Positions 1 through 64,000 of a stretch of 64,000 nt of DNA are shown here, in pieces. Both the position numbers and the translations under genes were made by a program. The DNA comes from Anaeromyxobacter soli (GTDB lineage: Bacteria > Myxococcota > Myxococcia > Myxococcales > Anaeromyxobacteraceae): positions 1 through 64,000 of the forward strand of contig NZ_JAKZLF010000003.1 in the NCBI RefSeq assembly GCF_022808855.1, in the 5' to 3' direction. A model generated the notes under the pieces. That model was not told where the DNA came from and did no database searches. It saw only the letters and a program-made list of their open reading frames with translations. How positions within the stretch are numbered: the first letter of the stretch is position 1; each line of letters begins with the position of its first letter.

Positions 1-291
1 GTACCGCTGGCCGAGGCCCTCGCGGCGCCGGCCGCACCCGCGGCGCGCGAGCCGGCTCCCGCCCCGGCGCCGCAGCCCGAGCGCGAGCAGGGCGAGGCCC
101 CACCCGCGCCTGCGCCTGAGCTCGCGCCCGCCGCGGCGACGCCGTCGCCCGGCCCCGGCGCCGAGCCGCCGAGCGAGCCGGCACCCGCGAAGCGGGCGCG
201 CACGAAGCCGGTGAAGCCGCGCGCGAAGCGCAGCGCCCCCAGGGCGCCGAAGAAGAAGAAGGCCCGCAAGGGGACGCGTCGCGAGAAGTGA
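1..291 (+). CDS. C-terminal tail of an unidentified protein (5'-truncated)
   Basis: Frame 1 is open from the first base to a TGA at 289-291, giving 96 residues of a gene that begins outside the window. The first two thirds are almost entirely Ala, Pro and Glu; the last third is rich in Lys and Arg, with a run of four lysines. This looks like a disordered, basic C-terminal extension and no catalytic domain is visible. RNase III genes often lie just upstream of era, so this could be the tail of such a protein, but that rests on gene order alone. Confidence 0.6.
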   Translation, partial: VPLAEALAAPAAPAAREPAPAPAPQPEREQGEAPPAPAPELAPAAATPSPGPGAEPPSEPAPAKRARTKPVKPRAKRSAPRAPKKKKARKGTRREK

Positions 292-329
292 ACTCGCTTC
301 CCGCCCGAGCCTTCTTTCCTTCTTTCCAT

Positions 330-358
330 TTGCCCGCACCCCGGCCGGTGGCTAGCAT
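330..358 (+). promoter_or_regulatory. Candidate sigma-70 promoter of the first cyclophilin gene
   Basis: TTGCCC at 330-335 and TAGCAT at 353-358 are separated by 17 bases. Transcription would begin near 365, only a few bases before the ATG at 368, and no Shine-Dalgarno sequence precedes that ATG. If the promoter is real, the mRNA is leaderless or nearly so. Confidence 0.35.
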
Positions 359-367
359 CCCGCGCAT

Positions 368-1048
368 ATGACGAGACCCACCGTGCTCCTCGCCGCGCTC
401 GCGGCTGCCCTCGCCGCGCCCGCGGCGCGCGCAGCGACCCCCGCCGCCGGCGGACAGGGCAAGGACCAGTACGCCGTCTTCGAGACCTCGCGCGGAACGA
501 TCGGCGTGAAGCTGCTCCCGCGGAAGGCGCCGAAGGCCGTCGAGAACTTCGTGGAGCTCGCCCAGGGCAAGAAGACCTGGACGGATCCGACGACGGGACG
601 GAGAGTGACCGAGCCGCTCTACGACGGCACCCTGTTCCACCGCGTCATCCCGAGCTTCATGATCCAGGGCGGCGATCCGCTCTCTCGCGGCGCGGCGCTC
701 GGCGCGACGGCGGCGCCGAACGGCCGGCCGTTCGGCTCGGGCGATCCCGGGTACCGCTTCGAGGACGAGCTCGAGAAGCCGCCGGCGAAGCCCTTCGCGA
801 AGGGGTGCCAGCTCGCGATGGCGAACAGCGGCCCCAACACGAACGGCTCGCAGTTCTTCATCACCGAGGTGGCGACCCCCTGGCTCGATCCCAAGCCGTG
901 CAACGCCCCGGGGGGCGTGTGCGGGTACGTGCACATCGGCGAGGGAGTGTGCGGCTGTGAGCTCGTGGCGCCGATCGCGCGGGCCGGGAACGGCCAGACG
1001 AAGCTCGTGAAGGTCACCATCACGAACAAGGCGCCCACCTGCAAGTGA
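368..1048 (+). CDS. Exported cyclophilin-type peptidyl-prolyl cis-trans isomerase
   Basis: 226 residues. Residues 1-22 form a signal peptide (MTRP, then an Ala/Leu-rich core ending AARA), so the enzyme should act in the periplasm. The rest is a cyclophilin domain: FHRVIPSFMIQGGDP carries the catalytic Arg and the FMIQGGD motif, and NSGPNTNGSQFFIT is the active-site core. Near the C-terminus an insertion with four cysteines (CNAPGGVC and CGC) replaces the usual short loop and could form disulfides after export. It catalyses proline isomerisation during folding. A cytoplasmic paralogue follows 51 bases downstream, suggesting duplication. There is no Shine-Dalgarno before the ATG. Confidence 0.9.
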   Translation: MTRPTVLLAALAAALAAPAARAATPAAGGQGKDQYAVFETSRGTIGVKLLPRKAPKAVENFVELAQGKKTWTDPTTGRRVTEPLYDGTLFHRVIPSFMIQGGDPLSRGAALGATAAPNGRPFGSGDPGYRFEDELEKPPAKPFAKGCQLAMANSGPNTNGSQFFITEVATPWLDPKPCNAPGGVCGYVHIGEGVCGCELVAPIARAGNGQTKLVKVTITNKAPTCK

Positions 1049-1099
1049 GCGGCGTCGCCCGGGCGGTCGAACCGCGCCGGGGAGGACGGGAGGACGGAC

Positions 1100-1606
1100 A
1101 TGGCTGAGCAGCTCTACGCGACGTTTCAGACTTCTCTCGGCGAGATCGTCGTGAAGCTCCTGCCGGAGAAGGCGCCGAAGACCGTCGAGAACTTCGTCGG
1201 CCTCGCCGAGGGGACGAAGGAGTGGACGGACCCGCGCACCGGCCAGAAGCAGAAGAAGCCGCTGTACGACGGCACGGTGTTCCACCGCGTGATCCCCGAG
1301 TTCATGATCCAGGGCGGCGATCCGCTGGGGACCGGCACGGGCGGGCCCGGCTACAAGTTCGGGGACGAGATCGGCCCGGACAACCGGTTCACGAAGGGCG
1401 GCCTCCTCGCGATGGCCAACGCCGGCCCGAACACCAACGGCTCGCAGTTCTTCATCACGGAGATCGCGACCCCCTGGCTCGACAAGGGGCACACGATCTT
1501 CGGCGAGGTGGTGCGCGGCGAGGAGCTCGTGCCCAAGATCGCCCGCACCGGCAACGCGAAGGTAAAGCTCGAGAAGGTCACCATCACCCGCGGCGCGCAG
1601 CCGTAA
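1100..1606 (+). CDS. Cytoplasmic cyclophilin-type peptidyl-prolyl isomerase
   Basis: 168 residues with no signal peptide, the normal length of a single-domain bacterial cyclophilin (PpiB type). FHRVIPEFMIQGGDP and NAGPNTNGSQFFIT are the active-site motifs, and WLDKGHTIFGEVV is the conserved C-terminal stretch. A GGAGGACGGGAGG tract just upstream supplies the ribosome binding site. It is clearly a paralogue of the exported cyclophilin upstream but lacks its cysteine-rich insertion. It assists protein folding in the cytoplasm. It precedes era and is probably co-transcribed with it. Confidence 0.92.
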   Translation: MAEQLYATFQTSLGEIVVKLLPEKAPKTVENFVGLAEGTKEWTDPRTGQKQKKPLYDGTVFHRVIPEFMIQGGDPLGTGTGGPGYKFGDEIGPDNRFTKGGLLAMANAGPNTNGSQFFITEIATPWLDKGHTIFGEVVRGEELVPKIARTGNAKVKLEKVTITRGAQP

Positions 1607-1631
1607 GGCTCCGCCGCAAGGAAACCCAGGC

Positions 1632-1663
1632 GCCCGCCGGTGGCCGTCGTGCCGCCGGCGGGC
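1632..1663 (+). other. GC-rich stem-loop between the cyclophilin gene and era
   Basis: GCCCGCCGG at 1632-1640 pairs perfectly with CCGGCGGGC at 1655-1663 around a 14-base loop. No T-run follows. It ends 11 bases before the era ATG, so it could attenuate readthrough or mask the era ribosome binding region, which has no obvious Shine-Dalgarno. Confidence 0.45.
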
Positions 1664-1674
1664 GCGATCACCTC

Positions 1675-2607
1675 ATGACCAGCAAGAAGCAGCCCCCGTT
1701 CCGCGCCGGGTTCGTCGCCATCGTCGGGCGGCCGAACGTCGGCAAGTCCACCCTCCTGAACCGCGTGCTCGGCGAGCACGTCGCGATCGTCACGCCGCGC
1801 CCGCAGACGACCCGCACCCGCATCCTCGGGATCTGGAACGCGAAGGGCGCCCAGATCGCCTTCTTCGACACGCCCGGCCTGCACCGCGCGAAGGGGCCGC
1901 TCAACCGGCGGATGGTCGAGGTCGCGCTCACCACGCTCGACGAGGTCGACGCGGTGCTGATGCTCGTCGAGGCGGGCACGGGGCCCGACGGCCGGGTGGA
2001 GGTCGGCGAGTCGACGCGCTGGGCGATCGAGGAGGTCGCCCGGCGGCGGAAGCCCGCCATCCTGGGGATCTCCAAGATGGACCGGGCGCCGCGCGCGACG
2101 CTCCTGCCCGTCATCGACGCGTACAAGGGCCTCCACGCGTGGACCGACATCGTCCCGTTCTCCGGGCTCACCGGCGAGAACGTGGACACGCTGCTCGAGG
2201 TGCTCGGGAAGCACCTGCCCGAGTCGGAGGCGCCGCTCTTCCCGCCCGACCAGCTCACCGATCAGGCGGAGCGCGCCCTCGCCGCGGAGTACGTGCGCGA
2301 GCAGGTGATGCTCCAGACGCGCCAGGAGATCCCGTACTCGGTCGCGGTGGACATCGAGGAATTCGACGAGGCCGAGCGCCGCGACGACGGCGGGCTCGTC
2401 CGCATCTCGGGGGTGATCCTCGTCGAGCGCGAGTCGCAGAAGGCGATCGTGATCGGCAAGGGCGGCGCGATGCTGAAGAAGATCGGGACCCGCGCGCGGG
2501 AGAACCTCGAGCGGCTCCTCGGCTGCAAGGTCTTCCTGGGGCTGACCGTCAAGGTGGAGGAGCGCTGGAGCGAGCGCGCCACCGCGCTGAAGAGGCTCGG
2601 CCTGTGA
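1675..2607 (+). CDS. era: GTPase Era
   Basis: 310 residues; Era is usually about 300. The P-loop GRPNVGKST lies at residues 18-26, followed by the switch I region PQTTRTRI, G3 DTPG and G4 SKMD. The C-terminal third carries the KH domain core VIGKGGAMLKKIGTRARENLE, which binds the 3' end of 16S rRNA. Era assists maturation of the 30S subunit at the membrane. The frame is open for about 150 codons upstream, but that stretch is a shadow of the cyclophilin gene; ATG 1675 is the first start compatible with the family. The stop overlaps the GTG of der (GTGA), indicating translational coupling of the two ribosome-assembly GTPases. Confidence 0.96.
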   Translation: MTSKKQPPFRAGFVAIVGRPNVGKSTLLNRVLGEHVAIVTPRPQTTRTRILGIWNAKGAQIAFFDTPGLHRAKGPLNRRMVEVALTTLDEVDAVLMLVEAGTGPDGRVEVGESTRWAIEEVARRRKPAILGISKMDRAPRATLLPVIDAYKGLHAWTDIVPFSGLTGENVDTLLEVLGKHLPESEAPLFPPDQLTDQAERALAAEYVREQVMLQTRQEIPYSVAVDIEEFDEAERRDDGGLVRISGVILVERESQKAIVIGKGGAMLKKIGTRARENLERLLGCKVFLGLTVKVEERWSERATALKRLGL

Positions 2608-4019
2608 GCGCGCCCACCGTCCCCGCGCCGCGCGCGCTCGTCGCGCTCGTCGGCCGCCCCAACGTGGGCAAGTCCACGCTCTTCAACCGGATCGCCGGCC
2701 GCCGCGCCGCGATCGTCCAGGACGTGCCGGGCGTCACCCGCGACCGGAACTACGCCGACTTCACCTTCGAGGGCCGGGCGCTGTCGGTCGTGGACACCGG
2801 CGGGTTCGAGCCGGAGTCGTCCGACCGGCTCATGGCGCAGGTCCGCCGGCAGGCCCAGCTCGCGGTCGAGGAGGCCGCCGCGGTGGTGCTCGTCGTCGAC
2901 GGGCGCGAGGGGCTCTCGCCGGTGGACTCCGCCGTCGCCGACCTGCTGCGCCGCGCGGGCAAGCCGCTATTCGTGGCGGTGAACAAGGTGGACACCGCCC
3001 GCACCGAGGAGGAGATCCCGCTCGCGGAGTTCTTCCGGCTGGGCTTCGGGGACGTGCACACCGTCTCGGCCGAGCACGGCCGCGGGGTGGGGGAGCTGGT
3101 CGACGCGATCGTCGCGAAGCTCGCGCTCCCGGAGGCCCCGCCGGCCCCCGAGGACGCCGAGGAGCCGGAGGAGGTCAGCGAGGACGACCGGCCGAAGGGC
3201 GACATCCGCCTCGCCATCGTGGGCCGCCCGAACGTCGGCAAGAGCACGTTCGTGAACGCGCTCCTCGGGATGGAGCGCTTCGTCGTCTCCGACGTCCCCG
3301 GGACGACGCGCGACGCGATCGACTCCCTCGTCGAGCACCGCGGCCAGCGCTTCGTCGTCACCGACACCGCCGGGATCCGGCGCAAGAGCGCCATCGCCCA
3401 GAGCGTGGAGGCGTACTCCGTCGTGCGCTCGATGAAGGCCATCGACCGGGCGGAGGTGGTCGCCTGCCTGCTCGACGCGACGGAGGCCGGCGTGGAGCAG
3501 GACGCGCGCCTGCTGGGGCTCATCTCCGAGAAGTCGAAGGCGCTCCTCATCGTGGTGAACAAGTGGGACGTCGCGGAGCGCGAGGGCGCGACGCAGGACT
3601 GGTACCGCAAGGAGCTGTACAAGCGGCTGCCGTTCGTCTCGTTCGCGCCGATGCTGTTCGTCTCGGCGAAGGAAGGGCGCGGCGTCACCCGCGTGCTCGA
3701 GCGCGCCGCGCGGCTCGTCGAGCAGTACCGCGCCCGCTTCCCGACCCCGGCCCTGAACGAGCTGCTCGAGACGATCCAGGAGGAGCACCCCGCTCCCCTC
3801 GCGAAGGGCCACCCGGTGAAGCTGTACTACGTCGCCCAGGTCGCCTACGCGCCGCCCACCTTCGTGATGCAGTGCAACCGGCCGGAGGCGATCGGCGAGC
3901 CGTACCGCCGCTTCGTGGAGAACCGCTTCCGCGCCGCCTTCGGGCTGGAGGTGCCGATGCGGCTCGTCTTCCGGGAGCGGAAGCGCCGCAGCCGCCCGCC
4001 GCCGAAGCGGCGCGGGTGA
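2604..4019 (+). CDS. der: GTPase Der (EngA)
   Basis: 471 residues with two tandem G domains, the hallmark of Der. The first P-loop GRPNVGKST is at residues 17-25 and a second identical one lies near residue 208, after an acidic linker (PEDAEEPEEVSEDDR). The C-terminal KH-like domain ends in a basic tail (KRRSRPPPKRRG). Der is essential for 50S subunit assembly. The start is the GTG that overlaps the era stop; the frame is open further upstream but overlaps era. yfgM and bamB homologues follow, matching the grouping of der with yfgM-bamB in Gammaproteobacteria. Confidence 0.96.
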   Translation: MSAPTVPAPRALVALVGRPNVGKSTLFNRIAGRRAAIVQDVPGVTRDRNYADFTFEGRALSVVDTGGFEPESSDRLMAQVRRQAQLAVEEAAAVVLVVDGREGLSPVDSAVADLLRRAGKPLFVAVNKVDTARTEEEIPLAEFFRLGFGDVHTVSAEHGRGVGELVDAIVAKLALPEAPPAPEDAEEPEEVSEDDRPKGDIRLAIVGRPNVGKSTFVNALLGMERFVVSDVPGTTRDAIDSLVEHRGQRFVVTDTAGIRRKSAIAQSVEAYSVVRSMKAIDRAEVVACLLDATEAGVEQDARLLGLISEKSKALLIVVNKWDVAEREGATQDWYRKELYKRLPFVSFAPMLFVSAKEGRGVTRVLERAARLVEQYRARFPTPALNELLETIQEEHPAPLAKGHPVKLYYVAQVAYAPPTFVMQCNRPEAIGEPYRRFVENRFRAAFGLEVPMRLVFRERKRRSRPPPKRRG

Positions 4020-4021
4020 GC

Positions 4022-4047
4022 GGCCGTCCGGCTTTCGCTTGACGGCC
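4022..4047 (+). terminator. Stem-loop after der
   Basis: GGCCGTC at 4022-4028 pairs with GACGGCC at 4041-4047 around a 12-base loop directly after the der stop. There is no T-tract, so termination would be weak or factor-dependent. Its right arm overlaps the -35 hexamer of the next promoter. Confidence 0.35.
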
Positions 4048-4067
4048 TCTGCCCCGGCCCTCTAGAT
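4039..4067 (+). promoter_or_regulatory. Candidate sigma-70 promoter of the yfgM-bamB-nudix operon
   Basis: TTGACG at 4039-4044 and CTAGAT at 4062-4067 are spaced by 17 bases. Transcription would start near 4074, about 45 bases before the ATG at 4118. Confidence 0.5.
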
Positions 4068-4117
4068 TGGCCCGGTTTTCTTCAGGAATCTCGCGCGTTG
4101 CGCCCCCGAGAGGTGCC

Positions 4118-4846
4118 ATGTCGTCGAAGCCCAGCGTCATCACCCGCAAGGACATGAAGGAGCCGGACAAGTTCCAGCACGCGGCGGAGCAGGCCGCCGG
4201 CTGGGTCGCGGCCCGGAAGCGGCAGGCCGTCCTGCTCGGCGGCGGGGCCGTCGTGCTCGTGCTCCTCGCGGTGGTCGTGCTCGTCGTGCAGTCGCACCGG
4301 TCCGAGGCCTCCGGCGCTGCGGTCTCGCAGATGCTCGAGACGGTCGGCGGGACGGTGTCGGCGGTGCCGCTCCCCGGCCAGCCGGGGCCGTTCTTCCCGA
4401 CGGAGGAGGCGCACCAGCGCGCCATCGTCGGCGCGGCGGACCAGGTGCTCGCGCAGCACGGCGGCAGCGCCGCGGCGCTCGCGGCGCTCGCGAAGGGGGA
4501 CGCGCACCTGCGCCTTCGCGAGTGGGAGCCCGCCAGGGCGGCCTACCAGCGGTATCTCGAGACCGCCGACAAGGACGATTCGCTCCGGTTCGGCGCGCTC
4601 GAGGGGCTCGCGCTCGCGGCCGAGGGGAAGGGTGACCTCGCCGCGGCGGCCGAAGGGTTCGCGCGGATGGCGAAGGAGGCGCCGGCGTTCGCCGATCGCG
4701 CCGATCTCGACCGCGCCCGCGTGCTCGCCACCGCCGGCAAGACGGACGAGGCGCGCCAGGTGCTGGCCGCGTTCCCCGAGCAGCACAAGGAGTCGCCCCT
4801 CGCGCCCGAGGCGTCGCAGCGGCTCGGCAAGCTCGGCGGCAAGTAG
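4118..4846 (+). CDS. YfgM-like membrane-anchored TPR protein
   Basis: 242 residues. A cytoplasmic N-terminus of about 37 residues is followed by one strong transmembrane helix (residues 38-58, LLGGGAVVLVLLAVVVLVV) and a periplasmic alpha-helical part with TPR-like repeats (for example LRFGALEGLALAAEGKGDLA). This matches YfgM, an ancillary SecYEG and chaperone-network protein that hands exported proteins to periplasmic factors. ATG 4118 was chosen because CGAGAGG precedes it at good spacing; the frame extends 17 codons further upstream. It abuts the BamB-like gene (stop TAG directly followed by ATG). Sequence similarity to E. coli YfgM is only architectural here, so the assignment relies on topology plus gene order. 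Confidence 0.75.
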   Translation: MSSKPSVITRKDMKEPDKFQHAAEQAAGWVAARKRQAVLLGGGAVVLVLLAVVVLVVQSHRSEASGAAVSQMLETVGGTVSAVPLPGQPGPFFPTEEAHQRAIVGAADQVLAQHGGSAAALAALAKGDAHLRLREWEPARAAYQRYLETADKDDSLRFGALEGLALAAEGKGDLAAAAEGFARMAKEAPAFADRADLDRARVLATAGKTDEARQVLAAFPEQHKESPLAPEASQRLGKLGGK

Positions 4847-5944
4847 ATGACGGCGCTCGCCCTCGCGCTCGCGCTCGCCGCGACGGCTCCCGGCATGAGG
4901 AGCGGGCTGCCCCCCGCGCCGCGGGAGCTCTACCGGTTCGCCTGGCAGCGGTCGGTGGTCACGCCGCAGGCGCTCGAGTGGAAGCCGCGCGAGCCCGGCG
5001 GCCTCGCCGTCGATCCCGCGAGCGGGATCGTGGTGTTCGGGACCCGCGACGGCTGGCTCCACGCGATCCGCGACGACGGGAGGGTCGCCTGGGAGCTCAA
5101 GACGGAGGGCGGCTTCTCGGGCCCACCGGCGATCGACGGCGGCACCGTCTACGCCGGCTCGAGCGACGGGCGGCTCTACGCGGTCGCGCTCGCGACGGGC
5201 AAGGAGCGCTGGCGCTACGACGCGAAGGAGGAGCTCGGGACCCGCCCGGCCGTCGTCGGCGGCACGCTCTACGTGGCGAGCCTGCAGGACACCGTCTTCG
5301 CGCTCGACGCGAAGACCGGCGCCTGGAAGTGGCATCACCGGCGCGAGCCGCGCCCGGGCTTCACCATCCGCGGCGCCGCGCCGGTGCAGGTGCGCGGAGG
5401 CACGGTCTACGCGGCGTACTCCGACGGCTTCGTGGCGGCGCTCGATCCGGCGACGGGCACGGCGCGCTGGGAGCGGATGATCGCGCCCGCCGGCGACGAG
5501 CTCGACGTCGACGGCCTGGTGGCGGAGGGGGATCGCGTGTACGCCGCCGCCTACTCCGGCGCGGTGCTCGCGCTCGACGCGGCCTCCGGCGAGACGCGCT
5601 GGACCTTCGAGGCGCCCGGGGCGGTGAAGCTCGCGCTCGCGCCGGGCGGGACGCTCGTCGCGGTCGCGACCGCCGGCGTGTACGCGCTCTCGGCCAAGGA
5701 CGGCACGGTGCTCTGGTCGTCTCCGCTCGGCCGCGGCGTGCCTTCGGGCGAGCCGGTCGTCGCGGGTGCCTGGGTGCTCGTCCCCGCCACCACCGGCGGG
5801 CTCCGCTGGCTCGAGGCGTCGAGCGGACGGCTCATGCGCGTGCTCGACCCGGGGAGCGGGATCTCGGGGACCCCCGCCGTCGTGGACCGGCGCGTGTACG
5901 TCCTGTCGAACCGCGGCGAGCTCTACGCGCTCGACCTGCCGTGA
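4847..5944 (+). CDS. BamB-like PQQ-repeat beta-propeller protein
   Basis: 365 residues built of PQQ-type propeller blades: repeated patterns of the form VYAGSSDGRLYAVALATG, LYVASLQDTVFALDAKTG, VYAAAYSGAVLALDAASG. The propeller and its place after yfgM point to BamB, the outer-membrane-protein assembly scaffold. A short hydrophobic N-terminus (ALALALALAA) could be a signal peptide, but there is no lipobox cysteine, unlike classical BamB, which is a lipoprotein. It may therefore be a soluble periplasmic form or a different propeller protein. It begins immediately after the yfgM stop and overlaps the NUDIX gene by four bases. Confidence 0.75.
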   Translation: MTALALALALAATAPGMRSGLPPAPRELYRFAWQRSVVTPQALEWKPREPGGLAVDPASGIVVFGTRDGWLHAIRDDGRVAWELKTEGGFSGPPAIDGGTVYAGSSDGRLYAVALATGKERWRYDAKEELGTRPAVVGGTLYVASLQDTVFALDAKTGAWKWHHRREPRPGFTIRGAAPVQVRGGTVYAAYSDGFVAALDPATGTARWERMIAPAGDELDVDGLVAEGDRVYAAAYSGAVLALDAASGETRWTFEAPGAVKLALAPGGTLVAVATAGVYALSAKDGTVLWSSPLGRGVPSGEPVVAGAWVLVPATTGGLRWLEASSGRLMRVLDPGSGISGTPAVVDRRVYVLSNRGELYALDLP

Positions 5945-6357
5945 GGCGCATCCGCGTCGTCGCGGCCGTCGTCCGGCGCGCGGAGCTGCTGCTCGTCACG
6001 AGGCGCCCCGACCGTGCGGGCGCGCGGGGGCAGTGGGAGTTCCCGGGCGGCAAGGTCGAGCCGGGCGAGGACGAGCCCGCGGCGCTGCGCCGGGAGCTCG
6101 TCGAGGAGCTCGGCTGCGACGCCGCGGTGGGGCCGCTCCTCCTCCGCCACGCTCACGCCTACCCGGAGCTCGAGGTCGAGCTCGCCTTCTACCGCTGCGC
6201 GCTCGAGCCCGGGGTCGAGCCGCGCCCGCTCGGCGTGGCCGAGATCGCCTGGGCACGCCCGGGCACGCTCGAGAGCTACGACTTCCTCGAGGCGGATCGG
6301 GCGGTGCTCGCCGAGCTCGAGCGCCTCGCCTCGGACGAGCCCGCCGATCGCGAGTGA
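5941..6357 (+). CDS. NUDIX hydrolase, MutT type
   Basis: 138 residues. The complete Nudix box (G-x5-E-x7-REL-x-EEL-G) is present as GKVEPGEDEPAALRRELVEE followed by LG, and the preceding QWEFPGGK is characteristic of MutT, which hydrolyses 8-oxo-dGTP to prevent mutation. Length fits MutT (about 130). The GTG at 5941 overlaps the previous stop (GTGA). Other (deoxy)nucleotide-type Nudix substrates cannot be excluded from sequence alone. Confidence 0.88.
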   Translation: MRRIRVVAAVVRRAELLLVTRRPDRAGARGQWEFPGGKVEPGEDEPAALRRELVEELGCDAAVGPLLLRHAHAYPELEVELAFYRCALEPGVEPRPLGVAEIAWARPGTLESYDFLEADRAVLAELERLASDEPADRE

Positions 6358-7035
6358 GCGCTTGCCTCCGGGCGGTGGCCGGCGCGCTCCGCGTGCCCCG
6401 ATAGCGCTGCCCGCTCGGGCGTTTCCCTGCTGCGGCACACGCTGGCTGCCTGCGGCGGCTCATCATTCATCACAAGTGCAGGTACTCGCCGGGCGAGCGG
6501 TGGGTGTTTCGACCGCGGTTTCGGTGCGCAGGGCGGATTCGGGCATCGACGGGATCTGCGCACGCGCTCCGGGCGCGACCCGATGAACGCGGGGGAGGCG
6601 GTAGAGCAGGCGAACGTCTCGTCGTGTCGGGCCGGCGTCGCAGCGTTTCTTCGCGCGGGTCCGTGCAGCAACACGCGTTCGCGCTCGCCCCGCCACATGG
6701 GCCGGAGCGTCGCGCCAGTGTTCACAATGCGTGACAGCTATCGCCAGCGGTAGTGCTCCCCGACGTCGCGGCTTCCCTCGCGCGAAGAAACGAAGCGTCC
6801 CTGTTGCGGTGGGTGAAACATTGCCCATTGACGCCTTCTCGCCTCGATCGCGCTCGGGCAAACGGGCGGCGCGTGAGGGCCGCTCTCGCGCACACACTTT
6901 GCGCGTGAAGCGCGCGCCGATCGGTTTGAGGCTCCGACGAGGGCGCAGCGGAGAACGCCGCGCAAGAGCGGGCCTGGAGCGTCTCCGGAGCTCCGGAATT
7001 CGCGTGTTACGAAGGGTGTACTGGAGGTGCATCCC
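6358..7035. other. 678-base gene-poor stretch before the HNH gene
   Basis: No reading frame here has the codon pattern of its neighbours, and base composition is less extreme than in the flanking genes. The only structure seen is a perfect 14-base palindrome, TCCGGAGCTCCGGA, at 6984-6997, about 40 bases upstream of the HNH start, which could be an operator or a small stem. The region may be decayed sequence associated with arrival of the HNH gene. Confidence 0.5.
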
Positions 7036-8291
7036 ATGTCCGCGCTCGCCCCCGCTTCTCTCGAGTCGAACGTCCTCGCCCTGCGCCTGCGCGAGCTCGC
7101 CGGAGAGGAACGAAACGTCCAGGTCGACTTCCTCCTGCACCTCGACGAGTTCGATCGGCGCCGCGCCTTCGTCGAGGCCGGCCATGCGTCCCTGTGGGCC
7201 TATTGCCTTGAGGCGCTCCACCTGCGCGAGGGCGCCGCCGGGCGGCGCATCCAGGCGATGCGGGTGCTGCGCCGCTTTCCGACACTGGAAGCTCCGCTGC
7301 GGGATGGGCGTCTTTGCCTGTCCACCCTGGCGCTCCTCGGCCAGGTGCTCACCGAGGAGAACGTGGACGATCTCCTCACTCGCGCCGCCTTCCGGACCCG
7401 GGCCGAGGTCGAGCACCTCGTCGCCTCCGTCCAGGCCCGCACCGCTCCGCGCGCTGGCCTCCGCAAGCTGACCGAGCGCGCGCCCGCCGCGGCGAGCGCA
7501 ACGCTACCGCTCCCGGCGTCCGATGCAGGGGCCGAGGCGGCGCCACTGGCCGGCCCTGCTGAGCCGACCCTCGGCCCGGACCCCATCGCCGACTCGCGGC
7601 CTGCGCTCCCGCCCACCGTCGCGCAGCCGAAGCGAAGGGCCGTGACGCTCGCCGTCTCGGAGACGCACTGGTCGCTCCGGGTCACCCTCGACCGCGCCTG
7701 CAAGGAGGACCTCGAGACGCTCCTGTCACTCCTGTGCACAAGGTTCCGGACGGCGACCTCGCGGCGGTGCTCCACGAGGCGATCCGCTGCGCCATCGAGA
7801 AGCACGGCAAGCGCAAGGGCGCTGTCGCGCCGGAGCGGAAGACGAAGGACGCGAAGGAAGGTTCGAAGGAGCGCGCGAAGGAGGGCTCCGAGGAAGGCTC
7901 GACCGAGGGCGAGAAGCGGGTCGCGGCGAAGCCACCGGCGGCGAGGACCACGATCCCGGCGATAGTGCGCCGCGCGGTGTGGACGCGCGACGGCGGGCGC
8001 TGCGCCTGGGTCGGTCCGGACGGCTGCCGCTGCAACAGCCGCTGGAAGCTCGAGCTCGACCACCTCCAACCCGCCGCCCTCGGGGGGCCGTCCACGATCG
8101 ACAATCTTCGGCTCGCCTGTCGAGCGCACAACCTGCTTCACGCAGAGAGAACTTTCGGGCGCGAGCACATGGATCGCTTCCGCCGCGACTCGGGTGACGG
8201 GCCGACGCCATTCGAGCAACCGGGCGTGGCGCCTCTGTCTACCGTCATGCATCTGGGACGTGGGCGCCGTGATGCTGCGGCGGCCCGCTAG
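7036..8291 (+). pseudogene. HNH endonuclease-domain protein, broken by a one-base frameshift
   Basis: The first part runs from ATG 7036 (GGAGG at 7023-7027 precedes it) through an N-terminal alpha-helical domain (FLLHLDEFDRRRAFVEAGHA) to about 7735. The coding sense then continues in the next frame from codon 7737 (HKVPDGDLAAVLHEAIRCAI) through a Lys/Glu-rich linker to a complete HNH motif (LELDHLQPAAL, NLRLACRAHNLLHA). The two frames differ by exactly one missing base, as if CTGTCGCAC had become CTGTGCAC. A GTG at 7734 could restart translation of the C-terminal half. Either a true pseudogene, a two-part gene or a sequencing error. The resemblance to multicopy Anaeromyxobacter HNH proteins is from memory of the family. 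Confidence 0.8.
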
Positions 8292-8384
8292 GTTGCCGAA
8301 CCTCCGGCTGACCGGGGATTCGCATGCGGCCGGAGCGACGGCTCGCCGCCCACGACCCACGTACGCCCGTGACGCTCAACGCTG

Positions 8385-9062
8385 TCAGCGGCGGCTGCGC
8401 CGCTTTCGCGAGGCGGGCTTCGCCTTCGGCTTCGGCTCGGGCTTCGGCGGCTCGCCCGCGACCAGCACGCCGAGGCTCAGCGGCGCGTACGCGCGGCCCG
8501 CGGCGTCGTGGATCTCGCGCGAGCGCGCGCCGTCGAGACGCAGCTGGTAGCGCGAGCCGGGGACGAGCGGCGCCGACGGCGTGAGCGTGAACGCGGAGGA
8601 CGCGCCGACCTCGCGCGTGCCGCTCGAGGGCACGATCGCGTCGGCGCCGTCGAGCAGGACGAGCCGCGCCTCCGGGAGCTCCGCCGCGAGCACGAGCCGG
8701 AACGTGGTGGCGGGATCGACCACCGTCTCCTCCTCGCGAGAGAGGGGGATCGGGCCGGTCGGGTCGTTGGCGACCGCCTCGCGGACGAGGCTCGTCGCAG
8801 GGGAGGCAGGCGCGGGGGCGGGGACGCCCTCCGCCGGAGGGGCGCCGCCCTGCGCGACGGGGGCGGGGAGCACGGCCCCTGTGCCCTCCGGGGCAACGAC
8901 GGGAACGACCGGGGCGGCCGGGCTGGGCACGTCCGCGCTCGGACTCGCGGGCGCCGCAGCCGCTGGCGGGGGAGCGCCCGCCTCCGCGGCCGGCGTGCGG
9001 TCGCGGCAGGCGGGGAGGGACAGCGCGACGGCCAGGGTGCCGAGCACGAGGGGGCGCGTCAT
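8385..9062 (-). CDS. Lipoprotein with a Pro/Ala-rich linker and Ig-like domain
   Basis: 225 residues. MTRPLVLGTLAVALSLPAC is a lipoprotein signal with a LPAC lipobox, so the mature protein is anchored through Cys19. A long Ala/Pro-rich linker follows to about residue 110. The C-terminal half resembles a bacterial Ig-like (Big_5 type) domain: LVPGSRYQLRLDGAR followed by DAAGRAY is the typical 'tY.ltl...i.D.aGn' signature. The tail is Pro/Lys/Arg-rich (EPKPKAKPASRKRRSRR). The frame is open further upstream, but the start at 9062 is the one that creates the signal peptide. Function unknown; envelope protein. It converges with the HNH gene. Confidence 0.72.
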   Translation of the reverse strand: MTRPLVLGTLAVALSLPACRDRTPAAEAGAPPPAAAAPASPSADVPSPAAPVVPVVAPEGTGAVLPAPVAQGGAPPAEGVPAPAPASPATSLVREAVANDPTGPIPLSREEETVVDPATTFRLVLAAELPEARLVLLDGADAIVPSSGTREVGASSAFTLTPSAPLVPGSRYQLRLDGARSREIHDAAGRAYAPLSLGVLVAGEPPKPEPKPKAKPASRKRRSRR

Positions 9063-9208
9063 CGGCCCGGAGGGTACCACGACCCGGGGGGTGCCGAGCG
9101 TGGGCGTGCGCTCGGGCGGTAGCCCGCCCCTCACGCGCACCGTTGGACTCCAAACGGTTCGCGCCCGGCCGGGCGCGGGGTCGCATGTCACCCGGGGAGG
9201 AGCGCGGC

Positions 9209-10102
9209 ATGGCCGAGAAGGTGTACGTCGTCCTCGGGGCCACCGGCCACGTCGGCAGCCCCGTGGCGCGCCGGCTCGCGGAGGCGAGGCGACCCCTCCG
9301 CGTGGTCGCGCGGAGCGCCGCGGCGCTCGCCGCGCACGCGGACGCGGAGCAGCTGGTCGGCAGCGTCGAGGATCCCGAGCTCGTCCGGCGCGCGCTCGAC
9401 GGCGCGGGCGCGGCGTTCGTGCAGCTTCCGCCGTACCTCGGTCCGGGCGCGCGTGCCTGGCAGGATCGGGTCGCGGGCATCCTCGCCGACGGCCTGGAGG
9501 CGGCGCGCGTTCCCTACGCCGTGGCGCTCTCCAGCCTGGGCGCGCAGCTCGCGAGCGGGACCGGCCCCGTGGCCGGGCTGCACACGCTCGAGGAGCGCCT
9601 CGGGCGCGTCCCGGGCCTGAGCGTGCTCGCGCTGCGCCCGGGCTACTTCTTCGAGAACCACCTCAGCGCCATCGGCGTCGTGCGGTCCGCCGGGTTCTAC
9701 GCCGGCGCGCTCGCCCCCGAGCTGCGCATGGCGCAGATCGCCGCGGCCGACGTGGGAGAGGTGGCCGCCCGGCGGCTCCTCGCGCTCGACTGGCGAGGCC
9801 GGGAGATCCAGGAGCTGCACGGCGAGCGGGACGTGACGCCGGTCGAGGTCGCGCGCGCGCTCGGCGCCGCGATCGGCAAGCCGGACCTCGCCTACGTCCA
9901 GCTCTCCTACGCCGACGCGCACGCGGGCCTGGTGCAGGCCGGGCTGTCCGAGGAGGTCGCCGCGCTGTACGTGGAGCTGGCGCGCGCCCTCAACGACGGG
10001 CGCATCGCGTCCGACGAGCCGCGATCGCCGGCGACGACGACGCCCACCTCCATCGAGGCGTGGGCGCGCGAGGTGTTCGCGCGCGAGCTTCGCGCGGGGT
10101 GA
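9209..10102 (+). CDS. NmrA-like NAD(P)-binding oxidoreductase
   Basis: 297 residues. The N-terminus has the dinucleotide-binding motif GATGHVG (GxxGxxG) of atypical short-chain dehydrogenases, followed by the NmrA/HSCARG-style layout (RVVARSAAAL, ALRPGYFFENHL). Proteins of this family either reduce small carbonyl or quinone substrates or sense NADP redox state. ATG 9209 was preferred because GGGGAGG at 9194-9200 is 8 bases upstream; the frame runs 22 codons further. It is followed by a convergent oxyR gene; a link to redox defence is possible but not shown. Confidence 0.8.
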   Translation: MAEKVYVVLGATGHVGSPVARRLAEARRPLRVVARSAAALAAHADAEQLVGSVEDPELVRRALDGAGAAFVQLPPYLGPGARAWQDRVAGILADGLEAARVPYAVALSSLGAQLASGTGPVAGLHTLEERLGRVPGLSVLALRPGYFFENHLSAIGVVRSAGFYAGALAPELRMAQIAAADVGEVAARRLLALDWRGREIQELHGERDVTPVEVARALGAAIGKPDLAYVQLSYADAHAGLVQAGLSEEVAALYVELARALNDGRIASDEPRSPATTTPTSIEAWAREVFARELRAG

Positions 10103-10166
10103 GCTCGGCGGCGGCCGCCATGGCCTCGCCGAGGGCGCCCTTCGCCGGCGAGCCTGGGCCGGAGTC

Positions 10167-11087
10167 TCAGCGAGCGGCCTTCGGGTAGGCGCCGCGGATC
10201 GTCCGCGCGAGCCGCTGGAGCGCGGGGGCGAGCGGCGACCGGCGGCGCCACGCGAGCGTGATCGTCCGGTGCGGCGCGGGCGCCGCGAACGGGCGGAGCC
10301 GGAGGTCGCCGCGACGGGTCTCGGCCGCGAGCGACAGCTCGGGGAGCAGCGTCACGCCCGCGCCGCCCGCCACCATCTGCACCAGGGTGGGCAGGCTCGT
10401 CGCCCGGAACTCCAGCTCGTGGGCGCGAGCCCGCGCGCAGACGTCGAGCGCCTGCGCGCGAAGGCAGTGCCCGTCGTCGAGGAGCAGCACGTCGGCGCCG
10501 CGCAGCTCCGCCGCGGTGGCGGGCGCCGCTCGCGCGCCGAGCGGGTGGTCGCGGGCCGTCGCGAGCACGAACGGATCCCGGGCGATGTCCGCGTGCTCGA
10601 CGTCGCCGAGCTCCGCCTCGAGCGCGAGGAGCGCGGCGTCGAGCGCGCCCGCCTCGAGCCGGCGCACGAGCTCGTCCGTCTTGTCCTCGACCCAGGTGAG
10701 GACGAGCCGCGGGTAGGCAGCCCGGAGCGCGGGGGCGACCCGGGGCAGGAGGTAGGGCGAGATGGTCGGGATGACCCCCAGCCGCAGCGGCCCGGCGAGC
10801 GGATCGCCCGCGGCGCGCGCGGCGCCGGCGAGGTCGTCCGCGTCGACGAGCACGCGCCGCGCGCGGGCGAGGAGCGCCTCGCCGGCGGCCGTGACCAGCA
10901 CGCGCCGGCGATCGCGCTCGAACAGCCGCACGCCGAGGGCCGACTCGAGCTGGGCGATCTGGGTCGAGAGCGACGGCTGCGCGACCCGGCAGCGCTCCGC
11001 GGCCCGCCGGAAGCTCAGCGTCTCGGCGACGGCCAGGGCGTACTGGAGCTGGCGCAGGGTGAAGGCGTGGGGCGGGAGCGGAGTCAT
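10167..11087 (-). CDS. oxyR: OxyR-type LysR-family peroxide sensor
   Basis: 306 residues. The N-terminal winged helix (LRQLQYALAVAETLSFRRAA, then RVAQPSLSTQIAQLE) is typical LysR. In the effector domain DDGHCLRAQALDVC places cysteines at 208 and 217, nine residues apart, as in the C199/C208 redox pair of E. coli OxyR, with the same GHCLR context. It should therefore activate target genes after disulfide formation by hydrogen peroxide. It is divergent from a 2-Cys peroxiredoxin gene across a 109-base intergenic region, the classic arrangement for a regulator and its target. Confidence 0.9.
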   Translation of the reverse strand: MTPLPPHAFTLRQLQYALAVAETLSFRRAAERCRVAQPSLSTQIAQLESALGVRLFERDRRRVLVTAAGEALLARARRVLVDADDLAGAARAAGDPLAGPLRLGVIPTISPYLLPRVAPALRAAYPRLVLTWVEDKTDELVRRLEAGALDAALLALEAELGDVEHADIARDPFVLATARDHPLGARAAPATAAELRGADVLLLDDGHCLRAQALDVCARARAHELEFRATSLPTLVQMVAGGAGVTLLPELSLAAETRRGDLRLRPFAAPAPHRTITLAWRRRSPLAPALQRLARTIRGAYPKAAR

Positions 11088-11196
11088 AGGCAGAGCCTAA
11101 CGAAGTGGTCGAAAGGATGTATTGGGAAAATCAGCGCTCCGGCGGCACCTTCTGCCTGCGACGCGGCGATCCCGCCGCCCCGAAGGAGATGATCGA
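11088..11196. promoter_or_regulatory. Shared oxyR / peroxiredoxin control region
   Basis: 109 bases between divergent starts. It contains an AT-richer island at about 11112-11131 (including ATGTATTGGGAAAATC), unusual in this sequence and a likely place for promoter elements and OxyR binding. No exact OxyR consensus could be aligned by eye. Confidence 0.45.
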
Positions 11197-11736
11197 ATGC
11201 TGACCGTGGGTGACCGCTTCCCCGAGTACCGCCTCAAGGCCGTCGTGAGCCGCGCCGCCGGCGAGGAGTTCCAGGACGTCACGCCCGAGAGCCACCGCGG
11301 GCGCTGGCGGGTGGTGTTCTTCTGGCCCATGGACTTCACCTTCGTGTGCCCGACCGAGATCGCCGAGTTCGGCCGGCGCGATCGCGACTTCCGCGAGCGC
11401 GAGGCGCAGGTGCTCGGCGTCTCCACCGACACGCACTACGTCCACCTCGCCTGGCGGAACGGCCACCCGGAGCTGAAGGACCTGCCGTTCCCGATGGTCG
11501 CCGACACGAAGCGCGAGCTCTCGACGGCGCTCGGGATCCTGCACCCGGACGGCGTCCCGCTCCGGGCGACGTTCATCGTCGACCCGGCGGGCGTCATCCG
11601 GCACGTGTCGGTGAACGACCTGTCGGTGGGGCGGAACGTGGAGGAGACGCTCCGCGTCCTCGACGCGCTAAAGACCGACGAGCTCACCCCCTGCAACTGG
11701 AGGAAGGGCGAGCCCACGCTGGAGGTGGCGCGGTGA
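11197..11736 (+). CDS. Typical 2-Cys peroxiredoxin (AhpC/Prx1 family)
   Basis: 179 residues. The peroxidatic cysteine is C51 in DFTFVCPTEIAEF and the resolving cysteine is C166 in ELTPCNW, the pattern of AhpC/Prx1 enzymes, which reduce hydrogen peroxide and alkyl hydroperoxides. ATG 11197 is preceded by AAGGAG at good spacing; the frame extends 25 codons upstream without support. Divergent from oxyR, so peroxide induction is expected. The electron donor is not encoded as AhpF here; a 19-codon AhpD-like scrap follows. Confidence 0.92.
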   Translation: MLTVGDRFPEYRLKAVVSRAAGEEFQDVTPESHRGRWRVVFFWPMDFTFVCPTEIAEFGRRDRDFREREAQVLGVSTDTHYVHLAWRNGHPELKDLPFPMVADTKRELSTALGILHPDGVPLRATFIVDPAGVIRHVSVNDLSVGRNVEETLRVLDALKTDELTPCNWRKGEPTLEVAR

Positions 11737-11792
11737 GCGCGCTCGGGCGGCTCCGCGGGGCGCTCCCGGACGCGTCCGCGCTGCCCGCCTGA
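11733..11792 (+). pseudogene. Possible N-terminal remnant of an AhpD-like gene
   Basis: A GTG overlapping the peroxiredoxin stop (GTGA) opens a 19-residue frame, VSALGRLRGALPDASALPA, ending at TGA 11790-11792. The start resembles the beginning of AhpD proteins (short acidic/hydrophobic helix with LRxALPDxA), and AhpD commonly sits directly after AhpC. Nothing homologous continues downstream in any frame. It could be the stub left after deletion, or a chance frame. Confidence 0.3.
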
Positions 11793-11942
11793 GCCCGACG
11801 GGGGTGCTCCAGGGCGGAGCGCCCTCCAGGCCGCAGCGCCGGGGCGTCGCGGTGACCTCCGCCGCTGCGGCCGGAGCCCGGCGCTTCGCCGCGACGAGCC
11901 ACGCTGGAGCCCCGATGTCAGCCCGGCGTGTACGCTGGCGGT

Positions 11943-13088
11943 GTGGCGCTCCGGATCCTGCACACCTCCGACTGGCATCTGGGCCGCGCGCTCCACGAGG
12001 AGTCGCTGCTCGAGGACCAGGCCTGGGCGCTCGATCGGCTCTGCGAGCTCCTCCGCGACGCGCGACCGGACGCGCTGGTCGTGGCGGGCGACGTCTTCGA
12101 CCGGGCGGTGCCGTCGGCGGAGGCGGTCTCGCTCCTCGACGACCTCCTGAACCGCGTGGCGGCGCTGGGCGTGCCGCTCGTCGCCATCGCCGGGAACCAC
12201 GACTCGGCCGAGCGGCTCGCGTTCGGCGCGCGGCTCCTCGAGGCTCGCGGCGTCCACCTGCGCGGGGCGATCTCGCGCGCGGCGGAGCCGGTGGAGCTCG
12301 CGGGCAAGGGGTTCCTCTACCCGGTGCCCTACCTCGATCCCGAGGTCGTGCGCGGCGCCGAGGGGGACGACGAGCTGCGTGGCCATGCGGCCGCGACCGA
12401 GCGCGTGCTGGCGCGCGTGCGGGCCGACGCGGCGACGCGCGTGCTCCCGACGGTGCTCGTCGCGCACGCCTTCGTCCAGGGCGCCTCCGAGACCCCGGAC
12501 AGCGAGCGCCCGCTCGCGGTGGGCGGATCCGGCTGCGTGCCCGCCGCGTCGCTCGGCGGGTTCGACTACGTCGCGCTCGGACACCTGCACGCGCCGCAGG
12601 AGGTCGCGCCCGCGGTCCGCTACTCCGGCTCGCTCCTCAAGTACTCCTTCGGCGAGGCGGGGCACGCGAAGGGCGTCGTCCTGGCCGAGGTCGAGCGGGG
12701 CGCGGCGCGGGTCGAGCTCGTCCCGCTCGGCGCCCGGCGCGAGGTGGTGCGGCTCTCGGGCACGCTCGACGAGCTTTTGCGCCGTCCGGAGCTCGCCGCG
12801 TTCGAGCGCGCGCTCGTCGAGGTGACGCTCCGCGACGAGGGGTACGTCTTCGACGCGAAGCACCGGCTCCAGGCGCGCTTCGCCCACGTGCTGAACGTCC
12901 TCCGCGAGGACCTCGCGGGCGGCGGGGAGGGGACGTTCGCGGCGCGGGTGGACGGCGCCGGGGGCGACGACCTCCGCCTGTTCGAGGCGTTCTTCGAGAC
13001 GGTGGCGGGCGCGACGCCCGGCCCGGAGCACCGGGAGATCTTCGCGGGCGCGCTCGCGGAGGTCGTGCGCCGGGAGCGGGCGGCGTGA
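11943..13088 (+). CDS. sbcD: Exonuclease subunit SbcD (Mre11-type nuclease)
   Basis: 381 residues. All metallophosphoesterase motifs of SbcD are present: TSDWHLG near the N-terminus, AGDVFDR, AGNHDS and GHLHAPQ. SbcD is the nuclease of the SbcCD complex, which opens hairpins and processes DNA ends. The GTG at 11943 gives VALRILHTSDWHLG, the usual distance to the first motif; another GTG at 11928 would add five residues. Overlaps sbcC by four bases (GTGA). Confidence 0.94.
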   Translation: MALRILHTSDWHLGRALHEESLLEDQAWALDRLCELLRDARPDALVVAGDVFDRAVPSAEAVSLLDDLLNRVAALGVPLVAIAGNHDSAERLAFGARLLEARGVHLRGAISRAAEPVELAGKGFLYPVPYLDPEVVRGAEGDDELRGHAAATERVLARVRADAATRVLPTVLVAHAFVQGASETPDSERPLAVGGSGCVPAASLGGFDYVALGHLHAPQEVAPAVRYSGSLLKYSFGEAGHAKGVVLAEVERGAARVELVPLGARREVVRLSGTLDELLRRPELAAFERALVEVTLRDEGYVFDAKHRLQARFAHVLNVLREDLAGGGEGTFAARVDGAGGDDLRLFEAFFETVAGATPGPEHREIFAGALAEVVRRERAA

Positions 13089-16000
13089 GACCGCTCACCC
13101 TCGAGCTCCAGGCGTTCGGGCCTTACGCCCGGGCGCAGAAGGTGGACTTCGGCGCGCTCGGCGGCGCCGATCTCTTCCTCATCCACGGGCCGACCGGCGC
13201 CGGGAAGACCACGCTCTTCGACGCCATGACCTTCGCGCTGTACGGCGAGGTGCCGGGGACGCGCGGCACCGGTCGGCTCCGCGCCGACCGCGCCCCGGAG
13301 GGCGCCGCGCCGAAGGTGGTCTTTCGCTTCCGGCTGGGCGAGGTGGTGTACCGCGCGGAGCGCACCGCGGCCTGGCAGCGGCCGAAGAAGCGGGGGGAGG
13401 GGACCCTCGAGGAGGCGCCCACCGCGAGCCTGTGGCGCGAGGGCGCCGACGCGCCGCTCGCGACGAAGCCGACCACCGTGACCGAGAAGGTGACGGAGCT
13501 CCTCGGCATGGGCGCGGAGCAGTTCACGCGCGTCGTGCTGCTGCCGCAGGGCGACTTCAAGCGGCTCCTCTGCGCGGACGCCCGGGAGCGGGAGGAGCTC
13601 CTGCAGCAGCTCTTCGGGACCGGCGTCTACAAGGACGTCGAGGAGCTGCTCGTCCGCAAGAAGAACGAGTTCGAGGCGGAGGCGCGGCGGCTCGCGGAGC
13701 GGCGCGAGGAGGCGCTCGGCGGGGCCGCGCCCGGCGCGCTCTCCGACGGGCGGGAGGAGCTCGAGCGCCAGCTCGCGGAGGCGCGCGAGGTCGCCGCGCG
13801 CCGGGCCGCCGAGGACACCGCGGCGCTCGCGGCGCTCGACGCGGGCCGGCAGCTGGCGGCCCGGTTCGAGGCGCTCGCGCGCGCCCGCGAGGAGGCGGCG
13901 CGGGCTGGGGCGGGCGCGGCGGAGCTGGGCCGCGATCGCGAGCGGCTCACGCGGGCCGCTGCGGCCGAGCGGGTCCGGGAGAGGCTCGTCGCCGCGCGGA
14001 CCGCCGAGGAGTCTCGCGTCGCGCGCGGAGCCGACGAGGAGCTCGCGACCGGGCGGCGGGACGCGGCGGCCTCGGCGCTCGCGAGGGCGGCCGAGGCGCT
14101 CGCCCGAGCCGACGGGGACGGGCCCCGGCGCGCTGCGCTCGCGGCCAGGATCCAGCTCGTCGAGCGCGTCCTCCCGGAGCTCGAGCGGCTCGCGGTGGCC
14201 GAGCGCCGGCTCGCCGCCGCGCGCGTCGCGGCGGAGGCGGCCCGCGCGCGTTCGGACGGCGCCGCGGCGGCCCTCGCCGGCGCGGAGGCGCGGCCCGTGG
14301 CGCTGGAGGCCGAGGCGGCGCGGCTCCGGCCGATCGCGTCGGACGAGGGGGCGCGCGTCGAGGCCGCTGCGCGGGCGGAGGGCGCGGTCCGTGAGGCGCG
14401 GGAGCGGGACGCGCGCCAGGCGGAGCTCGAGCGGCTCGCGCGGGCCCTCGCCGCGGAGGAGCGCCAGGTTCGTGCGTCCGCGGAGGCGGCCCGGGAGGCG
14501 AGCGCGCGCGCGGACGCGCTCAACGCCGCGCGCGAGCGGGAGATCGCGGCCTGGCTCGCGAAGCGGCTCGCCCCCGGCCAGCCGTGCGCCGTCTGCGGCT
14601 CGCACGAGCACCCGGCCCCGGCGCGCTCCCGCGAGCGGATCCCGGAGAAGGAGGAGATCGCCGAGGCGCGCAGCGTCGAGCGCCAGCTCGCGGAGCGCGC
14701 GGCCGAGGCGGAGAAGGCGCGCGCCCGGACCGCGGGGCTCCTCGCGGAGACGCAGCAGCGCGGCGCCGACGCCGTCTGTGACGGGAGGCCGCTCGCTGAG
14801 CTCGAGCACGAGCTCCGCGTGGCCGCCGCCGCCCTGCGAGAGGCCCGCGAGGCGGCCGCGCGGCTGCGGAAGGTGGAGGCCGAGCTCGCGACCGCGCGCG
14901 CGGAGGTCGAGGCGGCGCGCGCCCTGCGTGACGAGGAGGCCCGGGCGCACGCCGCGGCCGTCAGGGAGGTCGCGGCCCTCGAGGCCTCGCACGGGGAGCT
15001 CGCGCGGCAGCTCGAGACCGCTGGCGTGGGCCTCGACGCGCGCGCGGGGCTCGCGGCCGCGCGGCGGGAGCTCGAGGCGCTGGAGGCCACGGCGGCGGCG
15101 GCGCGGGCGGCCGAGGGAGACGCCCGCGCGGTGCACGCCTCGGCGGTCGAGCGGCTCGTGGCGTGCGCCGAGGAGCGCGCGCGCGCCGAGGCGGCCGCGT
15201 CCGTGGCGCGCGCGGCCGCGGAGCGGGCCTGCGCGGGGGAGGGCTTCGACGGGCTCGCCGCGTGCGAGGCGGCGCTCCTCGGCGGCGCGGAGCGCGCCGC
15301 GCTGGAGGCCTCGATCGAGGCGCGCGTGGTCGCCTCGAAGGCGGCGGACGAGCGGGTCCGGAGGCTCGCGGCCGAGCTCGCCGGGACGGCGGCGCCCGAG
15401 CTCGCGGCGCTCGAGGCGGCGCGCTCGACCGCCGCCGGCGCGGCGCGGCTCGCGCGCGACGAGGGCGTCCGGCTCGAGAAGGACCTGGAGCGCCTGCGCG
15501 CGCTCGAGGCGCGCGTGGGGGAGCTCGACGCGCGGGCGGCGGTGGTCGCCCGCGAGCTCGCGGTGGCGGGCAAGGTCGCCGAGGTCGCCCGCGGGCACAA
15601 TGCCCTCAACATGAGCCTGCAGCGGTTCGTGCTCGCGGCGCGGCTCGAGGAGGTCGCCGAGGCCGCCAGCCGGCGGCTGCTCCAGATGTCGCGCGGGCGG
15701 TTCCGGCTGCGCCACGACACCGCCGTCGCGCGCAAGAACCAGGCCTCGGGGCTCGCGCTCGTGGTGGAGGACGCCTGGACGGGCGTGACCGATCGCCCGG
15801 TGGGGGCGCTCTCGGGCGGCGAGAGCTTCCTCGCGAGCCTCGCGCTGGCGCTCGGGCTCTCCGACGTGGTCCTCCGCCGCTCGGGCGGCCTGCGCCTCGA
15901 CGCGCTCTTCGTGGACGAGGGCTTCGGCGCGCTCGACGAGGACACGCTCGACGACGCGGTCCGGACGCTCGAGGACCTGCGCAAGAGCGGCCGGGTGGTC

Positions 16001-16102
16001 GGCGTCATCTCGCACGTCCCGGAGCTCAGGCGGCGCATCCCGGCGCGCATCGAGATCCAGCGGAAGGCCGAAGGCTCGGTCGCGGTCGTTCGCGCAGGGT
16101 GA
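13085..16102 (+). CDS. sbcC: Exonuclease subunit SbcC (Rad50-type SMC ATPase)
   Basis: 1005 residues, in the usual SbcC range. Walker A is GPTGAGKTT near residue 36; the Q-loop VVLLPQGDFKRLL follows; two very long Ala/Glu/Arg coiled-coil arms flank a zinc hook PCAVCGSHEHP near residue 500; the C-terminal part has the signature LSGGESFLASLALALG and Walker B DALFVDEGFGALD. It dimerises through the hook and drives SbcD. The frame is open far upstream, but only GTG 13085, overlapping the sbcD stop, gives a proper N-terminus (VRPLTLELQAFGPYA). Confidence 0.95.
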   Translation: MRPLTLELQAFGPYARAQKVDFGALGGADLFLIHGPTGAGKTTLFDAMTFALYGEVPGTRGTGRLRADRAPEGAAPKVVFRFRLGEVVYRAERTAAWQRPKKRGEGTLEEAPTASLWREGADAPLATKPTTVTEKVTELLGMGAEQFTRVVLLPQGDFKRLLCADAREREELLQQLFGTGVYKDVEELLVRKKNEFEAEARRLAERREEALGGAAPGALSDGREELERQLAEAREVAARRAAEDTAALAALDAGRQLAARFEALARAREEAARAGAGAAELGRDRERLTRAAAAERVRERLVAARTAEESRVARGADEELATGRRDAAASALARAAEALARADGDGPRRAALAARIQLVERVLPELERLAVAERRLAAARVAAEAARARSDGAAAALAGAEARPVALEAEAARLRPIASDEGARVEAAARAEGAVREARERDARQAELERLARALAAEERQVRASAEAAREASARADALNAAREREIAAWLAKRLAPGQPCAVCGSHEHPAPARSRERIPEKEEIAEARSVERQLAERAAEAEKARARTAGLLAETQQRGADAVCDGRPLAELEHELRVAAAALREAREAAARLRKVEAELATARAEVEAARALRDEEARAHAAAVREVAALEASHGELARQLETAGVGLDARAGLAAARRELEALEATAAAARAAEGDARAVHASAVERLVACAEERARAEAAASVARAAAERACAGEGFDGLAACEAALLGGAERAALEASIEARVVASKAADERVRRLAAELAGTAAPELAALEAARSTAAGAARLARDEGVRLEKDLERLRALEARVGELDARAAVVARELAVAGKVAEVARGHNALNMSLQRFVLAARLEEVAEAASRRLLQMSRGRFRLRHDTAVARKNQASGLALVVEDAWTGVTDRPVGALSGGESFLASLALALGLSDVVLRRSGGLRLDALFVDEGFGALDEDTLDDAVRTLEDLRKSGRVVGVISHVPELRRRIPARIEIQRKAEGSVAVVRAG

Positions 16103-16238
16103 GCGATCGCGCGGCCGGTCCGCTGCCTTGCGCCAGCACGGAGCGCCGGCCGGGCGGGCGGCCGCGCGCAGCGCCCACGATCGTGCGCGGCGGTATCCTG
16201 TGGTCGGGTCGGACGTGCTCGGACGCGGGAGGGGCGAC

Positions 16239-16556
16239 ATGGTCCACACGGGAGACTTGAGCGAGAACATGAAGGTGCGCGCGCGCGGCGGCGAGGTGCT
16301 CGGCACGATCATCCGGCTCGAGGACCGGAGCATCCTCGTGGAGAAGGGCGCCTTGATGAAGGACTACTCCGTGCCGCTCGAGCTCGTGGCCGAGGTCGTC
16401 GACGGAGACGCCTACCTGTCGATCACGGCCGACGAGGTCCGCGCCGGCGCGGGGTGGAAGTTCGCCTCCCGCACGCTCAGCGACGAGAGCTCCGAGTTCG
16501 CGCACGAGGGCCCGGAGCTGGCCATCGCCGACAACCTCCGGGAGCCGGGGGCTTGA
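16239..16556 (+). CDS. DUF2171-like small protein
   Basis: 105 residues. The N-terminal 65 residues follow the DUF2171 pattern, a small beta-barrel of PRC type: NMKVRARGGEVLGTIIRLED, then VPLELVAEVVDGDAYLSIT. ATG 16239 has GGGAGGGG just upstream. Function unknown; such proteins are often general stress or surface-associated accessory proteins. It converges on the histidine kinase, with a single base between stops. Confidence 0.7.
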   Translation: MVHTGDLSENMKVRARGGEVLGTIIRLEDRSILVEKGALMKDYSVPLELVAEVVDGDAYLSITADEVRAGAGWKFASRTLSDESSEFAHEGPELAIADNLREPGA

Positions 16557-16557
16557 A

Positions 16558-18063
16558 CTAGGCGGGCCCGGCAGGCTCGCGGGGCGTGGCGTCGGGCGGC
16601 CCCGCGACGGGCAGCTCGACGCGGAACGTCGCCCCCGCGCCCGGGACGCTCTCCACCTCGATGCGTCCACCGAGCGCGCCAACGATCTCGCGCGTGATCC
16701 AGAGCCCGAGGCCGAAGCCGCCGTACCCGCGGGTGGCGCGCCCGCGCTCGAACCGCTCGAAGATGCGCTGCTGCTCTCCGCGAGGGATCCCCATCCCCTG
16801 GTCGGCCACCACGAGCCGGGCGAGGCGGCCGTCGGACTCGACGCGGACCGACACGGGCCTTCCTTCGCCGTACTTGAGCGCGTTCGAGACGAGGTTCGTC
16901 GCCACCTGCTCGAGCCGCAGCCGGTCCCAGCGCCCGGAGACGTCCCCGGCCGCCTCGACGTGGATGCGCGAGGGCGCCAGCTCCGCGTCGCCGCCGAGCC
17001 GGGAGACGACCTCGCGCGCGACCGCCGAGAGATCCACCGGCTCGAGCTCCAGCTGGAGCCGCGCCTCGTTCAGGCGCGACACGTCGAGGAGCGTGTCCAC
17101 GAGCGCGGTGAGCCGGACGACCTGCCGCCGGATGGAGTCGGCCGTCTTCGCGAGCGGCGCGGCGACGCCCGCACGGGCGCGCAGGAGCGACTCGACCTGG
17201 AGCTGGAGCGAGGTGATCGGGGTCTTCAGCTCGTGCGACGCCATCGCCAGGAACGAATCTCGTGTGCGGACCGCCTCGGAGAGCTTGGTCACGTCGATGA
17301 ACGCCGAGACGGAACCGCGGAGCCGGCCCAGGTCGTCGAAGATCGGCTCCGCGTTCCCCAGGATCGTGCGACGCGTCCCGTCCTCGAACGCGATCTCGAG
17401 CTCGATGTCCCGCGCCCTCGCTCCGGTGCGGGCCGCCGCCTGCGTGGGCAGCTCCTGGGGCGGGACCTCGCGCCCGTCCTTCAGCACGCGGAAATGGGGC
17501 GGCGGCCGGTCGCCGGTCTTGGACACGTTGCCGCCGGGCGCCATCCGGAGGAGCTCGTACGCGGCGCGGCTCCCGGTCATCTGCCGCGCCTCGGGGTCGT
17601 GGGCGATGAGGACGACGGCCGGGACCGCGTCCATGATGGCCTGCACCTCCGCCGCCCGCGCGCGCTCTCGCGCCTCGCTCTGCCGGAGCGTCTCGGCGGC
17701 CCGCTCGCGCTCGCGGAACCCGGCGCGCGCGGCCGAGCCGATGGCGGCGATCACCAGGGCGGTCGGGACGAACCAGGCGACGCCCAGGTGCGCGCTCGCG
17801 GGCGCCACGGCGGGCGCGCCGCCGGACACGAACGCGTACCCGAGCGCGGCCGAGAGCGCCACGGCGACGAGCCCGCCGACGAGCCCGCCGGCCCATGCAG
17901 CGAGCACCACCGCGAGCGTGAAGAGGACGTACGGAACACCGATGAACAGCTCGCGGAGCGACCACTCCAGGGAGAAGACCAGGAGCGGGAGTCCGGCCGC
18001 CACGCTCAGCGCCGCCGCGTCGGACAGCCGAGGGGGAGCAGGGATTCGGAACCGTTCGGCCAT
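16558..18063 (-). CDS. Membrane sensor histidine kinase with PAS domain
   Basis: 501 residues. Residues 15-112 contain about four transmembrane helices, resembling the DUF4118/KdpD-like sensor region; a PAS-like domain covers about 135-260; the dimerisation domain has FLAMASHELKTPITSL with phospho-accepting His277; the ATPase domain has NLVSNALKYGEGRP (N box), DQGMGIP (G1) and GFGLGLWITREIVGALGG (G2). All catalytic elements appear intact. No response regulator is adjacent, so it is an orphan kinase and its partner and signal are unknown. ATG 18063 fits the first transmembrane helix; the frame extends upstream without support. Confidence 0.9.
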   Translation of the reverse strand: MAERFRIPAPPRLSDAAALSVAAGLPLLVFSLEWSLRELFIGVPYVLFTLAVVLAAWAGGLVGGLVAVALSAALGYAFVSGGAPAVAPASAHLGVAWFVPTALVIAAIGSAARAGFRERERAAETLRQSEARERARAAEVQAIMDAVPAVVLIAHDPEARQMTGSRAAYELLRMAPGGNVSKTGDRPPPHFRVLKDGREVPPQELPTQAAARTGARARDIELEIAFEDGTRRTILGNAEPIFDDLGRLRGSVSAFIDVTKLSEAVRTRDSFLAMASHELKTPITSLQLQVESLLRARAGVAAPLAKTADSIRRQVVRLTALVDTLLDVSRLNEARLQLELEPVDLSAVAREVVSRLGGDAELAPSRIHVEAAGDVSGRWDRLRLEQVATNLVSNALKYGEGRPVSVRVESDGRLARLVVADQGMGIPRGEQQRIFERFERGRATRGYGGFGLGLWITREIVGALGGRIEVESVPGAGATFRVELPVAGPPDATPREPAGPA

Positions 18064-18499
18064 GGTCGATAGCCTCGCTGGTAACCGGGGTGGAGAGCCG
18101 TGCCGGCGAGGCCCAGCGAGGGGGTCCGATCGTACCGGATTGGAGCGCTCGTGAGCGGCAGAGCAGGCAGCGGCAAGGAGTCCGAGGGGCCCACCTTGAG
18201 TCCGATAATGTAGATTATGGTAACTAGCCGGGCGGCCGGCCGGACGGTCCCGGACACGCTCGAGCCTGGGCTCAGTTCGGGTCTTGGGCGCGCTGCCCCG
18301 CGCCTTTCCGGTCTCTCCCCCGCCTTCCAGTTGCGCCTGATCCCGAGACCGCGCGCTCCTCGCCGCGAGCGGGTTCGACGAAGCCGCCGACGCGGATGCG
18401 GTCGAGCGGAAGCGCGCCGCCGTGGGCCCCCGCGCTAGCACCGAGCCGGCCGATCGGGTCCCGTCACGCCGTGGCGAGCCAGATCGGCGGGTCTCCGCC
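18064..18499. other. 436-base intergenic region upstream of the histidine kinase
   Basis: No convincing gene. It contains a small AT-rich island in otherwise GC-rich DNA; within it ATAATGTAGATTAT at 18205-18218 is an inverted repeat (ATAAT, 4-base spacer, ATTAT). This lies about 145 bases upstream of the kinase start and could be a regulator site or part of its promoter. Confidence 0.4.
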
Positions 18500-19060
18500 T
18501 CAGGTCCCCGAGGTCTTGCGGACAACGGCCGGCGGAACGGCCGCGCGGGCATGCTCCGCCTGCTCGGCGGCGACCGGCGGGTACGGATGGTGCCCGCAGC
18601 AGCCCTGCTGGCGCGCCAGCACGCGCACGATCCGCGGCGCCCCGGCCTCCTCGGCCACCGCGCACGGGCACTGCTCGACGCCCGCGGACGACAGCCGCTC
18701 CTGGATCGTCGAGAGCGCGTCGAGGAGCTCGCGCTTCACGCGCCGGAGCCGCTCGAGGCGACGCTGGGCCTGCTCGAGGTGGCCGGCCAGGACGGACTGG
18801 AACCGGATGGCGAACTCGGCCGCGCTGTGGCAGCCGGTCCGCAGCTCGAGGATCGAGCGGATCTCGCAGAGCGACAGCCCGAGCTCGCGCAGATCGGTGA
18901 TGAGCCGGAGCCGCTCGAGATCGTCCTCGGTGTAGCGGCGGTGGCCGCCGTCGCTCACCACCGACGGCTTGAGCAGACCTTCCTCCTCGTAGAACCGGAT
19001 CGTGCGGACCGTGTTGCCGGTCGCGCGCGCGAGGTCTCCGGATGAGAGGTCTGCGCCCAT
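18500..19060 (-). CDS. MerR-family regulator with cysteine-rich C-terminus
   Basis: 186 residues. Residues 5-75 are a MerR winged helix (TVRTIRFYEEEGLLKPSV, then GGHRRYTEDDLERLRLITDL), followed by a long dimerisation helix (about 90-125). The C-terminal part carries C131-P-C133 and GCCGHHP (C154, C155, H157, H158), plus C65 and C77, suggesting metal or thiol sensing. The inducer cannot be named: no transporter or metal-detoxification gene is adjacent. Divergent from ribA. Family members act by untwisting a long promoter spacer. Confidence 0.85.
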   Translation of the reverse strand: MGADLSSGDLARATGNTVRTIRFYEEEGLLKPSVVSDGGHRRYTEDDLERLRLITDLRELGLSLCEIRSILELRTGCHSAAEFAIRFQSVLAGHLEQAQRRLERLRRVKRELLDALSTIQERLSSAGVEQCPCAVAEEAGAPRIVRVLARQQGCCGHHPYPPVAAEQAEHARAAVPPAVVRKTSGT

Positions 19061-19145
19061 TCGAGGCTCGTCTAACGGCGCGCGCGCGCCGTGTCAACGC
19101 ACACCCGGTCTCTCGTGACGGCCCCACGACGGGCCGGAGTTGGTC

Positions 19146-19173
19146 TTGACCGGCGTCACCGTACGGGATTATT
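19146..19173 (+). promoter_or_regulatory. Candidate promoter of ribA
   Basis: TTGACC at 19146-19151 and ATTATT at 19168-19173 with a 16-base spacer. Transcription would start near 19180, about 40 bases before the ATG at 19221. This also argues for that start and against the ORF opening at 19140. Confidence 0.5.
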
Positions 19174-19220
19174 CGACGCGGGATCCCGTCGCCTCGGGAC
19201 ACGTGGAGGTGCCGAAAGAC

Positions 19221-19877
19221 ATGGGCAACGTGGTGGCGGTGAAGGGCCGCACGCAGCGCAGCGAGAGCGTCTTCATCTACGCCGAAGCCCCCCTCCCCAC
19301 CCATCGCGGGCTCTTTCGCACGGTGGTGTTCCGGGAACCGCAGAGCGGCGCCGAGCACGTCGCGATGGTCATGGGCGACGTCGGCGGCGAGAACGTCCCG
19401 GTGCGGATTCACTCCGAGTGCCTCACGAGCGAGGTGCTCGGGTCGCTCAAGTGCGACTGCCGCGCCCAGCTCGATCGCGCGCTGGATCTCATCGCCGAGC
19501 GCGGCCGCGGCGTGCTCCTCTACCTCCGCCAGGAGGGCCGCGGCATCGGGCTCGGGAACAAGATCCGCGCCTACGCGCTCCAGGCGCAGGGCCACGACAC
19601 GTACGAGGCGAACCGGCTCCTCGGCTTCCCGGACGACCTGCGGACCTACGGAGTCGCCGCGGAGATGCTGCGGCTCCTGGGCGTCCGCTCGGTCGAGCTC
19701 GTGACGAACAACCCGCTCAAGGTCGCGGGCCTGCAGGAGGCGAACATCGCCGTCCGCGGCCGCATCCAGCTGCCCTCGCCGGCGAACCCGCACAACATCG
19801 GTTACCTGCGGGTGAAGCGCGAGCGGACCGGACACCTCATCGAGCTCGACGAGGATCCCACCGCCCGCGCGGGCTGA
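19221..19877 (+). CDS. ribA: GTP cyclohydrolase II
   Basis: 218 residues, monofunctional (no DHBP-synthase domain). HSECLTSEVLGSLKCDC supplies the three zinc-binding cysteines; RQEGRGIGLGNKIRAYALQ is the catalytic core; LVTNNPLKVAGL is the GTP-binding end. It converts GTP to the first pyrimidine intermediate of riboflavin synthesis. ATG 19221 has GGAGG at 19205-19209 and lies behind the candidate promoter. No other rib gene and no FMN riboswitch was seen nearby. Converges with the crotonase gene. Confidence 0.93.
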   Translation: MGNVVAVKGRTQRSESVFIYAEAPLPTHRGLFRTVVFREPQSGAEHVAMVMGDVGGENVPVRIHSECLTSEVLGSLKCDCRAQLDRALDLIAERGRGVLLYLRQEGRGIGLGNKIRAYALQAQGHDTYEANRLLGFPDDLRTYGVAAEMLRLLGVRSVELVTNNPLKVAGLQEANIAVRGRIQLPSPANPHNIGYLRVKRERTGHLIELDEDPTARAG

Positions 19878-19920
19878 GCCGGTCCCGCGCGGCGCTCCTT
19901 CACGGCGGGGCGCGCGCGTC

Positions 19921-20703
19921 TCAGGCGCCGGTCCACTGCGCGGGGCGCTTCTCCAGGAAGGCCCGCATGCCCTCCTTCGCGTCCGCGCTCCCGAAGAGCG
20001 CCGCGAAGGCCTGCCGCTCGAGCTCGTTCGCGGTGCCGAGATCCGGCTCTGCGCCCCGCCGGAGCACCCGCTTCGCCTGACCGACGGCCACCGGCCCCTT
20101 CGCCGCGATCTTCCGCGCCTTCTCGCGGGCGTGCGCGAGCAGGTCCGCCGCCGGGACGACGTCGAGGACGAGGCCGATCGCCTTCGCCTGGGCGGCGTCG
20201 AGCTGATCGCCGGTGAGGACGATCTCGAGGGCGCGCATCACGCCCACGCGCCGCGCGAGCCGCTGCGTTCCGCCGAAGCCCGGGATGAGCCCGAGGTTCA
20301 CCTCCGGCTGGCCGAAGCGCGCCCGGTCGCTCGCGTAGACCAGGTCGCACGCGAGCGTGACCTCGCAGCCGCCGCCGAGCGCGTAGCCGTTCACCGCGGC
20401 GACGGTCGGGATCGGCAGCCGCTCGAGCCGCTCGAGCACGTCGTGCGCCGACTCCGCGAAGCGCCGCGCCTCGATGGGCCCCATCGTCGACATGGCCGCG
20501 ATGTCGGCGCCGGCGATGAACGCCTTGTCGCCCGCCCCCGTCAGCACGATCGCCCGCACCCCCGCGTCCGCCTCGACCGCGCGCACGACGTCCGCGAGCT
20601 CCTCGATCGTCCGGGTGCTCATCGCGTTCAGGACCTTCGGACGGTTGAACGTCAGCGTGCCGATGCCGTCCTGCACATCCCACAGGAGGTTCTCGTAGGT
20701 CAT
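19921..20703 (-). CDS. Enoyl-CoA hydratase (crotonase family)
   Basis: 260 residues. The oxyanion-hole and catalytic elements are intact: DKAFIAGADIAAM, NGYALGGGCEVTLACD (first Glu) and FGQPEVNLGLIPGFGGTQRL (second Glu). It hydrates short 2-enoyl-CoA to 3-hydroxyacyl-CoA. It lies 32 bases downstream of a 3-hydroxyacyl-CoA dehydrogenase gene, so the pair performs two successive steps of fatty acid oxidation or, in reverse, of butanoyl-CoA formation. No thiolase or acyl-CoA dehydrogenase is adjacent. Confidence 0.9.
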   Translation of the reverse strand: MTYENLLWDVQDGIGTLTFNRPKVLNAMSTRTIEELADVVRAVEADAGVRAIVLTGAGDKAFIAGADIAAMSTMGPIEARRFAESAHDVLERLERLPIPTVAAVNGYALGGGCEVTLACDLVYASDRARFGQPEVNLGLIPGFGGTQRLARRVGVMRALEIVLTGDQLDAAQAKAIGLVLDVVPAADLLAHAREKARKIAAKGPVAVGQAKRVLRRGAEPDLGTANELERQAFAALFGSADAKEGMRAFLEKRPAQWTGA

Positions 20704-20735
20704 GGTCGTCTCCAGCGGCCGCGGGCGGCGGGGCG

Positions 20736-21590
20736 TCAGGCGTCGTACCGGTAGAAGCCGCGACCGGACTTGCGGCCGTACCACCCCGCCGCGACGTACT
20801 GGCGGAGCAGCGGCGCGGGCCGGTACTTGTCGTCGCCGAGCTCCCGGTGCAGCACCTCGGCGATGTAGAGGCAGGTGTCGAGGCCGATGAAGTCGGCGAG
20901 CGTGAGCGGGCCCATCGGGTGGTTGAGCCCCAGCTTCACGCCGGTGTCGATGTCCTCGGGCGACGCGAGCCCCTCCTGCAGGGCGAAGCACGCCTCGTTG
21001 AGGAGCGGGATGAGGATCCGGTTCACGATGAAGCCGGGCGCGTCCTTGGACGTGACGGTCGTCTTGCCGAGCTTCTTCGCGAGCGCCACGACCGTGGCGT
21101 AGGTCTCGTCGGAGGTCTGGAGCCCGCGGATGATCTCGATGAGCTGCATCACCGGCGGCGGGTTCATGAAGTGCATGCCGATGAACTGGCCGGGGCGCTT
21201 CGTCGCCGCGGCGAGCGCGGTGATCGAGATGGAGCTCGTGTTCGAGGCGAGGATCGCGTGCGGCGGCAGGAGCGCGTCGAGCTTGCGGAAGAGCTCCGTC
21301 TTCACGCCCTGGTTCTCGACGATCGCCTCGATGGCGAGATCCGCCCCGGCGCAGTCCTCGAGGCTGGCGGCGGGCTTGATGCGGCCGAGGATCGCGTCCC
21401 GGTCGGCGACCGCGATCTTCCCCTTCTCGACGAGCTTGCCGAGCGTCCCCCCGAGCTTCTCCACCGCCTTGCGGGCCAGCTCCGGCGCGGCGTCGCCGAG
21501 CACGACGGAGAGCCCCGCCTGCGCCGCCACCTGCGCGATGCCCGACCCCATCTGCCCTGCCCCGATGACCGCGATTCGCTCGATGGCCAT
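20736..21590 (-). CDS. hbd: 3-hydroxybutyryl-CoA dehydrogenase
   Basis: 284 residues, the normal length for the single-function enzyme. The NAD-binding motif is IGAGQMGSGIAQ at the N-terminus; NTSSISIT and MHFMNPPPVMQLIEII carry the catalytic Ser and His; the C-terminal dimerisation domain includes GFIVNRILIPLLNEA and GLNHPMGPLTLADFIGLD. It interconverts 3-hydroxyacyl-CoA and acetoacetyl-CoA with NAD(H). First gene of a pair with the crotonase; the roughly 270 bases upstream contain nothing I can call. Confidence 0.93.
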   Translation of the reverse strand: MAIERIAVIGAGQMGSGIAQVAAQAGLSVVLGDAAPELARKAVEKLGGTLGKLVEKGKIAVADRDAILGRIKPAASLEDCAGADLAIEAIVENQGVKTELFRKLDALLPPHAILASNTSSISITALAAATKRPGQFIGMHFMNPPPVMQLIEIIRGLQTSDETYATVVALAKKLGKTTVTSKDAPGFIVNRILIPLLNEACFALQEGLASPEDIDTGVKLGLNHPMGPLTLADFIGLDTCLYIAEVLHRELGDDKYRPAPLLRQYVAAGWYGRKSGRGFYRYDA

Positions 21591-21859
21591 GCGTCCCTCC
21601 GTGGTGCAGGCCGCCGTCCAGGAGGCGGTCCCGCCGTCTTGTGGATGAGCGGGCCGAGCGTGTTCCGAATGGGCTGGTGGAGGCGAGACCTCAGGCGGGG
21701 CGCGCCGGCAAGAAAACCGCCCGGTCCAGGCGTGTTCCGCGGGTGGGCGCCGCTCCGACCGTCCCGTCAGGACGGCGGGAACCGTCCGCCGCGCAGCGCG
21801 TCACGGGCGCGGGCGGCCTGGGTGCGCCGTCCGCGAGCGGTTCCCGAAGAACAGCACCG

Positions 21860-22456
21860 CTACCCCGCGCGCGAGGACGCGGCGCGCGCCTCCTCGCGCG
21901 AGGCATGGGCGCGGAGGTGCCGGTAGGCGATCGCCGCGAGCTCGTCGAAGGTGGGTACCGGAAAGTCCGCGTCGTGCGCGGCGCGGTGCCACTCGCAGAA
22001 GGCCAGGAACGCCTCGAGCTGCTCCGGGCTGGGCGAGATCACCGGCCGGGCGTCCTTGGCGCGCGAGAGCGCCTCGAGCGGCGGGTGCCCGCGGGCCACC
22101 AGCACGCACAGGGCGAGCAGCGCGCTCCGGCCGATGCCGTACTGACAGTGTATGAGGACGCGCTCGCCGCGCGCGAGCGCGCCCGTCACGAAGGCCACGC
22201 CGTCCCGGATCATGCGCTGCGAGATGGCGCGCGTGTCCTGGGTCGGGAGGTGCAGGAGCCGGATGCCGTGGAGCGCGAGGACCGCCTCGTCGTCGCACGC
22301 CTCCACGCGGACGTCGACGACCTGGGTGATCCCGTGCTCCTGGGCGAGCCGGGCGGCGGCCCCCATCGGGAAGTGCGCACCCAGCGCGAGCCCGTCCGCG
22401 ACGAAGTGCAGGTCGATCATCTCCACCAACCTGGGCAGGCCCGCGCGCCCCGGCAC
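21860..22456 (-). CDS. Dual-specificity-type protein phosphatase
   Basis: 198 residues from GTG 22456; ATG 22420 (12 codons later) is an equally possible start. The signature HCQYGIGRSA is the CX5R loop, with Cys104 and Arg110, followed by Ser. An upstream DVRVEACDDEAVLALHGI segment holds the expected general-acid region. Such enzymes dephosphorylate tyrosine, serine or small phosphorylated molecules. It follows a small anchored protein by 18 bases and probably belongs to the minus-strand run from mrp. Substrate unknown. Confidence 0.82.
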   Translation of the reverse strand: MPGRAGLPRLVEMIDLHFVADGLALGAHFPMGAAARLAQEHGITQVVDVRVEACDDEAVLALHGIRLLHLPTQDTRAISQRMIRDGVAFVTGALARGERVLIHCQYGIGRSALLALCVLVARGHPPLEALSRAKDARPVISPSPEQLEAFLAFCEWHRAAHDADFPVPTFDELAAIAYRHLRAHASREEARAASSRAG

Positions 22457-22474
22457 GCGGCGACGACGGCCCCG

Positions 22475-22813
22475 CTATCGCCCCAGGGGGAGGACGATCG
22501 TGCCCTCCTCCTCGACGTCGAGCGTGCGCTCGCCGGAACGTGCCCCCGCCGGGCCGGTGGCGCGCCAGGCGAGCGCGTACGCTCCCCGCGGGAGCCGCAG
22601 GGCATGGCGGACCTGCCGCTCGGGGCCGCTCACGCGGAACTCGGCGTGGCGCACGAGCGCGTCGCCGCGCCGGAGGTCGACCTCGAGGGCGGTCGTCCCG
22701 GGGGCGTCCCCCAGGTCGTAGACGAAGACCACGTCGCGCGGTGACGACGAGAAGAGGAACACCCCGACGGCCAGCGCGCCGAGGAGCGCGACGAGCCGCG
22801 CCGCGCGCTTCAC
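22475..22813 (-). CDS. Small membrane-anchored or secreted protein
   Basis: 112 residues. A hydrophobic N-terminus (LVALLGALAVGVFLF) is a signal anchor or uncleaved signal peptide; the rest is a beta-rich domain (DVVFVYDLGDAPGTTALEVD). No family recognised. The GTG start overlaps the stop of the upstream gene by four bases, so the two are translationally coupled. Confidence 0.65.
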   Translation of the reverse strand: MKRAARLVALLGALAVGVFLFSSSPRDVVFVYDLGDAPGTTALEVDLRRGDALVRHAEFRVSGPERQVRHALRLPRGAYALAWRATGPAGARSGERTLDVEEEGTIVLPLGR

Positions 22814-23259
22814 CGCTTGGCCTTGCGCCGCGCCCGCTTGCCCCTCGTCGCGGCGGTCTTCACCTCCGCGCGCGGCGCGCCTTCCGCGTCGGGCCGGACG
22901 CGGATCTCCATCTTCACCTCGATGGTGCGGTCGGCGAGCGCGTTCAGGAACTCCCGGCGCAGCGCCTCGGACTGCAGGAAGCCGCGGATCTCGTCGCTCA
23001 CGGCGCGGAGGATCTCGTCCTTCGCGGCGTGGGCCTGGTTCCCGACGAAGGCGATCACGTCCTTCGGCAGCTTCCAGTCGCGCGCGAGCCGCCGCGCCCC
23101 CTCCTCCGTCATGAAGACGGCGCCGACGCCCGCGAGGATGGCCTTCTTCACCGCCTCCGGGATGAGCCCGCGCGAGCCGGCGGCGTCGCCGCCCGCCTCG
23201 AGCTCGAGGTCGTCGGGCGCGAAACCCTCGTCTTCACCCTGCGGCGGCGGTCGCTCCAT
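22810..23259 (-). CDS. Conserved-looking hypothetical protein, coupled to mrp
   Basis: 149 residues. An acidic N-terminus of about 30 residues, a compact helical middle (PEAVKKAILAGVGAVFMTEE and later LPKDVIAFVGNQAHAAKDEI) and a strongly basic tail (RGKRARRKAKR). The middle part recalls phasin-like or polyhydroxyalkanoate-associated helical proteins, but I cannot assign it. Ten bases separate it from the mrp stop, with AAGAGG before its ATG, so it is in the mrp operon. Confidence 0.65.
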   Translation of the reverse strand: MERPPPQGEDEGFAPDDLELEAGGDAAGSRGLIPEAVKKAILAGVGAVFMTEEGARRLARDWKLPKDVIAFVGNQAHAAKDEILRAVSDEIRGFLQSEALRREFLNALADRTIEVKMEIRVRPDAEGAPRAEVKTAATRGKRARRKAKR

Positions 23260-23269
23260 GGGGGCCTCT

Positions 23270-24355
<1,086 letters not shown>

Positions 24356-24413
24356 GGGAGCGCCTTTATAGCCGCCACCCGAGGGCTTCTCAACGCCGCG
24401 TGGCGCCGCTCCG

Positions 24414-24803
24414 TCACTCCAGCGCGTCGACCTTCCAGCCCCCGTCCTCCAGGACCACCACCGCGGCGTGATCCCCCCCGAGCGGGAGCCGGGCCACCCT
24501 GCCTTCCCGGACGAGTGGCGACCCCGCGTCGAGCGCCGAGAGGGCGCGCGCCGCCGCCTCGCGCCCGGCCGGCCCCGCGCCGGCGAGGTCCTGGGCGAGG
24601 CGGCGCGGCGTGTACGCCTGGCGCCAGCGGGCGGAGAGGAGCGCGTGCGCCGCCTCGAACCGACCGCCGGCGAGCGCCGTGGCGAACGCGCGGAGCGCGG
24701 CGTCCGGCGCGTCGGCCCGGGTGGCACGGGCCGCCCGGCCGCCGGCACAGCCGAGCGCCGCGGCGACGACCAGGGTGCCGAGGATGACGAGGAGCCGGCG
24801 CAC
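24414..24803 (-). CDS. Small lipoprotein
   Basis: 129 residues from a GTG start. VRRLLVILGTLVVAAALGC is a lipoprotein signal with LGC lipobox at residue 19. The mature part begins with an unstructured Ala/Arg stretch, then a domain (AALRAFATALAGGRFEAAHA, HAAVVVLEDGGWKVDALE) with the look of an NTF2-like or DUF4878-type fold. Function unknown. Divergent from corA. Confidence 0.62.
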   Translation of the reverse strand: MRRLLVILGTLVVAAALGCAGGRAARATRADAPDAALRAFATALAGGRFEAAHALLSARWRQAYTPRRLAQDLAGAGPAGREAAARALSALDAGSPLVREGRVARLPLGGDHAAVVVLEDGGWKVDALE

Positions 24804-24897
24804 GAGCGCCTCGCTTACACCATCGCGCGGCGGCCCGCCATGGGATGCTAGGCTGCGCCCGGTGCGCGGGCCGTGGCCAGCGCGGGGAGGCGAGCGC

Positions 24898-25842
24898 GTG
24901 CGGGTGCTGCGGTGGGACGAAGGACGCGTGCGGGCCGGCGGGCGCGAGCTCGTCGAGCCGGGCGCGCGGCTGTGGATCGACGCCGGGCCGGACCCCGAGA
25001 CGCTCGCCTTCCTGGGCGAGACGTTCGGGTTCCACCCGCTCGCCCTGGAGGACTGCGCGCACGAGGATCAGCGGCCCAAGTACGAGCCCTTCCCCGGTAG
25101 CCTCTTCTGCGTCGTCCACCGGGTCATCCCCTCGGCCGACGAGAGCGAGGTCCTCTCCCACGAGCTGCACGCGTTCCTCACCGCGGACGCGCTCGTGACG
25201 GTCCACGCGGTCCCCATCGCCGAGGTGGACAAGGTGTTCGCCCGCTGCGCCGGCGAGCCGGCGCTGCTCGAGCGCGGGCCGGACTTCGCCCTCTACCTCG
25301 TGCACGACGCCGTCACGGACGTGCACTTCGCGCTCGTGGACGCGCTCACCGAGGAGGTCGAGGCGCTCGCGGACCTGACGTCCGAGCCCGACGGCGGCGC
25401 GATGGACGAGGACGTGCTGCCGCGGATCGTCGCCGCGCGCCGGGCGCACGGGCACCTCCGCCGCCGCCTCGCGCCCCAGCGCGAGGTGTTCGCCGCGCTC
25501 GCCCGCCCCGGCCAGCCGTTCGTGCGGGACGCGACGGCGGTCTACTTCCGCGACGTGGTCGATCACGCCGTGCGGCTCGCGGAGGAGGTGGACACCGGCC
25601 GCGATCTCCTCGCCTCCACGATGGAGGCCTACCTGTCGCGCACCAACAACCGGCTCTCGGCGCTCACCGCCCGCCTGACGCTCGTCGCGACCATCTTCCT
25701 CCCGCTCAACTTCGTCGCCGGCTTCTTCGGGATGAACCTCCAGATCATCCCGCCGCGGGTCGCGGCGCCGCTCGTGCTCGTGCTCGTCGCCGCGACCCCG
25801 CTCGCGCTGTGGGCGATCTTTCGCCGGAAGCGGTGGCTGTGA
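24898..25842 (+). CDS. corA: CorA-type magnesium/divalent cation channel
   Basis: 314 residues, usual CorA length. The N-terminal cytoplasmic domain starts VRVLRWDEG; a long stalk helix ends in the first transmembrane segment with the hallmark GMN motif (NFVAGFFGMNL), followed by a second transmembrane helix and a basic C-terminus (RRKRW). GTG 24898 was chosen because GGGGAGG at 24884-24890 is seven bases upstream. It imports Mg2+ (also Co2+/Ni2+ in some members). Four-base overlap with the next gene. Confidence 0.92.
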   Translation: MRVLRWDEGRVRAGGRELVEPGARLWIDAGPDPETLAFLGETFGFHPLALEDCAHEDQRPKYEPFPGSLFCVVHRVIPSADESEVLSHELHAFLTADALVTVHAVPIAEVDKVFARCAGEPALLERGPDFALYLVHDAVTDVHFALVDALTEEVEALADLTSEPDGGAMDEDVLPRIVAARRAHGHLRRRLAPQREVFAALARPGQPFVRDATAVYFRDVVDHAVRLAEEVDTGRDLLASTMEAYLSRTNNRLSALTARLTLVATIFLPLNFVAGFFGMNLQIIPPRVAAPLVLVLVAATPLALWAIFRRKRWL

Positions 25843-26762
25843 CGCGGCCGGATCGCCACGGGGCGGCTCAGCTCGGCGCTGCGCTCGCGGTCCTCTCGGC
25901 GGCCGCGCTCTTCGGCACGACGGGGACCGCGCAGGCGCTGGGGCCCGGCGGCACGACGCCGCTCGGGGTCGGGGCGGTGCGGCTCGCCATCGGCGCGGTC
26001 GTGCTCGCCGCCGTCGCCCTCGCGGGAGGATCGGCGCGGCGCCCGCGGTGGCGGTCGCACGCCGCGGCCCTCGCGATCGGCGGGGTCGCGGTGGCCGCGT
26101 ACCAGCTTGCCTGGTTCGCGGGCCTTCGCCGCACGGGCGTGACGCTGGGGACGATCGTGGGCATCGGGAGCGGCCCGGTGTTCGCGGGGCTCTTCCACCT
26201 GACGCGAAGGGCCGGCGCGCTCTCGCGCGCGTGGGTGCTCGGGACCGGGCTCACCGTCGCCGGGGCCGCGCTGCTCGCCGCCCACGGCGCGGCGGACGGC
26301 GCGCCTCCGGACGCGGTGGGGCTCTGCCTCATGCTGGGCGCCGGCCTCAGCTACGCCGTCTACGCGCAGGCCGCGAAGCACGCGATGGACGCCGGCCTCC
26401 ACCCCGCGCAGGCGATGGCCGGGGTCTTCGGGGTGGGGGCGCTGCTCATGGCGCCGCTCCTCTCGCGCGAGCCGATGGCCTGGCTCGCCAGCCCGCGGGG
26501 GAGCGCGATGGCGCTGCACCTCGGCGTGCTCACCGTGGGCCTGGCGTACTGGCTCTACGGCAAGGGATTGCGCCGGCTGGCCGTGCCCACCGTGGTGACG
26601 CTCACGCTCGCGGAGCCCCTCACCGCCGCGGTCCTGGGCGTGGGCGTGCTCGGCGAGCGGCTCGGGCCCATGGGCTGGGTCGGGGCGGCGGCGATCGCGC
26701 TCGGCCTCGCCGTCGCGGGCCGCGGCGACCGCGCGCGAGTGACCGAGGCGCTGCCCGCGTGA
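25839..26762 (+). CDS. EamA/DMT-family transporter
   Basis: 307 residues with about ten transmembrane helices in two EamA halves (first about residues 10-140, second about 150-290, with AEPLTAAVLGVGVLGERLG as the typical second-repeat end). Members export amino acids or metabolites. The GTG at 25839 overlaps the corA stop, so the two are probably co-expressed. The substrate cannot be predicted. Confidence 0.85.
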   Translation: MTRPDRHGAAQLGAALAVLSAAALFGTTGTAQALGPGGTTPLGVGAVRLAIGAVVLAAVALAGGSARRPRWRSHAAALAIGGVAVAAYQLAWFAGLRRTGVTLGTIVGIGSGPVFAGLFHLTRRAGALSRAWVLGTGLTVAGAALLAAHGAADGAPPDAVGLCLMLGAGLSYAVYAQAAKHAMDAGLHPAQAMAGVFGVGALLMAPLLSREPMAWLASPRGSAMALHLGVLTVGLAYWLYGKGLRRLAVPTVVTLTLAEPLTAAVLGVGVLGERLGPMGWVGAAAIALGLAVAGRGDRARVTEALPA

Positions 26763-26780
26763 GGCGCGCCGGGGCTCGCG

Positions 26781-27899
26781 CTACCCCGAGGTGAGGGGCA
26801 CGACCTCGGCCGCGCCGCCGGCGGGCTGCACCCGCACCTCGCCCTCCCCCTCCTGACCCTCGACGATGGCGATCTCGACGTCGAGGAAGCGCCGGATGAT
26901 CGCGGCGTTCGTGGTGAGGTGCTTCGTCACTCCGTCCACGGTGTAGCGCGTGACCGGGACGATGCCTGGCGGCGACGGCACGAGCCCGGCGGCGAGGAGC
27001 GCCGCGGGGAGCAGGAGCTGATCCCCGAGGTGGCGGTCCACTGCGGCCCCGCCCGTGAGGTACGCGCGGAAGCCGCCCACCGCCTCCTCCGCGATCTGCT
27101 CCGGGGAGCGCTCGCGCGCGCTCACCGCCCCGTGGCCGGCCCGGGCGCGCTGGAAGGTGGAGACGACGAGCACGTGGCCCCCGCGCGACGCGCGCGAAGG
27201 CATGGGCACCCGCTCCGCCTGCGCGGCGATGCCCGCCTCGCGCAGGAGCCGCAGCGCGCGCGCCGCCTGCCGCTCGGCGACGTCGAACCCGAGGCCGCAG
27301 ACCATCGAGACGACCTCGACGTCCTGCAGGGTCCCCCGGTGACGCAGGTCGAGCGGGGGCATCGGGTGGGCCGGCTCCACCCGCGCGGTGAACTCGCCGC
27401 CGCCCTCCGGGTAGAACCCCGCGGCCTGGAGCGCGAGCTCGAACCGGAACCCGAGCCGCGCGACGGCCGGCGCCCACACGAGCGCGAGGTAGTGGAAGCT
27501 CGGCGCGTGGTCCTGGTGCGTGCCGCCGCGGAGCGTGAGCGTCGAGCTCTTGCCCGCGAGCGCGAGCGGCCAGCACACGGTCTGGAAGAGGAGCGGAGTC
27601 GAGCCGGCGGTGCCGATGTCGAACGCCCAGTCGCCCGCCTGCACCGGCCGCCGCGGGTGGAACTCGAGCCGCTCCGAGCCGACCTCGTCGCCGGCGAGCC
27701 GCGCGTCGCACAGGCGCGCGACCGCCCGGGCGGCCTCGCGGTGCTGCGGGCGGAGGCCCGGCTTCTCGCGGTTCGCGCGGATCCGATCGATCGCGAACGG
27801 CTTCCCGGTGATCGCGGAGACCGAGAGCGCGGTGCGGAGGATCTGGCCGCCGCCCTCGCCGGTGCTGCCGTCCAGGACGATCGGGAGATCGGGGGGCAC
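26781..27899 (-). CDS. rtcA: RNA 3'-terminal phosphate cyclase
   Basis: 372 residues (family about 340-370). GSTGEGGGQILRTALSLS-like N-terminus (here DGSTGEGGGQILRTALSVSA), RGGTHQDHAPSFHYLALVW in the middle, and the catalytic histidine in DRHLGDQLLLPAAL near the C-terminus, where the covalent RNA-NMP histidine sits. It uses ATP to convert RNA 3'-phosphate to 2',3'-cyclic phosphate. No rtcB ligase or rtcR regulator is adjacent, unlike the E. coli operon. Starts at GTG 27899. Confidence 0.93.
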   Translation of the reverse strand: MPPDLPIVLDGSTGEGGGQILRTALSVSAITGKPFAIDRIRANREKPGLRPQHREAARAVARLCDARLAGDEVGSERLEFHPRRPVQAGDWAFDIGTAGSTPLLFQTVCWPLALAGKSSTLTLRGGTHQDHAPSFHYLALVWAPAVARLGFRFELALQAAGFYPEGGGEFTARVEPAHPMPPLDLRHRGTLQDVEVVSMVCGLGFDVAERQAARALRLLREAGIAAQAERVPMPSRASRGGHVLVVSTFQRARAGHGAVSARERSPEQIAEEAVGGFRAYLTGGAAVDRHLGDQLLLPAALLAAGLVPSPPGIVPVTRYTVDGVTKHLTTNAAIIRRFLDVEIAIVEGQEGEGEVRVQPAGGAAEVVPLTSG

Positions 27900-27991
27900 G
27901 GCAGCAATGTAGCCCTTGCGTGGCGCGCCGAGCGAGTTCGCGCGGGGCCTCGCCTCGACCCGGCGGGGGACTCCCGTGGTAAGTACGTGCC

Positions 27992-29230
27992 GTGGTCGCC
28001 GCCGTCGCCGTGTTCTCCGTGACGTACGTGGCGGTCGCCGCGGGTCGCCTGCCGTTCCTGTCGCTCGATCGGCCGGCCGCGGCGCTGCTCGGTGCCGTGC
28101 TGATGGTCGCCTCCGGCGTCCTGACGCCCGGCGAGGCGGGCGGCGCGGTGAACGGGGACACCCTCGGCCTGCTGCTCGGGATGATGCTCCTCTCGGCGTA
28201 TCTCGCGGAGGCGCGCTTCTTCCGCTGGACGAGCTTCCGGATCCTCGGCGCGGTCCGCACGCCGAGGTCGCTCCTGTGGGCGGTCGTCTTCGCCGCGGGG
28301 ACCCTCTCGGTGCTGCTCGTGAACGACACGGTGTGCGTGATGGTCACGCCCATCGTGCTCTCGGTCGTCGAGGACGCCGAGCTCCCGCCCCTGCCGTACC
28401 TGCTCGCGCTCGCCTTCGGCTCGAACGCGGGCTCGGTCGCGACCCTGACCGGCAACCCGCAGAACATGATCGTCGGGACGCTGTCGGGGATCTCCTACGC
28501 CCGCTTCGCGGCCGCGCTCGCGCTCCCGGCGCTCGCGTCGCTCGTCGTCGTCGCGCTCGTCCTCGAGCGCGTCTTCCGCGAGGACCTGCCGCGCCGCGTG
28601 CTCGCGCCGACCCGGGTCGCGGCCCCCGAGCTCGACAGGCCGCTCCTCGCCCGCGCCCTCCTCGCCACCGCCCTCGCGGTGGCGGGCTTCCTGGCGGGCT
28701 TCCCCCTCGCCTGGACCGCGCTCTTCGCCGCCGCGCTCTGCATGGCCGTCGCCGGGCGCGCGCCGCGCGAGGCGCTCCAGCGCGTCGACTGGCCGCTGCT
28801 CGTGTTCTTCGCGGGGCTCTTCGTCGTGGTGGCCGGGATCGGGAAGGCGGGCATCGCGTCGCGGATGTTCGACCTCATCGTCCCCGCGCTCGGCCATGAC
28901 GCCGTCCGGCAGTCGGCCGTGTTCTCGCTCTTCACGGTCGGGGCGTCGCAGGTCGTCTCGAACGTCCCGTTCGTGCTGCTCGCGGGCGAGTGGATCCCGC
29001 GGCTCGCCGAGCCGCGCCTGGCGTGGCTCGCGACCGCGCTCGCCGCCACGCTCGCCGGCAACCTGACGGTGCTCGGATCGGTCGCGAACCTGATCGTCCT
29101 GGAGCTGGCGGGCTCCCGGGCGGGCATCGGCTTCTGGCGCTTCTTCCGGATCGGCGCGCTGGTCACGGCCGCGACGCTCACCGTGTCCTTCGCGATCCTG
29201 CTCGGAGAGCGAGCGCTCGGGCTCGTCTGA
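27992..29230 (+). CDS. ArsB/NhaD/SLC13-type anion transporter
   Basis: 412 residues with about 11-12 transmembrane helices. SVLLVNDTVCVMVTPIVLSV and the family motif TLTGNPQNMIVG, repeated in weaker form near the C-terminus (TVLGSVANLIVLELA), identify the ion-transporter superfamily that includes ArsB, NhaD and citrate carriers. The substrate (arsenite, Na+ or a carboxylate) is uncertain: there is no arsR or arsC nearby. GTG start at 27992. Confidence 0.85.
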   Translation: MVAAVAVFSVTYVAVAAGRLPFLSLDRPAAALLGAVLMVASGVLTPGEAGGAVNGDTLGLLLGMMLLSAYLAEARFFRWTSFRILGAVRTPRSLLWAVVFAAGTLSVLLVNDTVCVMVTPIVLSVVEDAELPPLPYLLALAFGSNAGSVATLTGNPQNMIVGTLSGISYARFAAALALPALASLVVVALVLERVFREDLPRRVLAPTRVAAPELDRPLLARALLATALAVAGFLAGFPLAWTALFAAALCMAVAGRAPREALQRVDWPLLVFFAGLFVVVAGIGKAGIASRMFDLIVPALGHDAVRQSAVFSLFTVGASQVVSNVPFVLLAGEWIPRLAEPRLAWLATALAATLAGNLTVLGSVANLIVLELAGSRAGIGFWRFFRIGALVTAATLTVSFAILLGERALGLV

Positions 29231-29344
29231 ACGCAAGCGTCCGGATCGACTGAGGTTTACCGGGAGGACGCCCGGAGGCGCGCCCACCACCCGCCCGGGC
29301 GGGCCTGCGCGAAATAGAAACCCGCGCGATCCGTAGGGTTCTTC

Positions 29345-30004
29345 ATGATTGCGGCCGCGGCGCTCGCCGATCTAGGTTTCGCCCTCTCGTGGCAGGTGGA
29401 GGAGCGCTCGTTGGCGCCACCGGTGGTGACCGGCGAGGCCGCCCTGACGCGCTCGGCCGCGAAGGGCGACCGCAAGGCCTTCGGCCAGCTCGTCGACGCG
29501 CACAAGCGCGCCGTGTACGGGCTCTGCTTCCGCCTGCTGCGCGAGCCCGAGGAGGCGCGCGACGCCGCCCAGGAGGCCTTCGCGCGCGCCTACGCGGCGC
29601 TCTCCACCTATGACGCCGCCCAGCCGTTCGTCCCGTGGGTGCTCCGCATCGCGCGCAACCACTGCCTCGACGTCCTGCGCCGGCGCCTGCCGGACACCCA
29701 GCGCGTCGAGCTCGACGCCGAGCCGGACGAGGGCGCGCCGCGCGAGCTCGCCGATCCGGCCGCCGTCCGTGCCGACGACGCGCTCGAGCGGCGCCAACTC
29801 GCGGGCGCGCTCGAGGCGGCGGTCGCGGCGCTGCCCCAGAACTACCGCGAGGTCGTGCACCTCTTCCACGTCGAGCACCTCTCCTACAAGGAGATCGCGG
29901 CCACGCTCGACGTCCCCCTCGGCACCGTGATGACCTGGCTCCACCGCGCGCGCGCCCGCCTCAAGGAAGCGCTCGCGGAGCCGGGCGCGGAGAACCTGCG
30001 ATGA
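29345..30004 (+). CDS. ECF-type RNA polymerase sigma factor
   Basis: 219 residues. Region 2 lies at about 40-105 (AFGQLVDAHKRAVYGLCFRL, RDAAQEAFARAYAALSTYD, PWVLRIARNHCLDVLRRR); region 4 at about 160-210 (LPQNYREVVHLFHVEHLSYK, EIAATLDVPLGTVMTWLHRA). The N-terminus before region 2 is longer than usual, so a later GTG (29426) may be the true start. The stop overlaps the ATG of a zinc-finger anti-sigma factor, the standard ECF arrangement. Expected to direct transcription of an envelope-related regulon, probably including its own operon. Confidence 0.92.
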   Translation: MIAAAALADLGFALSWQVEERSLAPPVVTGEAALTRSAAKGDRKAFGQLVDAHKRAVYGLCFRLLREPEEARDAAQEAFARAYAALSTYDAAQPFVPWVLRIARNHCLDVLRRRLPDTQRVELDAEPDEGAPRELADPAAVRADDALERRQLAGALEAAVAALPQNYREVVHLFHVEHLSYKEIAATLDVPLGTVMTWLHRARARLKEALAEPGAENLR

Positions 30005-30528
30005 GCCTCTTCGACGGACACCTCACGGACGCCCAGGCCCAGCGGATGGTCGACGGCGCGCTGCTCGAGCCCGAGACGGCCTCGGTCGAGCGGCACGTGG
30101 CGGAGTGCCCCGAGTGCCAGGCGGCGGTCGAGTCGTACCGGATGCTCGCGATCGCGCTCGAGGACCTCGAGGTCCCCCCGCTCCCCGCCGACTTCACGGT
30201 GGGCGTCCTCGCCCGCATCGACGCGGCCGAGCGCGCCGCCGCCCGCGAGCGGCGCTGGGCGCTCGGCATCCTCGCCGGCGTCGCCCTCGCGACGATCGTC
30301 GCGTTCGTCGCGGCCGGCGCCCGGGCCTGGGCGCCCTCCGTCTCCGGCGTCGCCGAGCGGCTCGGTGACGTCGCGCTCGCCGTCCGCGTCGGCGCCGGGT
30401 TCCTCCCGGCGCTCGTCGGCGTCTTCCGCCTGCAGATCATCCTCGTCGCGGCCGTCGTCGCGATCCCCCTCCTCGTCGCCCTCGCGCGCCTGATGCCCGC
30501 GCCCGAGGCGCGGGCCGAGGTCGCCTGA
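30001..30528 (+). CDS. Zinc-finger membrane anti-sigma factor
   Basis: 175 residues. The N-terminal ZAS/zf-HC2 motif is RHVAECPEC (H32, C36, C39). One transmembrane helix covers about 86-107 (ALGILAGVALATIVAFVAAG) and at least one more lies near the C-terminus (LQIILVAAVVAIPLLVALA). It should hold the upstream sigma factor at the membrane until released. The ATG overlaps the sigma stop (ATGA), and its own stop overlaps the next ATG (TGATG), so all three genes are coupled. Confidence 0.9.
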   Translation: MSLFDGHLTDAQAQRMVDGALLEPETASVERHVAECPECQAAVESYRMLAIALEDLEVPPLPADFTVGVLARIDAAERAAARERRWALGILAGVALATIVAFVAAGARAWAPSVSGVAERLGDVALAVRVGAGFLPALVGVFRLQIILVAAVVAIPLLVALARLMPAPEARAEVA

Positions 30529-32246
30529 TGGAGACCCCCATGCTCGCGCTCCTGCTCGCCGCCCTGGTCTTCCAGCCCTCCCCGGAGACGCCCTCCGCGC
30601 CTCCCCCGCCGGCCGCCGCCCGCCCCGGCGCCGAGCTCCCGGCGCCGCCGGTGCCGGCCCGTCCCGGCGCGGCGCCGAGGCCCCCGGCCCGTCCGTCGGC
30701 ACGCCCCACTCCGCCCCTCCCCGCGCTCCCGCCGCCGACCGGCGCCGCCGATCCGCTCGTCGGCGAGTGGCCCGCCGAGCCGTCCGGCAAGCACGTCACG
30801 ATCTCGGACACGGTCTCCCTCGACGACGCGCTCGAGAAGATCGCCGACGCGGCGGGCTGGAACCTCGTCCTCAACACGGGTCGGACCGGCAACATCCAGC
30901 TCGTCCTGAAGCTCCGCGACGTGCCGGTCGAGGACGCGCTGCGCGCCGCCCTGAGCGGCACGCTCCTCGAGGCGTCGCGCCGGCGCAACACGGTCGTGGT
31001 CGCGCCGTCGAGCGGCCCCGTCGCGCGGCAGCCCACGCTCGTGGGGTTCGAGAAGCCGAGCGGGAAGCGCTTCACGGGCGAGTTCGAGGAGACCGACGTC
31101 GACGACGCGCTCCGGCACGTCGCCGCCGCGGGTGGGCTCTCCATCGTCATCCCGCCGGGCGTCCGCGGCGAGGTGTCCGGGGTGTTCAACGCGACGCCGG
31201 TGGAGGAGGCGCTGCGGGCGGTGCTCGATCAGGCCGGGCTCGCGGCGGAGCTGCAGGGCGGCGTCGTGGTGGTGCGTGCGCAGCCCCTCGGCGGGTTCGC
31301 CGGCATCGGCGCGGAGGCGCGCCGCACGGCCGAGCGCGCCATCCGCGACGCCAGGCGCGAGTGGGACGACGGGCGCGAGACCGGGCAGGACGCCCGCGAC
31401 CGCGTCGAGAACGGCGACGTCACGATCCACCCGGGCGAGGAGGTCCGCGACGTCGTCGCCATCCGCGGGAACGTGCGCCTCGAGCCGGGCTCGACCGCGC
31501 GCAACGTCGTCGCGGTGCTCGGCGGCGTGAAGCTCGAGGCCGGCGCCACCGCGAGGGAGGTGACGGCCGTGCTGGGGAGCGTCGAGCTCGGCCCGGGCGC
31601 GGTGGTGGAGCGGAACGCGACCGCCGTCGGCGGGTCCGTGAAGCCCGATCCGCACGCGACCATCGGGGGCGACCAGACGAGCGTCTCGGTCCCCGGGCTC
31701 CCGGGGATCGGCGGGATGTTCGGATCGAGCCTCCTCTTCGGTGGCCGCGAGTCGGTGCTCTGGTCCGTCGGCCAGGTGCTCGCGAAGTTCGCCCTCTTCT
31801 TCGCGCTCGGGCTCCTCGTGGTCGCGCTCTTCCCGCGCCGCGTCGACGCCGTCGCCGAGGCGATGCTCGCGAGCCCGTGGAAGTCGATCCTCACGGGCCT
31901 GCTCGGCCTCGTCGCGACGCCGGTCCTCGCGCTCCTGCTCGTGGTGACCATCATCGGCATCCCGCTCGTCGCGGTGCTCGCCCTGCTCGTCCTCGCGGCC
32001 GGGGTGCTCGGGTTCACGTCCCTCGCCATCCACGTCGGCCGCTCGATCCCGCTCCCGCAGCAGCGCAGCGCGTGGGTCCTGCAGCTCGCGATCGGCACCG
32101 CGATCGTCGTGCTGGTGACGGCCGTGCCGTTCCTCGGCGGGCTCGTCTGGATCGCCGCCGCCCTCGTCACCTTCGGCGCCGCGCTCCGGACGCGGTTCGG
32201 GCAGCAGAGGCCGGTGCTGCCGACGACGATGGCGCCCGGGATCTGA
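30528..32246 (+). CDS. STN-STN / beta-repeat / multipass membrane protein of the ECF operon
   Basis: 572 residues with an unusual layout. A signal-like N-terminus (1-16) and Pro-rich linker to about 85; two STN (secretin/TonB short N-terminal) domains at about 88-160 and 180-252, each with a 'V.L...L..l....' pattern (VSLDDALEKIADAAGWNLVL; DVDDALRHVAAAGGLSIVI); a charged linker; a beta-repeat of bactofilin-like rungs at about 297-385 (GNVRLEPGSTARNVVAVLGG, VKLEAGATAREVTAVLGS, VELGPGAVV); then about four transmembrane helices from 412 to 555. Co-encoded with a sigma/anti-sigma pair through one-base overlap, so likely part of its sensing or response circuit. No named family covers the whole chain. 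Confidence 0.75.
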   Translation: METPMLALLLAALVFQPSPETPSAPPPPAAARPGAELPAPPVPARPGAAPRPPARPSARPTPPLPALPPPTGAADPLVGEWPAEPSGKHVTISDTVSLDDALEKIADAAGWNLVLNTGRTGNIQLVLKLRDVPVEDALRAALSGTLLEASRRRNTVVVAPSSGPVARQPTLVGFEKPSGKRFTGEFEETDVDDALRHVAAAGGLSIVIPPGVRGEVSGVFNATPVEEALRAVLDQAGLAAELQGGVVVVRAQPLGGFAGIGAEARRTAERAIRDARREWDDGRETGQDARDRVENGDVTIHPGEEVRDVVAIRGNVRLEPGSTARNVVAVLGGVKLEAGATAREVTAVLGSVELGPGAVVERNATAVGGSVKPDPHATIGGDQTSVSVPGLPGIGGMFGSSLLFGGRESVLWSVGQVLAKFALFFALGLLVVALFPRRVDAVAEAMLASPWKSILTGLLGLVATPVLALLLVVTIIGIPLVAVLALLVLAAGVLGFTSLAIHVGRSIPLPQQRSAWVLQLAIGTAIVVLVTAVPFLGGLVWIAAALVTFGAALRTRFGQQRPVLPTTMAPGI

Positions 32247-32277
32247 CGGGGCAGCGTGGAGCTGCGTCCCCGGCCCG

Positions 32278-32295
32278 CCGGCGGCGGACCGCCGG
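32278..32295. terminator. Stem-loop between convergent genes
   Basis: CCGGCGG (32278-32284) and CCGCCGG (32289-32295) form a 7-bp stem with a CGGA loop in the 72-base gap between two convergent stops. No T-run on either strand. Confidence 0.3.
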
Positions 32296-32318
32296 GCGCG
32301 CCGTTCGCGAGGCCAGGT

Positions 32319-34223
32319 CTACGGCCGGGGGCGCGGCGCGCCCGACGGGAGCTTCGCGAGCGCCTCGACCGCGGCGCGGCGGACCCGGCCGTAATAGTCG
32401 CTCCGCAGCGCCTCGAGCCGCCCGGAGGCGGGCTCGTAGGCGAGCTTCCCCAGCGCGCGCGCTGCGGCGGCGCGGACCTCGGGACGATCGTTCGTGAGCT
32501 GCGCGGCGATGACGGGCGCCGCGTCGCGGGCGCCGAGGGCGGCGAGCGCGTCGATCGCCTGCGCTCGCGCCGGAGCGTCGGGACGGGCGAGGTAGGCCGC
32601 GAGGGGCGCCGCCGCCCCGGGCGCGCCGCTCCTCGCGAGGGCCTCGGCGGCGCTCGCCGCGGCGGGACCGTCGAGGAGCGCCGCGAGCGCGGGCACCGCC
32701 TCCGCGCTGCCCGCCTCCCCGAGGGCGCGCGCGAGGGCGTCCGCCCACTCCGGCTCGCGGAACCTCCCGGCCGTCGCCGCCTTCGCGAGGGCGACGGCGC
32801 CGCGGGTCCCCTGCCGGCCGAGCGCATCCGCGGCGACGAGGCGCACCCGCGGCTCCGGGTCGCCGAGCGCCGCGACCACGCGCTCGACCGCGCCCGGTGA
32901 CCCGAGCTGGGCGAGCCCCTCCACCGCCCCCGCCCGTACCGCGGCCAGCGGATCCGAGGCGCCCTGGCGCAGCAGCGCGTCCGCGCCGTCCGCGCGCAGG
33001 CGCCCCGCCGCCTCCAGCAGCGCGCCGAGCTCTTCCGCCTCCTCCGCCCCGAGCGTCCCCGCTGCGCCCGCGCGCTGCGCCGCGATCGCCGCCGCGCGGC
33101 GCATGAGCGCCGGGCCGGCCGAGGTCTGGCTGGCGCGCGCGAGGAACCGCGCGGCGGCCGCGCGGGCGGCGGCGTCGCCGCGTCCGGGGTCGAGCGAGGC
33201 CGCGACGCGCGCGGCGGTCTCCGGCGACGGCGCGCCGAGCGCGCCGAGGGCGGCGATCGCCGCGGCGCTCCCGGGGCGGCCCAGCCTGGAGACGAACGGG
33301 CGCGCCGGGCACTCGGCCTCGCGCGCGGCCGCGGCCTGCGCCGTCAGCGCGGCGATGGCGGGATCTCGCGTCCGCTGCGCGACGCCGCAGAGGGCCACGC
33401 CGACCTCCGGTGCGGCCGGGAGCGCGGCGAGCGCCTCCGCGGCCGCCGCCGCGATCCGCGCGGGGCCGTCCGCCGCGACGAGCGCGAGGGGCGGCGCCGC
33501 GGCGGGGTCTCCGAGCCGGGCCAGCGCCGCGGCCGCGGCCTCCGCGGTGGTCACGTCGCCCTCCGACAGGAGCGCCTCGAGGAACGGTCGCGCGCTCCAG
33601 TCCCCCGCCTCGGCGAGGCCGCGCGCTGCCGCGGCCGCGAGCGGCCGATCCGGGTTCCGGTTCGGATCGACGAGGGGGAGGAGCCGCTTCACCGCCTCCG
33701 CGCGGGCGCTCGCGCCGATCTCCTCGGCCGCGCCGGCGCGGGCCGGCCCCGCGTTCGCCGCGAGCGCCGCGACGTTCCGCTCCCACAGCGCGCGCGCCTC
33801 CGCCTCGACGGCCTCGCGCAGCGAGACCCCGAGCGCGTCGAGCGCCTCCGCGATCGCGGTCCGCGCGGCGGGGCCCGCCGCCCCGTAGGCGCGCACGAGG
33901 TCCTCGCGCCCGCCGCTCTCCGCGCCCAGGCCGACGAGGCCGCGCGCCGCCGCTGCGGCGACGTCCGGCGCGGGATCGAGCAGGAGCGCGCCGAGCGCCT
34001 CCGCCGCGCCGGGCCCTCCGCGCGCGGCGAACGCCTCGGCCGCCGCGCGGCGGACGAGCGCGCTCGGGTCGCGCTGGGCGACGAGGAGGACCGGCAGGTC
34101 TCCGCGGCCGAGCGCGCGCACCGCGGCGGCGCGGCGCTCCGGATCCGACGCCTCGAGATCCCTGCGCGCGCAGGCGAGGACGCCGAGCGCGGCGGCGAGG
34201 ACGAGGGCGCGTCGCGAAAGCAT
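32319..34223 (-). CDS. HEAT-repeat lipoprotein
   Basis: 634 residues. MLSRRALVLAAALGVLACA is a lipoprotein signal (LAC lipobox, Cys18). The rest is an all-helical array of about 15-20 HEAT/PBS-lyase-type repeats, recognisable by recurring 'DP...VR..AA.ALG..G' units (DPSALVRRAAAEAFAARGG; DPEPRVRLVAADALGRQG; RPEVRAAAARALGKLA). Such solenoids bind partners and have no catalysis. ATG 34223 is required for the signal; the frame is open far upstream through a neighbour's shadow. Separated from the rluB stop by 239 bases in which nothing was recognised. Confidence 0.82.
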   Translation of the reverse strand: MLSRRALVLAAALGVLACARRDLEASDPERRAAAVRALGRGDLPVLLVAQRDPSALVRRAAAEAFAARGGPGAAEALGALLLDPAPDVAAAAARGLVGLGAESGGREDLVRAYGAAGPAARTAIAEALDALGVSLREAVEAEARALWERNVAALAANAGPARAGAAEEIGASARAEAVKRLLPLVDPNRNPDRPLAAAAARGLAEAGDWSARPFLEALLSEGDVTTAEAAAAALARLGDPAAAPPLALVAADGPARIAAAAAEALAALPAAPEVGVALCGVAQRTRDPAIAALTAQAAAAREAECPARPFVSRLGRPGSAAAIAALGALGAPSPETAARVAASLDPGRGDAAARAAAARFLARASQTSAGPALMRRAAAIAAQRAGAAGTLGAEEAEELGALLEAAGRLRADGADALLRQGASDPLAAVRAGAVEGLAQLGSPGAVERVVAALGDPEPRVRLVAADALGRQGTRGAVALAKAATAGRFREPEWADALARALGEAGSAEAVPALAALLDGPAAASAAEALARSGAPGAAAPLAAYLARPDAPARAQAIDALAALGARDAAPVIAAQLTNDRPEVRAAAARALGKLAYEPASGRLEALRSDYYGRVRRAAVEALAKLPSGAPRPRP

Positions 34224-34462
34224 GGGCGGGCATGCTCCGTCAGGAGGCCGCCCAGGCGCAAGGAGGTCGGCGTGCGCCTGCGGAGGCGGAGACCCCTGAC
34301 CCCTGAGCTGGATCGCCACTGCGGCGCAGGCTGGCTCGCTGCGCCGGGCAGCCCTCTCCCTGCGCTGCTCGCCGAACCTCGAAGGCCCCGCCCTCGCTGC
34401 TCGGCCCGGCTCGCCGACGCCACACGCGAATCGTGAGGCGATCCGATCGACCGGGCGGCGCG

Positions 34463-35983
34463 CTAGCGCCCGCGCCGGGAGCCGCCACCGCGCGGGTCGC
34501 GGCGTCCGGCGCGACCGCGACCGTCTCGCGCGTCTCCGCGCGGCGAACGTCTGTCGGTGCCCTGCGCGCCGCGGTCCCGGCGGCCGGACTGCTCCGGCGG
34601 GTTCGTCCGATCTCGCCGCTCGGGGCGACTCGCCTGCTCTGCCCGGTCGCGGTTGCCGCCACGGTCCGGCCGCTCCGTCCGGTCGCGCTGGCCGCCCCGG
34701 TCCGTCCGCTCCGACCGGTCGCGGTTGCCGCCCCGGTCCGTCCGCTCGCGGCGATCGCCTCGCTCTGCCCGGTCGCGGCTGTCGCCCCGATCCGTCCGCT
34801 CGCGGCGATCGCCTCGCTCCGTCCGGTCGCGGCTGCCGCCCCGGTCCGGCCGCTCCGCCCGATCGCGCTGGCCGCTCCGATCCGTCCGCTCGCGGCGATC
34901 GCCTCGCTCTGCCCGGTCGCGGCTGCCGCCACGATCCTTCCGCTCCATCCGGTCGCGCTCGCCGCCGCGCTCGCGGCGATCGCTCCGCTCCGTCTGCTCC
35001 GCCCGGTCGCGGCCGCTGCCGCGCTCTGGCCGCTCGGACCGCTCCGCTCGCTCGCGACGGTCGCCCTCCGGACGAGCCGAGCGCTCCGGCGTATCCCCCC
35101 GCTCTTCGCCGCTGCGCGAACCCGCCCCGCGCGGCGCGGGGGCCTCGGGCGGTGGCGGCGGCCCGTGGCCGTGCCGGCGCGCCGCGCGCGGGAGGACGCG
35201 GGGCGGCGCCGCCGCGGCCCCGGCCGCAGGAGCGGCGCCGCCGAGACCGATGGAGGTCTTCAGGGCGCGCAGCTCGACCGGCGTGAGCGCCCGGAACTGA
35301 CCGGGCCGGAGCCCCTCGACGGTCACGCCGCCGAACTCGGGCCGGTAGAGCCGCTGGACGAAGAGGCCCACCGCCTCGCACAGCCGCTTCACGAGGTGGA
35401 AGCGCCCCTCCCCTACCACCACGCGGATCCAGACGTTCTTCTCGGCGTGCTCGTGGGGGACCGCCTCGAGGGCGCGGGCGGGCCCGTCCTCGAGGCGCAC
35501 GCCCGCCACCATCCGCTCGAGCGCGCCCGGCGGCGGCTCGCCGCGCACCTTCACGAGGTAGGTCCGGCGGTGGCCGTAGCGCGGGTGCGCGAGCCGGTTG
35601 GCGAGCTCGCCGTCGTCGGTGAAGAGGACCGCCCCCTCCGCGTCGTAGTCGAGCCGCCCGACCGAGAACACGCGCTCCTTCACGCCGCGCAGGTACTCCA
35701 GCGCGGTGGGGCGGCCCTCGGGGTCGGACGCCGTCGTCACGCAGCCGGGCGGCTTGTAGAGCAGGTAGTAGCTCTTCGTGTCGCGGCGCGAGACGAGCTT
35801 CCCGTCGACGGTGACGAGATCGCGCTCCGGGTCGACCCTCGACCCGAGCTGGGTCACCCGCTGCGCGTTCACCTTCACGCGTCCGGCGAGGATGAGCTCC
35901 TCCGCCTTCCGGCGCGAGGCGACTCCCCCCTCCGCGAGGAACTTCTGCAGCCGTACTCCGTCCCCGCCCTGGGCGCCGGTCAC
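34463..35983 (-). CDS. rluB: RluB/RsuA-family pseudouridine synthase with a long charged repeat tail
   Basis: 506 residues, about twice the family length. Residues 1-245 are the enzyme: an S4 RNA-binding domain (VRLQKFLAEGGVASRRKAEE), the catalytic motif GRLDYDAEGAVLFTDDGEL with the conserved Asp, and GRFHLVKRLCEAVGLFVQRL near the end. From about 265 on the chain is Pro-rich and then almost pure Arg/Asp/Glu/Gly, with repeats such as DRAERGDRRERTDRGG. It should isomerise a uridine in 23S rRNA. The GTG start overlaps the scpB stop by four bases. Confidence 0.88.
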   Translation of the reverse strand: MTGAQGGDGVRLQKFLAEGGVASRRKAEELILAGRVKVNAQRVTQLGSRVDPERDLVTVDGKLVSRRDTKSYYLLYKPPGCVTTASDPEGRPTALEYLRGVKERVFSVGRLDYDAEGAVLFTDDGELANRLAHPRYGHRRTYLVKVRGEPPPGALERMVAGVRLEDGPARALEAVPHEHAEKNVWIRVVVGEGRFHLVKRLCEAVGLFVQRLYRPEFGGVTVEGLRPGQFRALTPVELRALKTSIGLGGAAPAAGAAAAPPRVLPRAARRHGHGPPPPPEAPAPRGAGSRSGEERGDTPERSARPEGDRRERAERSERPERGSGRDRAEQTERSDRRERGGERDRMERKDRGGSRDRAERGDRRERTDRSGQRDRAERPDRGGSRDRTERGDRRERTDRGDSRDRAERGDRRERTDRGGNRDRSERTDRGGQRDRTERPDRGGNRDRAEQASRPERRDRTNPPEQSGRRDRGAQGTDRRSPRGDARDGRGRAGRRDPRGGGSRRGR

Positions 35984-37116
35984 CGCTCCGCCTCCGGACC
36001 TTCGTCCTCTTCCTTCTTCTGCTTCTCCTCCAGCGTGGCCTGCACCGCCTGACTCTTCTCGTCGGCCGCCTCGATGGCGCGCTCGAGCTCCTCGAGGGCC
36101 GCGTCGCTCTCCGCGCGCTTCGCCTCGAGCTCCGCGCGGAGCTTCTCGTCCGAGAGGTCGGCCACGATGCCCGAGATGCCGCCGTCCTGCGGCTCGGGCT
36201 GCTTCTCGACGATCTCGCGGTGCTCCTCGGAGAGCTCGTGGAACTCGCGCAGCGTCGGCAGCGAGGCGAGGTCCTTGAGCGCGAAGAACTCGAGGAACTC
36301 CCGCGTCGTGCCGTACAGCATCGGGCGCCCGGGCTCCTCCTTCTTGCCGAGGATCTTGATGAGCTTGCGCTCGAGGAGCGCCTTCACCACGGCCCCGCAG
36401 TCGACGCCGCGGATCTCCTCGATCTCGGGGCGCGTGACCGGCTGGCGGTAGGCGATGATCGCGAGCGTCTCCAGCGCGGCGCGGGTGAGCCGCTGCGGCT
36501 TCACCTTGAGCCAGCGGCGCGCGAAGGCGGCGTTGTCCGGCGAGCTCCGCAGCTGCCAGCCCCCCGCGACCTCGTGCAGCACGATCCCGCAGACGCCCTC
36601 GCGATAGTGGCCGGAGAGCTTGTCGAGGGCCTTCTCGACCCGCTCGACGTCGATGCCGGTCGCCTGGCGCAGCTCCTCCGATGAGAGCGGCCGCTCGGCG
36701 AGGAACAGCAGGGTCTCGAGGATGGTCCGCACGCGATCGGCGCTGAGCCGCTTCGCGGCCGCCGCGAGCTTCTCGAACGGCTCCTCCTTCTCCTCGTCCG
36801 AGCCGGGGGCGTCGATGGCGGCCGACTCGACCTCCTCGAGCTCGGGGTCGCCGGCCTTCGCCTCCTCCGCGGCCTGCATCGCCTGGAGCTCGGCCTCGGA
36901 CAGCCCGCCCGCGCGCGCGCCGGCCCGAGCCGGCGTCTCGGCCGGGGACGCCGGCGGCGCGTCCGGCGTTCCACCGGCTCGCTCCGCCGCAGCCTCACCC
37001 GGCTGCGCCTCCGGCCGGGCTGCGAGCTCCGCCGTCTCCGGGGCCGGCGCGCTCGGCTCCCCCTCCGCGGCGGGCGCCGCGCTCGGGGTCGTCGGGTCGT
37101 CGTGATCCACGGTCAT
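35980..37116 (-). CDS. scpB: Segregation and condensation protein ScpB
   Basis: 378 residues, longer than the usual 180-220. The first about 120 residues are disordered Ala/Pro/Glu sequence; the conserved double winged-helix core spans about 125-300 (TILETLLFLAERPLSSEELR, AALETLAIIAYRQPVTRPEI, LLERKLIKILGKKEEPGRP, LYGTTREFLEFF). The C-terminus is an acidic, helical extension. ScpB dimers with ScpA complete the SMC condensin. Overlaps scpA by four bases and rluB by four bases, a very compact operon. Confidence 0.93.
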   Translation of the reverse strand: MTVDHDDPTTPSAAPAAEGEPSAPAPETAELAARPEAQPGEAAAERAGGTPDAPPASPAETPARAGARAGGLSEAELQAMQAAEEAKAGDPELEEVESAAIDAPGSDEEKEEPFEKLAAAAKRLSADRVRTILETLLFLAERPLSSEELRQATGIDVERVEKALDKLSGHYREGVCGIVLHEVAGGWQLRSSPDNAAFARRWLKVKPQRLTRAALETLAIIAYRQPVTRPEIEEIRGVDCGAVVKALLERKLIKILGKKEEPGRPMLYGTTREFLEFFALKDLASLPTLREFHELSEEHREIVEKQPEPQDGGISGIVADLSDEKLRAELEAKRAESDAALEELERAIEAADEKSQAVQATLEEKQKKEEDEGPEAER

Positions 37117-38015
37117 CGATAGTCCTCTCCGCCGGGCGCGGGAACGTCGTCGCCGAGGGTGTCCTTCGCCTCGACGAGAATCTCCGCGCCGGGGCCCGCC
37201 TCGTCGAGCGGGGGCTGGAAGATCCGGACGAGCTTCAGCTTCGCCATCTCGAGGATCGCGAGGAACGTCGCGATCACGTCGGCGCGCGTGTGCCGCCGCT
37301 CGACCGGGCCGGAGAGGAGCTCCTCGAACGTGGCGCGGCGCTGCAGGCGCAGCACGTCGGCGACGCGCGCGATGGCGTCGGTGATGGTGAGGCGGTCGGT
37401 GACCACCTCGTGCGTGTGCTCGGGGCGCGCGTGCTTGAGCGCGCGATCGAGCGCCTCGATGAGCTTGAAGACGGAGACGTCGGCGAGCCCCTCGGGCCCT
37501 TCGGGCGCCTCGGAGCGCTCGACCCGCACCTTCCGGGCGAACACCGTGCGCTCGAGGATGTCGCGCTCGCCGAGCTCCTCGCCGGCGGCCTTGTACTTCT
37601 GGTACTCGAGCAGCCGGCGCACGAGCTCCGCACGCGGGTCCACCCCGACGTCCTCCGCGCCGGGCGCGTCCTCGGCGACCTCGGTCCTCGGCAGGAGCAG
37701 CTTCGACTTCATCAGCATGAGCTGCGCCGCCATGTGGAGGAACTCGCCGGCGATGTCGATGTCGAGCTCGCGCATCGCCTCGAGCGTGGCGAGGTAGCTC
37801 TCCGTGATCTGCGCGATGGGGATGTCGAAGAGATCGACCTCGTGCTCCTTCACGAGGTGCAGGATCAGGTCGAGGGGGCCCTCGAACGGCGGCTGTCCGG
37901 CGCGGAGCGGGGGGAGCGAGACCCGGAACGCGTCCGCCGCGGCGCGCGCGGAGGCCTCCTCCGTCGCCTGCTGGGCGCCGGCGGTCGCGTCGCTCTCCGG
38001 GTGGTGCCTGGCCAT
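37113..38015 (-). CDS. scpA: Segregation and condensation protein ScpA
   Basis: 300 residues. The kleisin N-terminal motif FEGPLDLILHLVKEHEVDLF and DIPIAQITESYLATLEAMRE are diagnostic, with LHMAAQLMLMKSKLLLP after them; the C-terminal winged helix includes FLAILEMAKLKLVRIFQ. ScpA bridges SMC heads in the condensin complex. ATG 38015; a disordered head of about 40 residues precedes the kleisin domain. Its stop overlaps the scpB start. Confidence 0.94.
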   Translation of the reverse strand: MARHHPESDATAGAQQATEEASARAAADAFRVSLPPLRAGQPPFEGPLDLILHLVKEHEVDLFDIPIAQITESYLATLEAMRELDIDIAGEFLHMAAQLMLMKSKLLLPRTEVAEDAPGAEDVGVDPRAELVRRLLEYQKYKAAGEELGERDILERTVFARKVRVERSEAPEGPEGLADVSVFKLIEALDRALKHARPEHTHEVVTDRLTITDAIARVADVLRLQRRATFEELLSGPVERRHTRADVIATFLAILEMAKLKLVRIFQPPLDEAGPGAEILVEAKDTLGDDVPAPGGEDYR

Positions 38016-38039
38016 CGCGAAGGGACGCCCCCGTGCTCC

Positions 38040-39038
38040 TCAGGCGAGCTTCAGCTTCATCGCCGCGCGGACCTCGTCCATGGAGCGGGCCGCCACGGCG
38101 CGCGCCTTGGAGGTGCCGAGCTGGACGAGCGCGTCGACCTCCCCGGGCCGGGCGAGCAGCGCCTCGCGCCGCTCCCGCATCCGCTCCTGCTCGGGCAGGA
38201 GCTTCTCGAGGAGCTTCTTCTTGCAGTCGACGCAGCCGATCCCCGCGCTGCGGCAGTTCACGTCCACCCAGGAGATGGTCTCCGCGTCGCTCGTCACCTT
38301 GTGCAGGTAGAAGATCCCGCAGACGTCCGGGTTGCCCGGATCCTGGCGGCGCTTGCGCGCCGGATCCGTCACCATCCCCATGATCTTCTTCGTCGTCGAC
38401 TCGGCGCTCTCGCCGAGGTCGATGGTGTTCCCGTAGCTCTTCGACATCTTCCGCCCGTCCGTGCCGAGGATCTTCGGCGCGGCGGTGAGGAGCGGCTGGG
38501 GCTCGGGGAACACCGGCCCGTAGTGGTGATTGAACCGGCGGGCGATCTCGCGCGAGAGCTCGAGGTGCGGGACCTGGTCCACGCCCACCGGCACCCGCGT
38601 CGCCTTGTACAGGATGATGTCGGCGGTCATGAGCACCGGGTAGCCCAGGAAGCCGTAGAGGGCGAGATCGCGATCGGTGATGTTCTCGCGCATCTCCTTG
38701 TACGACGGCGAGCGCTCGAGCCAGCCGAGCGGCGTGATCATGCCGAGCAGCAGGTAGAGCTCGGCGTGCTCCTTCACCTCGCTCTGCACGAAGAGCGTCG
38801 CCTTCTCCGGGTCGACGCCGGCGGCGATGAAGTCGACGAACATCTCCCGCTCGGCGGGCTTGATGATCGCGGTGTCGTGGTAGTTCGTCGTGAGCGCGTG
38901 CCAGTCCGCGCTGAAGAAGAAGCAGGTGTTCTCCTCCTGCAGCCGCACCCAGTTCGCGAGCGCGCCGTGGAGGTGGCCGAGGTGGAGGCGGCCGGTGGGC
39001 CGCATGCCGCTGACGACGATGGGGCGCTGTTCGGACAT
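38040..39038 (-). CDS. trpS: Tryptophanyl-tRNA synthetase
   Basis: 332 residues, typical for bacterial TrpS. The class I signatures are HLGHLHGAL (HIGH equivalent) near residue 19 and GRKMSKSYGNTI (KMSKS). GVDQVPHLELSREIARRFN and PVLMTADIILYKA are TrpS-specific. ATG 39038 gives MSEQRPIVVSGMRPTG, the expected N-terminus; the frame extends further only as a shadow. A CVDCKKKLLEKLLPEQ segment lies in the C-terminal part. It lies 24 bases upstream of scpA. Confidence 0.95.
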   Translation of the reverse strand: MSEQRPIVVSGMRPTGRLHLGHLHGALANWVRLQEENTCFFFSADWHALTTNYHDTAIIKPAEREMFVDFIAAGVDPEKATLFVQSEVKEHAELYLLLGMITPLGWLERSPSYKEMRENITDRDLALYGFLGYPVLMTADIILYKATRVPVGVDQVPHLELSREIARRFNHHYGPVFPEPQPLLTAAPKILGTDGRKMSKSYGNTIDLGESAESTTKKIMGMVTDPARKRRQDPGNPDVCGIFYLHKVTSDAETISWVDVNCRSAGIGCVDCKKKLLEKLLPEQERMRERREALLARPGEVDALVQLGTSKARAVAARSMDEVRAAMKLKLA

Positions 39039-39043
39039 CGGAC

Positions 39044-39730
39044 CTAGGTGGCGATCGAGAGGGTCAGCTGCTGGAGGAGCCCGAAGACGAACACGACGGG
39101 CGGGTAGATGAGCCCGCGTCCGAAGACGATGAGGCCGAGGAGGATGAACGGCGAGAACCGCGCGAACTGCTCCCAGGCCGGCCGGAAGCGGTACGGCATG
39201 AGGTTCTCGGCGACGTGGCTGCCGTCGAGGGGCGGCACGGGCAGGAGGTTGAAGATGGCGAGCCCGGCGTTCACGATCATGAGCCGCTGCAGGAGCTCGA
39301 GCGCGCCGCCGCCGGGCCGGACCGTCTCCGGGGAGAACCGGAAGACGAGGCCGAGCGTGATGGCGGCCAGGGTCCCGAGGAGCAGGTTCGAGAGCGGCCC
39401 CGCCGCGCTCACGATGATGTCCCCGGTCGACTGCCGGACGCTCTTGCGGAACCGCGCCGGGTTCACCGGCACGGGCTTCGCCCAGCCGATGGGCGCGCCG
39501 AGGAGCGGCAGGAGCAGCGTCCCGATGGGATCGATGTGCGGCACCGGGTTCAGGGTGAGTCGGCCGAGGCGTGCCGCCGTGTCGTCCCCGAGCCGCCAGG
39601 CGGACCACGCATGGAAGAACTCGTGGAACGTCAGGGAGAGCAGGAGCACGATGAGGTTCAGCACCCGCTCGAGGATGAGGGCGTTGTCCAACCTAAAGCC
39701 TCGCAGGGAAAGGGGGTTCTTTAGCAGCAC
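39044..39730 (-). CDS. Site-2-protease-like (M50) membrane metalloprotease
   Basis: 228 residues from GTG 39730; TTG 39690 is a plausible alternative with GCGAGG seven bases upstream. Zinc-site motif HEFFH in the first transmembrane helix and NLLPVPPLDGSH (NxxPxPxLDG) supply the three metal ligands. Four to five membrane helices. The short M50B form without PDZ domain cleaves membrane-embedded substrates; its target is unknown. Stop lies five bases before trpS. Confidence 0.87.
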   Translation of the reverse strand: MLLKNPLSLRGFRLDNALILERVLNLIVLLLSLTFHEFFHAWSAWRLGDDTAARLGRLTLNPVPHIDPIGTLLLPLLGAPIGWAKPVPVNPARFRKSVRQSTGDIIVSAAGPLSNLLLGTLAAITLGLVFRFSPETVRPGGGALELLQRLMIVNAGLAIFNLLPVPPLDGSHVAENLMPYRFRPAWEQFARFSPFILLGLIVFGRGLIYPPVVFVFGLLQQLTLSIAT

Positions 39731-39805
39731 GAGGGGGGCCGGTCAACGCGGACGACGGCCGCTCGCCCCCTCGGAGCCGGGGCGCGCGCGGGCGGCGCGG
39801 CCGCC

Positions 39806-40702
39806 TCAGGCCCGCGGGTGGAAGCGGTCGTACAGCCGCTTCACGTGGCTGCGATCCACGTGCGTGTAGATCTGCGTCGTGGAGACGTCCGCGTGGCCGA
39901 GCATCGCCTGAACCGCGCGCAGGTCCGCCCCGCCCTCGAGGAGGTGGGTCGCGAACGAGTGCCGGAGCTTGTGGGGCGAGACGCGGCGCCGGATGCCCGC
40001 GGCGCGGGCGTAGCGCCCGAGCAGCTTGGCGAAGCCCTGTCGCGTCATCCGGCCTCCCCGCGGCGTGACGAAGAGGTCCTTGGAGCGGCGCCCGCGCAGG
40101 AGCCGCTCGCGGGAGACCGCGAGGTACGCCTTCACCGCGTCCGCCGCCGGCGCGCCGACGGGCACGATCCGCTCCTTGTTCCCCTTCCCCCGCGCGACGA
40201 GCACCCGGGTCTCGAGGTTCACGTCGTTCACGCCGAGCGACACGAGCTCGGAGACGCGCAGGCCGGTCGCGTAGAGGAGCTCGAGCATGGCCCGGTCGCG
40301 CAGGCCCGCCGCGCCGCGAGGATCGGGCGCCGCGAGGAGCCGCGCGATCTCCTCGTGCGAGAGGAGCTCCGGCAGGCGCCGGCCCGGCGCCGGGGAGTCG
40401 ATCTCGTCCGCGGCGTCGAGCGGGGTCAGCCGCTCCGCGAAGAGCAGCCCGTGGAGCGAGCGGATCGCCGAGAGCGCCCGCGCCTGCGAGCGCGCCGAGA
40501 GCCCGCGGCGGACCAGCTCGCCGAGGTGGGCCTGGATCTCGGCCCGGCCGACCCGCTCCCAGGCGGTGACGCCGAGCGCGTCGAGGTGCTCGACGTAGCG
40601 TCGGAGGTCGCGCAGATACGCCTCCACGCTGTTCTCGGCGAGGCCCTTCTCGACGCGGACGTGCGCGATGAACAGGTCGAGCGCGGGCTCGAGCGGGGAC
40701 AT
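39806..40702 (-). CDS. xerD: Tyrosine recombinase XerD
   Basis: 298 residues, exact XerC/D length. N-terminal SAM-like core-binding domain (LDLFIAHVRVEKGLAENSVE, AYLRDLRRYVEHL); catalytic residues all present: Arg in ATGLRVSEL, Lys in GKGNKER, HKLRHSF (His and Arg), LGHADVS (His) and the nucleophile in STTQIYTHVD. It resolves chromosome dimers at dif with its partner. XerD rather than XerC is favoured by the overall pattern but not certain. It is a housekeeping recombinase, with no sign of an integrated element around it. Confidence 0.9.
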   Translation of the reverse strand: MSPLEPALDLFIAHVRVEKGLAENSVEAYLRDLRRYVEHLDALGVTAWERVGRAEIQAHLGELVRRGLSARSQARALSAIRSLHGLLFAERLTPLDAADEIDSPAPGRRLPELLSHEEIARLLAAPDPRGAAGLRDRAMLELLYATGLRVSELVSLGVNDVNLETRVLVARGKGNKERIVPVGAPAADAVKAYLAVSRERLLRGRRSKDLFVTPRGGRMTRQGFAKLLGRYARAAGIRRRVSPHKLRHSFATHLLEGGADLRAVQAMLGHADVSTTQIYTHVDRSHVKRLYDRFHPRA

Positions 40703-40810
40703 GGCGCGACGATAGCGCGGGGCGACCGCGGGTCCAGTTCGCGTCCCTCGACCTCGCGCTGCCGCCGGCGCGGCGGCGCCGCGGTGGGACGAGCGGCCGA
40801 CGCACCCGCC

Positions 40811-41434
40811 TCAGGCGAGCAGGTCCGAGACGTCGCCCTTGCCGACGCGGAGCACCCGCGGCTCGGCGCCGGAGAGCTCGATGACCGAGGACGGCTCGTT
40901 CGGCTTGTAGCCGCCGTCGAGCACGAGCTCGAGGCCGTGCCCGAGCTTCTCCTTGATGTCGTGCGCGTCGATGAGCACCTCGCCGTCCGGGGTCGCGGCC
41001 GAGGTGGAGATGAGCGGGTGGCCGAGGCGCCGGACGATCTCGAGCGCGATGGGGCTGTCGGGGATCCGGATGCCGACGGTCTTCTGGCGGCGCAGGACGA
41101 GGTCGGGCACGAGCCGCGTCGCCGGGAGGATGAACGTGTACGGCCCGGGCACCTTGCGGCGCAGCACGCGGTAGGCGGCGTTGTCGACGATCGCGTAGCG
41201 CGCGATCTCGGCGAGGTCCTGGCAGATGAAGGACAGCTCGTGCGAGCGGGGCAGCTGCTTCAGCTGGTAGATCCGCTCGATGGCGCGCTTGTCGAAGAGA
41301 TCGCAGCCCAGCCCGTAATAGGTGTCGGTCGGGAAGGCGAGCAGCCCGCCGGACGAGAGCACCGAGACCGCCCGCTCGACCACGCGGGGCTGGGGGTGCA
41401 GCGGATCGATCTCGACGATGGGGGCGACCGGCAT
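40811..41434 (-). CDS. YrdC/Sua5-family threonylcarbamoyl-AMP synthase
   Basis: 207 residues, YrdC/YciO size. GGLLAFPTDTYYGLGCDLFD and YQLKQLPRSHELSFICQDL are the core substrate-binding motifs, followed by KVPGPYTFILPAT and VGIRIPDSPIALEIVRRLGH. The first step of t6A tRNA modification makes threonylcarbamoyl-AMP; YciO paralogues look similar, so assignment to TsaC function is probable rather than certain. AAGGAGG precedes ATG 41434. Confidence 0.88.
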   Translation of the reverse strand: MPVAPIVEIDPLHPQPRVVERAVSVLSSGGLLAFPTDTYYGLGCDLFDKRAIERIYQLKQLPRSHELSFICQDLAEIARYAIVDNAAYRVLRRKVPGPYTFILPATRLVPDLVLRRQKTVGIRIPDSPIALEIVRRLGHPLISTSAATPDGEVLIDAHDIKEKLGHGLELVLDGGYKPNEPSSVIELSGAEPRVLRVGKGDVSDLLA

Positions 41435-41528
41435 GGGCGCCTCCTTTTCTAGCAGCTTTCCGCAGTCGGTGGGAGGTTCGGGACGCCCCACCTTTCCAGC
41501 GTCCCGTGCGTGGCCGCGCACTGTCAGC

Positions 41529-41565
41529 AAAAACGAGCACGCCCGCCCGGGATCCCCGGACGGGC
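41529..41565 (-). terminator. Terminator of the RimK-KGG operon
   Basis: On the minus strand, an 11-bp stem with one mismatch (arms at 41555-41565 and 41541-41551, loop of three) is followed seven bases later by TTTTT (41529-41533). It lies 40 bases past the last KGG gene stop. Confidence 0.5.
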
Positions 41566-41605
41566 GCCTCGCGGCGTCGCCGCCGCGCTCGACTCCTAGC
41601 CGACC

Positions 41606-41800
41606 TCAGCCGCGGGACTTCCCGCGCTCGATGAGCTCGCGGACCTTCTGCCCGCCCTTTCGGCCGATCTCCTCGTAGAACGAGTGACCGCGCTCGTCCC
41701 GGACGGCGATGCCGCCCTTCCGTCCCGCCTCCGACACCGTCATCCCGCGGCGACCCTCTTCCGGCTCGCCGCGACGCGCGCCCTTCTCTTCGTCCGCCAT
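41606..41800 (-). CDS. KGG-motif stress protein (short)
   Basis: 64 residues, highly charged. Two KGG repeats: SEAGRKGGIAVRDERG and FYEEIGRKGGQKVRELIERG. These small hydrophilic repeats, with a GRKGG core, define the stress-induced KGG family (related to plant Em-like hydrophilins); they accumulate under desiccation or starvation. GAGGGGGG precedes its ATG. It lies 32 bases downstream of the longer KGG gene and shares its repeat. Confidence 0.88.
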   Translation of the reverse strand: MADEEKGARRGEPEEGRRGMTVSEAGRKGGIAVRDERGHSFYEEIGRKGGQKVRELIERGKSRG

Positions 41801-41832
41801 CGTACCCCCCTCAAGAGCACCTCATCGGTGCG

Positions 41833-42225
41833 TCAACGCTCGCCGCCCGTGTGACCGGCGCCGGCGTCCTCCTCCGCCCCAGCCTTCCCCTTCTCGATGA
41901 GCTCGCGGACCTTGTGGCCACCCTTCCGGCCGATCTCCTCGTAGAACGGCGTCCCCCGCTCGGCCTTGATCGTCTCGCCGCCCTTCTTCCCGATCTCCTC
42001 GTAGAAGCGGGGCCCGCGCTCGGCCTTGACGGTGTCGCCACCCTTCTTGCCGATCTCCTCGTAGAACTTGCGACCGCGCTCGGCCTTCACGGTCTCGCCG
42101 CCCTTCTTCCCGATCTCCTCGTAGAACTTGCGGCCGCGTGTCTCGCGGACGCGCACGCCGCCCTTGCGACCGGCCTCCGAGACCGTCATCGCTCCCTTGC
42201 TGCCGCCCTTCTTCTCCTCAGCCAT
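41833..42225 (-). CDS. KGG-motif stress protein (five repeats)
   Basis: 130 residues with five KGG repeats of exactly 20 residues (GRKFYEEIGKKGGETVKAER type), so the DNA is a 60-base tandem repeat at about 41881-42180. Sequence is very hydrophilic, Lys/Glu/Gly-rich, without a fold signature. ATG 42225 overlaps the RimK-like ligase stop by eight bases; the frame extends nine codons upstream. Copy number of such repeats may vary between strains. Confidence 0.87.
   Translation of the reverse strand: MAEEKKGGSKGAMTVSEAGRKGGVRVRETRGRKFYEEIGKKGGETVKAERGRKFYEEIGKKGGDTVKAERGPRFYEEIGKKGGETIKAERGTPFYEEIGRKGGHKVRELIEKGKAGAEEDAGAGHTGGER
41881..42180 (-). repeat. Five tandem 60-base units encoding KGG repeats
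   Basis: Five consecutive 60-base units align position by position; the three central ones (41941-42120) are most alike, sharing for example CCCTTCTTCCCGATCTCCTC or one-base variants. The outer units are diverged. They lie entirely inside the KGG gene and preserve its frame. Confidence 0.85.
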
Positions 42226-43165
42226 TTGTCGCCCCCATCCAGTCAGGAACAATGTGGTCGCTGGCCACGCGCCGGCGCAGCGCCCGACCGAGCACGTGCT
42301 CGGCGATGGCCTCCGCCATGTCGAGGCCCGTGGCCTCGAGGATCCCCTGCCAGCTGGGGTTCCCGTTCACCTCGATGACGGTGGGCCCTTCGGGTCCCAC
42401 CACGACGTCGACGCCCGCGTAGTCGAGCCCGATGGCCGACGCCGCAGCCTCGGCCACCGCGGCGAGCGCGGACCCGAGCGGCACCGCCTCGGCCCGTCCC
42501 CCGGTGGCCACGTTCGTTCGCCAGTCCCCGGGTGGCGCGTGCCGCTCGATCGCGGCGCGTGCGCGCCCCCCGACCACGAACACCCGGACGTCGCGTCCGG
42601 GATGAGGAACGTAGCTCTGGAGGTAGACCGCGCCCTCGCGCGCGAGCCGGTCGCGGAGCACCGCCCTCCCGGCGGCGTCCGCGCGAACCCGCTCGACCCC
42701 GTCCCCGAGCGAGCCTGCGATGGGCTTCACCACGGCCTCGCCGAGCGCCGCGAGCGCGCCCTCCGCGCCGCGCGCGGTCTGCGCGACCGCGGCGCGGGGC
42801 GTTCGCACCCCGGCGCGCGCGAGGAGCCACGACGTCCTGAACTTGTCCTGCGCGGCGAGGAGCGGGTCGATGCGGTTCACGACCACGGCGCCGCTGTCCT
42901 CGAGCGCGCGGTAGATCTCGAACTGCACGTCGGCGTCCCCGGCGCGGCCCATCCCCCGCGCGAGCACGAAGGCATCGAAGGCCTCGGCCTCACGCCCCTC
43001 CGCAGTCACCGTCACGCCGCCGTCCCTGTCCACGATCGCCGCGAGCTCCGCTGGATCGATCACCGCCGCCTCGCCGTGGCGAGCGCAGGCGCTGACGAGC
43101 CGCTTGCTGTGCCAATCGTCCTCGGGCCAGGCGGTCACGATCCCGATTCGGATGACATCGTTCAT
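42218..43165 (-). CDS. RimK-like ATP-grasp amino-acid ligase
   Basis: 315 residues. ATP-grasp motifs: VVKPIAGSLGDGVERV (phosphate-binding loop), VYLQSYVPHPGRDVRVFVVG, and VIEVNGNPSWQGI with metal-binding Glu and Asn. RimK-family enzymes add glutamate (or other amino acids) to the end of a protein such as ribosomal protein S6 or to a cofactor. The overlap with the first KGG gene (eight bases) makes a three-gene unit of a ligase and two stress proteins. Its substrate is unknown. Confidence 0.87.
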   Translation of the reverse strand: MNDVIRIGIVTAWPEDDWHSKRLVSACARHGEAAVIDPAELAAIVDRDGGVTVTAEGREAEAFDAFVLARGMGRAGDADVQFEIYRALEDSGAVVVNRIDPLLAAQDKFRTSWLLARAGVRTPRAAVAQTARGAEGALAALGEAVVKPIAGSLGDGVERVRADAAGRAVLRDRLAREGAVYLQSYVPHPGRDVRVFVVGGRARAAIERHAPPGDWRTNVATGGRAEAVPLGSALAAVAEAAASAIGLDYAGVDVVVGPEGPTVIEVNGNPSWQGILEATGLDMAEAIAEHVLGRALRRRVASDHIVPDWMGATNG

Positions 43166-43367
43166 GCGACGCTTGCTTCCCTTCCCCTACCCCGACCGCC
43201 CGCGCAACACGGTGTCCACGCCCGGCCGGCCGGACAAGAGCGCGCCATCCCGCATCTTTTCGGTGGTGCCCGACTGAGCCCCGCCGCGCTCCCCAGGGAG
43301 GACGCGAGCGACGTCTCGCCGAGATCGCGCGCCCGGAGGGCGGCGCAGATGGGCTCCGCGTCGGCGC

Positions 43368-46169
43368 CTAGGGGAAAGGCCCGGAGCCCTGCTCGGGCCG
43401 GGCCAGCGCCGCGGTCAGGGCGGCGACCACGCGGGCGGCGCGCTCCCCCTCGAGCGGCCTACCGTCGGGCGTGCGGACGTAGAAGGCGTCGGACGCGCGG
43501 TGCCCCTCCGTCGCGATCCGGGCGAGATCGACGGAGAGCTCGAGGTCGAAGAACGTGCGGGCGAGCGTGTGCAGGAGGCCCACGCGATCGGCGGTGAACA
43601 CGTCCACGACCGAGTGCGTCCGTGCGCTGTCGTTGTCGATGACGATCTTGGTGGGCACGCGTGGCAGCGGCTTCTCGGGGAGCGAGGAGGCGCGCAGGCG
43701 CCGCGCGAGCAGCGCGTCGAGCGACTCCTCTCCCGCGAGCACGCGCGCGAGATCGCCGCGCGCCCCGCGCCAGCGCGCCGGGTCGACCGCGCCCTCCTCC
43801 GGTCCGCGCAGCTCGAACACGTCGAGCGCGCGCCCGGCGAGCCACCCGAGGCCCGGGTCGTCCGCGGACGAGAACACCTCGGCGGCCTGGATGTCGATCC
43901 GGTGCGCCGCGAGGACGCCGGCGACGGTCGCGAGGAGGCCCGGCCGATCGCGCGCGGCGAGGGACAGCTCGGAGTAGCCGAGCGCCGGGTGGTGGCGGAG
44001 CGCCGTCGCGACGGGCAGGTCCCGCCCGCGGCGCAGGAGCCGCAGGTGGCGCGGGGCGAGCGCGGGGTCCACGGTGACGAAGTAGCGCGCCGGCATGGCC
44101 TGGACGAACCGGGCGTGCTCCGCGTCGGCCACCCCCGCGCGTGCGAGCAGCGCGGCGGCGACGCGCTCGCGGCCCGCGGCCTCGGCGGTGCCGGGCTCCG
44201 GGCGGCGCTCGCCCTTCTCGAGCACCTCGCGCGTCTTCCCGTAGAGCTCGCGGATGAGGCGCGCCTTCCAGTCGGTCCAGGTGCGCGGCCCGACCGTCGC
44301 GATGTCCGCGTAGGTGAGGAGGTAGAGCTTGTCGAGCCGGTCCTTCGTCCCCACCTCCTCCGCGAAGGCGTGGATGAGGTCGGGATCCGAGAGGTCTCGC
44401 CGCTGGGCGATGGCGCTCATGCGCAGGTGCTTCAGGACGAGCCACTCGATGTCGGCGGCGTCGGCGGGATCGAGCCCCATCCGCACGCACGCCTCGGCGG
44501 CGATCTCCGCCCCCCGCGCCGAGTGATCCTTCCCGGCCCCCTTGCCGATGTCGTGGAACAGCGTCCCGAGGTAGAGCGCGAGCGGCCGCTGGACCGCGCG
44601 CGCGAGGTCGCCGAGGCCGTCCTCGCTCACGTCGCCGCAGCGCAGCGCGAGCAGGCGCCGCACCGCGAACAGCGTGTGAACGTCCACCGTGTACACGTGG
44701 TAGACGTCGATCTGCCGCCGCGCCGTCACCCGCGCGAACTCGGGCAGCACGCGGGGGAGGACGCCGATCTCGTGCATCTGCGTGAGGAAGCGCCCGCGCG
44801 TCCCGGGGCGCGTGAAGCACGCGAGCAGCTCCTGGTTCAGCTCCGGGTCGCTCGCCGCCTCCGGCGCGAGCTCCTCCGCCGCCTGCCTCGCGAGGTCGCG
44901 GGCGTAGGGGTAGAGATCGAGCTGCTCGCGGTCGGCGGTCGCGAAGAGGCGCACGAGCGCGGCGGGGGACCGCCGCAGGACGTCGGTGTCCACCACCGTG
45001 AGCCGCCCGCGGAACACCTTGAACTCCCCGCCCGGCAGGAGCCGCTCCGACGCGCGCGGCGGCCGCCCGCCCAGCACGGGCACCGCGAGCTCGGCGCCGA
45101 GCGTGGCGGCGGGAGGCGGCACCATGCGCCAGCCCATCGCGGCCTGCGGCTCGAGGCAGCGATCCACGATCGCGTCGCTCGCGACGAGGACCGTCTTCGC
45201 CGCGAGGTAGTAGTGGCGCATGAACTCCTCGACGGCCGAGCCGTGCTCGGGGTCGAGGTAGCCCATCGCCCGCGCCACCTCGGGCTGGACGTCGAAGGTG
45301 AGCTGGTCCCACTTGCGGCCCGCGAGGTAGTGCATCTCGTTGCGGACCCGCCAGAGGAAGTCGCGGGCGCGCCGCATCTCGCGGATCTCGCGCTCGGGGA
45401 GGAGCGCGCGCGCGAGGAGCTCCGTGATCCCGGCGACCTTGAAGCGGACGCGGGCGAGCCAGAGCGCGGACTGGAGGTCCCGCAGCCCGCCCTCGGACTC
45501 CTTCACGTTCGGCTCGAGGAGGTAGATCGAGTCGCCGAAGCGCTCGCGCCGCGCGCGGATCTCGTCGAGCTTGTCGGCGAGGAACTTCTCCACCTTCTGG
45601 GCCGAGAGCCCGTGCAGCTCCTCGCGCTCGAGCTCCGTGTACAGGGCGCGGTCGCCCGCGAGCCAGCGCAGATCCAGGAGCGCGGTGCGCGCGGTGTGGT
45701 CCTGGGTCGCGAGCTCGTCGCAGGCGCGGAGGTCGCGCACGCCGTAGCCGACCTCGAGCCGGAGGTCCCAGAGCGCGTAGAGGAACCGCTCGCTCGCGGC
45801 CTTCACGAAGGCGTCCGGCTCACCCGGGCCATGCAGCACGAGGAGGTCGAGATCGCTGTGCGGCGCGAGCTCGCGGCGGCCGTATCCCCCGAGCGCGACG
45901 AGCGACACCGGCGAGGGCGCCTCCGCGTCCCGCGCCGCGGCGCAGGCGCGCTCCCACAGCGCCGTGACGATCCGGTCCATGGCCGCGCTCTGGAGGCGGA
46001 CGACGGTGTGGCCGCTCCCCCCGGCGCGGTGCACCTCCTCGACGAACCGGCGCTGCGCGGCGAAGTCCGCCTTGACGTCGCCGGTGAGCGCCGGGAGCTC
46101 GGCGAGGCGGGCCTCGAGCTCGAACGGCGCCGCGGCCGGCAGGGTCGGGTGGACTTCGGGCGGGCGCAT
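43368..46169 (-). CDS. glnD: [Protein-PII] uridylyltransferase GlnD
   Basis: 933 residues (GlnD about 850-950). N-terminal nucleotidyltransferase: GGYGRRELAPHSDLDLLVLH with two catalytic Asp; central HD phosphohydrolase: FHDIGKGAGKDHSARG; two C-terminal ACT domains (one with ALGYSELSLAARDRPGLLAT, another with DVFTADRVGLLHTLARTFFD) that sense glutamine. It uridylylates PII at low nitrogen and removes UMP at high nitrogen. ATG 46169 chosen over the adjacent GTG 46172. No glnB is adjacent. Confidence 0.95.
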   Translation of the reverse strand: MRPPEVHPTLPAAAPFELEARLAELPALTGDVKADFAAQRRFVEEVHRAGGSGHTVVRLQSAAMDRIVTALWERACAAARDAEAPSPVSLVALGGYGRRELAPHSDLDLLVLHGPGEPDAFVKAASERFLYALWDLRLEVGYGVRDLRACDELATQDHTARTALLDLRWLAGDRALYTELEREELHGLSAQKVEKFLADKLDEIRARRERFGDSIYLLEPNVKESEGGLRDLQSALWLARVRFKVAGITELLARALLPEREIREMRRARDFLWRVRNEMHYLAGRKWDQLTFDVQPEVARAMGYLDPEHGSAVEEFMRHYYLAAKTVLVASDAIVDRCLEPQAAMGWRMVPPPAATLGAELAVPVLGGRPPRASERLLPGGEFKVFRGRLTVVDTDVLRRSPAALVRLFATADREQLDLYPYARDLARQAAEELAPEAASDPELNQELLACFTRPGTRGRFLTQMHEIGVLPRVLPEFARVTARRQIDVYHVYTVDVHTLFAVRRLLALRCGDVSEDGLGDLARAVQRPLALYLGTLFHDIGKGAGKDHSARGAEIAAEACVRMGLDPADAADIEWLVLKHLRMSAIAQRRDLSDPDLIHAFAEEVGTKDRLDKLYLLTYADIATVGPRTWTDWKARLIRELYGKTREVLEKGERRPEPGTAEAAGRERVAAALLARAGVADAEHARFVQAMPARYFVTVDPALAPRHLRLLRRGRDLPVATALRHHPALGYSELSLAARDRPGLLATVAGVLAAHRIDIQAAEVFSSADDPGLGWLAGRALDVFELRGPEEGAVDPARWRGARGDLARVLAGEESLDALLARRLRASSLPEKPLPRVPTKIVIDNDSARTHSVVDVFTADRVGLLHTLARTFFDLELSVDLARIATEGHRASDAFYVRTPDGRPLEGERAARVVAALTAALARPEQGSGPFP

Positions 46170-46194
46170 CACGCGAATATAGCCGGGCGGCGGC

Positions 46195-48030
46195 TCACCG
46201 CACGGCGGCGACCCGCGCCTCGCTCCGCGCGAACGCCGTCACCGCCCGCGTGATGCCCCAGGCGACCTCGTCCTGGTAGCCGGCGGACGCGAGGCGCTGC
46301 TCCTCGAGGCGGTTCGAGATGAAGGCGGTCTCCACCAGCACGGCCGGCATGCGCGCCCCGAGGAGCACGTAGAAGAGCGCGCTCTTCACCCCGAGGTCGC
46401 GCACCTCGCCGACGCGCGCCCGGACGCCCGTCGTGAGCTCGCGCTGCACGAGCCCGGCGAGCCGCTCCGAGGCACCGGCGCTCGCCTTCGCGTCGAGATC
46501 CGTGAGGATCCGCCCGACGTCCCCGGCGCCCCGGTCGGACGGGTCCATGCCGTTCTCCCGCGCCGCGAGCCGCGCCGCGTAGCGGTCGTCGGCGACGTTG
46601 AGGAAGTAGGTCTCGACGCCGCTCCGGTTGCGGCGCGGGTGCGCGTTCGCGTGGATCGACACGAACAGGTCGCCGCCGGCGGTGTTCGCGATCGCGGTGC
46701 GCTCCTCGAGCGCCAGGTACCGGTCGTCCTTGCGGGTGAGCACGACCTCGAACCCCTCGGCGCGCAGCCGGCTGGCGAGCCGCTTCGCGATCGCGAGGGT
46801 CACCTGCTTCTCGCGCACGCGGCGCGGGCCGATGGCGCCCGGATCGTGCCCGCCGTGCCCGGCGTCCACCACGATCCGCCGGATGCGCGTGGGCAGGTCG
46901 TGCTCGGGCGCGCGCTCGACCCGCGCGAAGGACGCGGGCCGCGGCGTGGGCCGCCCCGTCGCGGCGGGAGGCGGCTCGGGCGCAGGGTGCGCCGGCTCGG
47001 CGGGCGGCGGCGCCTCGGCGACGCTCCGGCGGGCGGAGACCGTCCCCACGTCCACGATGAGGCGCGGCGGGTCGTCGAGGCCGAACAGCTGCACGCGATC
47101 GCTGCCGGGCAGGTCGAGCACGACGCGGACCGTCTCCGCGTCGTTCTGCGCGGCGCGCACGCGCTCCACCCGCTCGCCCGAGACCGGCCGCGCCAGCGCG
47201 CGCCCGGCGAGCGTGGCGGGGCGGAGATCCACCGCGAGCCGCCGCGGGAGGCCGACCGCCGGGGCGAGCTCGAGCTTCTGCCAGCCCACCCAGTGCGACA
47301 GGTAGATGGCGACGCGCGTGTAGTCGTCGGTCGACCAGGTGCGCACCTCGGTGACCCGCGCGCGCCCTTCCCCGCCCGACTCGCCGAGGGCGAGCGCCGG
47401 GGCGGAGCTCGCGCCGGTCAGGTCCGCCAACGCCGCGTCGAGCGCGGGATCGGGCTCGGAGTCCTGGGGCGCCTCCTCGGGCGCGGGCGACGGGGCGGCG
47501 CCGGGGCCGCGCGCCGGCCTCGGCGCGGGGCGATCGTCGCCCGCCTCGCGGCGGATGGCGGCCTCGAGCTCGCGCGCCTCGCGGGAGCCGAGCTTCGCGG
47601 CGCGCCCCGCGTTGAGCAGGGCCTTCTCGCGGTCCGCCTCGTCGGCCGACCAGCGGTAGAGCGCGTAGCGTGCGCGGGCCGCCTCGAGGAACGCCGGCGC
47701 CCGGTCCTTCCCCTTCGCCTCGCGGACCAGCCCGGCGATGGCGCGCTCCCAGTGGTGCCGGTAGCGGCGCTTCCCTCGGTCCTGCGTGAGCGCGCGCATG
47801 GAAGCCTTCGCGCGCTCGAGCCCGCTCTGGCTCGCGCGCGGCGCGACCCGCGCCTTGGAAGCGTTGCGCGCCTTCGCGGGGGTGCGGGCCATCGCCGGAG
47901 CGCGGGCCGCGCGCGCGGCCGGCTTCACGGAACGCGACGCCGCCGCGGGCTTGGCGCGGTGCGTCGCGGCAGAGGTCCCTTGCGGGGCCGCGAGAGCGAG
48001 GAGGAGGAGGGCAAGCGACCCGCGGCCCAT
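46195..48030 (-). CDS. N-acetylmuramoyl-L-alanine amidase (AmiC type)
   Basis: 611 residues. A signal peptide (MGRGSLALLLLALAAPQGTS), a basic Ala/Lys stretch, a helical region (about 60-170), a Pro-rich linker, an AMIN domain (about 215-320, VTEVRTWSTDDYTRVAIYLS), and the zinc amidase domain (about 375-600) with DAGHGG, LEERTAIAN, SIHANAH and LVETAFISN. It cleaves the amide between MurNAc and the peptide stem, typically at the septum. ATG 48030 is the start that yields the signal peptide. Divergent from elbB. Confidence 0.93.
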   Translation of the reverse strand: MGRGSLALLLLALAAPQGTSAATHRAKPAAASRSVKPAARAARAPAMARTPAKARNASKARVAPRASQSGLERAKASMRALTQDRGKRRYRHHWERAIAGLVREAKGKDRAPAFLEAARARYALYRWSADEADREKALLNAGRAAKLGSREARELEAAIRREAGDDRPAPRPARGPGAAPSPAPEEAPQDSEPDPALDAALADLTGASSAPALALGESGGEGRARVTEVRTWSTDDYTRVAIYLSHWVGWQKLELAPAVGLPRRLAVDLRPATLAGRALARPVSGERVERVRAAQNDAETVRVVLDLPGSDRVQLFGLDDPPRLIVDVGTVSARRSVAEAPPPAEPAHPAPEPPPAATGRPTPRPASFARVERAPEHDLPTRIRRIVVDAGHGGHDPGAIGPRRVREKQVTLAIAKRLASRLRAEGFEVVLTRKDDRYLALEERTAIANTAGGDLFVSIHANAHPRRNRSGVETYFLNVADDRYAARLAARENGMDPSDRGAGDVGRILTDLDAKASAGASERLAGLVQRELTTGVRARVGEVRDLGVKSALFYVLLGARMPAVLVETAFISNRLEEQRLASAGYQDEVAWGITRAVTAFARSEARVAAVR

Positions 48031-48166
48031 GAGACGAGCAGTCTCCGCGACGCCGATATCGAGGTCCACTTTTCGGCCACCCGGCCCCGCCGTGGGGCGC
48101 TGTCCCACCGCCTCGCCGCGGCGTAGGATCGTGCCCTCCATCCCCTTTCCTTCGCGGAGGTGTCCC

Positions 48167-48832
48167 TTGGCCAATCCCAAGCGCGTGGGCGTCGTGCTCG
48201 CCGGCTGCGGCTTCCTCGACGGGGCCGAGATCCAGGAGGCGACCTGCACGCTGCTCTCGCTCGACCGCCGCGGCGCCGAGCTCGTGGCGGCGGCGCCCGA
48301 CGTGGAGCAGATGCACGTCGTCGACCACCTGCGCCAGGCGCCGGCGGAGGGCGAGCGCCGCAACGTGCTCGCCGAGTCCGCGCGCATCGTCCGCGGGCGG
48401 ATCCGCGATCTCGCGACCCTCTCCGCGAAGGATCTCGACGCGCTCGTCTTTCCCGGCGGGTTCGGCGTGGCGAAGAACCTCTGCTCGTTCGCGGTCGAGG
48501 GGCGCGCGATGCGCGTGCTGCCCGAGGTCGAGCGGCTCGTTCGCGAGATGCGGGCCGCGTCGAAGCCGATGGGCTTCATCTGCATCGCCCCCGTGATCGC
48601 GGCGCGCGTGCTCGGCGCGGACGGCGTGCAGGTCACGATCGGAAACGACCCGGACACCGCCGCGGCGATCGCGTCCTGGGGCGCGCGCCACGTCGAGCGG
48701 CGCGTGGACGAGATCGCGGTGGACGATCGGCTGAAGGTGGTGTCGACGCCTGCCTACATGCTCGGCCCGTGGATCTCCGGGGTCGCCGCCGGGATCGACA
48801 AGCTCGTCTCGGCGGTGCTGGAAATGGCCTGA
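48167..48832 (+). CDS. elbB: ElbB-like DJ-1/PfpI-superfamily glyoxalase
   Basis: 221 residues, close to E. coli ElbB (217). VGVVLAGCGFLDGAEIQEAT, LDALVFPGGFGVAKNLCSFA, KPMGFICIAPVIAARVL (nucleophile Cys in CIAP) and TPAYMLGPWISGVAAGIDKL are the family's landmarks. ElbB has weak glyoxalase activity. Start is TTG 48167, six bases after GGAGG at 48156-48160; no ATG or GTG fits. A 14-base perfect palindrome (GAGAGGGCCCTCTC, 48857-48870) follows the stop. Confidence 0.9.
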   Translation: MANPKRVGVVLAGCGFLDGAEIQEATCTLLSLDRRGAELVAAAPDVEQMHVVDHLRQAPAEGERRNVLAESARIVRGRIRDLATLSAKDLDALVFPGGFGVAKNLCSFAVEGRAMRVLPEVERLVREMRAASKPMGFICIAPVIAARVLGADGVQVTIGNDPDTAAAIASWGARHVERRVDEIAVDDRLKVVSTPAYMLGPWISGVAAGIDKLVSAVLEMA

Positions 48833-49013
48833 TTCGAGCACGTGCGGAGCAGGCCGGAGAGGGCCCTCTCGCGCAAGTGAGACGCAATCTCAATCGACCA
48901 ATATGGGCGGTTACGACCCCACGCAATTGTGGCTCGGGATCGTGAATATCGAGTAGGCTCCGCCGTCCCTAAGCCGGGCGGGCTGGTCCGCCCCGATCTC
49001 AGGAGCACGACAA

Positions 49014-49298
49014 GTGACCAAGTTCCTCGCTGCGCTGTTCGCCGTCGTCGTTGCCACCGCCACGTTCGCCGCCGACACCGGCCCCGACTCGATCACCCTC
49101 GAGGCCAAGAACGGCAACATCACCTTCCCCCACAAGGCGCACCAGGCGAAGCTGAAGTGCGAGACCTGCCACGCGACCGCCGCGGGTGGCAAGATCGAGG
49201 GCTTCGGCAAGGAGAAGGCCCACGGCACCTGCGTCGAGTGCCACAAGAAGGAGGCGAAGGGCCCGACGAAGTGCGCGGAGTGCCACAAGAAGGCGTAA
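49014..49298 (+). CDS. Periplasmic triheme c7 cytochrome, PpcA type (copy 1)
   Basis: 94 residues: a signal peptide (about 1-20) and a mature chain of about 74. Three CxxCH haem sites (C49, C73, C87) and His ligands H40, H43 and H70 match the PpcA pattern, as do AKNGNITFPHKAHQ and KIEGFGKEKAH. PpcA-type cytochromes ferry electrons across the periplasm to outer-membrane reductases during metal or other terminal respiration. GTG start with AGGAG at 49001-49005. A second, almost superimposable gene follows. Confidence 0.95.
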   Translation: MTKFLAALFAVVVATATFAADTGPDSITLEAKNGNITFPHKAHQAKLKCETCHATAAGGKIEGFGKEKAHGTCVECHKKEAKGPTKCAECHKKA

Positions 49299-49327
49299 CG
49301 CGCTCGCCGAGTCGTTCGCAGTGACGA

Positions 49328-49356
49328 GGGGCCGGGAAACCGGCCCCTTTCATTTT
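49328..49356 (+). terminator. Rho-independent terminator of cytochrome copy 1
   Basis: GGGGCCGG, loop GAAA, CCGGCCCC (8-bp perfect stem) followed by TTTCATTTT. Confidence 0.88.
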
Positions 49357-49504
49357 GTGCGGCAGGATCCGGCTCCTCGGGCTGCGGCGGCCCGTCGCGC
49401 GCCGACAAACCGCAGAGACCCGTGACCGATGGTCGCTCTACATTGCGACGCCACGCCGCGGCGGGATTCACCCGTCGTGCATGCGAACACGAGAGGTCAT
49501 GCAG

Positions 49505-49789
49505 ATGAAGATCCGGATCGTTTCGCTCCTCGCCGCCGTCCTCTTCGCGGGTGCCGCCTTCGCGGCCGACGCGCCGGCCGCGCCGGTCACGCTCCAGGCG
49601 AAGAACGGGAACGTCACCTTCAACCACAAGACGCACTCCGCCCAGAAGTGCGAGGCCTGCCACGCGACCGCCGCGGGCGGCAAGATCGAGGGCTTCGGCA
49701 AGGACAAGGCTCACGCCCTCTGCGTCGAGTGCCACAAGAAGGAGGCGAAGGGCCCGGCGAAGTGCGCGGAGTGCCACAAGAAGGCGTAG
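49505..49789 (+). CDS. Periplasmic triheme c7 cytochrome, PpcA type (copy 2)
   Basis: 94 residues, same length as copy 1. Signal peptide about 1-21; haem sites at C49, C73 and C87; axial-type His H41, H44, H70. The core KIEGFGKDKAH and the end CAECHKKA are nearly identical to copy 1, while the region before the first haem differs (FNHKTHSAQK against FPHKAHQAKLK). ATG 49505 has GAGAGG eight bases upstream; in-frame ATGs at 49481 and 49499 are less likely. Tandem duplication with separate terminators. Confidence 0.95.
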   Translation: MKIRIVSLLAAVLFAGAAFAADAPAAPVTLQAKNGNVTFNHKTHSAQKCEACHATAAGGKIEGFGKDKAHALCVECHKKEAKGPAKCAECHKKA

Positions 49790-49832
49790 CGCGCACCTAG
49801 CTCCAGAGATCGCAGTCAGGCGCTTAGGGACG

Positions 49833-49864
49833 GAGGGGCCGCGAGAGCGGCCCCTCTTTTTTTT
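49833..49864 (+). terminator. Rho-independent terminator of cytochrome copy 2
   Basis: GAGGGGCCGC, loop GAGA, GCGGCCCCTC (10-bp perfect stem), then eight Ts. The strongest terminator in the window; its placement suits a highly transcribed gene. Confidence 0.93.
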
Positions 49865-49967
49865 CGCAGGCGCGGCCGCCGCGGAGCCCGGGTGCGATCG
49901 GGTCGCGTCGCGAGGCGCGCGACGGCGCGGCCAGCGAGCGTGCGCCGCAGGTCGACGGGGCTCCGCC

Positions 49968-52622
49968 TCAGCGGTTCCCGAGCTTCGCGCGCCAGGCCGC
50001 GAGGAGGTTCAGCGCGTCGAGCGGGCGGAGCGTGTCCGGCTCGGCGGCGCGGAGCGCGGCGGCGATCTCGAGGAGCGCCGGGTCCACCGGCGCCGGGGGC
50101 GGCGCGAACAGGCCGAGCTGGCTCTGCGGCTCCGCGCGCCTCGCCTTCCGCCCGCGGGCGAGCGCCGCGTGACCGCCCTCGTCGACCTCGAGGGCCTCGA
50201 GGTTCTTCAGGATCTCCCGCGCGCGCGCGAGCACCGCGGCCGGCAGTCCGGCGAGCTTCGCGACCTCGATGCCGTAGCTCCGCGACGCCCCGCCCTGCAC
50301 GAGCTTGCGGAGGAACACCACCTGATCGCCGACCTCGCGCACGGCGACGGTGAGGTTCCGGACGGCGGGGCGCTCGCGGGCGAGGTCCTGCAGCTCGTGG
50401 TAGTGCGTCGCGAACAGCGTGCGGCAGCCCACCTCGTCGTGCAGGTGCTCCGCGACCGCCCACGCGATGGAGACGCCGTCGAAGGTGGACGTGCCGCGGC
50501 CGATCTCGTCGAGCACCACGAGCGAGCGGCGCGTCGCGTTGTGGAGGATGGCGGCGGTCTCGGTCATCTCGACCATGAACGTCGAGCGGCCGCGGGCGAG
50601 GTCGTCGGACGCGCCCACCCGGGTGAAGATCCGGTCGACGATGCCCACCCGCGCCCGGCGCGCCGGCACGAACGAGCCCATCTGGGCGAGCAGCGTCACG
50701 AGCGCCGCCTGGCGCATGACCGTGCTCTTGCCCGCCATGTTCGGCCCGGTGATGACGTGCAGCGCGCCGAGCCGCTCGCAGTCGGGGGCGCCGCGCGAGG
50801 CGACGAGCACGTCGTTCGGGACGAACGCGGCCGGCCCCTCCGGGAGCACCGCCTCCACCACCGGGTGGCGCCCGTCGACGATCTCGAGCACCTCCGAGCC
50901 GTCCACCTCCGGCCGCGCGTAGCCGCGCTCCGCCGCGACGCGCGCGAGCCCGAGCAGTGCGTCCGCGGTGGCGGCCGCGTCGGCGGCCGTGCGGATGCGC
51001 GGCGCCGCCTCGATGACCCGCTGGCGCAGCTCCTCGAAGAGGCGCGCCTCGATCCCGAAGCGGCGCTCCTCGGCGGTGAGCACCGTCTCCTCGAAGCGCT
51101 TCAGCTCCGGGGTGACGAACCGCTCGCCGCCCACGGTGGTCTGGCGCCGCTCGTAGTCGGCGGGCACCGCGTGCAGGTTCGCCTTCGTGACCTCGAGGTA
51201 GTAGCCGAAGACCTTGTTGAAGCGGACCTTGAGGGAGCCGATCCCGGTCCGCTCCTTCTCGCGCGCCTCGAGGCGGGCGATGAAACCCTTGCCGTCCTCG
51301 GCGACGGCGACGATCTCGTCGAGTTCGGGCGAGAAGCCGCGCCGGATGAGCCCGCCCTCCTTCAGCGTCGCCGGCGGCTCCTCGGCCACCGCGCGATCGA
51401 GGTGAGCGCCGAGCTCCTCGAGGCCGCGCAGCCGATCGCCGGCGTCGCGCAGCAGCGCCGCGGCTCTCGCGCCGAGGAGCGCCGACAGCGCCGGCAGGGC
51501 CAGCAGGGCGCCGGCGAGGGCGCGCAGATCGCGGGCGTTCCCCTGCCCCAGCACGAGGCGCGACAGGAGCCGCTCCGCGTCGGCGACCGGGCGGAGCGCC
51601 GCCGCGACGTCCTCGCGCGCCACCGACGAGCCCGCGAGCTCCTCGACGGCGTCGAGGCGCGCGTGGATGGCGGCGAGCTCGGTGAGCGGGTAGCGGAGCC
51701 ACTCGGCGAGGCGCCGCCCGCCGGGCGCGGTGACGCTCCGGTCGAGGAGGGCGAGAAGCGAGCCCTTCTTGCGGGCCCCGGCGAGGGTCCGCTCGAGCTC
51801 GAGGTTCGTGCGCGTCGCCTCGTCGAGGAGGAGGACGTCGTCGGTGCGCAGGCGCGACAGGCGATCGACGTGGCGCGGCGCCGCGCGCTGGGTGTCCGCG
51901 AGGTAGGCCAGCGCGGCCGCCGCCGCGGCGAGGCCGAGCGGCTCGCCGCCGACGCCGAACCCGTCGAGGCTCGCGACGCCCAGGTGGCGCCGGAGCTTCT
52001 CCTCCGCCCGCTCGTAGTCCGCCGCCGGCCGCCGCGCGGCCGGGACCGCGACCGCCCGCAGGACGCGCTCGACGCGGGCGTCGTCGGCGCCGAGCGGCAG
52101 CACGAGCTCGCGGACGCCCGCACGCCGGAGCTCGTCCACGAGCCGCGCGTCGTCCGGCACCTCGCCGCACTGGAGGTGACCGGTCGAGGCGTCGAGGAGC
52201 GCGAGCCCCGAGCGGCCCTCGCCGAGGGCGACCACGCCGAGGTAGCTCGCCTCGCGCGGATCGAGCACCTGGTCGTCGAACACCATGCCCGGGGTCACGA
52301 CGCGCGTGACCTCGCGCTTCACGATCGCGGACTTCCCCGGCTCCTCGACCTGATCGCAGATGGCGACCTTGAAGCCCTTCTCGAGCAGCTTCGCGACGTA
52401 GCCGCGGGCGGCGTGGTGCGGCACGCCGCACATCGGCACCTTGTCGTCGCCCTTCGAGCGCGCGGTGAGCGTGATCTGCAGCGCCTCGGAGGCGGTGACC
52501 GCGTCCTCGAAGAAGAGCTCGAAGAAATCGCCGAGCCTGAAGAAGAGGAGCGCGTCCGGGTACCTCGCCTTCGTCTCGAGGTACTGCCGCATCATCGGAG
52601 TGGCCTGGGCGATCTCCGGCAT
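49968..52622 (-). CDS. mutS: DNA mismatch repair protein MutS
   Basis: 884 residues. The mismatch-probing motif is FFE at residues 33-35 (GDFFELF; E. coli has FYE). The ATPase has Walker A GPNMAGKST, then DEIGRGTSTFDG (Walker B and signature) and FATHYHEL. Domains II and III lie between. It recognises mispairs and recruits MutL, which is not in the window. ATG 52622 gives MPEIAQATPMMRQYLETKAR, the expected N-terminus. Confidence 0.96.
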   Translation of the reverse strand: MPEIAQATPMMRQYLETKARYPDALLFFRLGDFFELFFEDAVTASEALQITLTARSKGDDKVPMCGVPHHAARGYVAKLLEKGFKVAICDQVEEPGKSAIVKREVTRVVTPGMVFDDQVLDPREASYLGVVALGEGRSGLALLDASTGHLQCGEVPDDARLVDELRRAGVRELVLPLGADDARVERVLRAVAVPAARRPAADYERAEEKLRRHLGVASLDGFGVGGEPLGLAAAAAALAYLADTQRAAPRHVDRLSRLRTDDVLLLDEATRTNLELERTLAGARKKGSLLALLDRSVTAPGGRRLAEWLRYPLTELAAIHARLDAVEELAGSSVAREDVAAALRPVADAERLLSRLVLGQGNARDLRALAGALLALPALSALLGARAAALLRDAGDRLRGLEELGAHLDRAVAEEPPATLKEGGLIRRGFSPELDEIVAVAEDGKGFIARLEAREKERTGIGSLKVRFNKVFGYYLEVTKANLHAVPADYERRQTTVGGERFVTPELKRFEETVLTAEERRFGIEARLFEELRQRVIEAAPRIRTAADAAATADALLGLARVAAERGYARPEVDGSEVLEIVDGRHPVVEAVLPEGPAAFVPNDVLVASRGAPDCERLGALHVITGPNMAGKSTVMRQAALVTLLAQMGSFVPARRARVGIVDRIFTRVGASDDLARGRSTFMVEMTETAAILHNATRRSLVVLDEIGRGTSTFDGVSIAWAVAEHLHDEVGCRTLFATHYHELQDLARERPAVRNLTVAVREVGDQVVFLRKLVQGGASRSYGIEVAKLAGLPAAVLARAREILKNLEALEVDEGGHAALARGRKARRAEPQSQLGLFAPPPAPVDPALLEIAAALRAAEPDTLRPLDALNLLAAWRAKLGNR

Positions 52623-52737
52623 CGGGCCGTGGGTTCTACCACGCGGGGCCGACCCTGCGCGCGGCGCCGCGCGCGCCGCCGGACCCGCACGCCGCGTGGC
52701 GAGGCCTCGATCGCGGTGCTACAGTCCGCCCGGTCTC

Positions 52738-54417
52738 ATGCTCGAGCGAACCCTCCAGGATCTGAACCGGCTCCGCCAGATCGCCTATGCGGTCGCGCGG
52801 CATGGCTTCGGCTCCTACCTCGAGAAGACGCGGCTCCGGGACGTGCTCGGGCGCGACGCCCCGCCGGTGGAGGGCACGCCGCCGCCGCCGCCGGACCACA
52901 AGACCGCCGCGCGGTTCCGCCAGCTCCTCGCCGAGCTCGGGCCCACCTTCACGAAGCTCGGGCAGCTCCTCTCGACCCGGCCGGACGTGCTCCCGTCCCA
53001 CTGGATCGAGGAGCTCGAGTCGCTGCAGGACGACTGCCCGCCGCTGCCCATCGCCGAGGTGCTCCACCAGATCGAGCGCGGCCTCGGCCGCGGCGTGGAG
53101 GAGCTGTTCGCCTCCCTCGACGAGGTGCCGCTCGCGAGCGCCTCGATCGCGCAGGTGCACCGGGCGGTGACGCACGCCGGGGTGCCGGTCGTCGTGAAGG
53201 TGCAGCGCCCGAGGATCCGCGAGCAGATCGAGTCCGATCTCGCCCTCCTCCACTACCTCGCGCGCCTGCTCGAGGCGGTCGTGGAGGAGACCGGCATCTA
53301 CACGCCGACCGGGATCATCGAGGAGTTCGACCGCACCGTCCACGAGGAGCTCGACTTCGGCAACGAGGCGGGGAACGCGCGGGCGATGCGGGACGCCGCC
53401 GAGGGGCGCGAGGTCGTCGTCATCCCCCGCGTCCACGCGGAGCTCTCCTCCTCCACCATCCTCACGCTCGACTACGTCGACGGGACCAAGATCTCCGACG
53501 TCCGCGCCGAGGACGGCCACGATCTCGAGCAGGTCGCGAAGAACGTCATCGAGACCGCGTTCCGGCAGCTCTTCGAGGACGGGCTCTTCCACGGCGACCC
53601 GCACCCGGGGAACGTCCTCGTCCTCGCCGACGACCGGATCGCGCTCATCGACTTCGGCCTCGTCGGCCGGCTCACGCGCCAGCAGCAGGAGTCGCTCGTC
53701 ACGCTCATCGTGGCGGTGGCGCTGCGCGACCCGGACACCGTGGCGCGGCTCCTCAACCGCATCGGCGTCCCGGACGCGCGCACCCCCATCACCGAGTTCC
53801 GCGAGGACATCCGCGGGATCCTGGACCGCTACCTCGGCCTCAAGCTCGACGAGATCCGGACCGCGACCCTGCTCCGCGATCTCCTCGATCTCGCGATCCG
53901 CCACCGGATCCGGATCCCGAAGGAGTACGCGGTCCTCGCCAAGGCCGCGATCACGATCGAGGGGATGATCCGCCGGCTCTACCCGAAGCTCGACGTGCTG
54001 GAGGTGGGGCTGCCCTACGCGAAGGAGCTGCTCCTCTCGCGCTTCAACCCTTCCGACGCCTCCGGCGTCCTCATGAAGTCGCTCCTCAAGCTGCAGGGGC
54101 TCGCCGAGGACGTGCCGAGCCAGCTCAGCCAGATCCTGGTCGATCTCGAGGCCGGCAAGTTCCGCGTGAACGTCGCGGGCGAGGCGATGGACCGGATCGG
54201 CGGCCAGGTCCGGGCGCTCGGGGTGATGGTCTTCCTGGGGCTCCTCGCGGCCGGGCTCACCGTGGGTGGGCTCGTGGTGCTCGCGAGCCCCTCCGCCCAC
54301 GTCCTGGGATGGGCCGCGCTCGCCGGCTCGGTGCTGCTCTCCGCCGCGGCCGCGGGGTACCACGTCGCGACCGTGCGGATGAAGAAGATCTCGATCCGGC
54401 AGCTGCTGCGGCGCTGA
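52738..54417 (+). CDS. ubiB: UbiB/ABC1/ADCK-family atypical kinase
   Basis: 559 residues. The KxGQ motif TKLGQLLSTRPDVLP, the Ala-rich loop ASASIAQVHRA, VVVKVQRPRI, LFHGDPHPGNVLVL and ALIDFGLVGRL are all diagnostic of the UbiB family, with two transmembrane helices at the C-terminus (about 490-540). Needed for ubiquinone (or other quinone) synthesis as an ATPase/kinase. ATG 52738 with no strong Shine-Dalgarno; divergent from mutS. No other quinone gene is nearby, and whether this organism uses menaquinone is not shown here. Confidence 0.9.
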   Translation: MLERTLQDLNRLRQIAYAVARHGFGSYLEKTRLRDVLGRDAPPVEGTPPPPPDHKTAARFRQLLAELGPTFTKLGQLLSTRPDVLPSHWIEELESLQDDCPPLPIAEVLHQIERGLGRGVEELFASLDEVPLASASIAQVHRAVTHAGVPVVVKVQRPRIREQIESDLALLHYLARLLEAVVEETGIYTPTGIIEEFDRTVHEELDFGNEAGNARAMRDAAEGREVVVIPRVHAELSSSTILTLDYVDGTKISDVRAEDGHDLEQVAKNVIETAFRQLFEDGLFHGDPHPGNVLVLADDRIALIDFGLVGRLTRQQQESLVTLIVAVALRDPDTVARLLNRIGVPDARTPITEFREDIRGILDRYLGLKLDEIRTATLLRDLLDLAIRHRIRIPKEYAVLAKAAITIEGMIRRLYPKLDVLEVGLPYAKELLLSRFNPSDASGVLMKSLLKLQGLAEDVPSQLSQILVDLEAGKFRVNVAGEAMDRIGGQVRALGVMVFLGLLAAGLTVGGLVVLASPSAHVLGWAALAGSVLLSAAAAGYHVATVRMKKISIRQLLRR

Positions 54418-54435
54418 CTCGGGAGCCGGCGCCCG

Positions 54436-55341
54436 TCAATCGCGCGCGTCGGCGCAGACGAGCGCCGCGAGGGTCCCGAGCCAGGCCAGGTCCACCAGGG
54501 CGGCGACGCCCGCCGCGGCGACGGCGAGCATGAGGTTCGGCCCGGCCAGCAGGAGCGCCGGCGCGTCCTTCACGAGGCCGGTCGCGGCGCCGCCGAACGC
54601 CTCCACCGTCGCGGGCGCGAGCGACGCGACGAAGCCGAAGACCATCGCCGCGAGCACGAACGTCCCGGGGCGGGCGAGGAACCGGCGCACCGCGGAGGCG
54701 AACGCCCGCGCCGGGCCCTCCGCGCGCAGCGCCGCGCGGGCGACCGCCGCGTCCGCCACGACCGAGAGCGCGAGGGGCACCGCGATCGCGAGGGTGAGCG
54801 CACCGGCGACCGCCACGGCGAGCACCGCCGACCCGTTTCCCCCCGCGGCGTGGAGCGTGATGCGCAGCGCGCCGAGGGCGAGCGTCAGCGCGAACAGCCC
54901 CGCGGAGAGGTCCAGGACGAGCCCCAGCAGCGACGCGGCGAGCACCCGCGGCGTGCCGTAGGCCACCCCCGCCGCGAAGCGCGGCGTGCCGCCCTCCCCC
55001 ACCGCGGCGCCCGCGAGCGTCGGGAGCGCTCCCGCGAGCCAGACGCCGCGCAGCGCCGCCCCGCAGAGCACGCCCGCGAGCCACAGGCCACCGACGAGCG
55101 CCAGGAACCGCGGCGAGCTCGCGGTCGCGGCCGCGCCTGCGAGCGCGGCGCCGGGATCGAGCGGCCGGTGCGAGAGAGCGAGCAGCGCGCCGCGGGCGAG
55201 GAGCGCCCAGGCGACTGCGAGGGCGGGCCAGGTGAGCACGCGCCGCGCGATCGCGACGACGAGCCCGGGCGCCAGGAGCCAGGCCTGGCGGCGCAGCGCG
55301 GAGAGGCCGAGGCCGAGGGCGGCGCCGAAGGTCGGGGGCAC
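54436..55341 (-). CDS. Multipass membrane protein of unknown function
   Basis: 301 residues, Ala/Leu/Gly-rich, with about six or more transmembrane helices (for example [60 protein letters not shown]). No catalytic motif or family recognised. Starts at GTG 55341, divergent from lexA. The frame stays open upstream only because it shadows the lexA gene. Confidence 0.68.
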
Positions 55342-55392
55342 GCGCGGACGGTATCCGCCGCGCGCCGCGCGGGCAACCGCGTGGCCGGGTTC

Positions 55393-55421
55393 TTGCCTTC
55401 TGAACGTGGGGACAGTATACC
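55393..55421 (+). promoter_or_regulatory. lexA promoter
   Basis: TTGCCT at 55393-55398 and TATACC at 55416-55421, spacing 17. Transcription would start near 55428, inside the LexA-like dyad; the leader to ATG 55450 is about 22 bases. Confidence 0.65.
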
Positions 55422-55430
55422 GGTGTTCAG
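55400..55430 (+). promoter_or_regulatory. Probable LexA (SOS) operator
   Basis: CTGAAC at 55400-55405 and GTTCAG at 55425-55430 form a perfect inverted repeat with a 19-base spacer spanning the lexA promoter. The half-site GTTCAG occurs in myxobacterial LexA boxes as described for Myxococcus xanthus, so autoregulation is likely. Confidence 0.6.
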
Positions 55431-55449
55431 TCCAGCTCGAGGAGGACCG

Positions 55450-56151
55450 ATGGACGCGTTGACGGACCGGCAGCTCGAGGTGCTCCGCTTCATCGCCCGG
55501 CAGATCGAGGAGTGTGGCTACCCCCCGACCATCCGCGAGATCGGCGAGGCGCTCGACATCCGCTCGACGAACGGCGTCAACGACCACCTGAAGGCGCTCG
55601 AGCGCAAGGGCTACCTCACCCGCGATCCCGTGAAGTCGCGCGCGCTGATCCCGACGCCGCAGGCCCGTGAGGTGCTCGGCGGCGAGGTCGGCGCGCGCAC
55701 GTCCAACGTCGTCCCCTTCACGCGCACCCCCGCCTCGGCCCTGAAGCCCTCCGGGCGCCTCGTCGAGATCCCGATCATCGGCCGCGTCGCCGCCGGCCAG
55801 CCGATCCTCGCGCAGGAGCGCGTCGAGGACACGGTGCAGGTGGACTCGTTCCTGCTCGGCACGAACAAGAAGGTGTACGGCCTGCGCGTGCAGGGCGACT
55901 CGATGATCGGCGACGGGATCCTGCCCGGCGACTACATCTTCGTGAAGAAGCAGCTTCACGCGCAGGACGGAGAGATCGTGGTCGCCATGATCGACGAGGA
56001 GGCGACCGTGAAGCGCGTCTACTTCGAGGGCGACCGCGTGCGGTTCCAGCCCTCGAACCCGCGCATGGCGCCCATCTACGTGCGCGCGTCCGACTTCCGC
56101 ACGACGATGATCCTCGGCGTCGTCGTGGGCGTCTACCGCAAGCTCGGCTGA
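55450..56151 (+). CDS. lexA: SOS repressor LexA
   Basis: 233 residues. Winged helix: [20 protein letters not shown] with [12 protein letters not shown]. Self-cleavage site Ala115-Gly116 (RVAAGQP); catalytic Ser151 in [14 protein letters not shown] and Lys188 in EEATVKRV. It represses DNA-damage genes until RecA triggers cleavage. ATG 55450 is preceded by GAGGAGG. The linker between the HTH and peptidase parts is longer than in E. coli. Divergent from the membrane protein. Confidence 0.96.
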
Positions 56152-56342
56152 TCGCAGGCCGGGCGCCCGCCTGATCCGAGGGCGTCGCCGCCACCGTGGC
56201 GGCGGCCGCGGGGCCGTCCGTTTGCGGCCCACGTGGTGCTGTGCGGGTCGGCTTACCTCCCCCCACCTCTGCGCCTATCTTGCCGCTGAGTCCGGACCGG
56301 AATTCCCGGCCGGCGAGTGGATCCGTAGAGAGGGAGGCGAGG

Positions 56343-56579
56343 ATGGCGAAGGTGAACCCCCGGCTCGACGCGGCGCGGACGGCGTACCGGGAGGCCCTCG
56401 AGGCCGCCCGTGCCACCCCGTCTGCGGAGACGTGGGCCCGGCTGCTCGCAGCCGGGAAGGAGCTGTCGGCGGCGTCGGAGCCACCGCCGCGGAGCCGGCG
56501 AGGCCGGAAGCCCGCGGCTCGCGTCGAGGAGCCGTCCGGGCCGGCCCCGGACCTGCCGAACCTGGAAGGCGTCGAGTAG
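56343..56579 (+). CDS. Small hypothetical protein
   Basis: 78 residues. A strong GGGAGGCGAGG sits directly upstream of ATG 56343. An N-terminal helix (VNPRLDAARTAYREALEAAR) is followed by a basic, Pro-rich, disordered part (PPPRSRRGRKPAARVEE). No family recognised. 191 bases after lexA; a 7-bp stem with loop GCA (56604-56620) follows the stop. Confidence 0.55.
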   Translation: MAKVNPRLDAARTAYREALEAARATPSAETWARLLAAGKELSAASEPPPRSRRGRKPAARVEEPSGPAPDLPNLEGVE

Positions 56580-56603
56580 CGGCCCCGCCGAGCAGGGATG
56601 GGG

Positions 56604-56620
56604 CGGGGACGCAGTCCCCG
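56604..56620 (+). terminator. Short stem-loop after the small protein gene
   Basis: CGGGGAC, loop GCA, GTCCCCG. No T-run, but an AT-richer stretch (ATCATATTC) follows. Confidence 0.35.
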
Positions 56621-56693
56621 ATCATATTCGGTGCCGAGAGGGGCGCCGGGTGCGGTGGGCCGAGGGGCTCGCGGCGCCCGGCGCCTCGTCTCG

Positions 56694-58019
56694 TCAGGAG
56701 CGCGTCTTCGCCTGGCGGACGTAGCGGTCGAGGTCCTCGCGGTCGATGAGCGAGAGCACCTCGATCGCGTTCTGTCTCTCGCCCCGTCGGTAGAGGAGCC
56801 GCACGTCGGTCGCGACGCGCACCCGGTAGTAGCCCGGGAGCCCCTCGAGCGGGAGCGCGCGGAGGCTCGGGTGGCGGTGATCCTGCGCGAGCAGGTTCGC
56901 CTGCTTGAAGGCCGCGCGCTGGATGCGCCGATCCCAGCCTTGCAGGGAGTCGTAGAACTCGCGCGTGTAGACCGGCATGAGCCACGAGGCGGGCGCGTCC
57001 TCGGGCTCGTCGGCGCCCTCGGGCTGCGCGGACGCGGCGCCCGACGCCGGCCGCTCCGCCTCCGCGCGCGCCCGCGCCTCGCGGAGCGCGGCCTCGAGCT
57101 CGCGCTCCCGCTCCTCCTGGCGCGCGAGCTTCGCCTCGAGCGCTCCCGCGCGCGCCTCGAGCTCCCGCGCCGCGGCGCGGGCCCGCTGCGCCTCCGCCGC
57201 CGCGTCGGTGGCGCGCACCGCGGCGAGCTCCGCGTCGGATCGCTCCCTCGCGCGCTGCGCCGCCTCCATGGCCTCCCGCGCGCGCGCCGCGTCGTCCACC
57301 GCCTGCGCCGCCCGCGCCCGGGCGTCCTTGAGCCACTCCTGGAGCTTGTCGCGCTGCTCCTCGGCCTTCTTCCTCCCCGACTCCACGCGCGCCCGCGCCT
57401 CGGCGAGCTCCTTCTCGAGGGTCGCGACCCGCGCGGCGAGATCCGGGCCCTCCTCGCGCGGCGCCGCCTTCGCCGCCCCTCGCCCCTCTGCCTCGGGGAG
57501 CGGGCCGTAGTACTCCTTCACGAGCTCGTCGAGGAGCGGCGCCGCGCGCGCGCGGACGTCCGCGGCGGGATCGGCGAGCACGCGCCAGAGCGCGAGCGTG
57601 AGGCCGTGGTCCGAGGCGCCCGTGGTGAGGAGATCGTCCGCCGTGGGCGCGTCGAGGGGCGTCCGGGCGAGGGGCGGCGCGCCGAACGCCTTGCGGAGCG
57701 CGTCGAGGACGCGCGCGCGCGTCGCGGGGCGGGCGCGGACCTCGTCCGCGAGCACGTCGCTCCGCTCCACGTCCGAGAGCGCCTCGGTGCGGAACCCGGG
57801 CACCGACAGCCCGAGCTCCTTCACGAGCGCGCGCGTCTCCTCCGGGAGGAGCGCGACGTAGAGGAACACGGAGAGCGCGTCGCGCGAGAGCTCCTCGAGC
57901 GGCGCGTCGCCGCCCGGATCCGGGAGCGCGGGAGCCTTCCGGCGGGGCGGCGCGCGCTTCCGCCCCGTCGCCGCCTCGCCCTTGCTCTTGCCCTTGCCGC
58001 TCGCCTTCCGCGTCGTCAC
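56694..58019 (-). CDS. Coiled-coil protein with C-terminal RelE/ParE-like domain
   Basis: 441 residues. A basic N-terminus (1-30); a helical domain (about 40-175, SRDALSVFLYVALLPEETRA) of no recognised family; a long Ala/Glu/Arg coiled coil (about 190-325); an acidic linker; then about 90 residues (350-441) like the RelE/ParE toxin fold: TREFYDSLQGWDRRIQRAAF, SLRALPLEGLPGYYRVRVAT, DVRLLYRRGERQNAIEVLSL. No antitoxin gene is adjacent, which argues against a simple toxin-antitoxin pair. ATG 58019 lies seven bases past the next gene's stop in the same direction. Confidence 0.72.
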   Translation of the reverse strand: MTTRKASGKGKSKGEAATGRKRAPPRRKAPALPDPGGDAPLEELSRDALSVFLYVALLPEETRALVKELGLSVPGFRTEALSDVERSDVLADEVRARPATRARVLDALRKAFGAPPLARTPLDAPTADDLLTTGASDHGLTLALWRVLADPAADVRARAAPLLDELVKEYYGPLPEAEGRGAAKAAPREEGPDLAARVATLEKELAEARARVESGRKKAEEQRDKLQEWLKDARARAAQAVDDAARAREAMEAAQRARERSDAELAAVRATDAAAEAQRARAAARELEARAGALEAKLARQEERERELEAALREARARAEAERPASGAASAQPEGADEPEDAPASWLMPVYTREFYDSLQGWDRRIQRAAFKQANLLAQDHRHPSLRALPLEGLPGYYRVRVATDVRLLYRRGERQNAIEVLSLIDREDLDRYVRQAKTRS

Positions 58020-58026
58020 GGCGGGC

Positions 58027-58944
58027 CTAGGGCGCGGGCGCCGCGGCCTCGCGCACCTCCGCCTGGAAGACGGCGCCGGGCGGGAGCTTCCACGCGTCCG
58101 GGATCGGGATCTGCGCCTGGAACGTGGCGGGCCGGACGGCGCCGCTCGCGCCGCGGACGTCGGTCTGGATCTCGAGCTGGACGGTGGCGGCCTCGCGCGG
58201 GAGGAGCTCCACCCACCAGGTGCCGAAGATCGCGCCGGGCGGGAAGTCGTCCTGGAACCGCTCCGGGTCCGCGAGCTTCTGGTAGGGCTCTCCGCCGCCG
58301 CTCATCTCGCCGTAGGGCTTGCCGGCCGCGTCGAGCAGGTGGAAAACGATGCGCCGGAACGCCACCGGCACGACGCTCCGCACGACGGTGCGCTCCCCGC
58401 CCCGCTCGCGCTCGAGGAACCGCGGGCTGCCCCACAGCGCGAAGTCGATGCGGAGCCCGGGCGCGCCGCCCTCCGGCGGCGTCCCCGGCTCGACGGCGAG
58501 CAGATCGAGGCGGAGCCCCTCGGCGAGCATGGACTGGACGGGCGCGTAGCGGCCCTCGCGCAGCAGCGCGAGCCGGCCGTCGGCGTACTTCTGGAAGTCC
58601 TGGAGCTGGGAGCGATCCTTCTCCTCGAGCTTCCCCTTGCGGTCGCCCGCGGCGGCCTCGACGCCCGTCGGGCGCGCCGGCTCGGAGGGGTGGCGGTTGC
58701 GGATCGCCTGCAGCTCGTCGAAGTACCAGCGCGACAGGGCGGCGATCTCGTCGCGCCACTCGGGCAGCCGGTCGGCGGGGATGGCGCGCGCCGCGCCGGC
58801 ACGCTCGGAGAAGTCGCGCTTCAGGCGGGCGCGCTCGAGCCGCGCCTCGTAGGCGTCGGCCTTCTCGCGGGAGCCGGTGAACAGGAAGGCGATCGCGAGC
58901 ACGGCGAGCCCGATCGGCACCGCGACGAGGAAGAGCTTCTTCAT
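58027..58944 (-). CDS. Membrane-anchored protein of unknown function
   Basis: 305 residues. One N-terminal transmembrane helix (KKLFLVAVPIGLAVLAIAFL) and a largely extracytoplasmic remainder: a charged helical part (about 28-125) and a beta-rich C-terminal part (VRSVVPVAFRRIVFHLLDAA; FGTWWVELLPREAATVQLEI). No family recognised. Stop lies just before the coiled-coil gene, and the metallophosphoesterase stop is four bases upstream, so it sits in the middle of a compact minus-strand unit. Confidence 0.68.
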   Translation of the reverse strand: MKKLFLVAVPIGLAVLAIAFLFTGSREKADAYEARLERARLKRDFSERAGAARAIPADRLPEWRDEIAALSRWYFDELQAIRNRHPSEPARPTGVEAAAGDRKGKLEEKDRSQLQDFQKYADGRLALLREGRYAPVQSMLAEGLRLDLLAVEPGTPPEGGAPGLRIDFALWGSPRFLERERGGERTVVRSVVPVAFRRIVFHLLDAAGKPYGEMSGGGEPYQKLADPERFQDDFPPGAIFGTWWVELLPREAATVQLEIQTDVRGASGAVRPATFQAQIPIPDAWKLPPGAVFQAEVREAAAPAP

Positions 58945-58948
58945 GGGT

Positions 58949-59788
58949 TCACTCCGAGCCGGAGACGAGCGCCTCGACGCTCCGCAGCCCGGTACGATCG
59001 ATCTCGTACACGTAGGCGCGCGCGCGGCGGATCGGCTCGTCCGCGACGCGCGAGGCGGAGCCCGCGCAGAGGACCGGCGTCGCGCCGGCGGCGCCGGGCA
59101 GGTCCACCCGGAACGCGATGTGACGGTGGCCGTGCAGCACGGCCGCCACGGGGAGCTCCGCGACGAGCCGGACGATCTGATCGGCGTCCGCGAGCGGCAT
59201 GCGGGCGACGTGGGCGTCGGAGGGGACGCGCTCGGGAGGGAGGACGACGTGGTGGTGGAAGGCGAGGACCACGGCGCGTCCGAGCTTCGCGTGCTCGCGG
59301 ACGATCTCCCGCGCCGCGCGGAGCTGGTCGCCGCCGAGGCGGCCGGGGGTCGTCCACGGATCCTCGCCCCAGCGCGCGCTGTCGAGCGCGACGAGCACGG
59401 CCGCGTCGCCGAGCGGGACGACGTGCGGGTAGCTCGGCGCCGCCTTCTTCATGCCGAGCCCGTCCGGCCCGAGCGCGCGCAGGAACCGGGCGGTCTCGAC
59501 GGAGTCCTCGGTCCAGAGATCGTGGTTCCCCGGCACGACCGTCAGCTTGCGCGCCTCGGCGAAGGGGCGCAGCAGGTCGGCGGCCCGCTCGAACTCGCGG
59601 GGCTCGCCCGAGAACGTCAGGTCGCCGGTGACGACGAGGTGATCGACGCCGACCTCGCGGAGGGCGTCGAGCAGCCCCTTCGCGAGGCGAGCGGAGTGCT
59701 TCTCGCAGTCTCGCGCCGAGAAGCCGTTGCGGGGATAGCGGCTTCGGTCGGAGACATGGAGATCGCTGATGTGGCCGAGTCGGACGAT
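58949..59788 (-). CDS. Calcineurin-like metallophosphoesterase (non-canonical start)
   Basis: About 279 residues. Metal-site motifs are complete: GHISDLHVSD, VTGDLTFSG, VPGNHDLW, AFHHHVV and LHGHRHIAF. This is the class III phosphodiesterase-like group, whose substrates range from cyclic nucleotides to phospholipids. No ATG, GTG or TTG is available between the upstream stop and the first motif; ATC 59788 has GGGAGG four bases upstream and is given as the start. CTG 59833 or a much longer overlapping start (GTG 60043) are alternatives. Confidence 0.78.
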   Translation of the reverse strand: MVRLGHISDLHVSDRSRYPRNGFSARDCEKHSARLAKGLLDALREVGVDHLVVTGDLTFSGEPREFERAADLLRPFAEARKLTVVPGNHDLWTEDSVETARFLRALGPDGLGMKKAAPSYPHVVPLGDAAVLVALDSARWGEDPWTTPGRLGGDQLRAAREIVREHAKLGRAVVLAFHHHVVLPPERVPSDAHVARMPLADADQIVRLVAELPVAAVLHGHRHIAFRVDLPGAAGATPVLCAGSASRVADEPIRRARAYVYEIDRTGLRSVEALVSGSE

Positions 59789-59834
59789 GCGGCCTCCCGG
59801 GGCGGCGGCGATGCTATCGCAGCCCCGGCGCAGG

Positions 59835-60941
59835 TCAAACCTGCGACGGATCGGGGCGCGCGCCCTCCGCCACGCGCGGCAGGACGATCCGGAGCGTCCT
59901 CCCGCGCCCCGGCACCGCCTCGTCCTCCACCTGGCCGCCGTGCGGCGCGACGAGCGCGCGTGCGACCGCGGCCGCTCCGCCGTCGTCCGCCGCGGCGCCC
60001 CCCGCGATCTCCACCACCGCCTCGGAGCCACGTCGCCCGACACTCACCGCGATCTCCCCACCCCGCCCCGCACCGGCGCCCACCGCGCGGAGCGCCTCGC
60101 GGATCGCCGCTCGCAGCGGCCGGTCGTCGCCCATCGCGAGCGCGGGTTCGAGCGCGCTCCGCACTCGCACGCCCGGCGGCGGCGCCCACGCCGCGAGCAG
60201 ATCGGCCACGAGCGGCGCGAGCTCCAGCGCGCGCGGCGCGCCGGCCGCCTTCTCCGCCGCGTCGTGCAGCGCGCCCACGCGGCGCGCGGCCTCCTCCAGC
60301 GCCGCGTCGAGCAGGGAGAGCTGCTCGGCGGCGCGCGGGGGCAGCGGCGGCGCCAGCAGCCGCAGGTACGAAGCGGCGGTGGCGGCGCGCGCGACGGGCG
60401 CCTTCACGCACGCGGCGGCGCCGGCGAGCACCTCGCCGAGCCGCACGGGCGCGGGCCCGGCCGCTGGTCGCGCCGCCGGCAACGGCGGCGGGGACGCGCG
60501 CGGCGGCTCCGCGCGCAGGACGACGACGTCCACCATGGGTCGATCCGAGACTCGGACGAGCGCGGCGGTCGCCCGCAGGCCGGTGCGCAGGGAGACCGCC
60601 CCGGAGGTGGCGTCCGCGCGTCGCAGCCCGTGCCGCAGGACCGCGAGCGCCTCGGCCATGGCGGCGAGGTCCTTGCCTTCGAGCGGCGCCGCGTCGGAGC
60701 CCGCGAGCCGCCGCGCCTCTGCGTTGGCGCGGACGATGCGCCCGTCCCCTCCGATCACGAGGACGCCGTCGCCGAGCCGCTCGAGCGCGCCCGCGACGAG
60801 CCGCTCCGCCGCCTCCGGCAGCCCCGCGCGGCGCCTGGCGCGGAGCGCGCGCAGCACCGCCAGGGCGGCGACCGCGAGGGTGGCGCCGGCCAGGAGCACG
60901 AGCGCATGCGTACCGGGCAACACGGCGCCCAAGGTGTCCAC
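59835..60941 (-). CDS. Degenerate sensor-kinase-like membrane protein
   Basis: 368 residues from GTG 60941 (CGAGGG eight bases upstream). One transmembrane helix (about 12-30), a PAS-like domain (about 45-110, RLGDGVLVIGGDGRIVRANA), a helical pair where the dimerisation domain should be (VLAGAAACVKAPVARAATAA) without the phospho-accepting His, and an ATPase-like end lacking a normal N box and G1 (AIREALRAVGAGAGRGGEIA). It is probably not an active kinase. A start at GTG 61028 would add 29 residues with a CGSCPLHKAC motif. Confidence 0.66.
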   Translation of the reverse strand: MDTLGAVLPGTHALVLLAGATLAVAALAVLRALRARRRAGLPEAAERLVAGALERLGDGVLVIGGDGRIVRANAEARRLAGSDAAPLEGKDLAAMAEALAVLRHGLRRADATSGAVSLRTGLRATAALVRVSDRPMVDVVVLRAEPPRASPPPLPAARPAAGPAPVRLGEVLAGAAACVKAPVARAATAASYLRLLAPPLPPRAAEQLSLLDAALEEAARRVGALHDAAEKAAGAPRALELAPLVADLLAAWAPPPGVRVRSALEPALAMGDDRPLRAAIREALRAVGAGAGRGGEIAVSVGRRGSEAVVEIAGGAAADDGGAAAVARALVAPHGGQVEDEAVPGRGRTLRIVLPRVAEGARPDPSQV

Positions 60942-61291
60942 CCGCTTGCCCTCGCGGAAGCAGGCCTTATGCAGAGGGCATGATCCGCAAGCACGTATGG
61001 TCCCCGGCGGAGGGTCCCGGAGCCGCACCCCAGCAGATCTCCCGCCGCGCGGGATACGTCTCCGGGAGCGGCGACGACGACCGGAACGCCGGGTCCAGGC
61101 TGTGGGCGCCTTCGAGCGGTCCCACCCGTACCGACCCGGGAGGAGCCGGTGGCGAACCCGACGGCCACACGGTGCCGCGCCCCGGCCGCACCGCCCTCAA
61201 CGAGGACTGACGCCTCGGGAGAGGTGGCCGCAGGGTGGGCTCTCGCCCGCCATGCCGTACCCGTAACGCCCGACAGGTCAAACGCTTTTCA
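60942..61291. other. Region upstream of lon
   Basis: No well-supported gene. A plus-strand frame at 60980-61210 (76 residues, MIRKHVWSPAEGPGAAPQQI onwards) has no proper ribosome binding site and weaker third-position GC than neighbouring genes, so I do not call it. The lon promoter lies at the end. Confidence 0.5.
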
Positions 61292-61320
61292 TTGATATCC
61301 GCTGCTCGCGCGGGTATCCC
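61292..61320 (+). promoter_or_regulatory. Candidate lon promoter
   Basis: TTGATA at 61292-61297 and TATCCC at 61315-61320, spacing exactly 17; transcription would start near 61327, with a leader of about 25 bases to the ATG at 61352. No sigma-32-type pattern was seen. Confidence 0.5.
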
Positions 61321-61351
61321 ATCCCACCCGAAGCTCGGCAAGGAGACGGCG

Positions 61352-63841
61352 ATGTCTGAGAAGGAAAAGAAGGCCGCAGCCGGCGCGCAGGTCGCTCCGG
61401 CGATGGTGCCTCCCGGGCTCATCGCCAAGGAGGACATCCCGCAGGTCCTCCCCATCCTGCCACTCCGGAACTCGGTGTTCTTCCCCGGAGGCGTGCTCCC
61501 GCTCGCGGTGGGGCGGCAGAAGACCATCGCCCTCATCAAGGACGCGGTCCGCGACGAGCAGGTGATCGGCGTCGTGACGCAGCGGCGCGCCGAGGAGGAG
61601 GATCCAGGCGCGGCCGATCTGTACACCGTCGGGACGGTCGCACGCGTCGTGAAGCTGCTCAAGATGGGCGAGGACAACTACTCGCTCGTCGTGCAGGGGC
61701 TCGCGCGCTTCAAGGTCCTCGAGCTCGTCCAGGAGAGCCCGTACCTCAAGGCGCGGGTCGATCCCGTCGAGGACAAGGCCGTCACCGACGACGTCGAGGT
61801 CGAGGCGCTCGCCATCAACCTGAAGAAGCTGGCGCGCGAGGTCATCGAGCTCATGCCCGAGCTCCCCGCGGCGGCGACCGAGCTCGTGGAGTCGATCACG
61901 CACCCGGGCCACCTCGCGGATCTCATCGCCGCGAACGTGGACGTCCCCATCGAGGAGAAGCAGCAGGTCCTCGAGACGACCGACCTCAAGTCCCGGATGA
62001 AGCTCGTCCTCGAGCTCCTCAACCGGAAGCGCGAGATCCTCAAGCTCTCGAACAAGATCGACTCCGCCGTGAAGGGCGAGATGTCGAAGACGCAGCGCGA
62101 GTACTACCTGCGCCAGCAGCTCAAGGCGATCAAGGAGGAGCTCGGCGAGCTCGGCGAGGAGGAGGAGGAGCTCGACGAGCTGCAGGAGCGGCTCAAGAAG
62201 GCGGGCCTGCCGCCCGAGGTGGAGAAGGTCGCGCAGAAGGAGCTCAACCGGCTCAAGTCGATCCCCACGGCGAGCTCGGAGTACACCGTCGCGCGCACCT
62301 ACCTCGACTGGATCGCGGACCTCCCCTGGTCGAAGAAGAGCGACGACAACCTGGACATCGAGAACGCGCGTCAGATCCTCGACGCCGACCACTACGGCCT
62401 CGACAAGATCAAGAAGCGCATCCTCGAGTACCTCGCGGTCCGCAAGCTGAAGAACGACATGCGCGGGCCCATCCTGTGCTTCGTCGGGCCGCCCGGCGTC
62501 GGCAAGACCTCGCTCGGCCAGTCCATCGCGCGCTGCATCGGCCGCAAGTTCGTGCGCCTCTCCCTGGGCGGCGTGCGCGACGAGGCGGAGATCCGCGGGC
62601 ACCGCCGCACGTACGTGGGCGCCCTCCCCGGCCGGATCATCCAGTCGATGAAGAAGGCGGGGACGGTGAACCCCGTCATGATGCTCGACGAGATCGACAA
62701 GCTGGGCGCGGACTTCCGCGGCGATCCGTCGGCGGCGCTGCTCGAGGTGCTCGATCCGGAGCAGAACCACGCGTTCTCGGACCACTACCTCGACCTCGCC
62801 TACGACCTCTCGAAGGTGATGTTCATCGGGACGGCGAACCTGCTCGATCCGATCCCCGGTCCGCTCAAGGACCGCATGGAGATCCTCGAGCTGCCCGGCT
62901 ACACGTTCGAGGAGAAGGTCCACATCGCGCAGAACCACCTCATCCCGAAGCAGCTCAGGGAGCACGGGCTCTCGGCCGACGCGATCGACATCACCGAGAA
63001 GGCGCTCATCAAGATCATCATGGCGTACACGCGGGAGGCGGGCGTCCGTAACCTCGAGCGCCGCATCGCCGACGTGTGCCGCGCGGTCGCCGTGGAGGTC
63101 GCGAGCGGGAAGCTCCAGGCCGGCGCGAAGCGCTCCATCGAGGAGGCCGACGTCGAGTCGATGCTGGGGCCCGAGAAGTTCTACAACGAGACCGCCGAGC
63201 GCACGGAGATCGCGGGCGTCGCGACCGGCCTCGCCTGGACGGCCGCGGGCGGCGACATCCTCTTCATCGAGGCGACGAAGATGACCGGAAAGGGGTCGCT
63301 CACCCTCACCGGCCAGCTCGGCGACGTCATGAAGGAGTCCGCCCAGGCCGCGCTCTCGTACCTGCGCTCGAAGTCCGACTCGCTCGGCATCCCGGCGAAC
63401 TTCCTCGAGCGGACGGACATCCACATCCACTTCCCGGCGGGCTCGATCCCCAAGGACGGCCCGAGCGCGGGCGTCACCATCCTCACCGCGCTCGTCTCGC
63501 TCCTCACCGGGATCCGCGTCCGCTCCGACGTCGCGATGACCGGCGAGGTGACGCTCCGCGGCCTCGTCCTGCCGGTCGGGGGCATCAAGGAGAAGGTCCT
63601 CGCCGCGCACCGCGCGGGCATCAAGCGGATCATCATCCCCGCCCGCAACGAGCGCGATCTGGTGGACGTCCCGGAGCAGGCCCGCAAGGAGCTCGACTTC
63701 GTCTTCGCGGCGCACATGGACGAGGTGCTGAAGGCGGCGCTCGAGGAGAACCCGGTCGGGCGGCAGGCGCCGCCGACCCCGGACGCGGAGGCTGAGAAGA
63801 AGGCCGCCGCCGCGAAGAAGTCCGAGGAAGTCCGGGCCTGA
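61352..63841 (+). CDS. lon: ATP-dependent protease Lon
   Basis: 829 residues. N-terminal LAN substrate domain ([20 protein letters not shown]); AAA+ module with Walker [10 protein letters not shown] and Walker [11 protein letters not shown]; sensor residues follow; the protease has the catalytic serine in [10 protein letters not shown] and lysine in [17 protein letters not shown]. It degrades misfolded and regulatory proteins. ATG 61352 has AAGGAG at 61340-61345; the frame extends 39 codons upstream without support. A 12-bp stem follows the stop. Confidence 0.96.
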
Positions 63842-63849
63842 GCTTCGGA

Positions 63850-63886
63850 CCGTGATCCGCGAGCCGCCTGGGCCCGCGGATCACGG
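63850..63886 (+). terminator. Stem-loop after lon
   Basis: CCGTGATCCGCG (63850-63861) pairs perfectly with CGCGGATCACGG (63875-63886) around a 13-base loop. No T-run follows. The rest of the window (to 64000) shows no gene. Confidence 0.6.
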
Positions 63887-64000
63887 TCGGCCCGGCCGGC
63901 TCCAACGGGGCCGCCGCCTCCCTCTGCGCGCAGTATCGCCGTCCTCGCGCGCCGGTGCGCCCCGGCAGGCTCGCTCCGCCCGCCTGCCCGTGGCCCGTCC

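Follow-up and report, generated by a model that had tools for sequence, protein, structure and literature searches.

Organization of the locus

In this study, we analyzed a 64,000-nt stretch of DNA from Anaeromyxobacter soli (hereafter, the window) and describe an operon of three plus-strand genes encoding an ECF sigma factor (P0001), a membrane anti-sigma factor (P0002), and a third protein (P0003) that combines STN domains, a bactofilin-like fold and a predicted membrane anchor. The sigma gene (29345-30004) overlaps the anti-sigma gene (30001-30528) by four bases (ATGA), which in turn overlaps the third gene (30528-32246) by one base (TGATG), exactly as an earlier note on this DNA had it. 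The features of the locus are as follows.

29311-29335, plus strand: promoter-like motif GAAATA-N15-CGTA, 9 nt 5' of the sigma start codon, kept at 12 of 14 loci
29345-30004, plus strand: ECF sigma factor P0001, 219 aa, with Pfam regions 2 and 4
30001-30528, plus strand: membrane anti-sigma factor P0002, 175 aa, with zf-HC2 at residues 17-40 and hydrophobic segments at 85-111 and 123-168
30528-32246, plus strand: P0003, 572 aa, STN-STN / bactofilin-fold / five-helix membrane protein (Pfam, AlphaFold model, structure matches)
30528-30755, plus strand: short, hydrophobic, signal-like helix at the P0003 N-terminus (residues 4-14), then a Pro/Ala-rich linker that runs to residue 76, disordered in the model (pLDDT about 40)
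30789-31007, plus strand: P0003 STN1 (N0-like), residues 88-160 (Pfam on the cut half, model)
31068-31280, plus strand: P0003 STN2 (N0-like), residues 181-251 (Pfam, model, structure matches)
31284-31373, plus strand: P0003 connecting helix, residues 253-282 (model, low to middling confidence)
31389-31691, plus strand: P0003 beta helix of bactofilin fold with 18-residue rungs (approximate length), spanning residues 288-388 (model, structure match, ortholog indel)
31755-32189, plus strand: P0003 five predicted transmembrane helices, residues 410-554 (model, positive-inside pattern)

P0001 contains sigma regions 2 and 4 only (Pfam, E about 5e-17 each), and its top NCBIfam match is SigW (1.1e-41), which lies below the cutoff of that model. 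The assigned start codon is supported by the conserved N-terminus and by its distance from the motif. P0002, whose gene adjoins the sigma gene, has a zf-HC2 domain (E 9.7e-6, above the Pfam cutoff) followed by two hydrophobic blocks. The zinc finger is the only domain found in P0002; no STN-like periplasmic domain was detected, and its 175 residues leave no room for one. Two homologous anti-sigma factors (L044:6447-6851:+ and L081:7890-8270:-) lack the zinc finger and keep the helix motif that follows it and the membrane segments. A CitMHS/ArsB-type transporter gene (window 27992-29230) lies directly 5' of the operon and is also found there in A. terrae (L083). At L042 and L046, the reading frames ending directly 5' look like the same transporter, and at L046 the stop codon of that frame overlaps the motif. 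Scans for standard sigma-70 promoters and for terminators returned no match.

Domain architecture and predicted fold of P0003

Pfam recognizes two STN stretches in P0003 (whole-protein E 5.2e-16). When the two halves were tested apart, both passed the Pfam cutoff of 28.4 bits (36.7 and 34.1 bits), and they are 38% identical to each other. An AlphaFold model built from 13 family members has a mean pLDDT of 72, with disordered linkers and values mostly of 80-91 in the STN domains and rungs. In structure comparison, STN2 superposes on secretin N0 domains, on the STN part of the FecR-like anti-sigma factor 4m0n (Z 10.2), and on the signaling domains of the TonB transducers FpvA and FoxA. The two STN domains named in the earlier note are thus borne out by Pfam, by the model and by the structure matches. 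At the level of sequence profiles, the STN domains of P0003 matched only PilQ secretins in the PDB at E < 0.01, and no TonB transducer was matched at that threshold; PilQ is also the top NCBIfam match of P0003. Because the profile matches are to PilQ only, the ancestry of these domains looks secretin-like, with a fold that is common to TonB signaling domains. P0003 has no secretin-domain match, and its C-terminal third consists of helical membrane segments.

The rungs downstream of STN2 form a beta helix in the model (residues 291-386, pLDDT about 87-91). Their best solved match is the bactofilin of T. thermophilus (6rib_A, Z 12.4, rmsd 1.8 Å over 89 residues), and orthologs differ by an 18-residue indel, which equals one rung. 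On the predicted model, P0003 therefore has the bactofilin beta-helix fold, in agreement with the polymer-like rungs that had been noticed before. By sequence, the rungs have no Pfam match above cutoff, PF04519 included. A Toastrack assignment of the rungs gained no support, given the lack of a Pfam match and the bactofilin as top structural match; Toastrack structures, which may themselves match, were absent among the structural matches listed for P0003. Two paralogs (L016:6941-8092:- and L017:5387-6592:+) consist of a signal peptide, rungs, and a membrane part shared with P0003; they have no STN domains and no adjoining sigma pair, and the one at L017 passes the PF04519 cutoff. An ECF-like sigma factor with a SnoaL-type tail near L017 is unrelated to this operon.

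The model places membrane helices at residues 410-434, 450-473, 477-505, 515-531, and 536-554. The earlier note had proposed an inner-membrane anchor of about four helices; the anchor is upheld, and the number is more likely five according to the model. Across 13 sequences, the loops that follow helices 1, 3, and 5 are rich in basic residues (K/R), and those that follow helices 2 and 4 have almost none. By the positive-inside pattern, this distribution would put the STN domains and the rungs on the periplasmic side and the C-terminal end inside. P0003 is thus predicted to be held in the inner membrane by five helices, with its STN and bactofilin-fold parts facing the periplasm.

STN-fold domains linked to an ECF sigma factor and a membrane anti-sigma factor recall FecI-FecR-FecA and FoxI-FoxR-FoxA, and STN-STN pairing has been documented for FoxA and FoxR (PMC11637429). 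One could therefore picture a variant of TonB-type cell-surface signaling, in which the STN domains of P0003 take the signal from the signaling domain of an outer-membrane receptor and pass it to the anti-sigma factor, and the superposition of STN2 on 4m0n, FpvA, and FoxA is in keeping with it. In the known systems, however, the STN domains are not carried by a separate inner-membrane protein as they are here, and P0002 offers no STN-like domain for docking. The PilQ-type sequence of the STN domains also speaks against such a variant, as does the neighborhood: no TonB receptor with an N-terminal STN domain was present among the third protein and the twelve neighboring genes scanned. We consider this variant very unlikely. 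Membership of the FecI/FecR family itself was rejected, the anti-sigma factor having no STN domain and none of the neighboring genes scanned encoding a TonB receptor. The connection to receptor-to-anti-sigma signaling drawn in the earlier note is weakened by the PilQ-type STN sequences and by the missing docking domain.

Conservation of the triad

Each of the 14 homologous loci read has the sigma, anti-sigma, and third genes as a triad. These loci represent at least eight families, of which one lies outside the order. The gene order is the same at every locus, and the gaps range from an overlap of a few bases to about 18 nt at nearly all of them. Within the genus, the triad is present in genomes G001, G002, and G005; a contig break interrupts it in A. 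terrae (G003), where contig C133 ends with the sigma gene and a partial anti-sigma gene and contig C53 starts with the third gene. Elsewhere in the order, six further genera belonging to six families have it, as do two named MAGs, and outside the order it is present in one genome of the phylum; these samples of the order and phylum were small. Homologs of the third gene standing apart from the sigma and anti-sigma genes were looked for, and the pair adjoins the third gene at 14 of 14 loci, A. terrae counted despite its contig break. The tie to the sigma pair that the earlier note had put forward is therefore upheld. The third proteins carry between one and three STN domains, and a PEGA domain is present in addition in one member. 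For the alignment of close relatives, five true relatives were kept and a genuine secretin (L053) was left out. Searches of plasmid and phage collections gave no relative, and a single-protein scan of genome contigs gave no match. PADLOC gave no support for a defense role.

In 13 of 13 genomes, the sigma gene and the third gene were either found together or missing together; these genomes are related and not independent, so no probability is attached to the co-occurrence. The three genomes that lack the third gene also lack this sigma factor. A sigma profile scored 265 bits or more in every one of the ten genomes that carry the third gene and 154 bits or less in the three that do not; the profile was built partly from those ten, and G002, G003, and G010, which were not used, still scored 288 to 343. 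One of the species lacking the system is an Anaeromyxobacter (G004) with neither the sigma factor nor the third gene, in which no match to the small bactofilin-fold protein described below was found, and which amounts to a natural deletion. The joint presence and absence, together with an adjacency that holds from family to family and beyond the order, makes it most improbable that the third gene is functionally unrelated and merely happens to lie on a common transcript.

A promoter-like motif and the predicted regulon

The motif GAAATA, followed after exactly 15 nt by CGTA, lies 5' of the sigma gene at 12 of the 14 loci. At the two exceptions, L045 and L047, the region 4.2 helix reads APGTIMARLFRAR versus VPxGTVMTWLHRAR elsewhere, a difference to be expected if the -35 block is read by this helix. 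The motif occurs once in the window and in none of 100 shuffles. In the home genome, there are six CGTA-form sites versus 0.01-0.3 expected under base, dinucleotide, or trinucleotide models, and all six are directly 5' of a gene. A scan of 13 genomes for GAAATA-N15-CGT found five to eight sites in each of the five sigma-bearing Anaeromyxobacter genomes, where the reversed control gave zero or one, and three sites in G004, the sixth genome of the genus. The CGTA ending was found at 27 of 32 sites in the five genomes versus 0 of 3 in G004. From this correlation, we infer that the sigma factor reads GAAATA-N15-CGTA. The motif upstream of the sigma gene is accordingly predicted to be the promoter of its own operon, which would be self-activated. 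The CGTA block ends 8-14 nt 5' of the sigma start codon, in most cases 9 (window 29311-29347 and 11 related loci). Because almost no leader is left between the two, a sigma mRNA from this promoter would probably be leaderless.

The predicted regulon was derived from this one strict pattern. In the home genome (G000), it comprises the sigma operon, a secreted 172-aa bactofilin-fold protein, a 73-aa hydrophobic protein, a DUF5916 protein (E 3.2e-29), a secreted DUF2807/Toastrack protein (DUF2807, 5e-40), and a 54-aa secreted peptide. The 172-aa protein has rung pLDDT values in the 90s in its model and matches 6rib_A with Z 11.2. Such small secreted bactofilin-fold proteins (168-172 aa) have the motif 5' of their genes in all five sigma-bearing genomes of the genus (L021:1340-1855:-, L018, L019, L020, and L126), and they may act as partners or caps for the P0003 rungs. 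The DUF2807/Toastrack protein also carries the motif in G002, G003, and G005, and the 73-aa protein in G002, G003, and G006. Hydrophobic proteins of this type (67-73 aa, no known family) are shared by two or more families of the order and always begin 9-13 nt 3' of the motif (L116:2618-2836:-, L138, L127, and L153). At L115 and L139 (G000 and G003), the motif precedes the 54-aa secreted peptide (MKGxALLALALAxxAAFxFS...), with a large gene diverging from it on the opposite strand. A zinc-ribbon PspC protein has the motif in G001 and G002 (PspC, 5.3e-20), and a Yip1/YknW-family membrane protein has it in G001 and G005, and in G010 with CGTT (Yip1, 5.3e-16; YknW family, 3.9e-13). Neither PspC nor Yip1 sites were seen in the home genome, which means that the regulon has a patchy distribution or that some sites escape the strict pattern.

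In G018, at a distant locus, the third gene has a GAAATA-N15-CGTA site of its own, 23 nt 5' of the start. This is what would be expected of an output gene, and it keeps alive the main rival to a regulatory role: P0003 might be output only, a stress-induced inner-membrane scaffold in which the bactofilin fold braces the membrane and the STN domains tether periplasmic or secretin components, with no part in sigma activity. The presence in the regulon of another bactofilin-fold protein and of other membrane-bracing families, as well as the STN-less rung-plus-membrane paralogs that exist without this sigma factor adjoining, lend it some weight. The strict one-to-one linkage and the translational coupling to the anti-sigma gene count against it, whereas the other regulon members are scattered. 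We regard the output-only role as the less likely of the two; the G018 site fits a sensor and an output alike, and all observations would be explained by a sensor whose own induction provides feedback.

Discussion

We propose, with a probability of roughly 0.55, that the operon is a self-activating ECF sigma envelope-stress system with P0003 co-regulating from the periplasm-facing side. The anti-sigma factor would hold the sigma factor at the membrane, with P0003 beside it. The STN/bactofilin part would sense or scaffold the periplasmic and inner-membrane state and control the stability of the anti-sigma factor. Envelope stress would free the sigma factor to transcribe its own operon together with a protective set (the secreted bactofilin-fold, DUF2807/Toastrack, PspC, YknW-like Yip1, 73-aa hydrophobic, and DUF5916 proteins), and newly made P0003 would reset the switch. 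P0003 would act as a periplasm-facing co-regulator that informs or stabilizes the anti-sigma factor, and its contact with that factor and its effect on sigma activity are both putative.

The system is best read as working like sigma-W/RsiW of Bacillus subtilis with PSP-type parts added. Both have a membrane-bound anti-sigma factor, SigW is the best NCBIfam match here (below cutoff), and the predicted regulon includes PspC, Toastrack-type, and YknW-family proteins, yknWXYZ being controlled by SigW (PMC3210768, PMC2788229). The system differs from sigma-W/RsiW in its third operon gene of new architecture, its promoter sequence, and its Gram-negative envelope. PspC and Toastrack are tied to envelope stress, and the PSP, Lia, and Toastrack systems likewise connect a transcription factor to membrane proteins with several helices and to right-handed beta-helix domains, with mention of an operonically linked sigma factor (PMC11237479); PspC and DUF2807 are predicted outputs here. 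Unlike Toastrack, for which a cytoplasmic position on the C-terminal side of the membrane part is argued (PMC11237479), the beta helix of P0003 is bactofilin-like, predicted to be periplasmic, and preceded by STN domains. Bactofilins share this fold and are typically cytoplasmic, about 3% having N-terminal membrane helices (PMC12448750), whereas P0003 is predicted to be periplasmic and multi-pass. PilQ-type secretins are the nearest sequence relatives of its STN/N0 domains; P0003 differs from them in lacking the secretin channel domain and in its anchoring to the inner membrane through C-terminal helices.

A more specific and rather unlikely version is that P0003 senses PilQ secretin whose localization has failed or which has stalled in the inner membrane. 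Secretin N0 rings would be recognized by the PilQ-type N0/STN domains of P0003, the bactofilin-fold part would aid assembly, and the sigma factor would be released to induce PspC and its partners. Psp proteins bind mislocalized secretin multimers (PMC5596341), and STN domains bind each other (PMC11637429). If true, this version would provide a sigma-factor counterpart to the link between PSP and secretins.

Our literature search found no description of the operon or the third protein and no paper joining STN, bactofilin, and sigma factor; the proposed co-regulated envelope-stress response looks like an undescribed one. None of the literature searched brings together STN domains of the secretin type, a bactofilin fold predicted to be periplasmic, and a multi-pass anchor, all of which are linked here to a sigma factor. 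The common promoter motif gives a defined regulon that is testable in cultured Anaeromyxobacter, and the third protein offers a concrete handle on how cells detect faulty secretin assembly. Going by the contents of the predicted regulon, a Gram-negative phylum may have assembled its envelope-stress response out of the families that Bacillus puts under sigma-W.

Follow-up and report, generated by a model that had tools for sequence, protein, structure and literature searches.

Known substrates of the RimK group of ATP-grasp ligases include S6, LysW and pterins. RimK and LysX/ArgX target the C-termini of proteins, and LysX/ArgX share with the system described here both a fold and a small protein partner, which in their case is LysW, a pairing with which the titles of matching PDB entries are consistent (RimK with RpsF; ArgX with LysW). 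Graspetide synthetases such as PsnB and MdnB/C are likewise ATP-grasp ligases that lie beside small Glu/Lys-rich repeat proteins. GsiB is a general stress protein, and KGG, GsiB and YciG proteins are related to those studied here by a shared repeat motif and a LEA-like composition. In the locus that we describe, such KGG proteins are preceded by an ATP-grasp ligase. An initial annotation knew of no description of this pairing, and we likewise found no prior description of it in the open PMC literature.

The window, by which we mean the whole 64,000-nt stretch of Anaeromyxobacter soli DNA that was analyzed, contains the following features, given in the order in which the minus strand is read:

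43368..46172, minus strand: glnD (PII uridylyltransferase; Pfam), the upstream flank, outside the unit but adjoining it in several families
43165..42218, minus strand: RimK-fold ATP-grasp ligase, 315 aa, the first gene of the unit (ORF, Pfam/NCBIfam)
ATG at 42225 to 41833, minus strand: five-motif KGG (LEA_5-like) stress protein, 130 aa (ORF, Pfam)
41800..41606, minus strand: two-motif KGG protein, 64 aa (ORF, PF10685)
41567-41534, minus strand: terminator-like hairpin, a stem of 13 pairs preceding a T run (hairpin scan)
40811..41434, minus strand: sua5/yrdC (threonylcarbamoyl-AMP synthase type; Pfam), the downstream flank, outside the unit

The spacing reported by the initial annotation is exact, with the ATG of the five-motif KGG gene lying inside the ligase ORF to give an 8-nt overlap and with 32 nt separating the first KGG gene from the second. 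The stem and T run of the hairpin that it called terminator-like are also present, but the scan returned 2 sites of this kind in 5 kb compared to 1.0 +/- 1.1 in shuffled sequence, so a terminator is plausible but does not exceed chance expectation. Both KGG proteins passed the Pfam cut-off for KGG (PF10685, 20.4 bits), the five-motif protein with 40.8 bits and the two-motif protein with 27.2 bits, and the five-motif protein additionally matched LEA_5 (PF00477; 43.5 bits, cut-off 40). The best explanation for this layout is that the ligase and two KGG genes form one operon and would be co-transcribed. PADLOC returned no match for any of the three proteins, and on this basis a defence role for the unit was rejected.

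The ligase resembles RimK in its fold, in its matches to PF08443 (96.7 bits; cut-off 21) and to the subfamily-level NCBIfam model TIGR00768 (rimK_fam; 179.8 bits vs a cut-off of 143.4), and in its intact ATP-grasp catalytic residues, K108, K147, R194, R208, N218, D253, E265 and N267 being invariant in 18/18 ligases. It differs from RimK in falling far below the equivalog cut-off for the S6 ligase (107.6 of 331 bits), in adjoining KGG genes and in forming a clade separate from the RimK-like paralogues of Myxococcota. Scores also fell below the cut-offs of the LysX equivalog (151.8 of 275.6 bits) and graspetide/peptide-maturase models (GRASP_SAV_5884, 52 of 350 bits; another, 22.9 of 425), as well as that of the top-ranked NCBIfam match, the tetrahydromethanopterin:glutamate ligase MptN (212.1 of 350 bits). 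When the AF2 model of the ligase (pLDDT 89.0) was compared with solved structures, the closest matches were RimK (5zct; Z 30.3, rmsd 2.4, 284 aligned residues, 29% identity) and LysX/ArgX (5k2m; Z 29.6), while glutathione synthetase (Z 24.7) and the graspetide synthetases (Z 23.5 and below) matched more weakly. The graspetide synthetases are also the weaker match in sequence, and a further difference is that the KGG repeat occurs without any ligase as well. The terms "KGG" and "stress" occur 0 times in the main text of a graspetide survey (PMC8939145), which gives the leader signature Phhx(1,2)h. By eye, PFYEEI in the last KGG repeat matches this signature; since the ligase-free families f2 and f5 share PFYEEI, the match provides no evidence for a graspetide leader.

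Phylogenetic analysis placed the KGG-linked ligases in one clade (support 97; 94/94 in a second analysis) apart from the Myxococcota RimK-like paralogues. Its sister was a group of four plasmid ligases (support 99), two of which lie in annotated methanopterin/methylotroph C1 clusters, in a tree that held only these four C1-type/plasmid rows and no named RimK or LysX. Residues fixed within the KGG-linked clade, including L68, D79 and L153, are rare or absent in the paralogues and C1 ligases, and many of these residues sit in the N-terminal third of the protein.

Querying 147 genomes of the class with the ligase recovered 21 orthologues (44-100% identity), below which only RimK-like paralogues were found. 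A profile search of 195 phylum genomes returned the same 21 ligase-bearing genomes, with the lowest full-length clade member scoring 366 bits, the split gene of G138 scoring 312 and the best outsider 185. The closest named ligase locus is that of A. terrae (95% identical), and 3/3 genomes of the candidate phylum UBP13 also carry the ligase, the first record having come from a genome-collection scan. Searching 13 genomes with a UBP13 ligase as query recovered an unchanged best locus in each. In all 24 ligase genomes, spanning two phyla, between one and six KGG genes lie directly 3' of the ligase on the same strand, and no ligase of this clade was found without a KGG gene among them; in G138 the ligase gene is divided between two contigs, and the part observed adjoining KGG is its tail alone (L045). 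An adjacency found in 24/24 clade ligases is not chance, and the arrangement, for which the initial annotation proposed a search of other genomes, is not limited to this strain. By the first-ATG rule, the first ligase-KGG gap measures -25 to +99 nt across the 24 genomes, and in the window's own family it is exactly -8 in 12/13 genomes and -11 in the remaining one. No KGG gene was detected beside RimK-like paralogues at 15 distinct loci (9/9 + 9/9 surveyed; flanks about 1.5 kb or less) or beside viral RimK-like relatives at 37 loci. Conversely, no annotated ATP-grasp ligase was found within the 2-3 kb examined around four plasmid KGG genes, which differ in this respect from the KGG proteins described here.

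The order glnD-ligase-KGG-sua5 is kept throughout the window's family and in L069. Elsewhere, sua5 is present and glnD absent beside ligase-KGG in L068, and neither gene is found there in L070, L074 and UBP13. Neighbors at variant loci include genes for EPSP synthase, an isocitrate/isopropylmalate dehydrogenase family protein, a GH123 family protein, an ABC1 kinase and a polysaccharide deacetylase. The upstream and downstream genes vary in f4, f8 and UBP13, and the ligase-KGG step is constant. The type of the first KGG gene also varies, being lysine-rich with two motifs in f9 and f4 and short with one or two motifs in UBP13. At the UBP13 loci (L040, L065, L066 and L078), five or six tandem KGG genes follow the ligase. 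The codon-usage gene caller applied in the neighborhood analysis performs poorly on the UBP13 loci.

We detected KGG homologues in 106/147 class genomes. Of these 106, 21 also carry the ligase and 85 do not, and the remaining 41 genomes of the class lack both. The window's family is split between 13 genomes that have both ligase and KGG and 11 that have neither. No KGG gene was found in 50 phylum genomes (48 from other classes, plus 2 of the 147 class genomes), a set that has no positive control. Dependence appears to be one-way, in that the ligase seemingly needs KGG and KGG can do without the ligase. Since KGG is retained without the ligase in 85/147 class genomes, modification cannot be essential for KGG function generally. 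Several ligase-free genomes still have KGG after glnD or before sua5, and in family f2 (L051-L053) four-gene KGG arrays lie between glnD and sua5 with no ligase.

The five-motif KGG protein is under extreme protein-level constraint despite its poorly ordered prediction (AF2 mean pLDDT 48.9, with helical segments of low confidence). Its 98-aa core is 100% identical across three genera of the window's family, in which MutS is 75-79% identical. Between G000, G013, G015, G017, G021 and G023, the core differs at 14-27 synonymous codons and at no amino acid, while G022 and G024 of the same family show one to three amino-acid differences. We rejected this ultraconservation as a mark of the ligase, since the core of the ligase-free family f6 is likewise 97-100% identical with diverged synonymous codons, indicating that the constraint belongs to KGG and not to the pairing.

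Linked and ligase-free five-motif proteins were compared at their C-termini and along their repeats. The C-terminal residue is Glu in only 7/24 linked proteins (9 R, 7 E, 4 K, 2 D, 1 H and 1 G) compared to 28/32 ligase-free proteins (11/13 + 17/19). The second Glu of the repeat motif FYEE shows the opposite trend, being Glu in 95/96 linked repeats vs 82/128 ligase-free repeats (29/52 + 53/76), counts from which the broken gene of G068 and all KGG genes having fewer than five motifs are excluded. Its family-weighted conservation is 0.96 in six linked families vs 0.42 in four ligase-free families, and at least one non-Glu residue occurs at this position in 32/32 ligase-free proteins vs 1/24 linked proteins. 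The F, Y, first E, I, G, K, G and G of the repeat are conserved about equally in the two sets. However, controlling for phylogeny reduced the independent pairs to one where branches are supported and to four on the best tree, and the contrast is accordingly not significant; the difference in family f6 reduces to one fixed E-to-T change. Furthermore, in f8, f9 and f4 the partner KGG genes of linked arrays deviate from FYEE, often lacking the second Glu in f8 and f4, and directly behind the f4 ligase the KGG gene carries FYQA in place of FYEE. The contrast was found post hoc in sequence comparisons and is suggestive, a lead on where to look rather than proof.

We judge it about an even call that the ligase of this unit is a dedicated KGG-protein ligase with KGG as its substrate. 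This reading draws on the adjacency in 24/24 genomes, which holds also where the flanks and the type of the first KGG gene have changed; on the separate ligase clade, with its invariant catalytic residues and clade-specific fixed residues; on the finding of KGG in all 21 clade-bearing class genomes, with the both-or-neither split of the window's family, and beside none of the paralogue and viral loci; on the activity toward proteins of the enzymes with the closest solved structures, RimK and LysX/ArgX; and on the FYEE Glu, which differs where other invariant repeat positions are equal. The initial annotation had proposed that the ligase modifies a KGG stress protein; the functional pairing in this proposal is well supported by the adjacency across two phyla, and the modification is what we infer from it. 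Weighing against a dedicated KGG ligase are the ability of operon partners to share stress regulation rather than be enzyme and substrate, the occurrence of KGG in genomes that lack the ligase, the equally strong conservation of the five-motif core in those genomes, and the limits of the FYEE contrast given above.

If the ligase does act on KGG, the first gene would encode a putatively active ATP-grasp carboxylate-amine ligase, and the substrate would be the KGG repeat protein or proteins from the next gene or genes. A carboxylate would be activated as an acyl phosphate and then coupled to an amine, so that an amide bond would arise on a KGG repeat or between repeats, with the internal FYEE glutamate being a more likely site than the C-terminus. 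The reaction might tune a LEA-like stress protein that functions unmodified in other lineages. An operon in which a dedicated ligase is constantly joined to KGG would give enzymatic access to the repeat, could be tested clearly by mass spectrometry and would add a protein-directed branch to this ligase group.

Two alternatives would leave KGG untouched by the ligase. It is possible, if on balance unlikely, that the product of the ligase is a small molecule, either a glutamyl conjugate or a short peptide such as its MptN-like relatives make, and that it shares the operon only because all are stress genes. The rank of MptN among the NCBIfam matches is consistent with this idea, as are the sister ligases in C1 clusters and the retention of KGG without the ligase elsewhere. 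However, the KGG ligase differs from the MptN/C1-cluster ligases in its sub-cut-off score and its clade-specific fixed residues, and its hosts lack mch (PF02289), which was found in 0/24 ligase genomes by a search whose control was positive in 3 archaea, so the ligase is not an H4MPT enzyme. A free-standing metabolic enzyme would also be expected to part from KGG somewhere, and 0/24 do. Very improbable, in our view, is a frozen ancestral order around glnD-KGG-sua5 into which the ligase was inserted once with no functional link. Although the full order conserved in the window's family and L069 would fit such a history, as would the glnD-KGG or KGG-sua5 neighborhoods retained in several ligase-free genomes, the flanks change in f4, f8 and UBP13 while ligase-KGG persists. 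Moreover, UBP13 lies far from Myxococcia in the tree of the species marker MutS, the backbone of which is weak (glnD was dropped as a marker since it was matched in only 7/20 genomes); nesting of the UBP13 ligase within Myxococcia gave a p-AU of 0.325.

If KGG is the substrate, the remaining question is where the bond would be made. Addition of glutamates to the free C-terminus of KGG, as by RimK, would be in keeping with the RimK fold and subfamily of the ligase and with the C-terminal action of RimK and LysX/ArgX, and ligase-free lineages arguably encode the terminal Glu that others add. However, linked C-termini are variable and, unlike LysW in the LysX/ArgX comparison, offer no conserved C-terminal Glu. 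With Glu being the rule at ligase-free C-termini and the exception at linked ones, a RimK-like reaction at the protein end is not what the data naturally suggest, and the amino-acid addition to the KGG protein end put forward by the initial annotation is not favored. The contacts of RimK with poly-glutamate, given in PMC10092738 as S7, R8, S14, R64, S68, R189 and N262, show a mixed picture: our reading of the alignments places R189 and N262 at the invariant R194 and N267 of the ligase, but R8 and S14 at A12 and H19, with the placement of R64 and S68 uncertain. We regard C-terminal glutamylation as quite improbable.

A more specific form of the dedicated-ligase reading, improbable as it stands, is that in each repeat the ligase modifies the second Glu of FYEE with one amide bond, either as a glutamyl side-chain branch or as an E-to-K lactam to the invariant lysine of FYEEIGxK. 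Glutamyl branches on side chains are made by the tubulin polyglutamylases, and an E-to-K lactam to a lysine four residues on is a helix staple. If this were true, the repeats would be stapled or branched singly, and a disordered LEA-like protein could become ordered or more charged when needed. A RimK-fold enzyme would then be modifying a stress protein internally, repeat by repeat.

Some further features of these genomes were observed in passing. glnD was unfound in 13/20 genomes (G101, G104, G139, G141, G142, G144 and others), several of which have KGG near sua5; this may reflect either real loss or low sensitivity. The genome from which the window comes contains two more KGG loci (L001/L077 4206-4382; G000 C16:73372-73530), neither adjoined by a KGG-clade ligase. 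In f9, a long N-terminal part rich in Lys, Ala, Arg and Thr precedes the KGG motifs of the first KGG gene (L069 6982-7479; L075 6315-6644), and by eye this part looks histone-H1-like.
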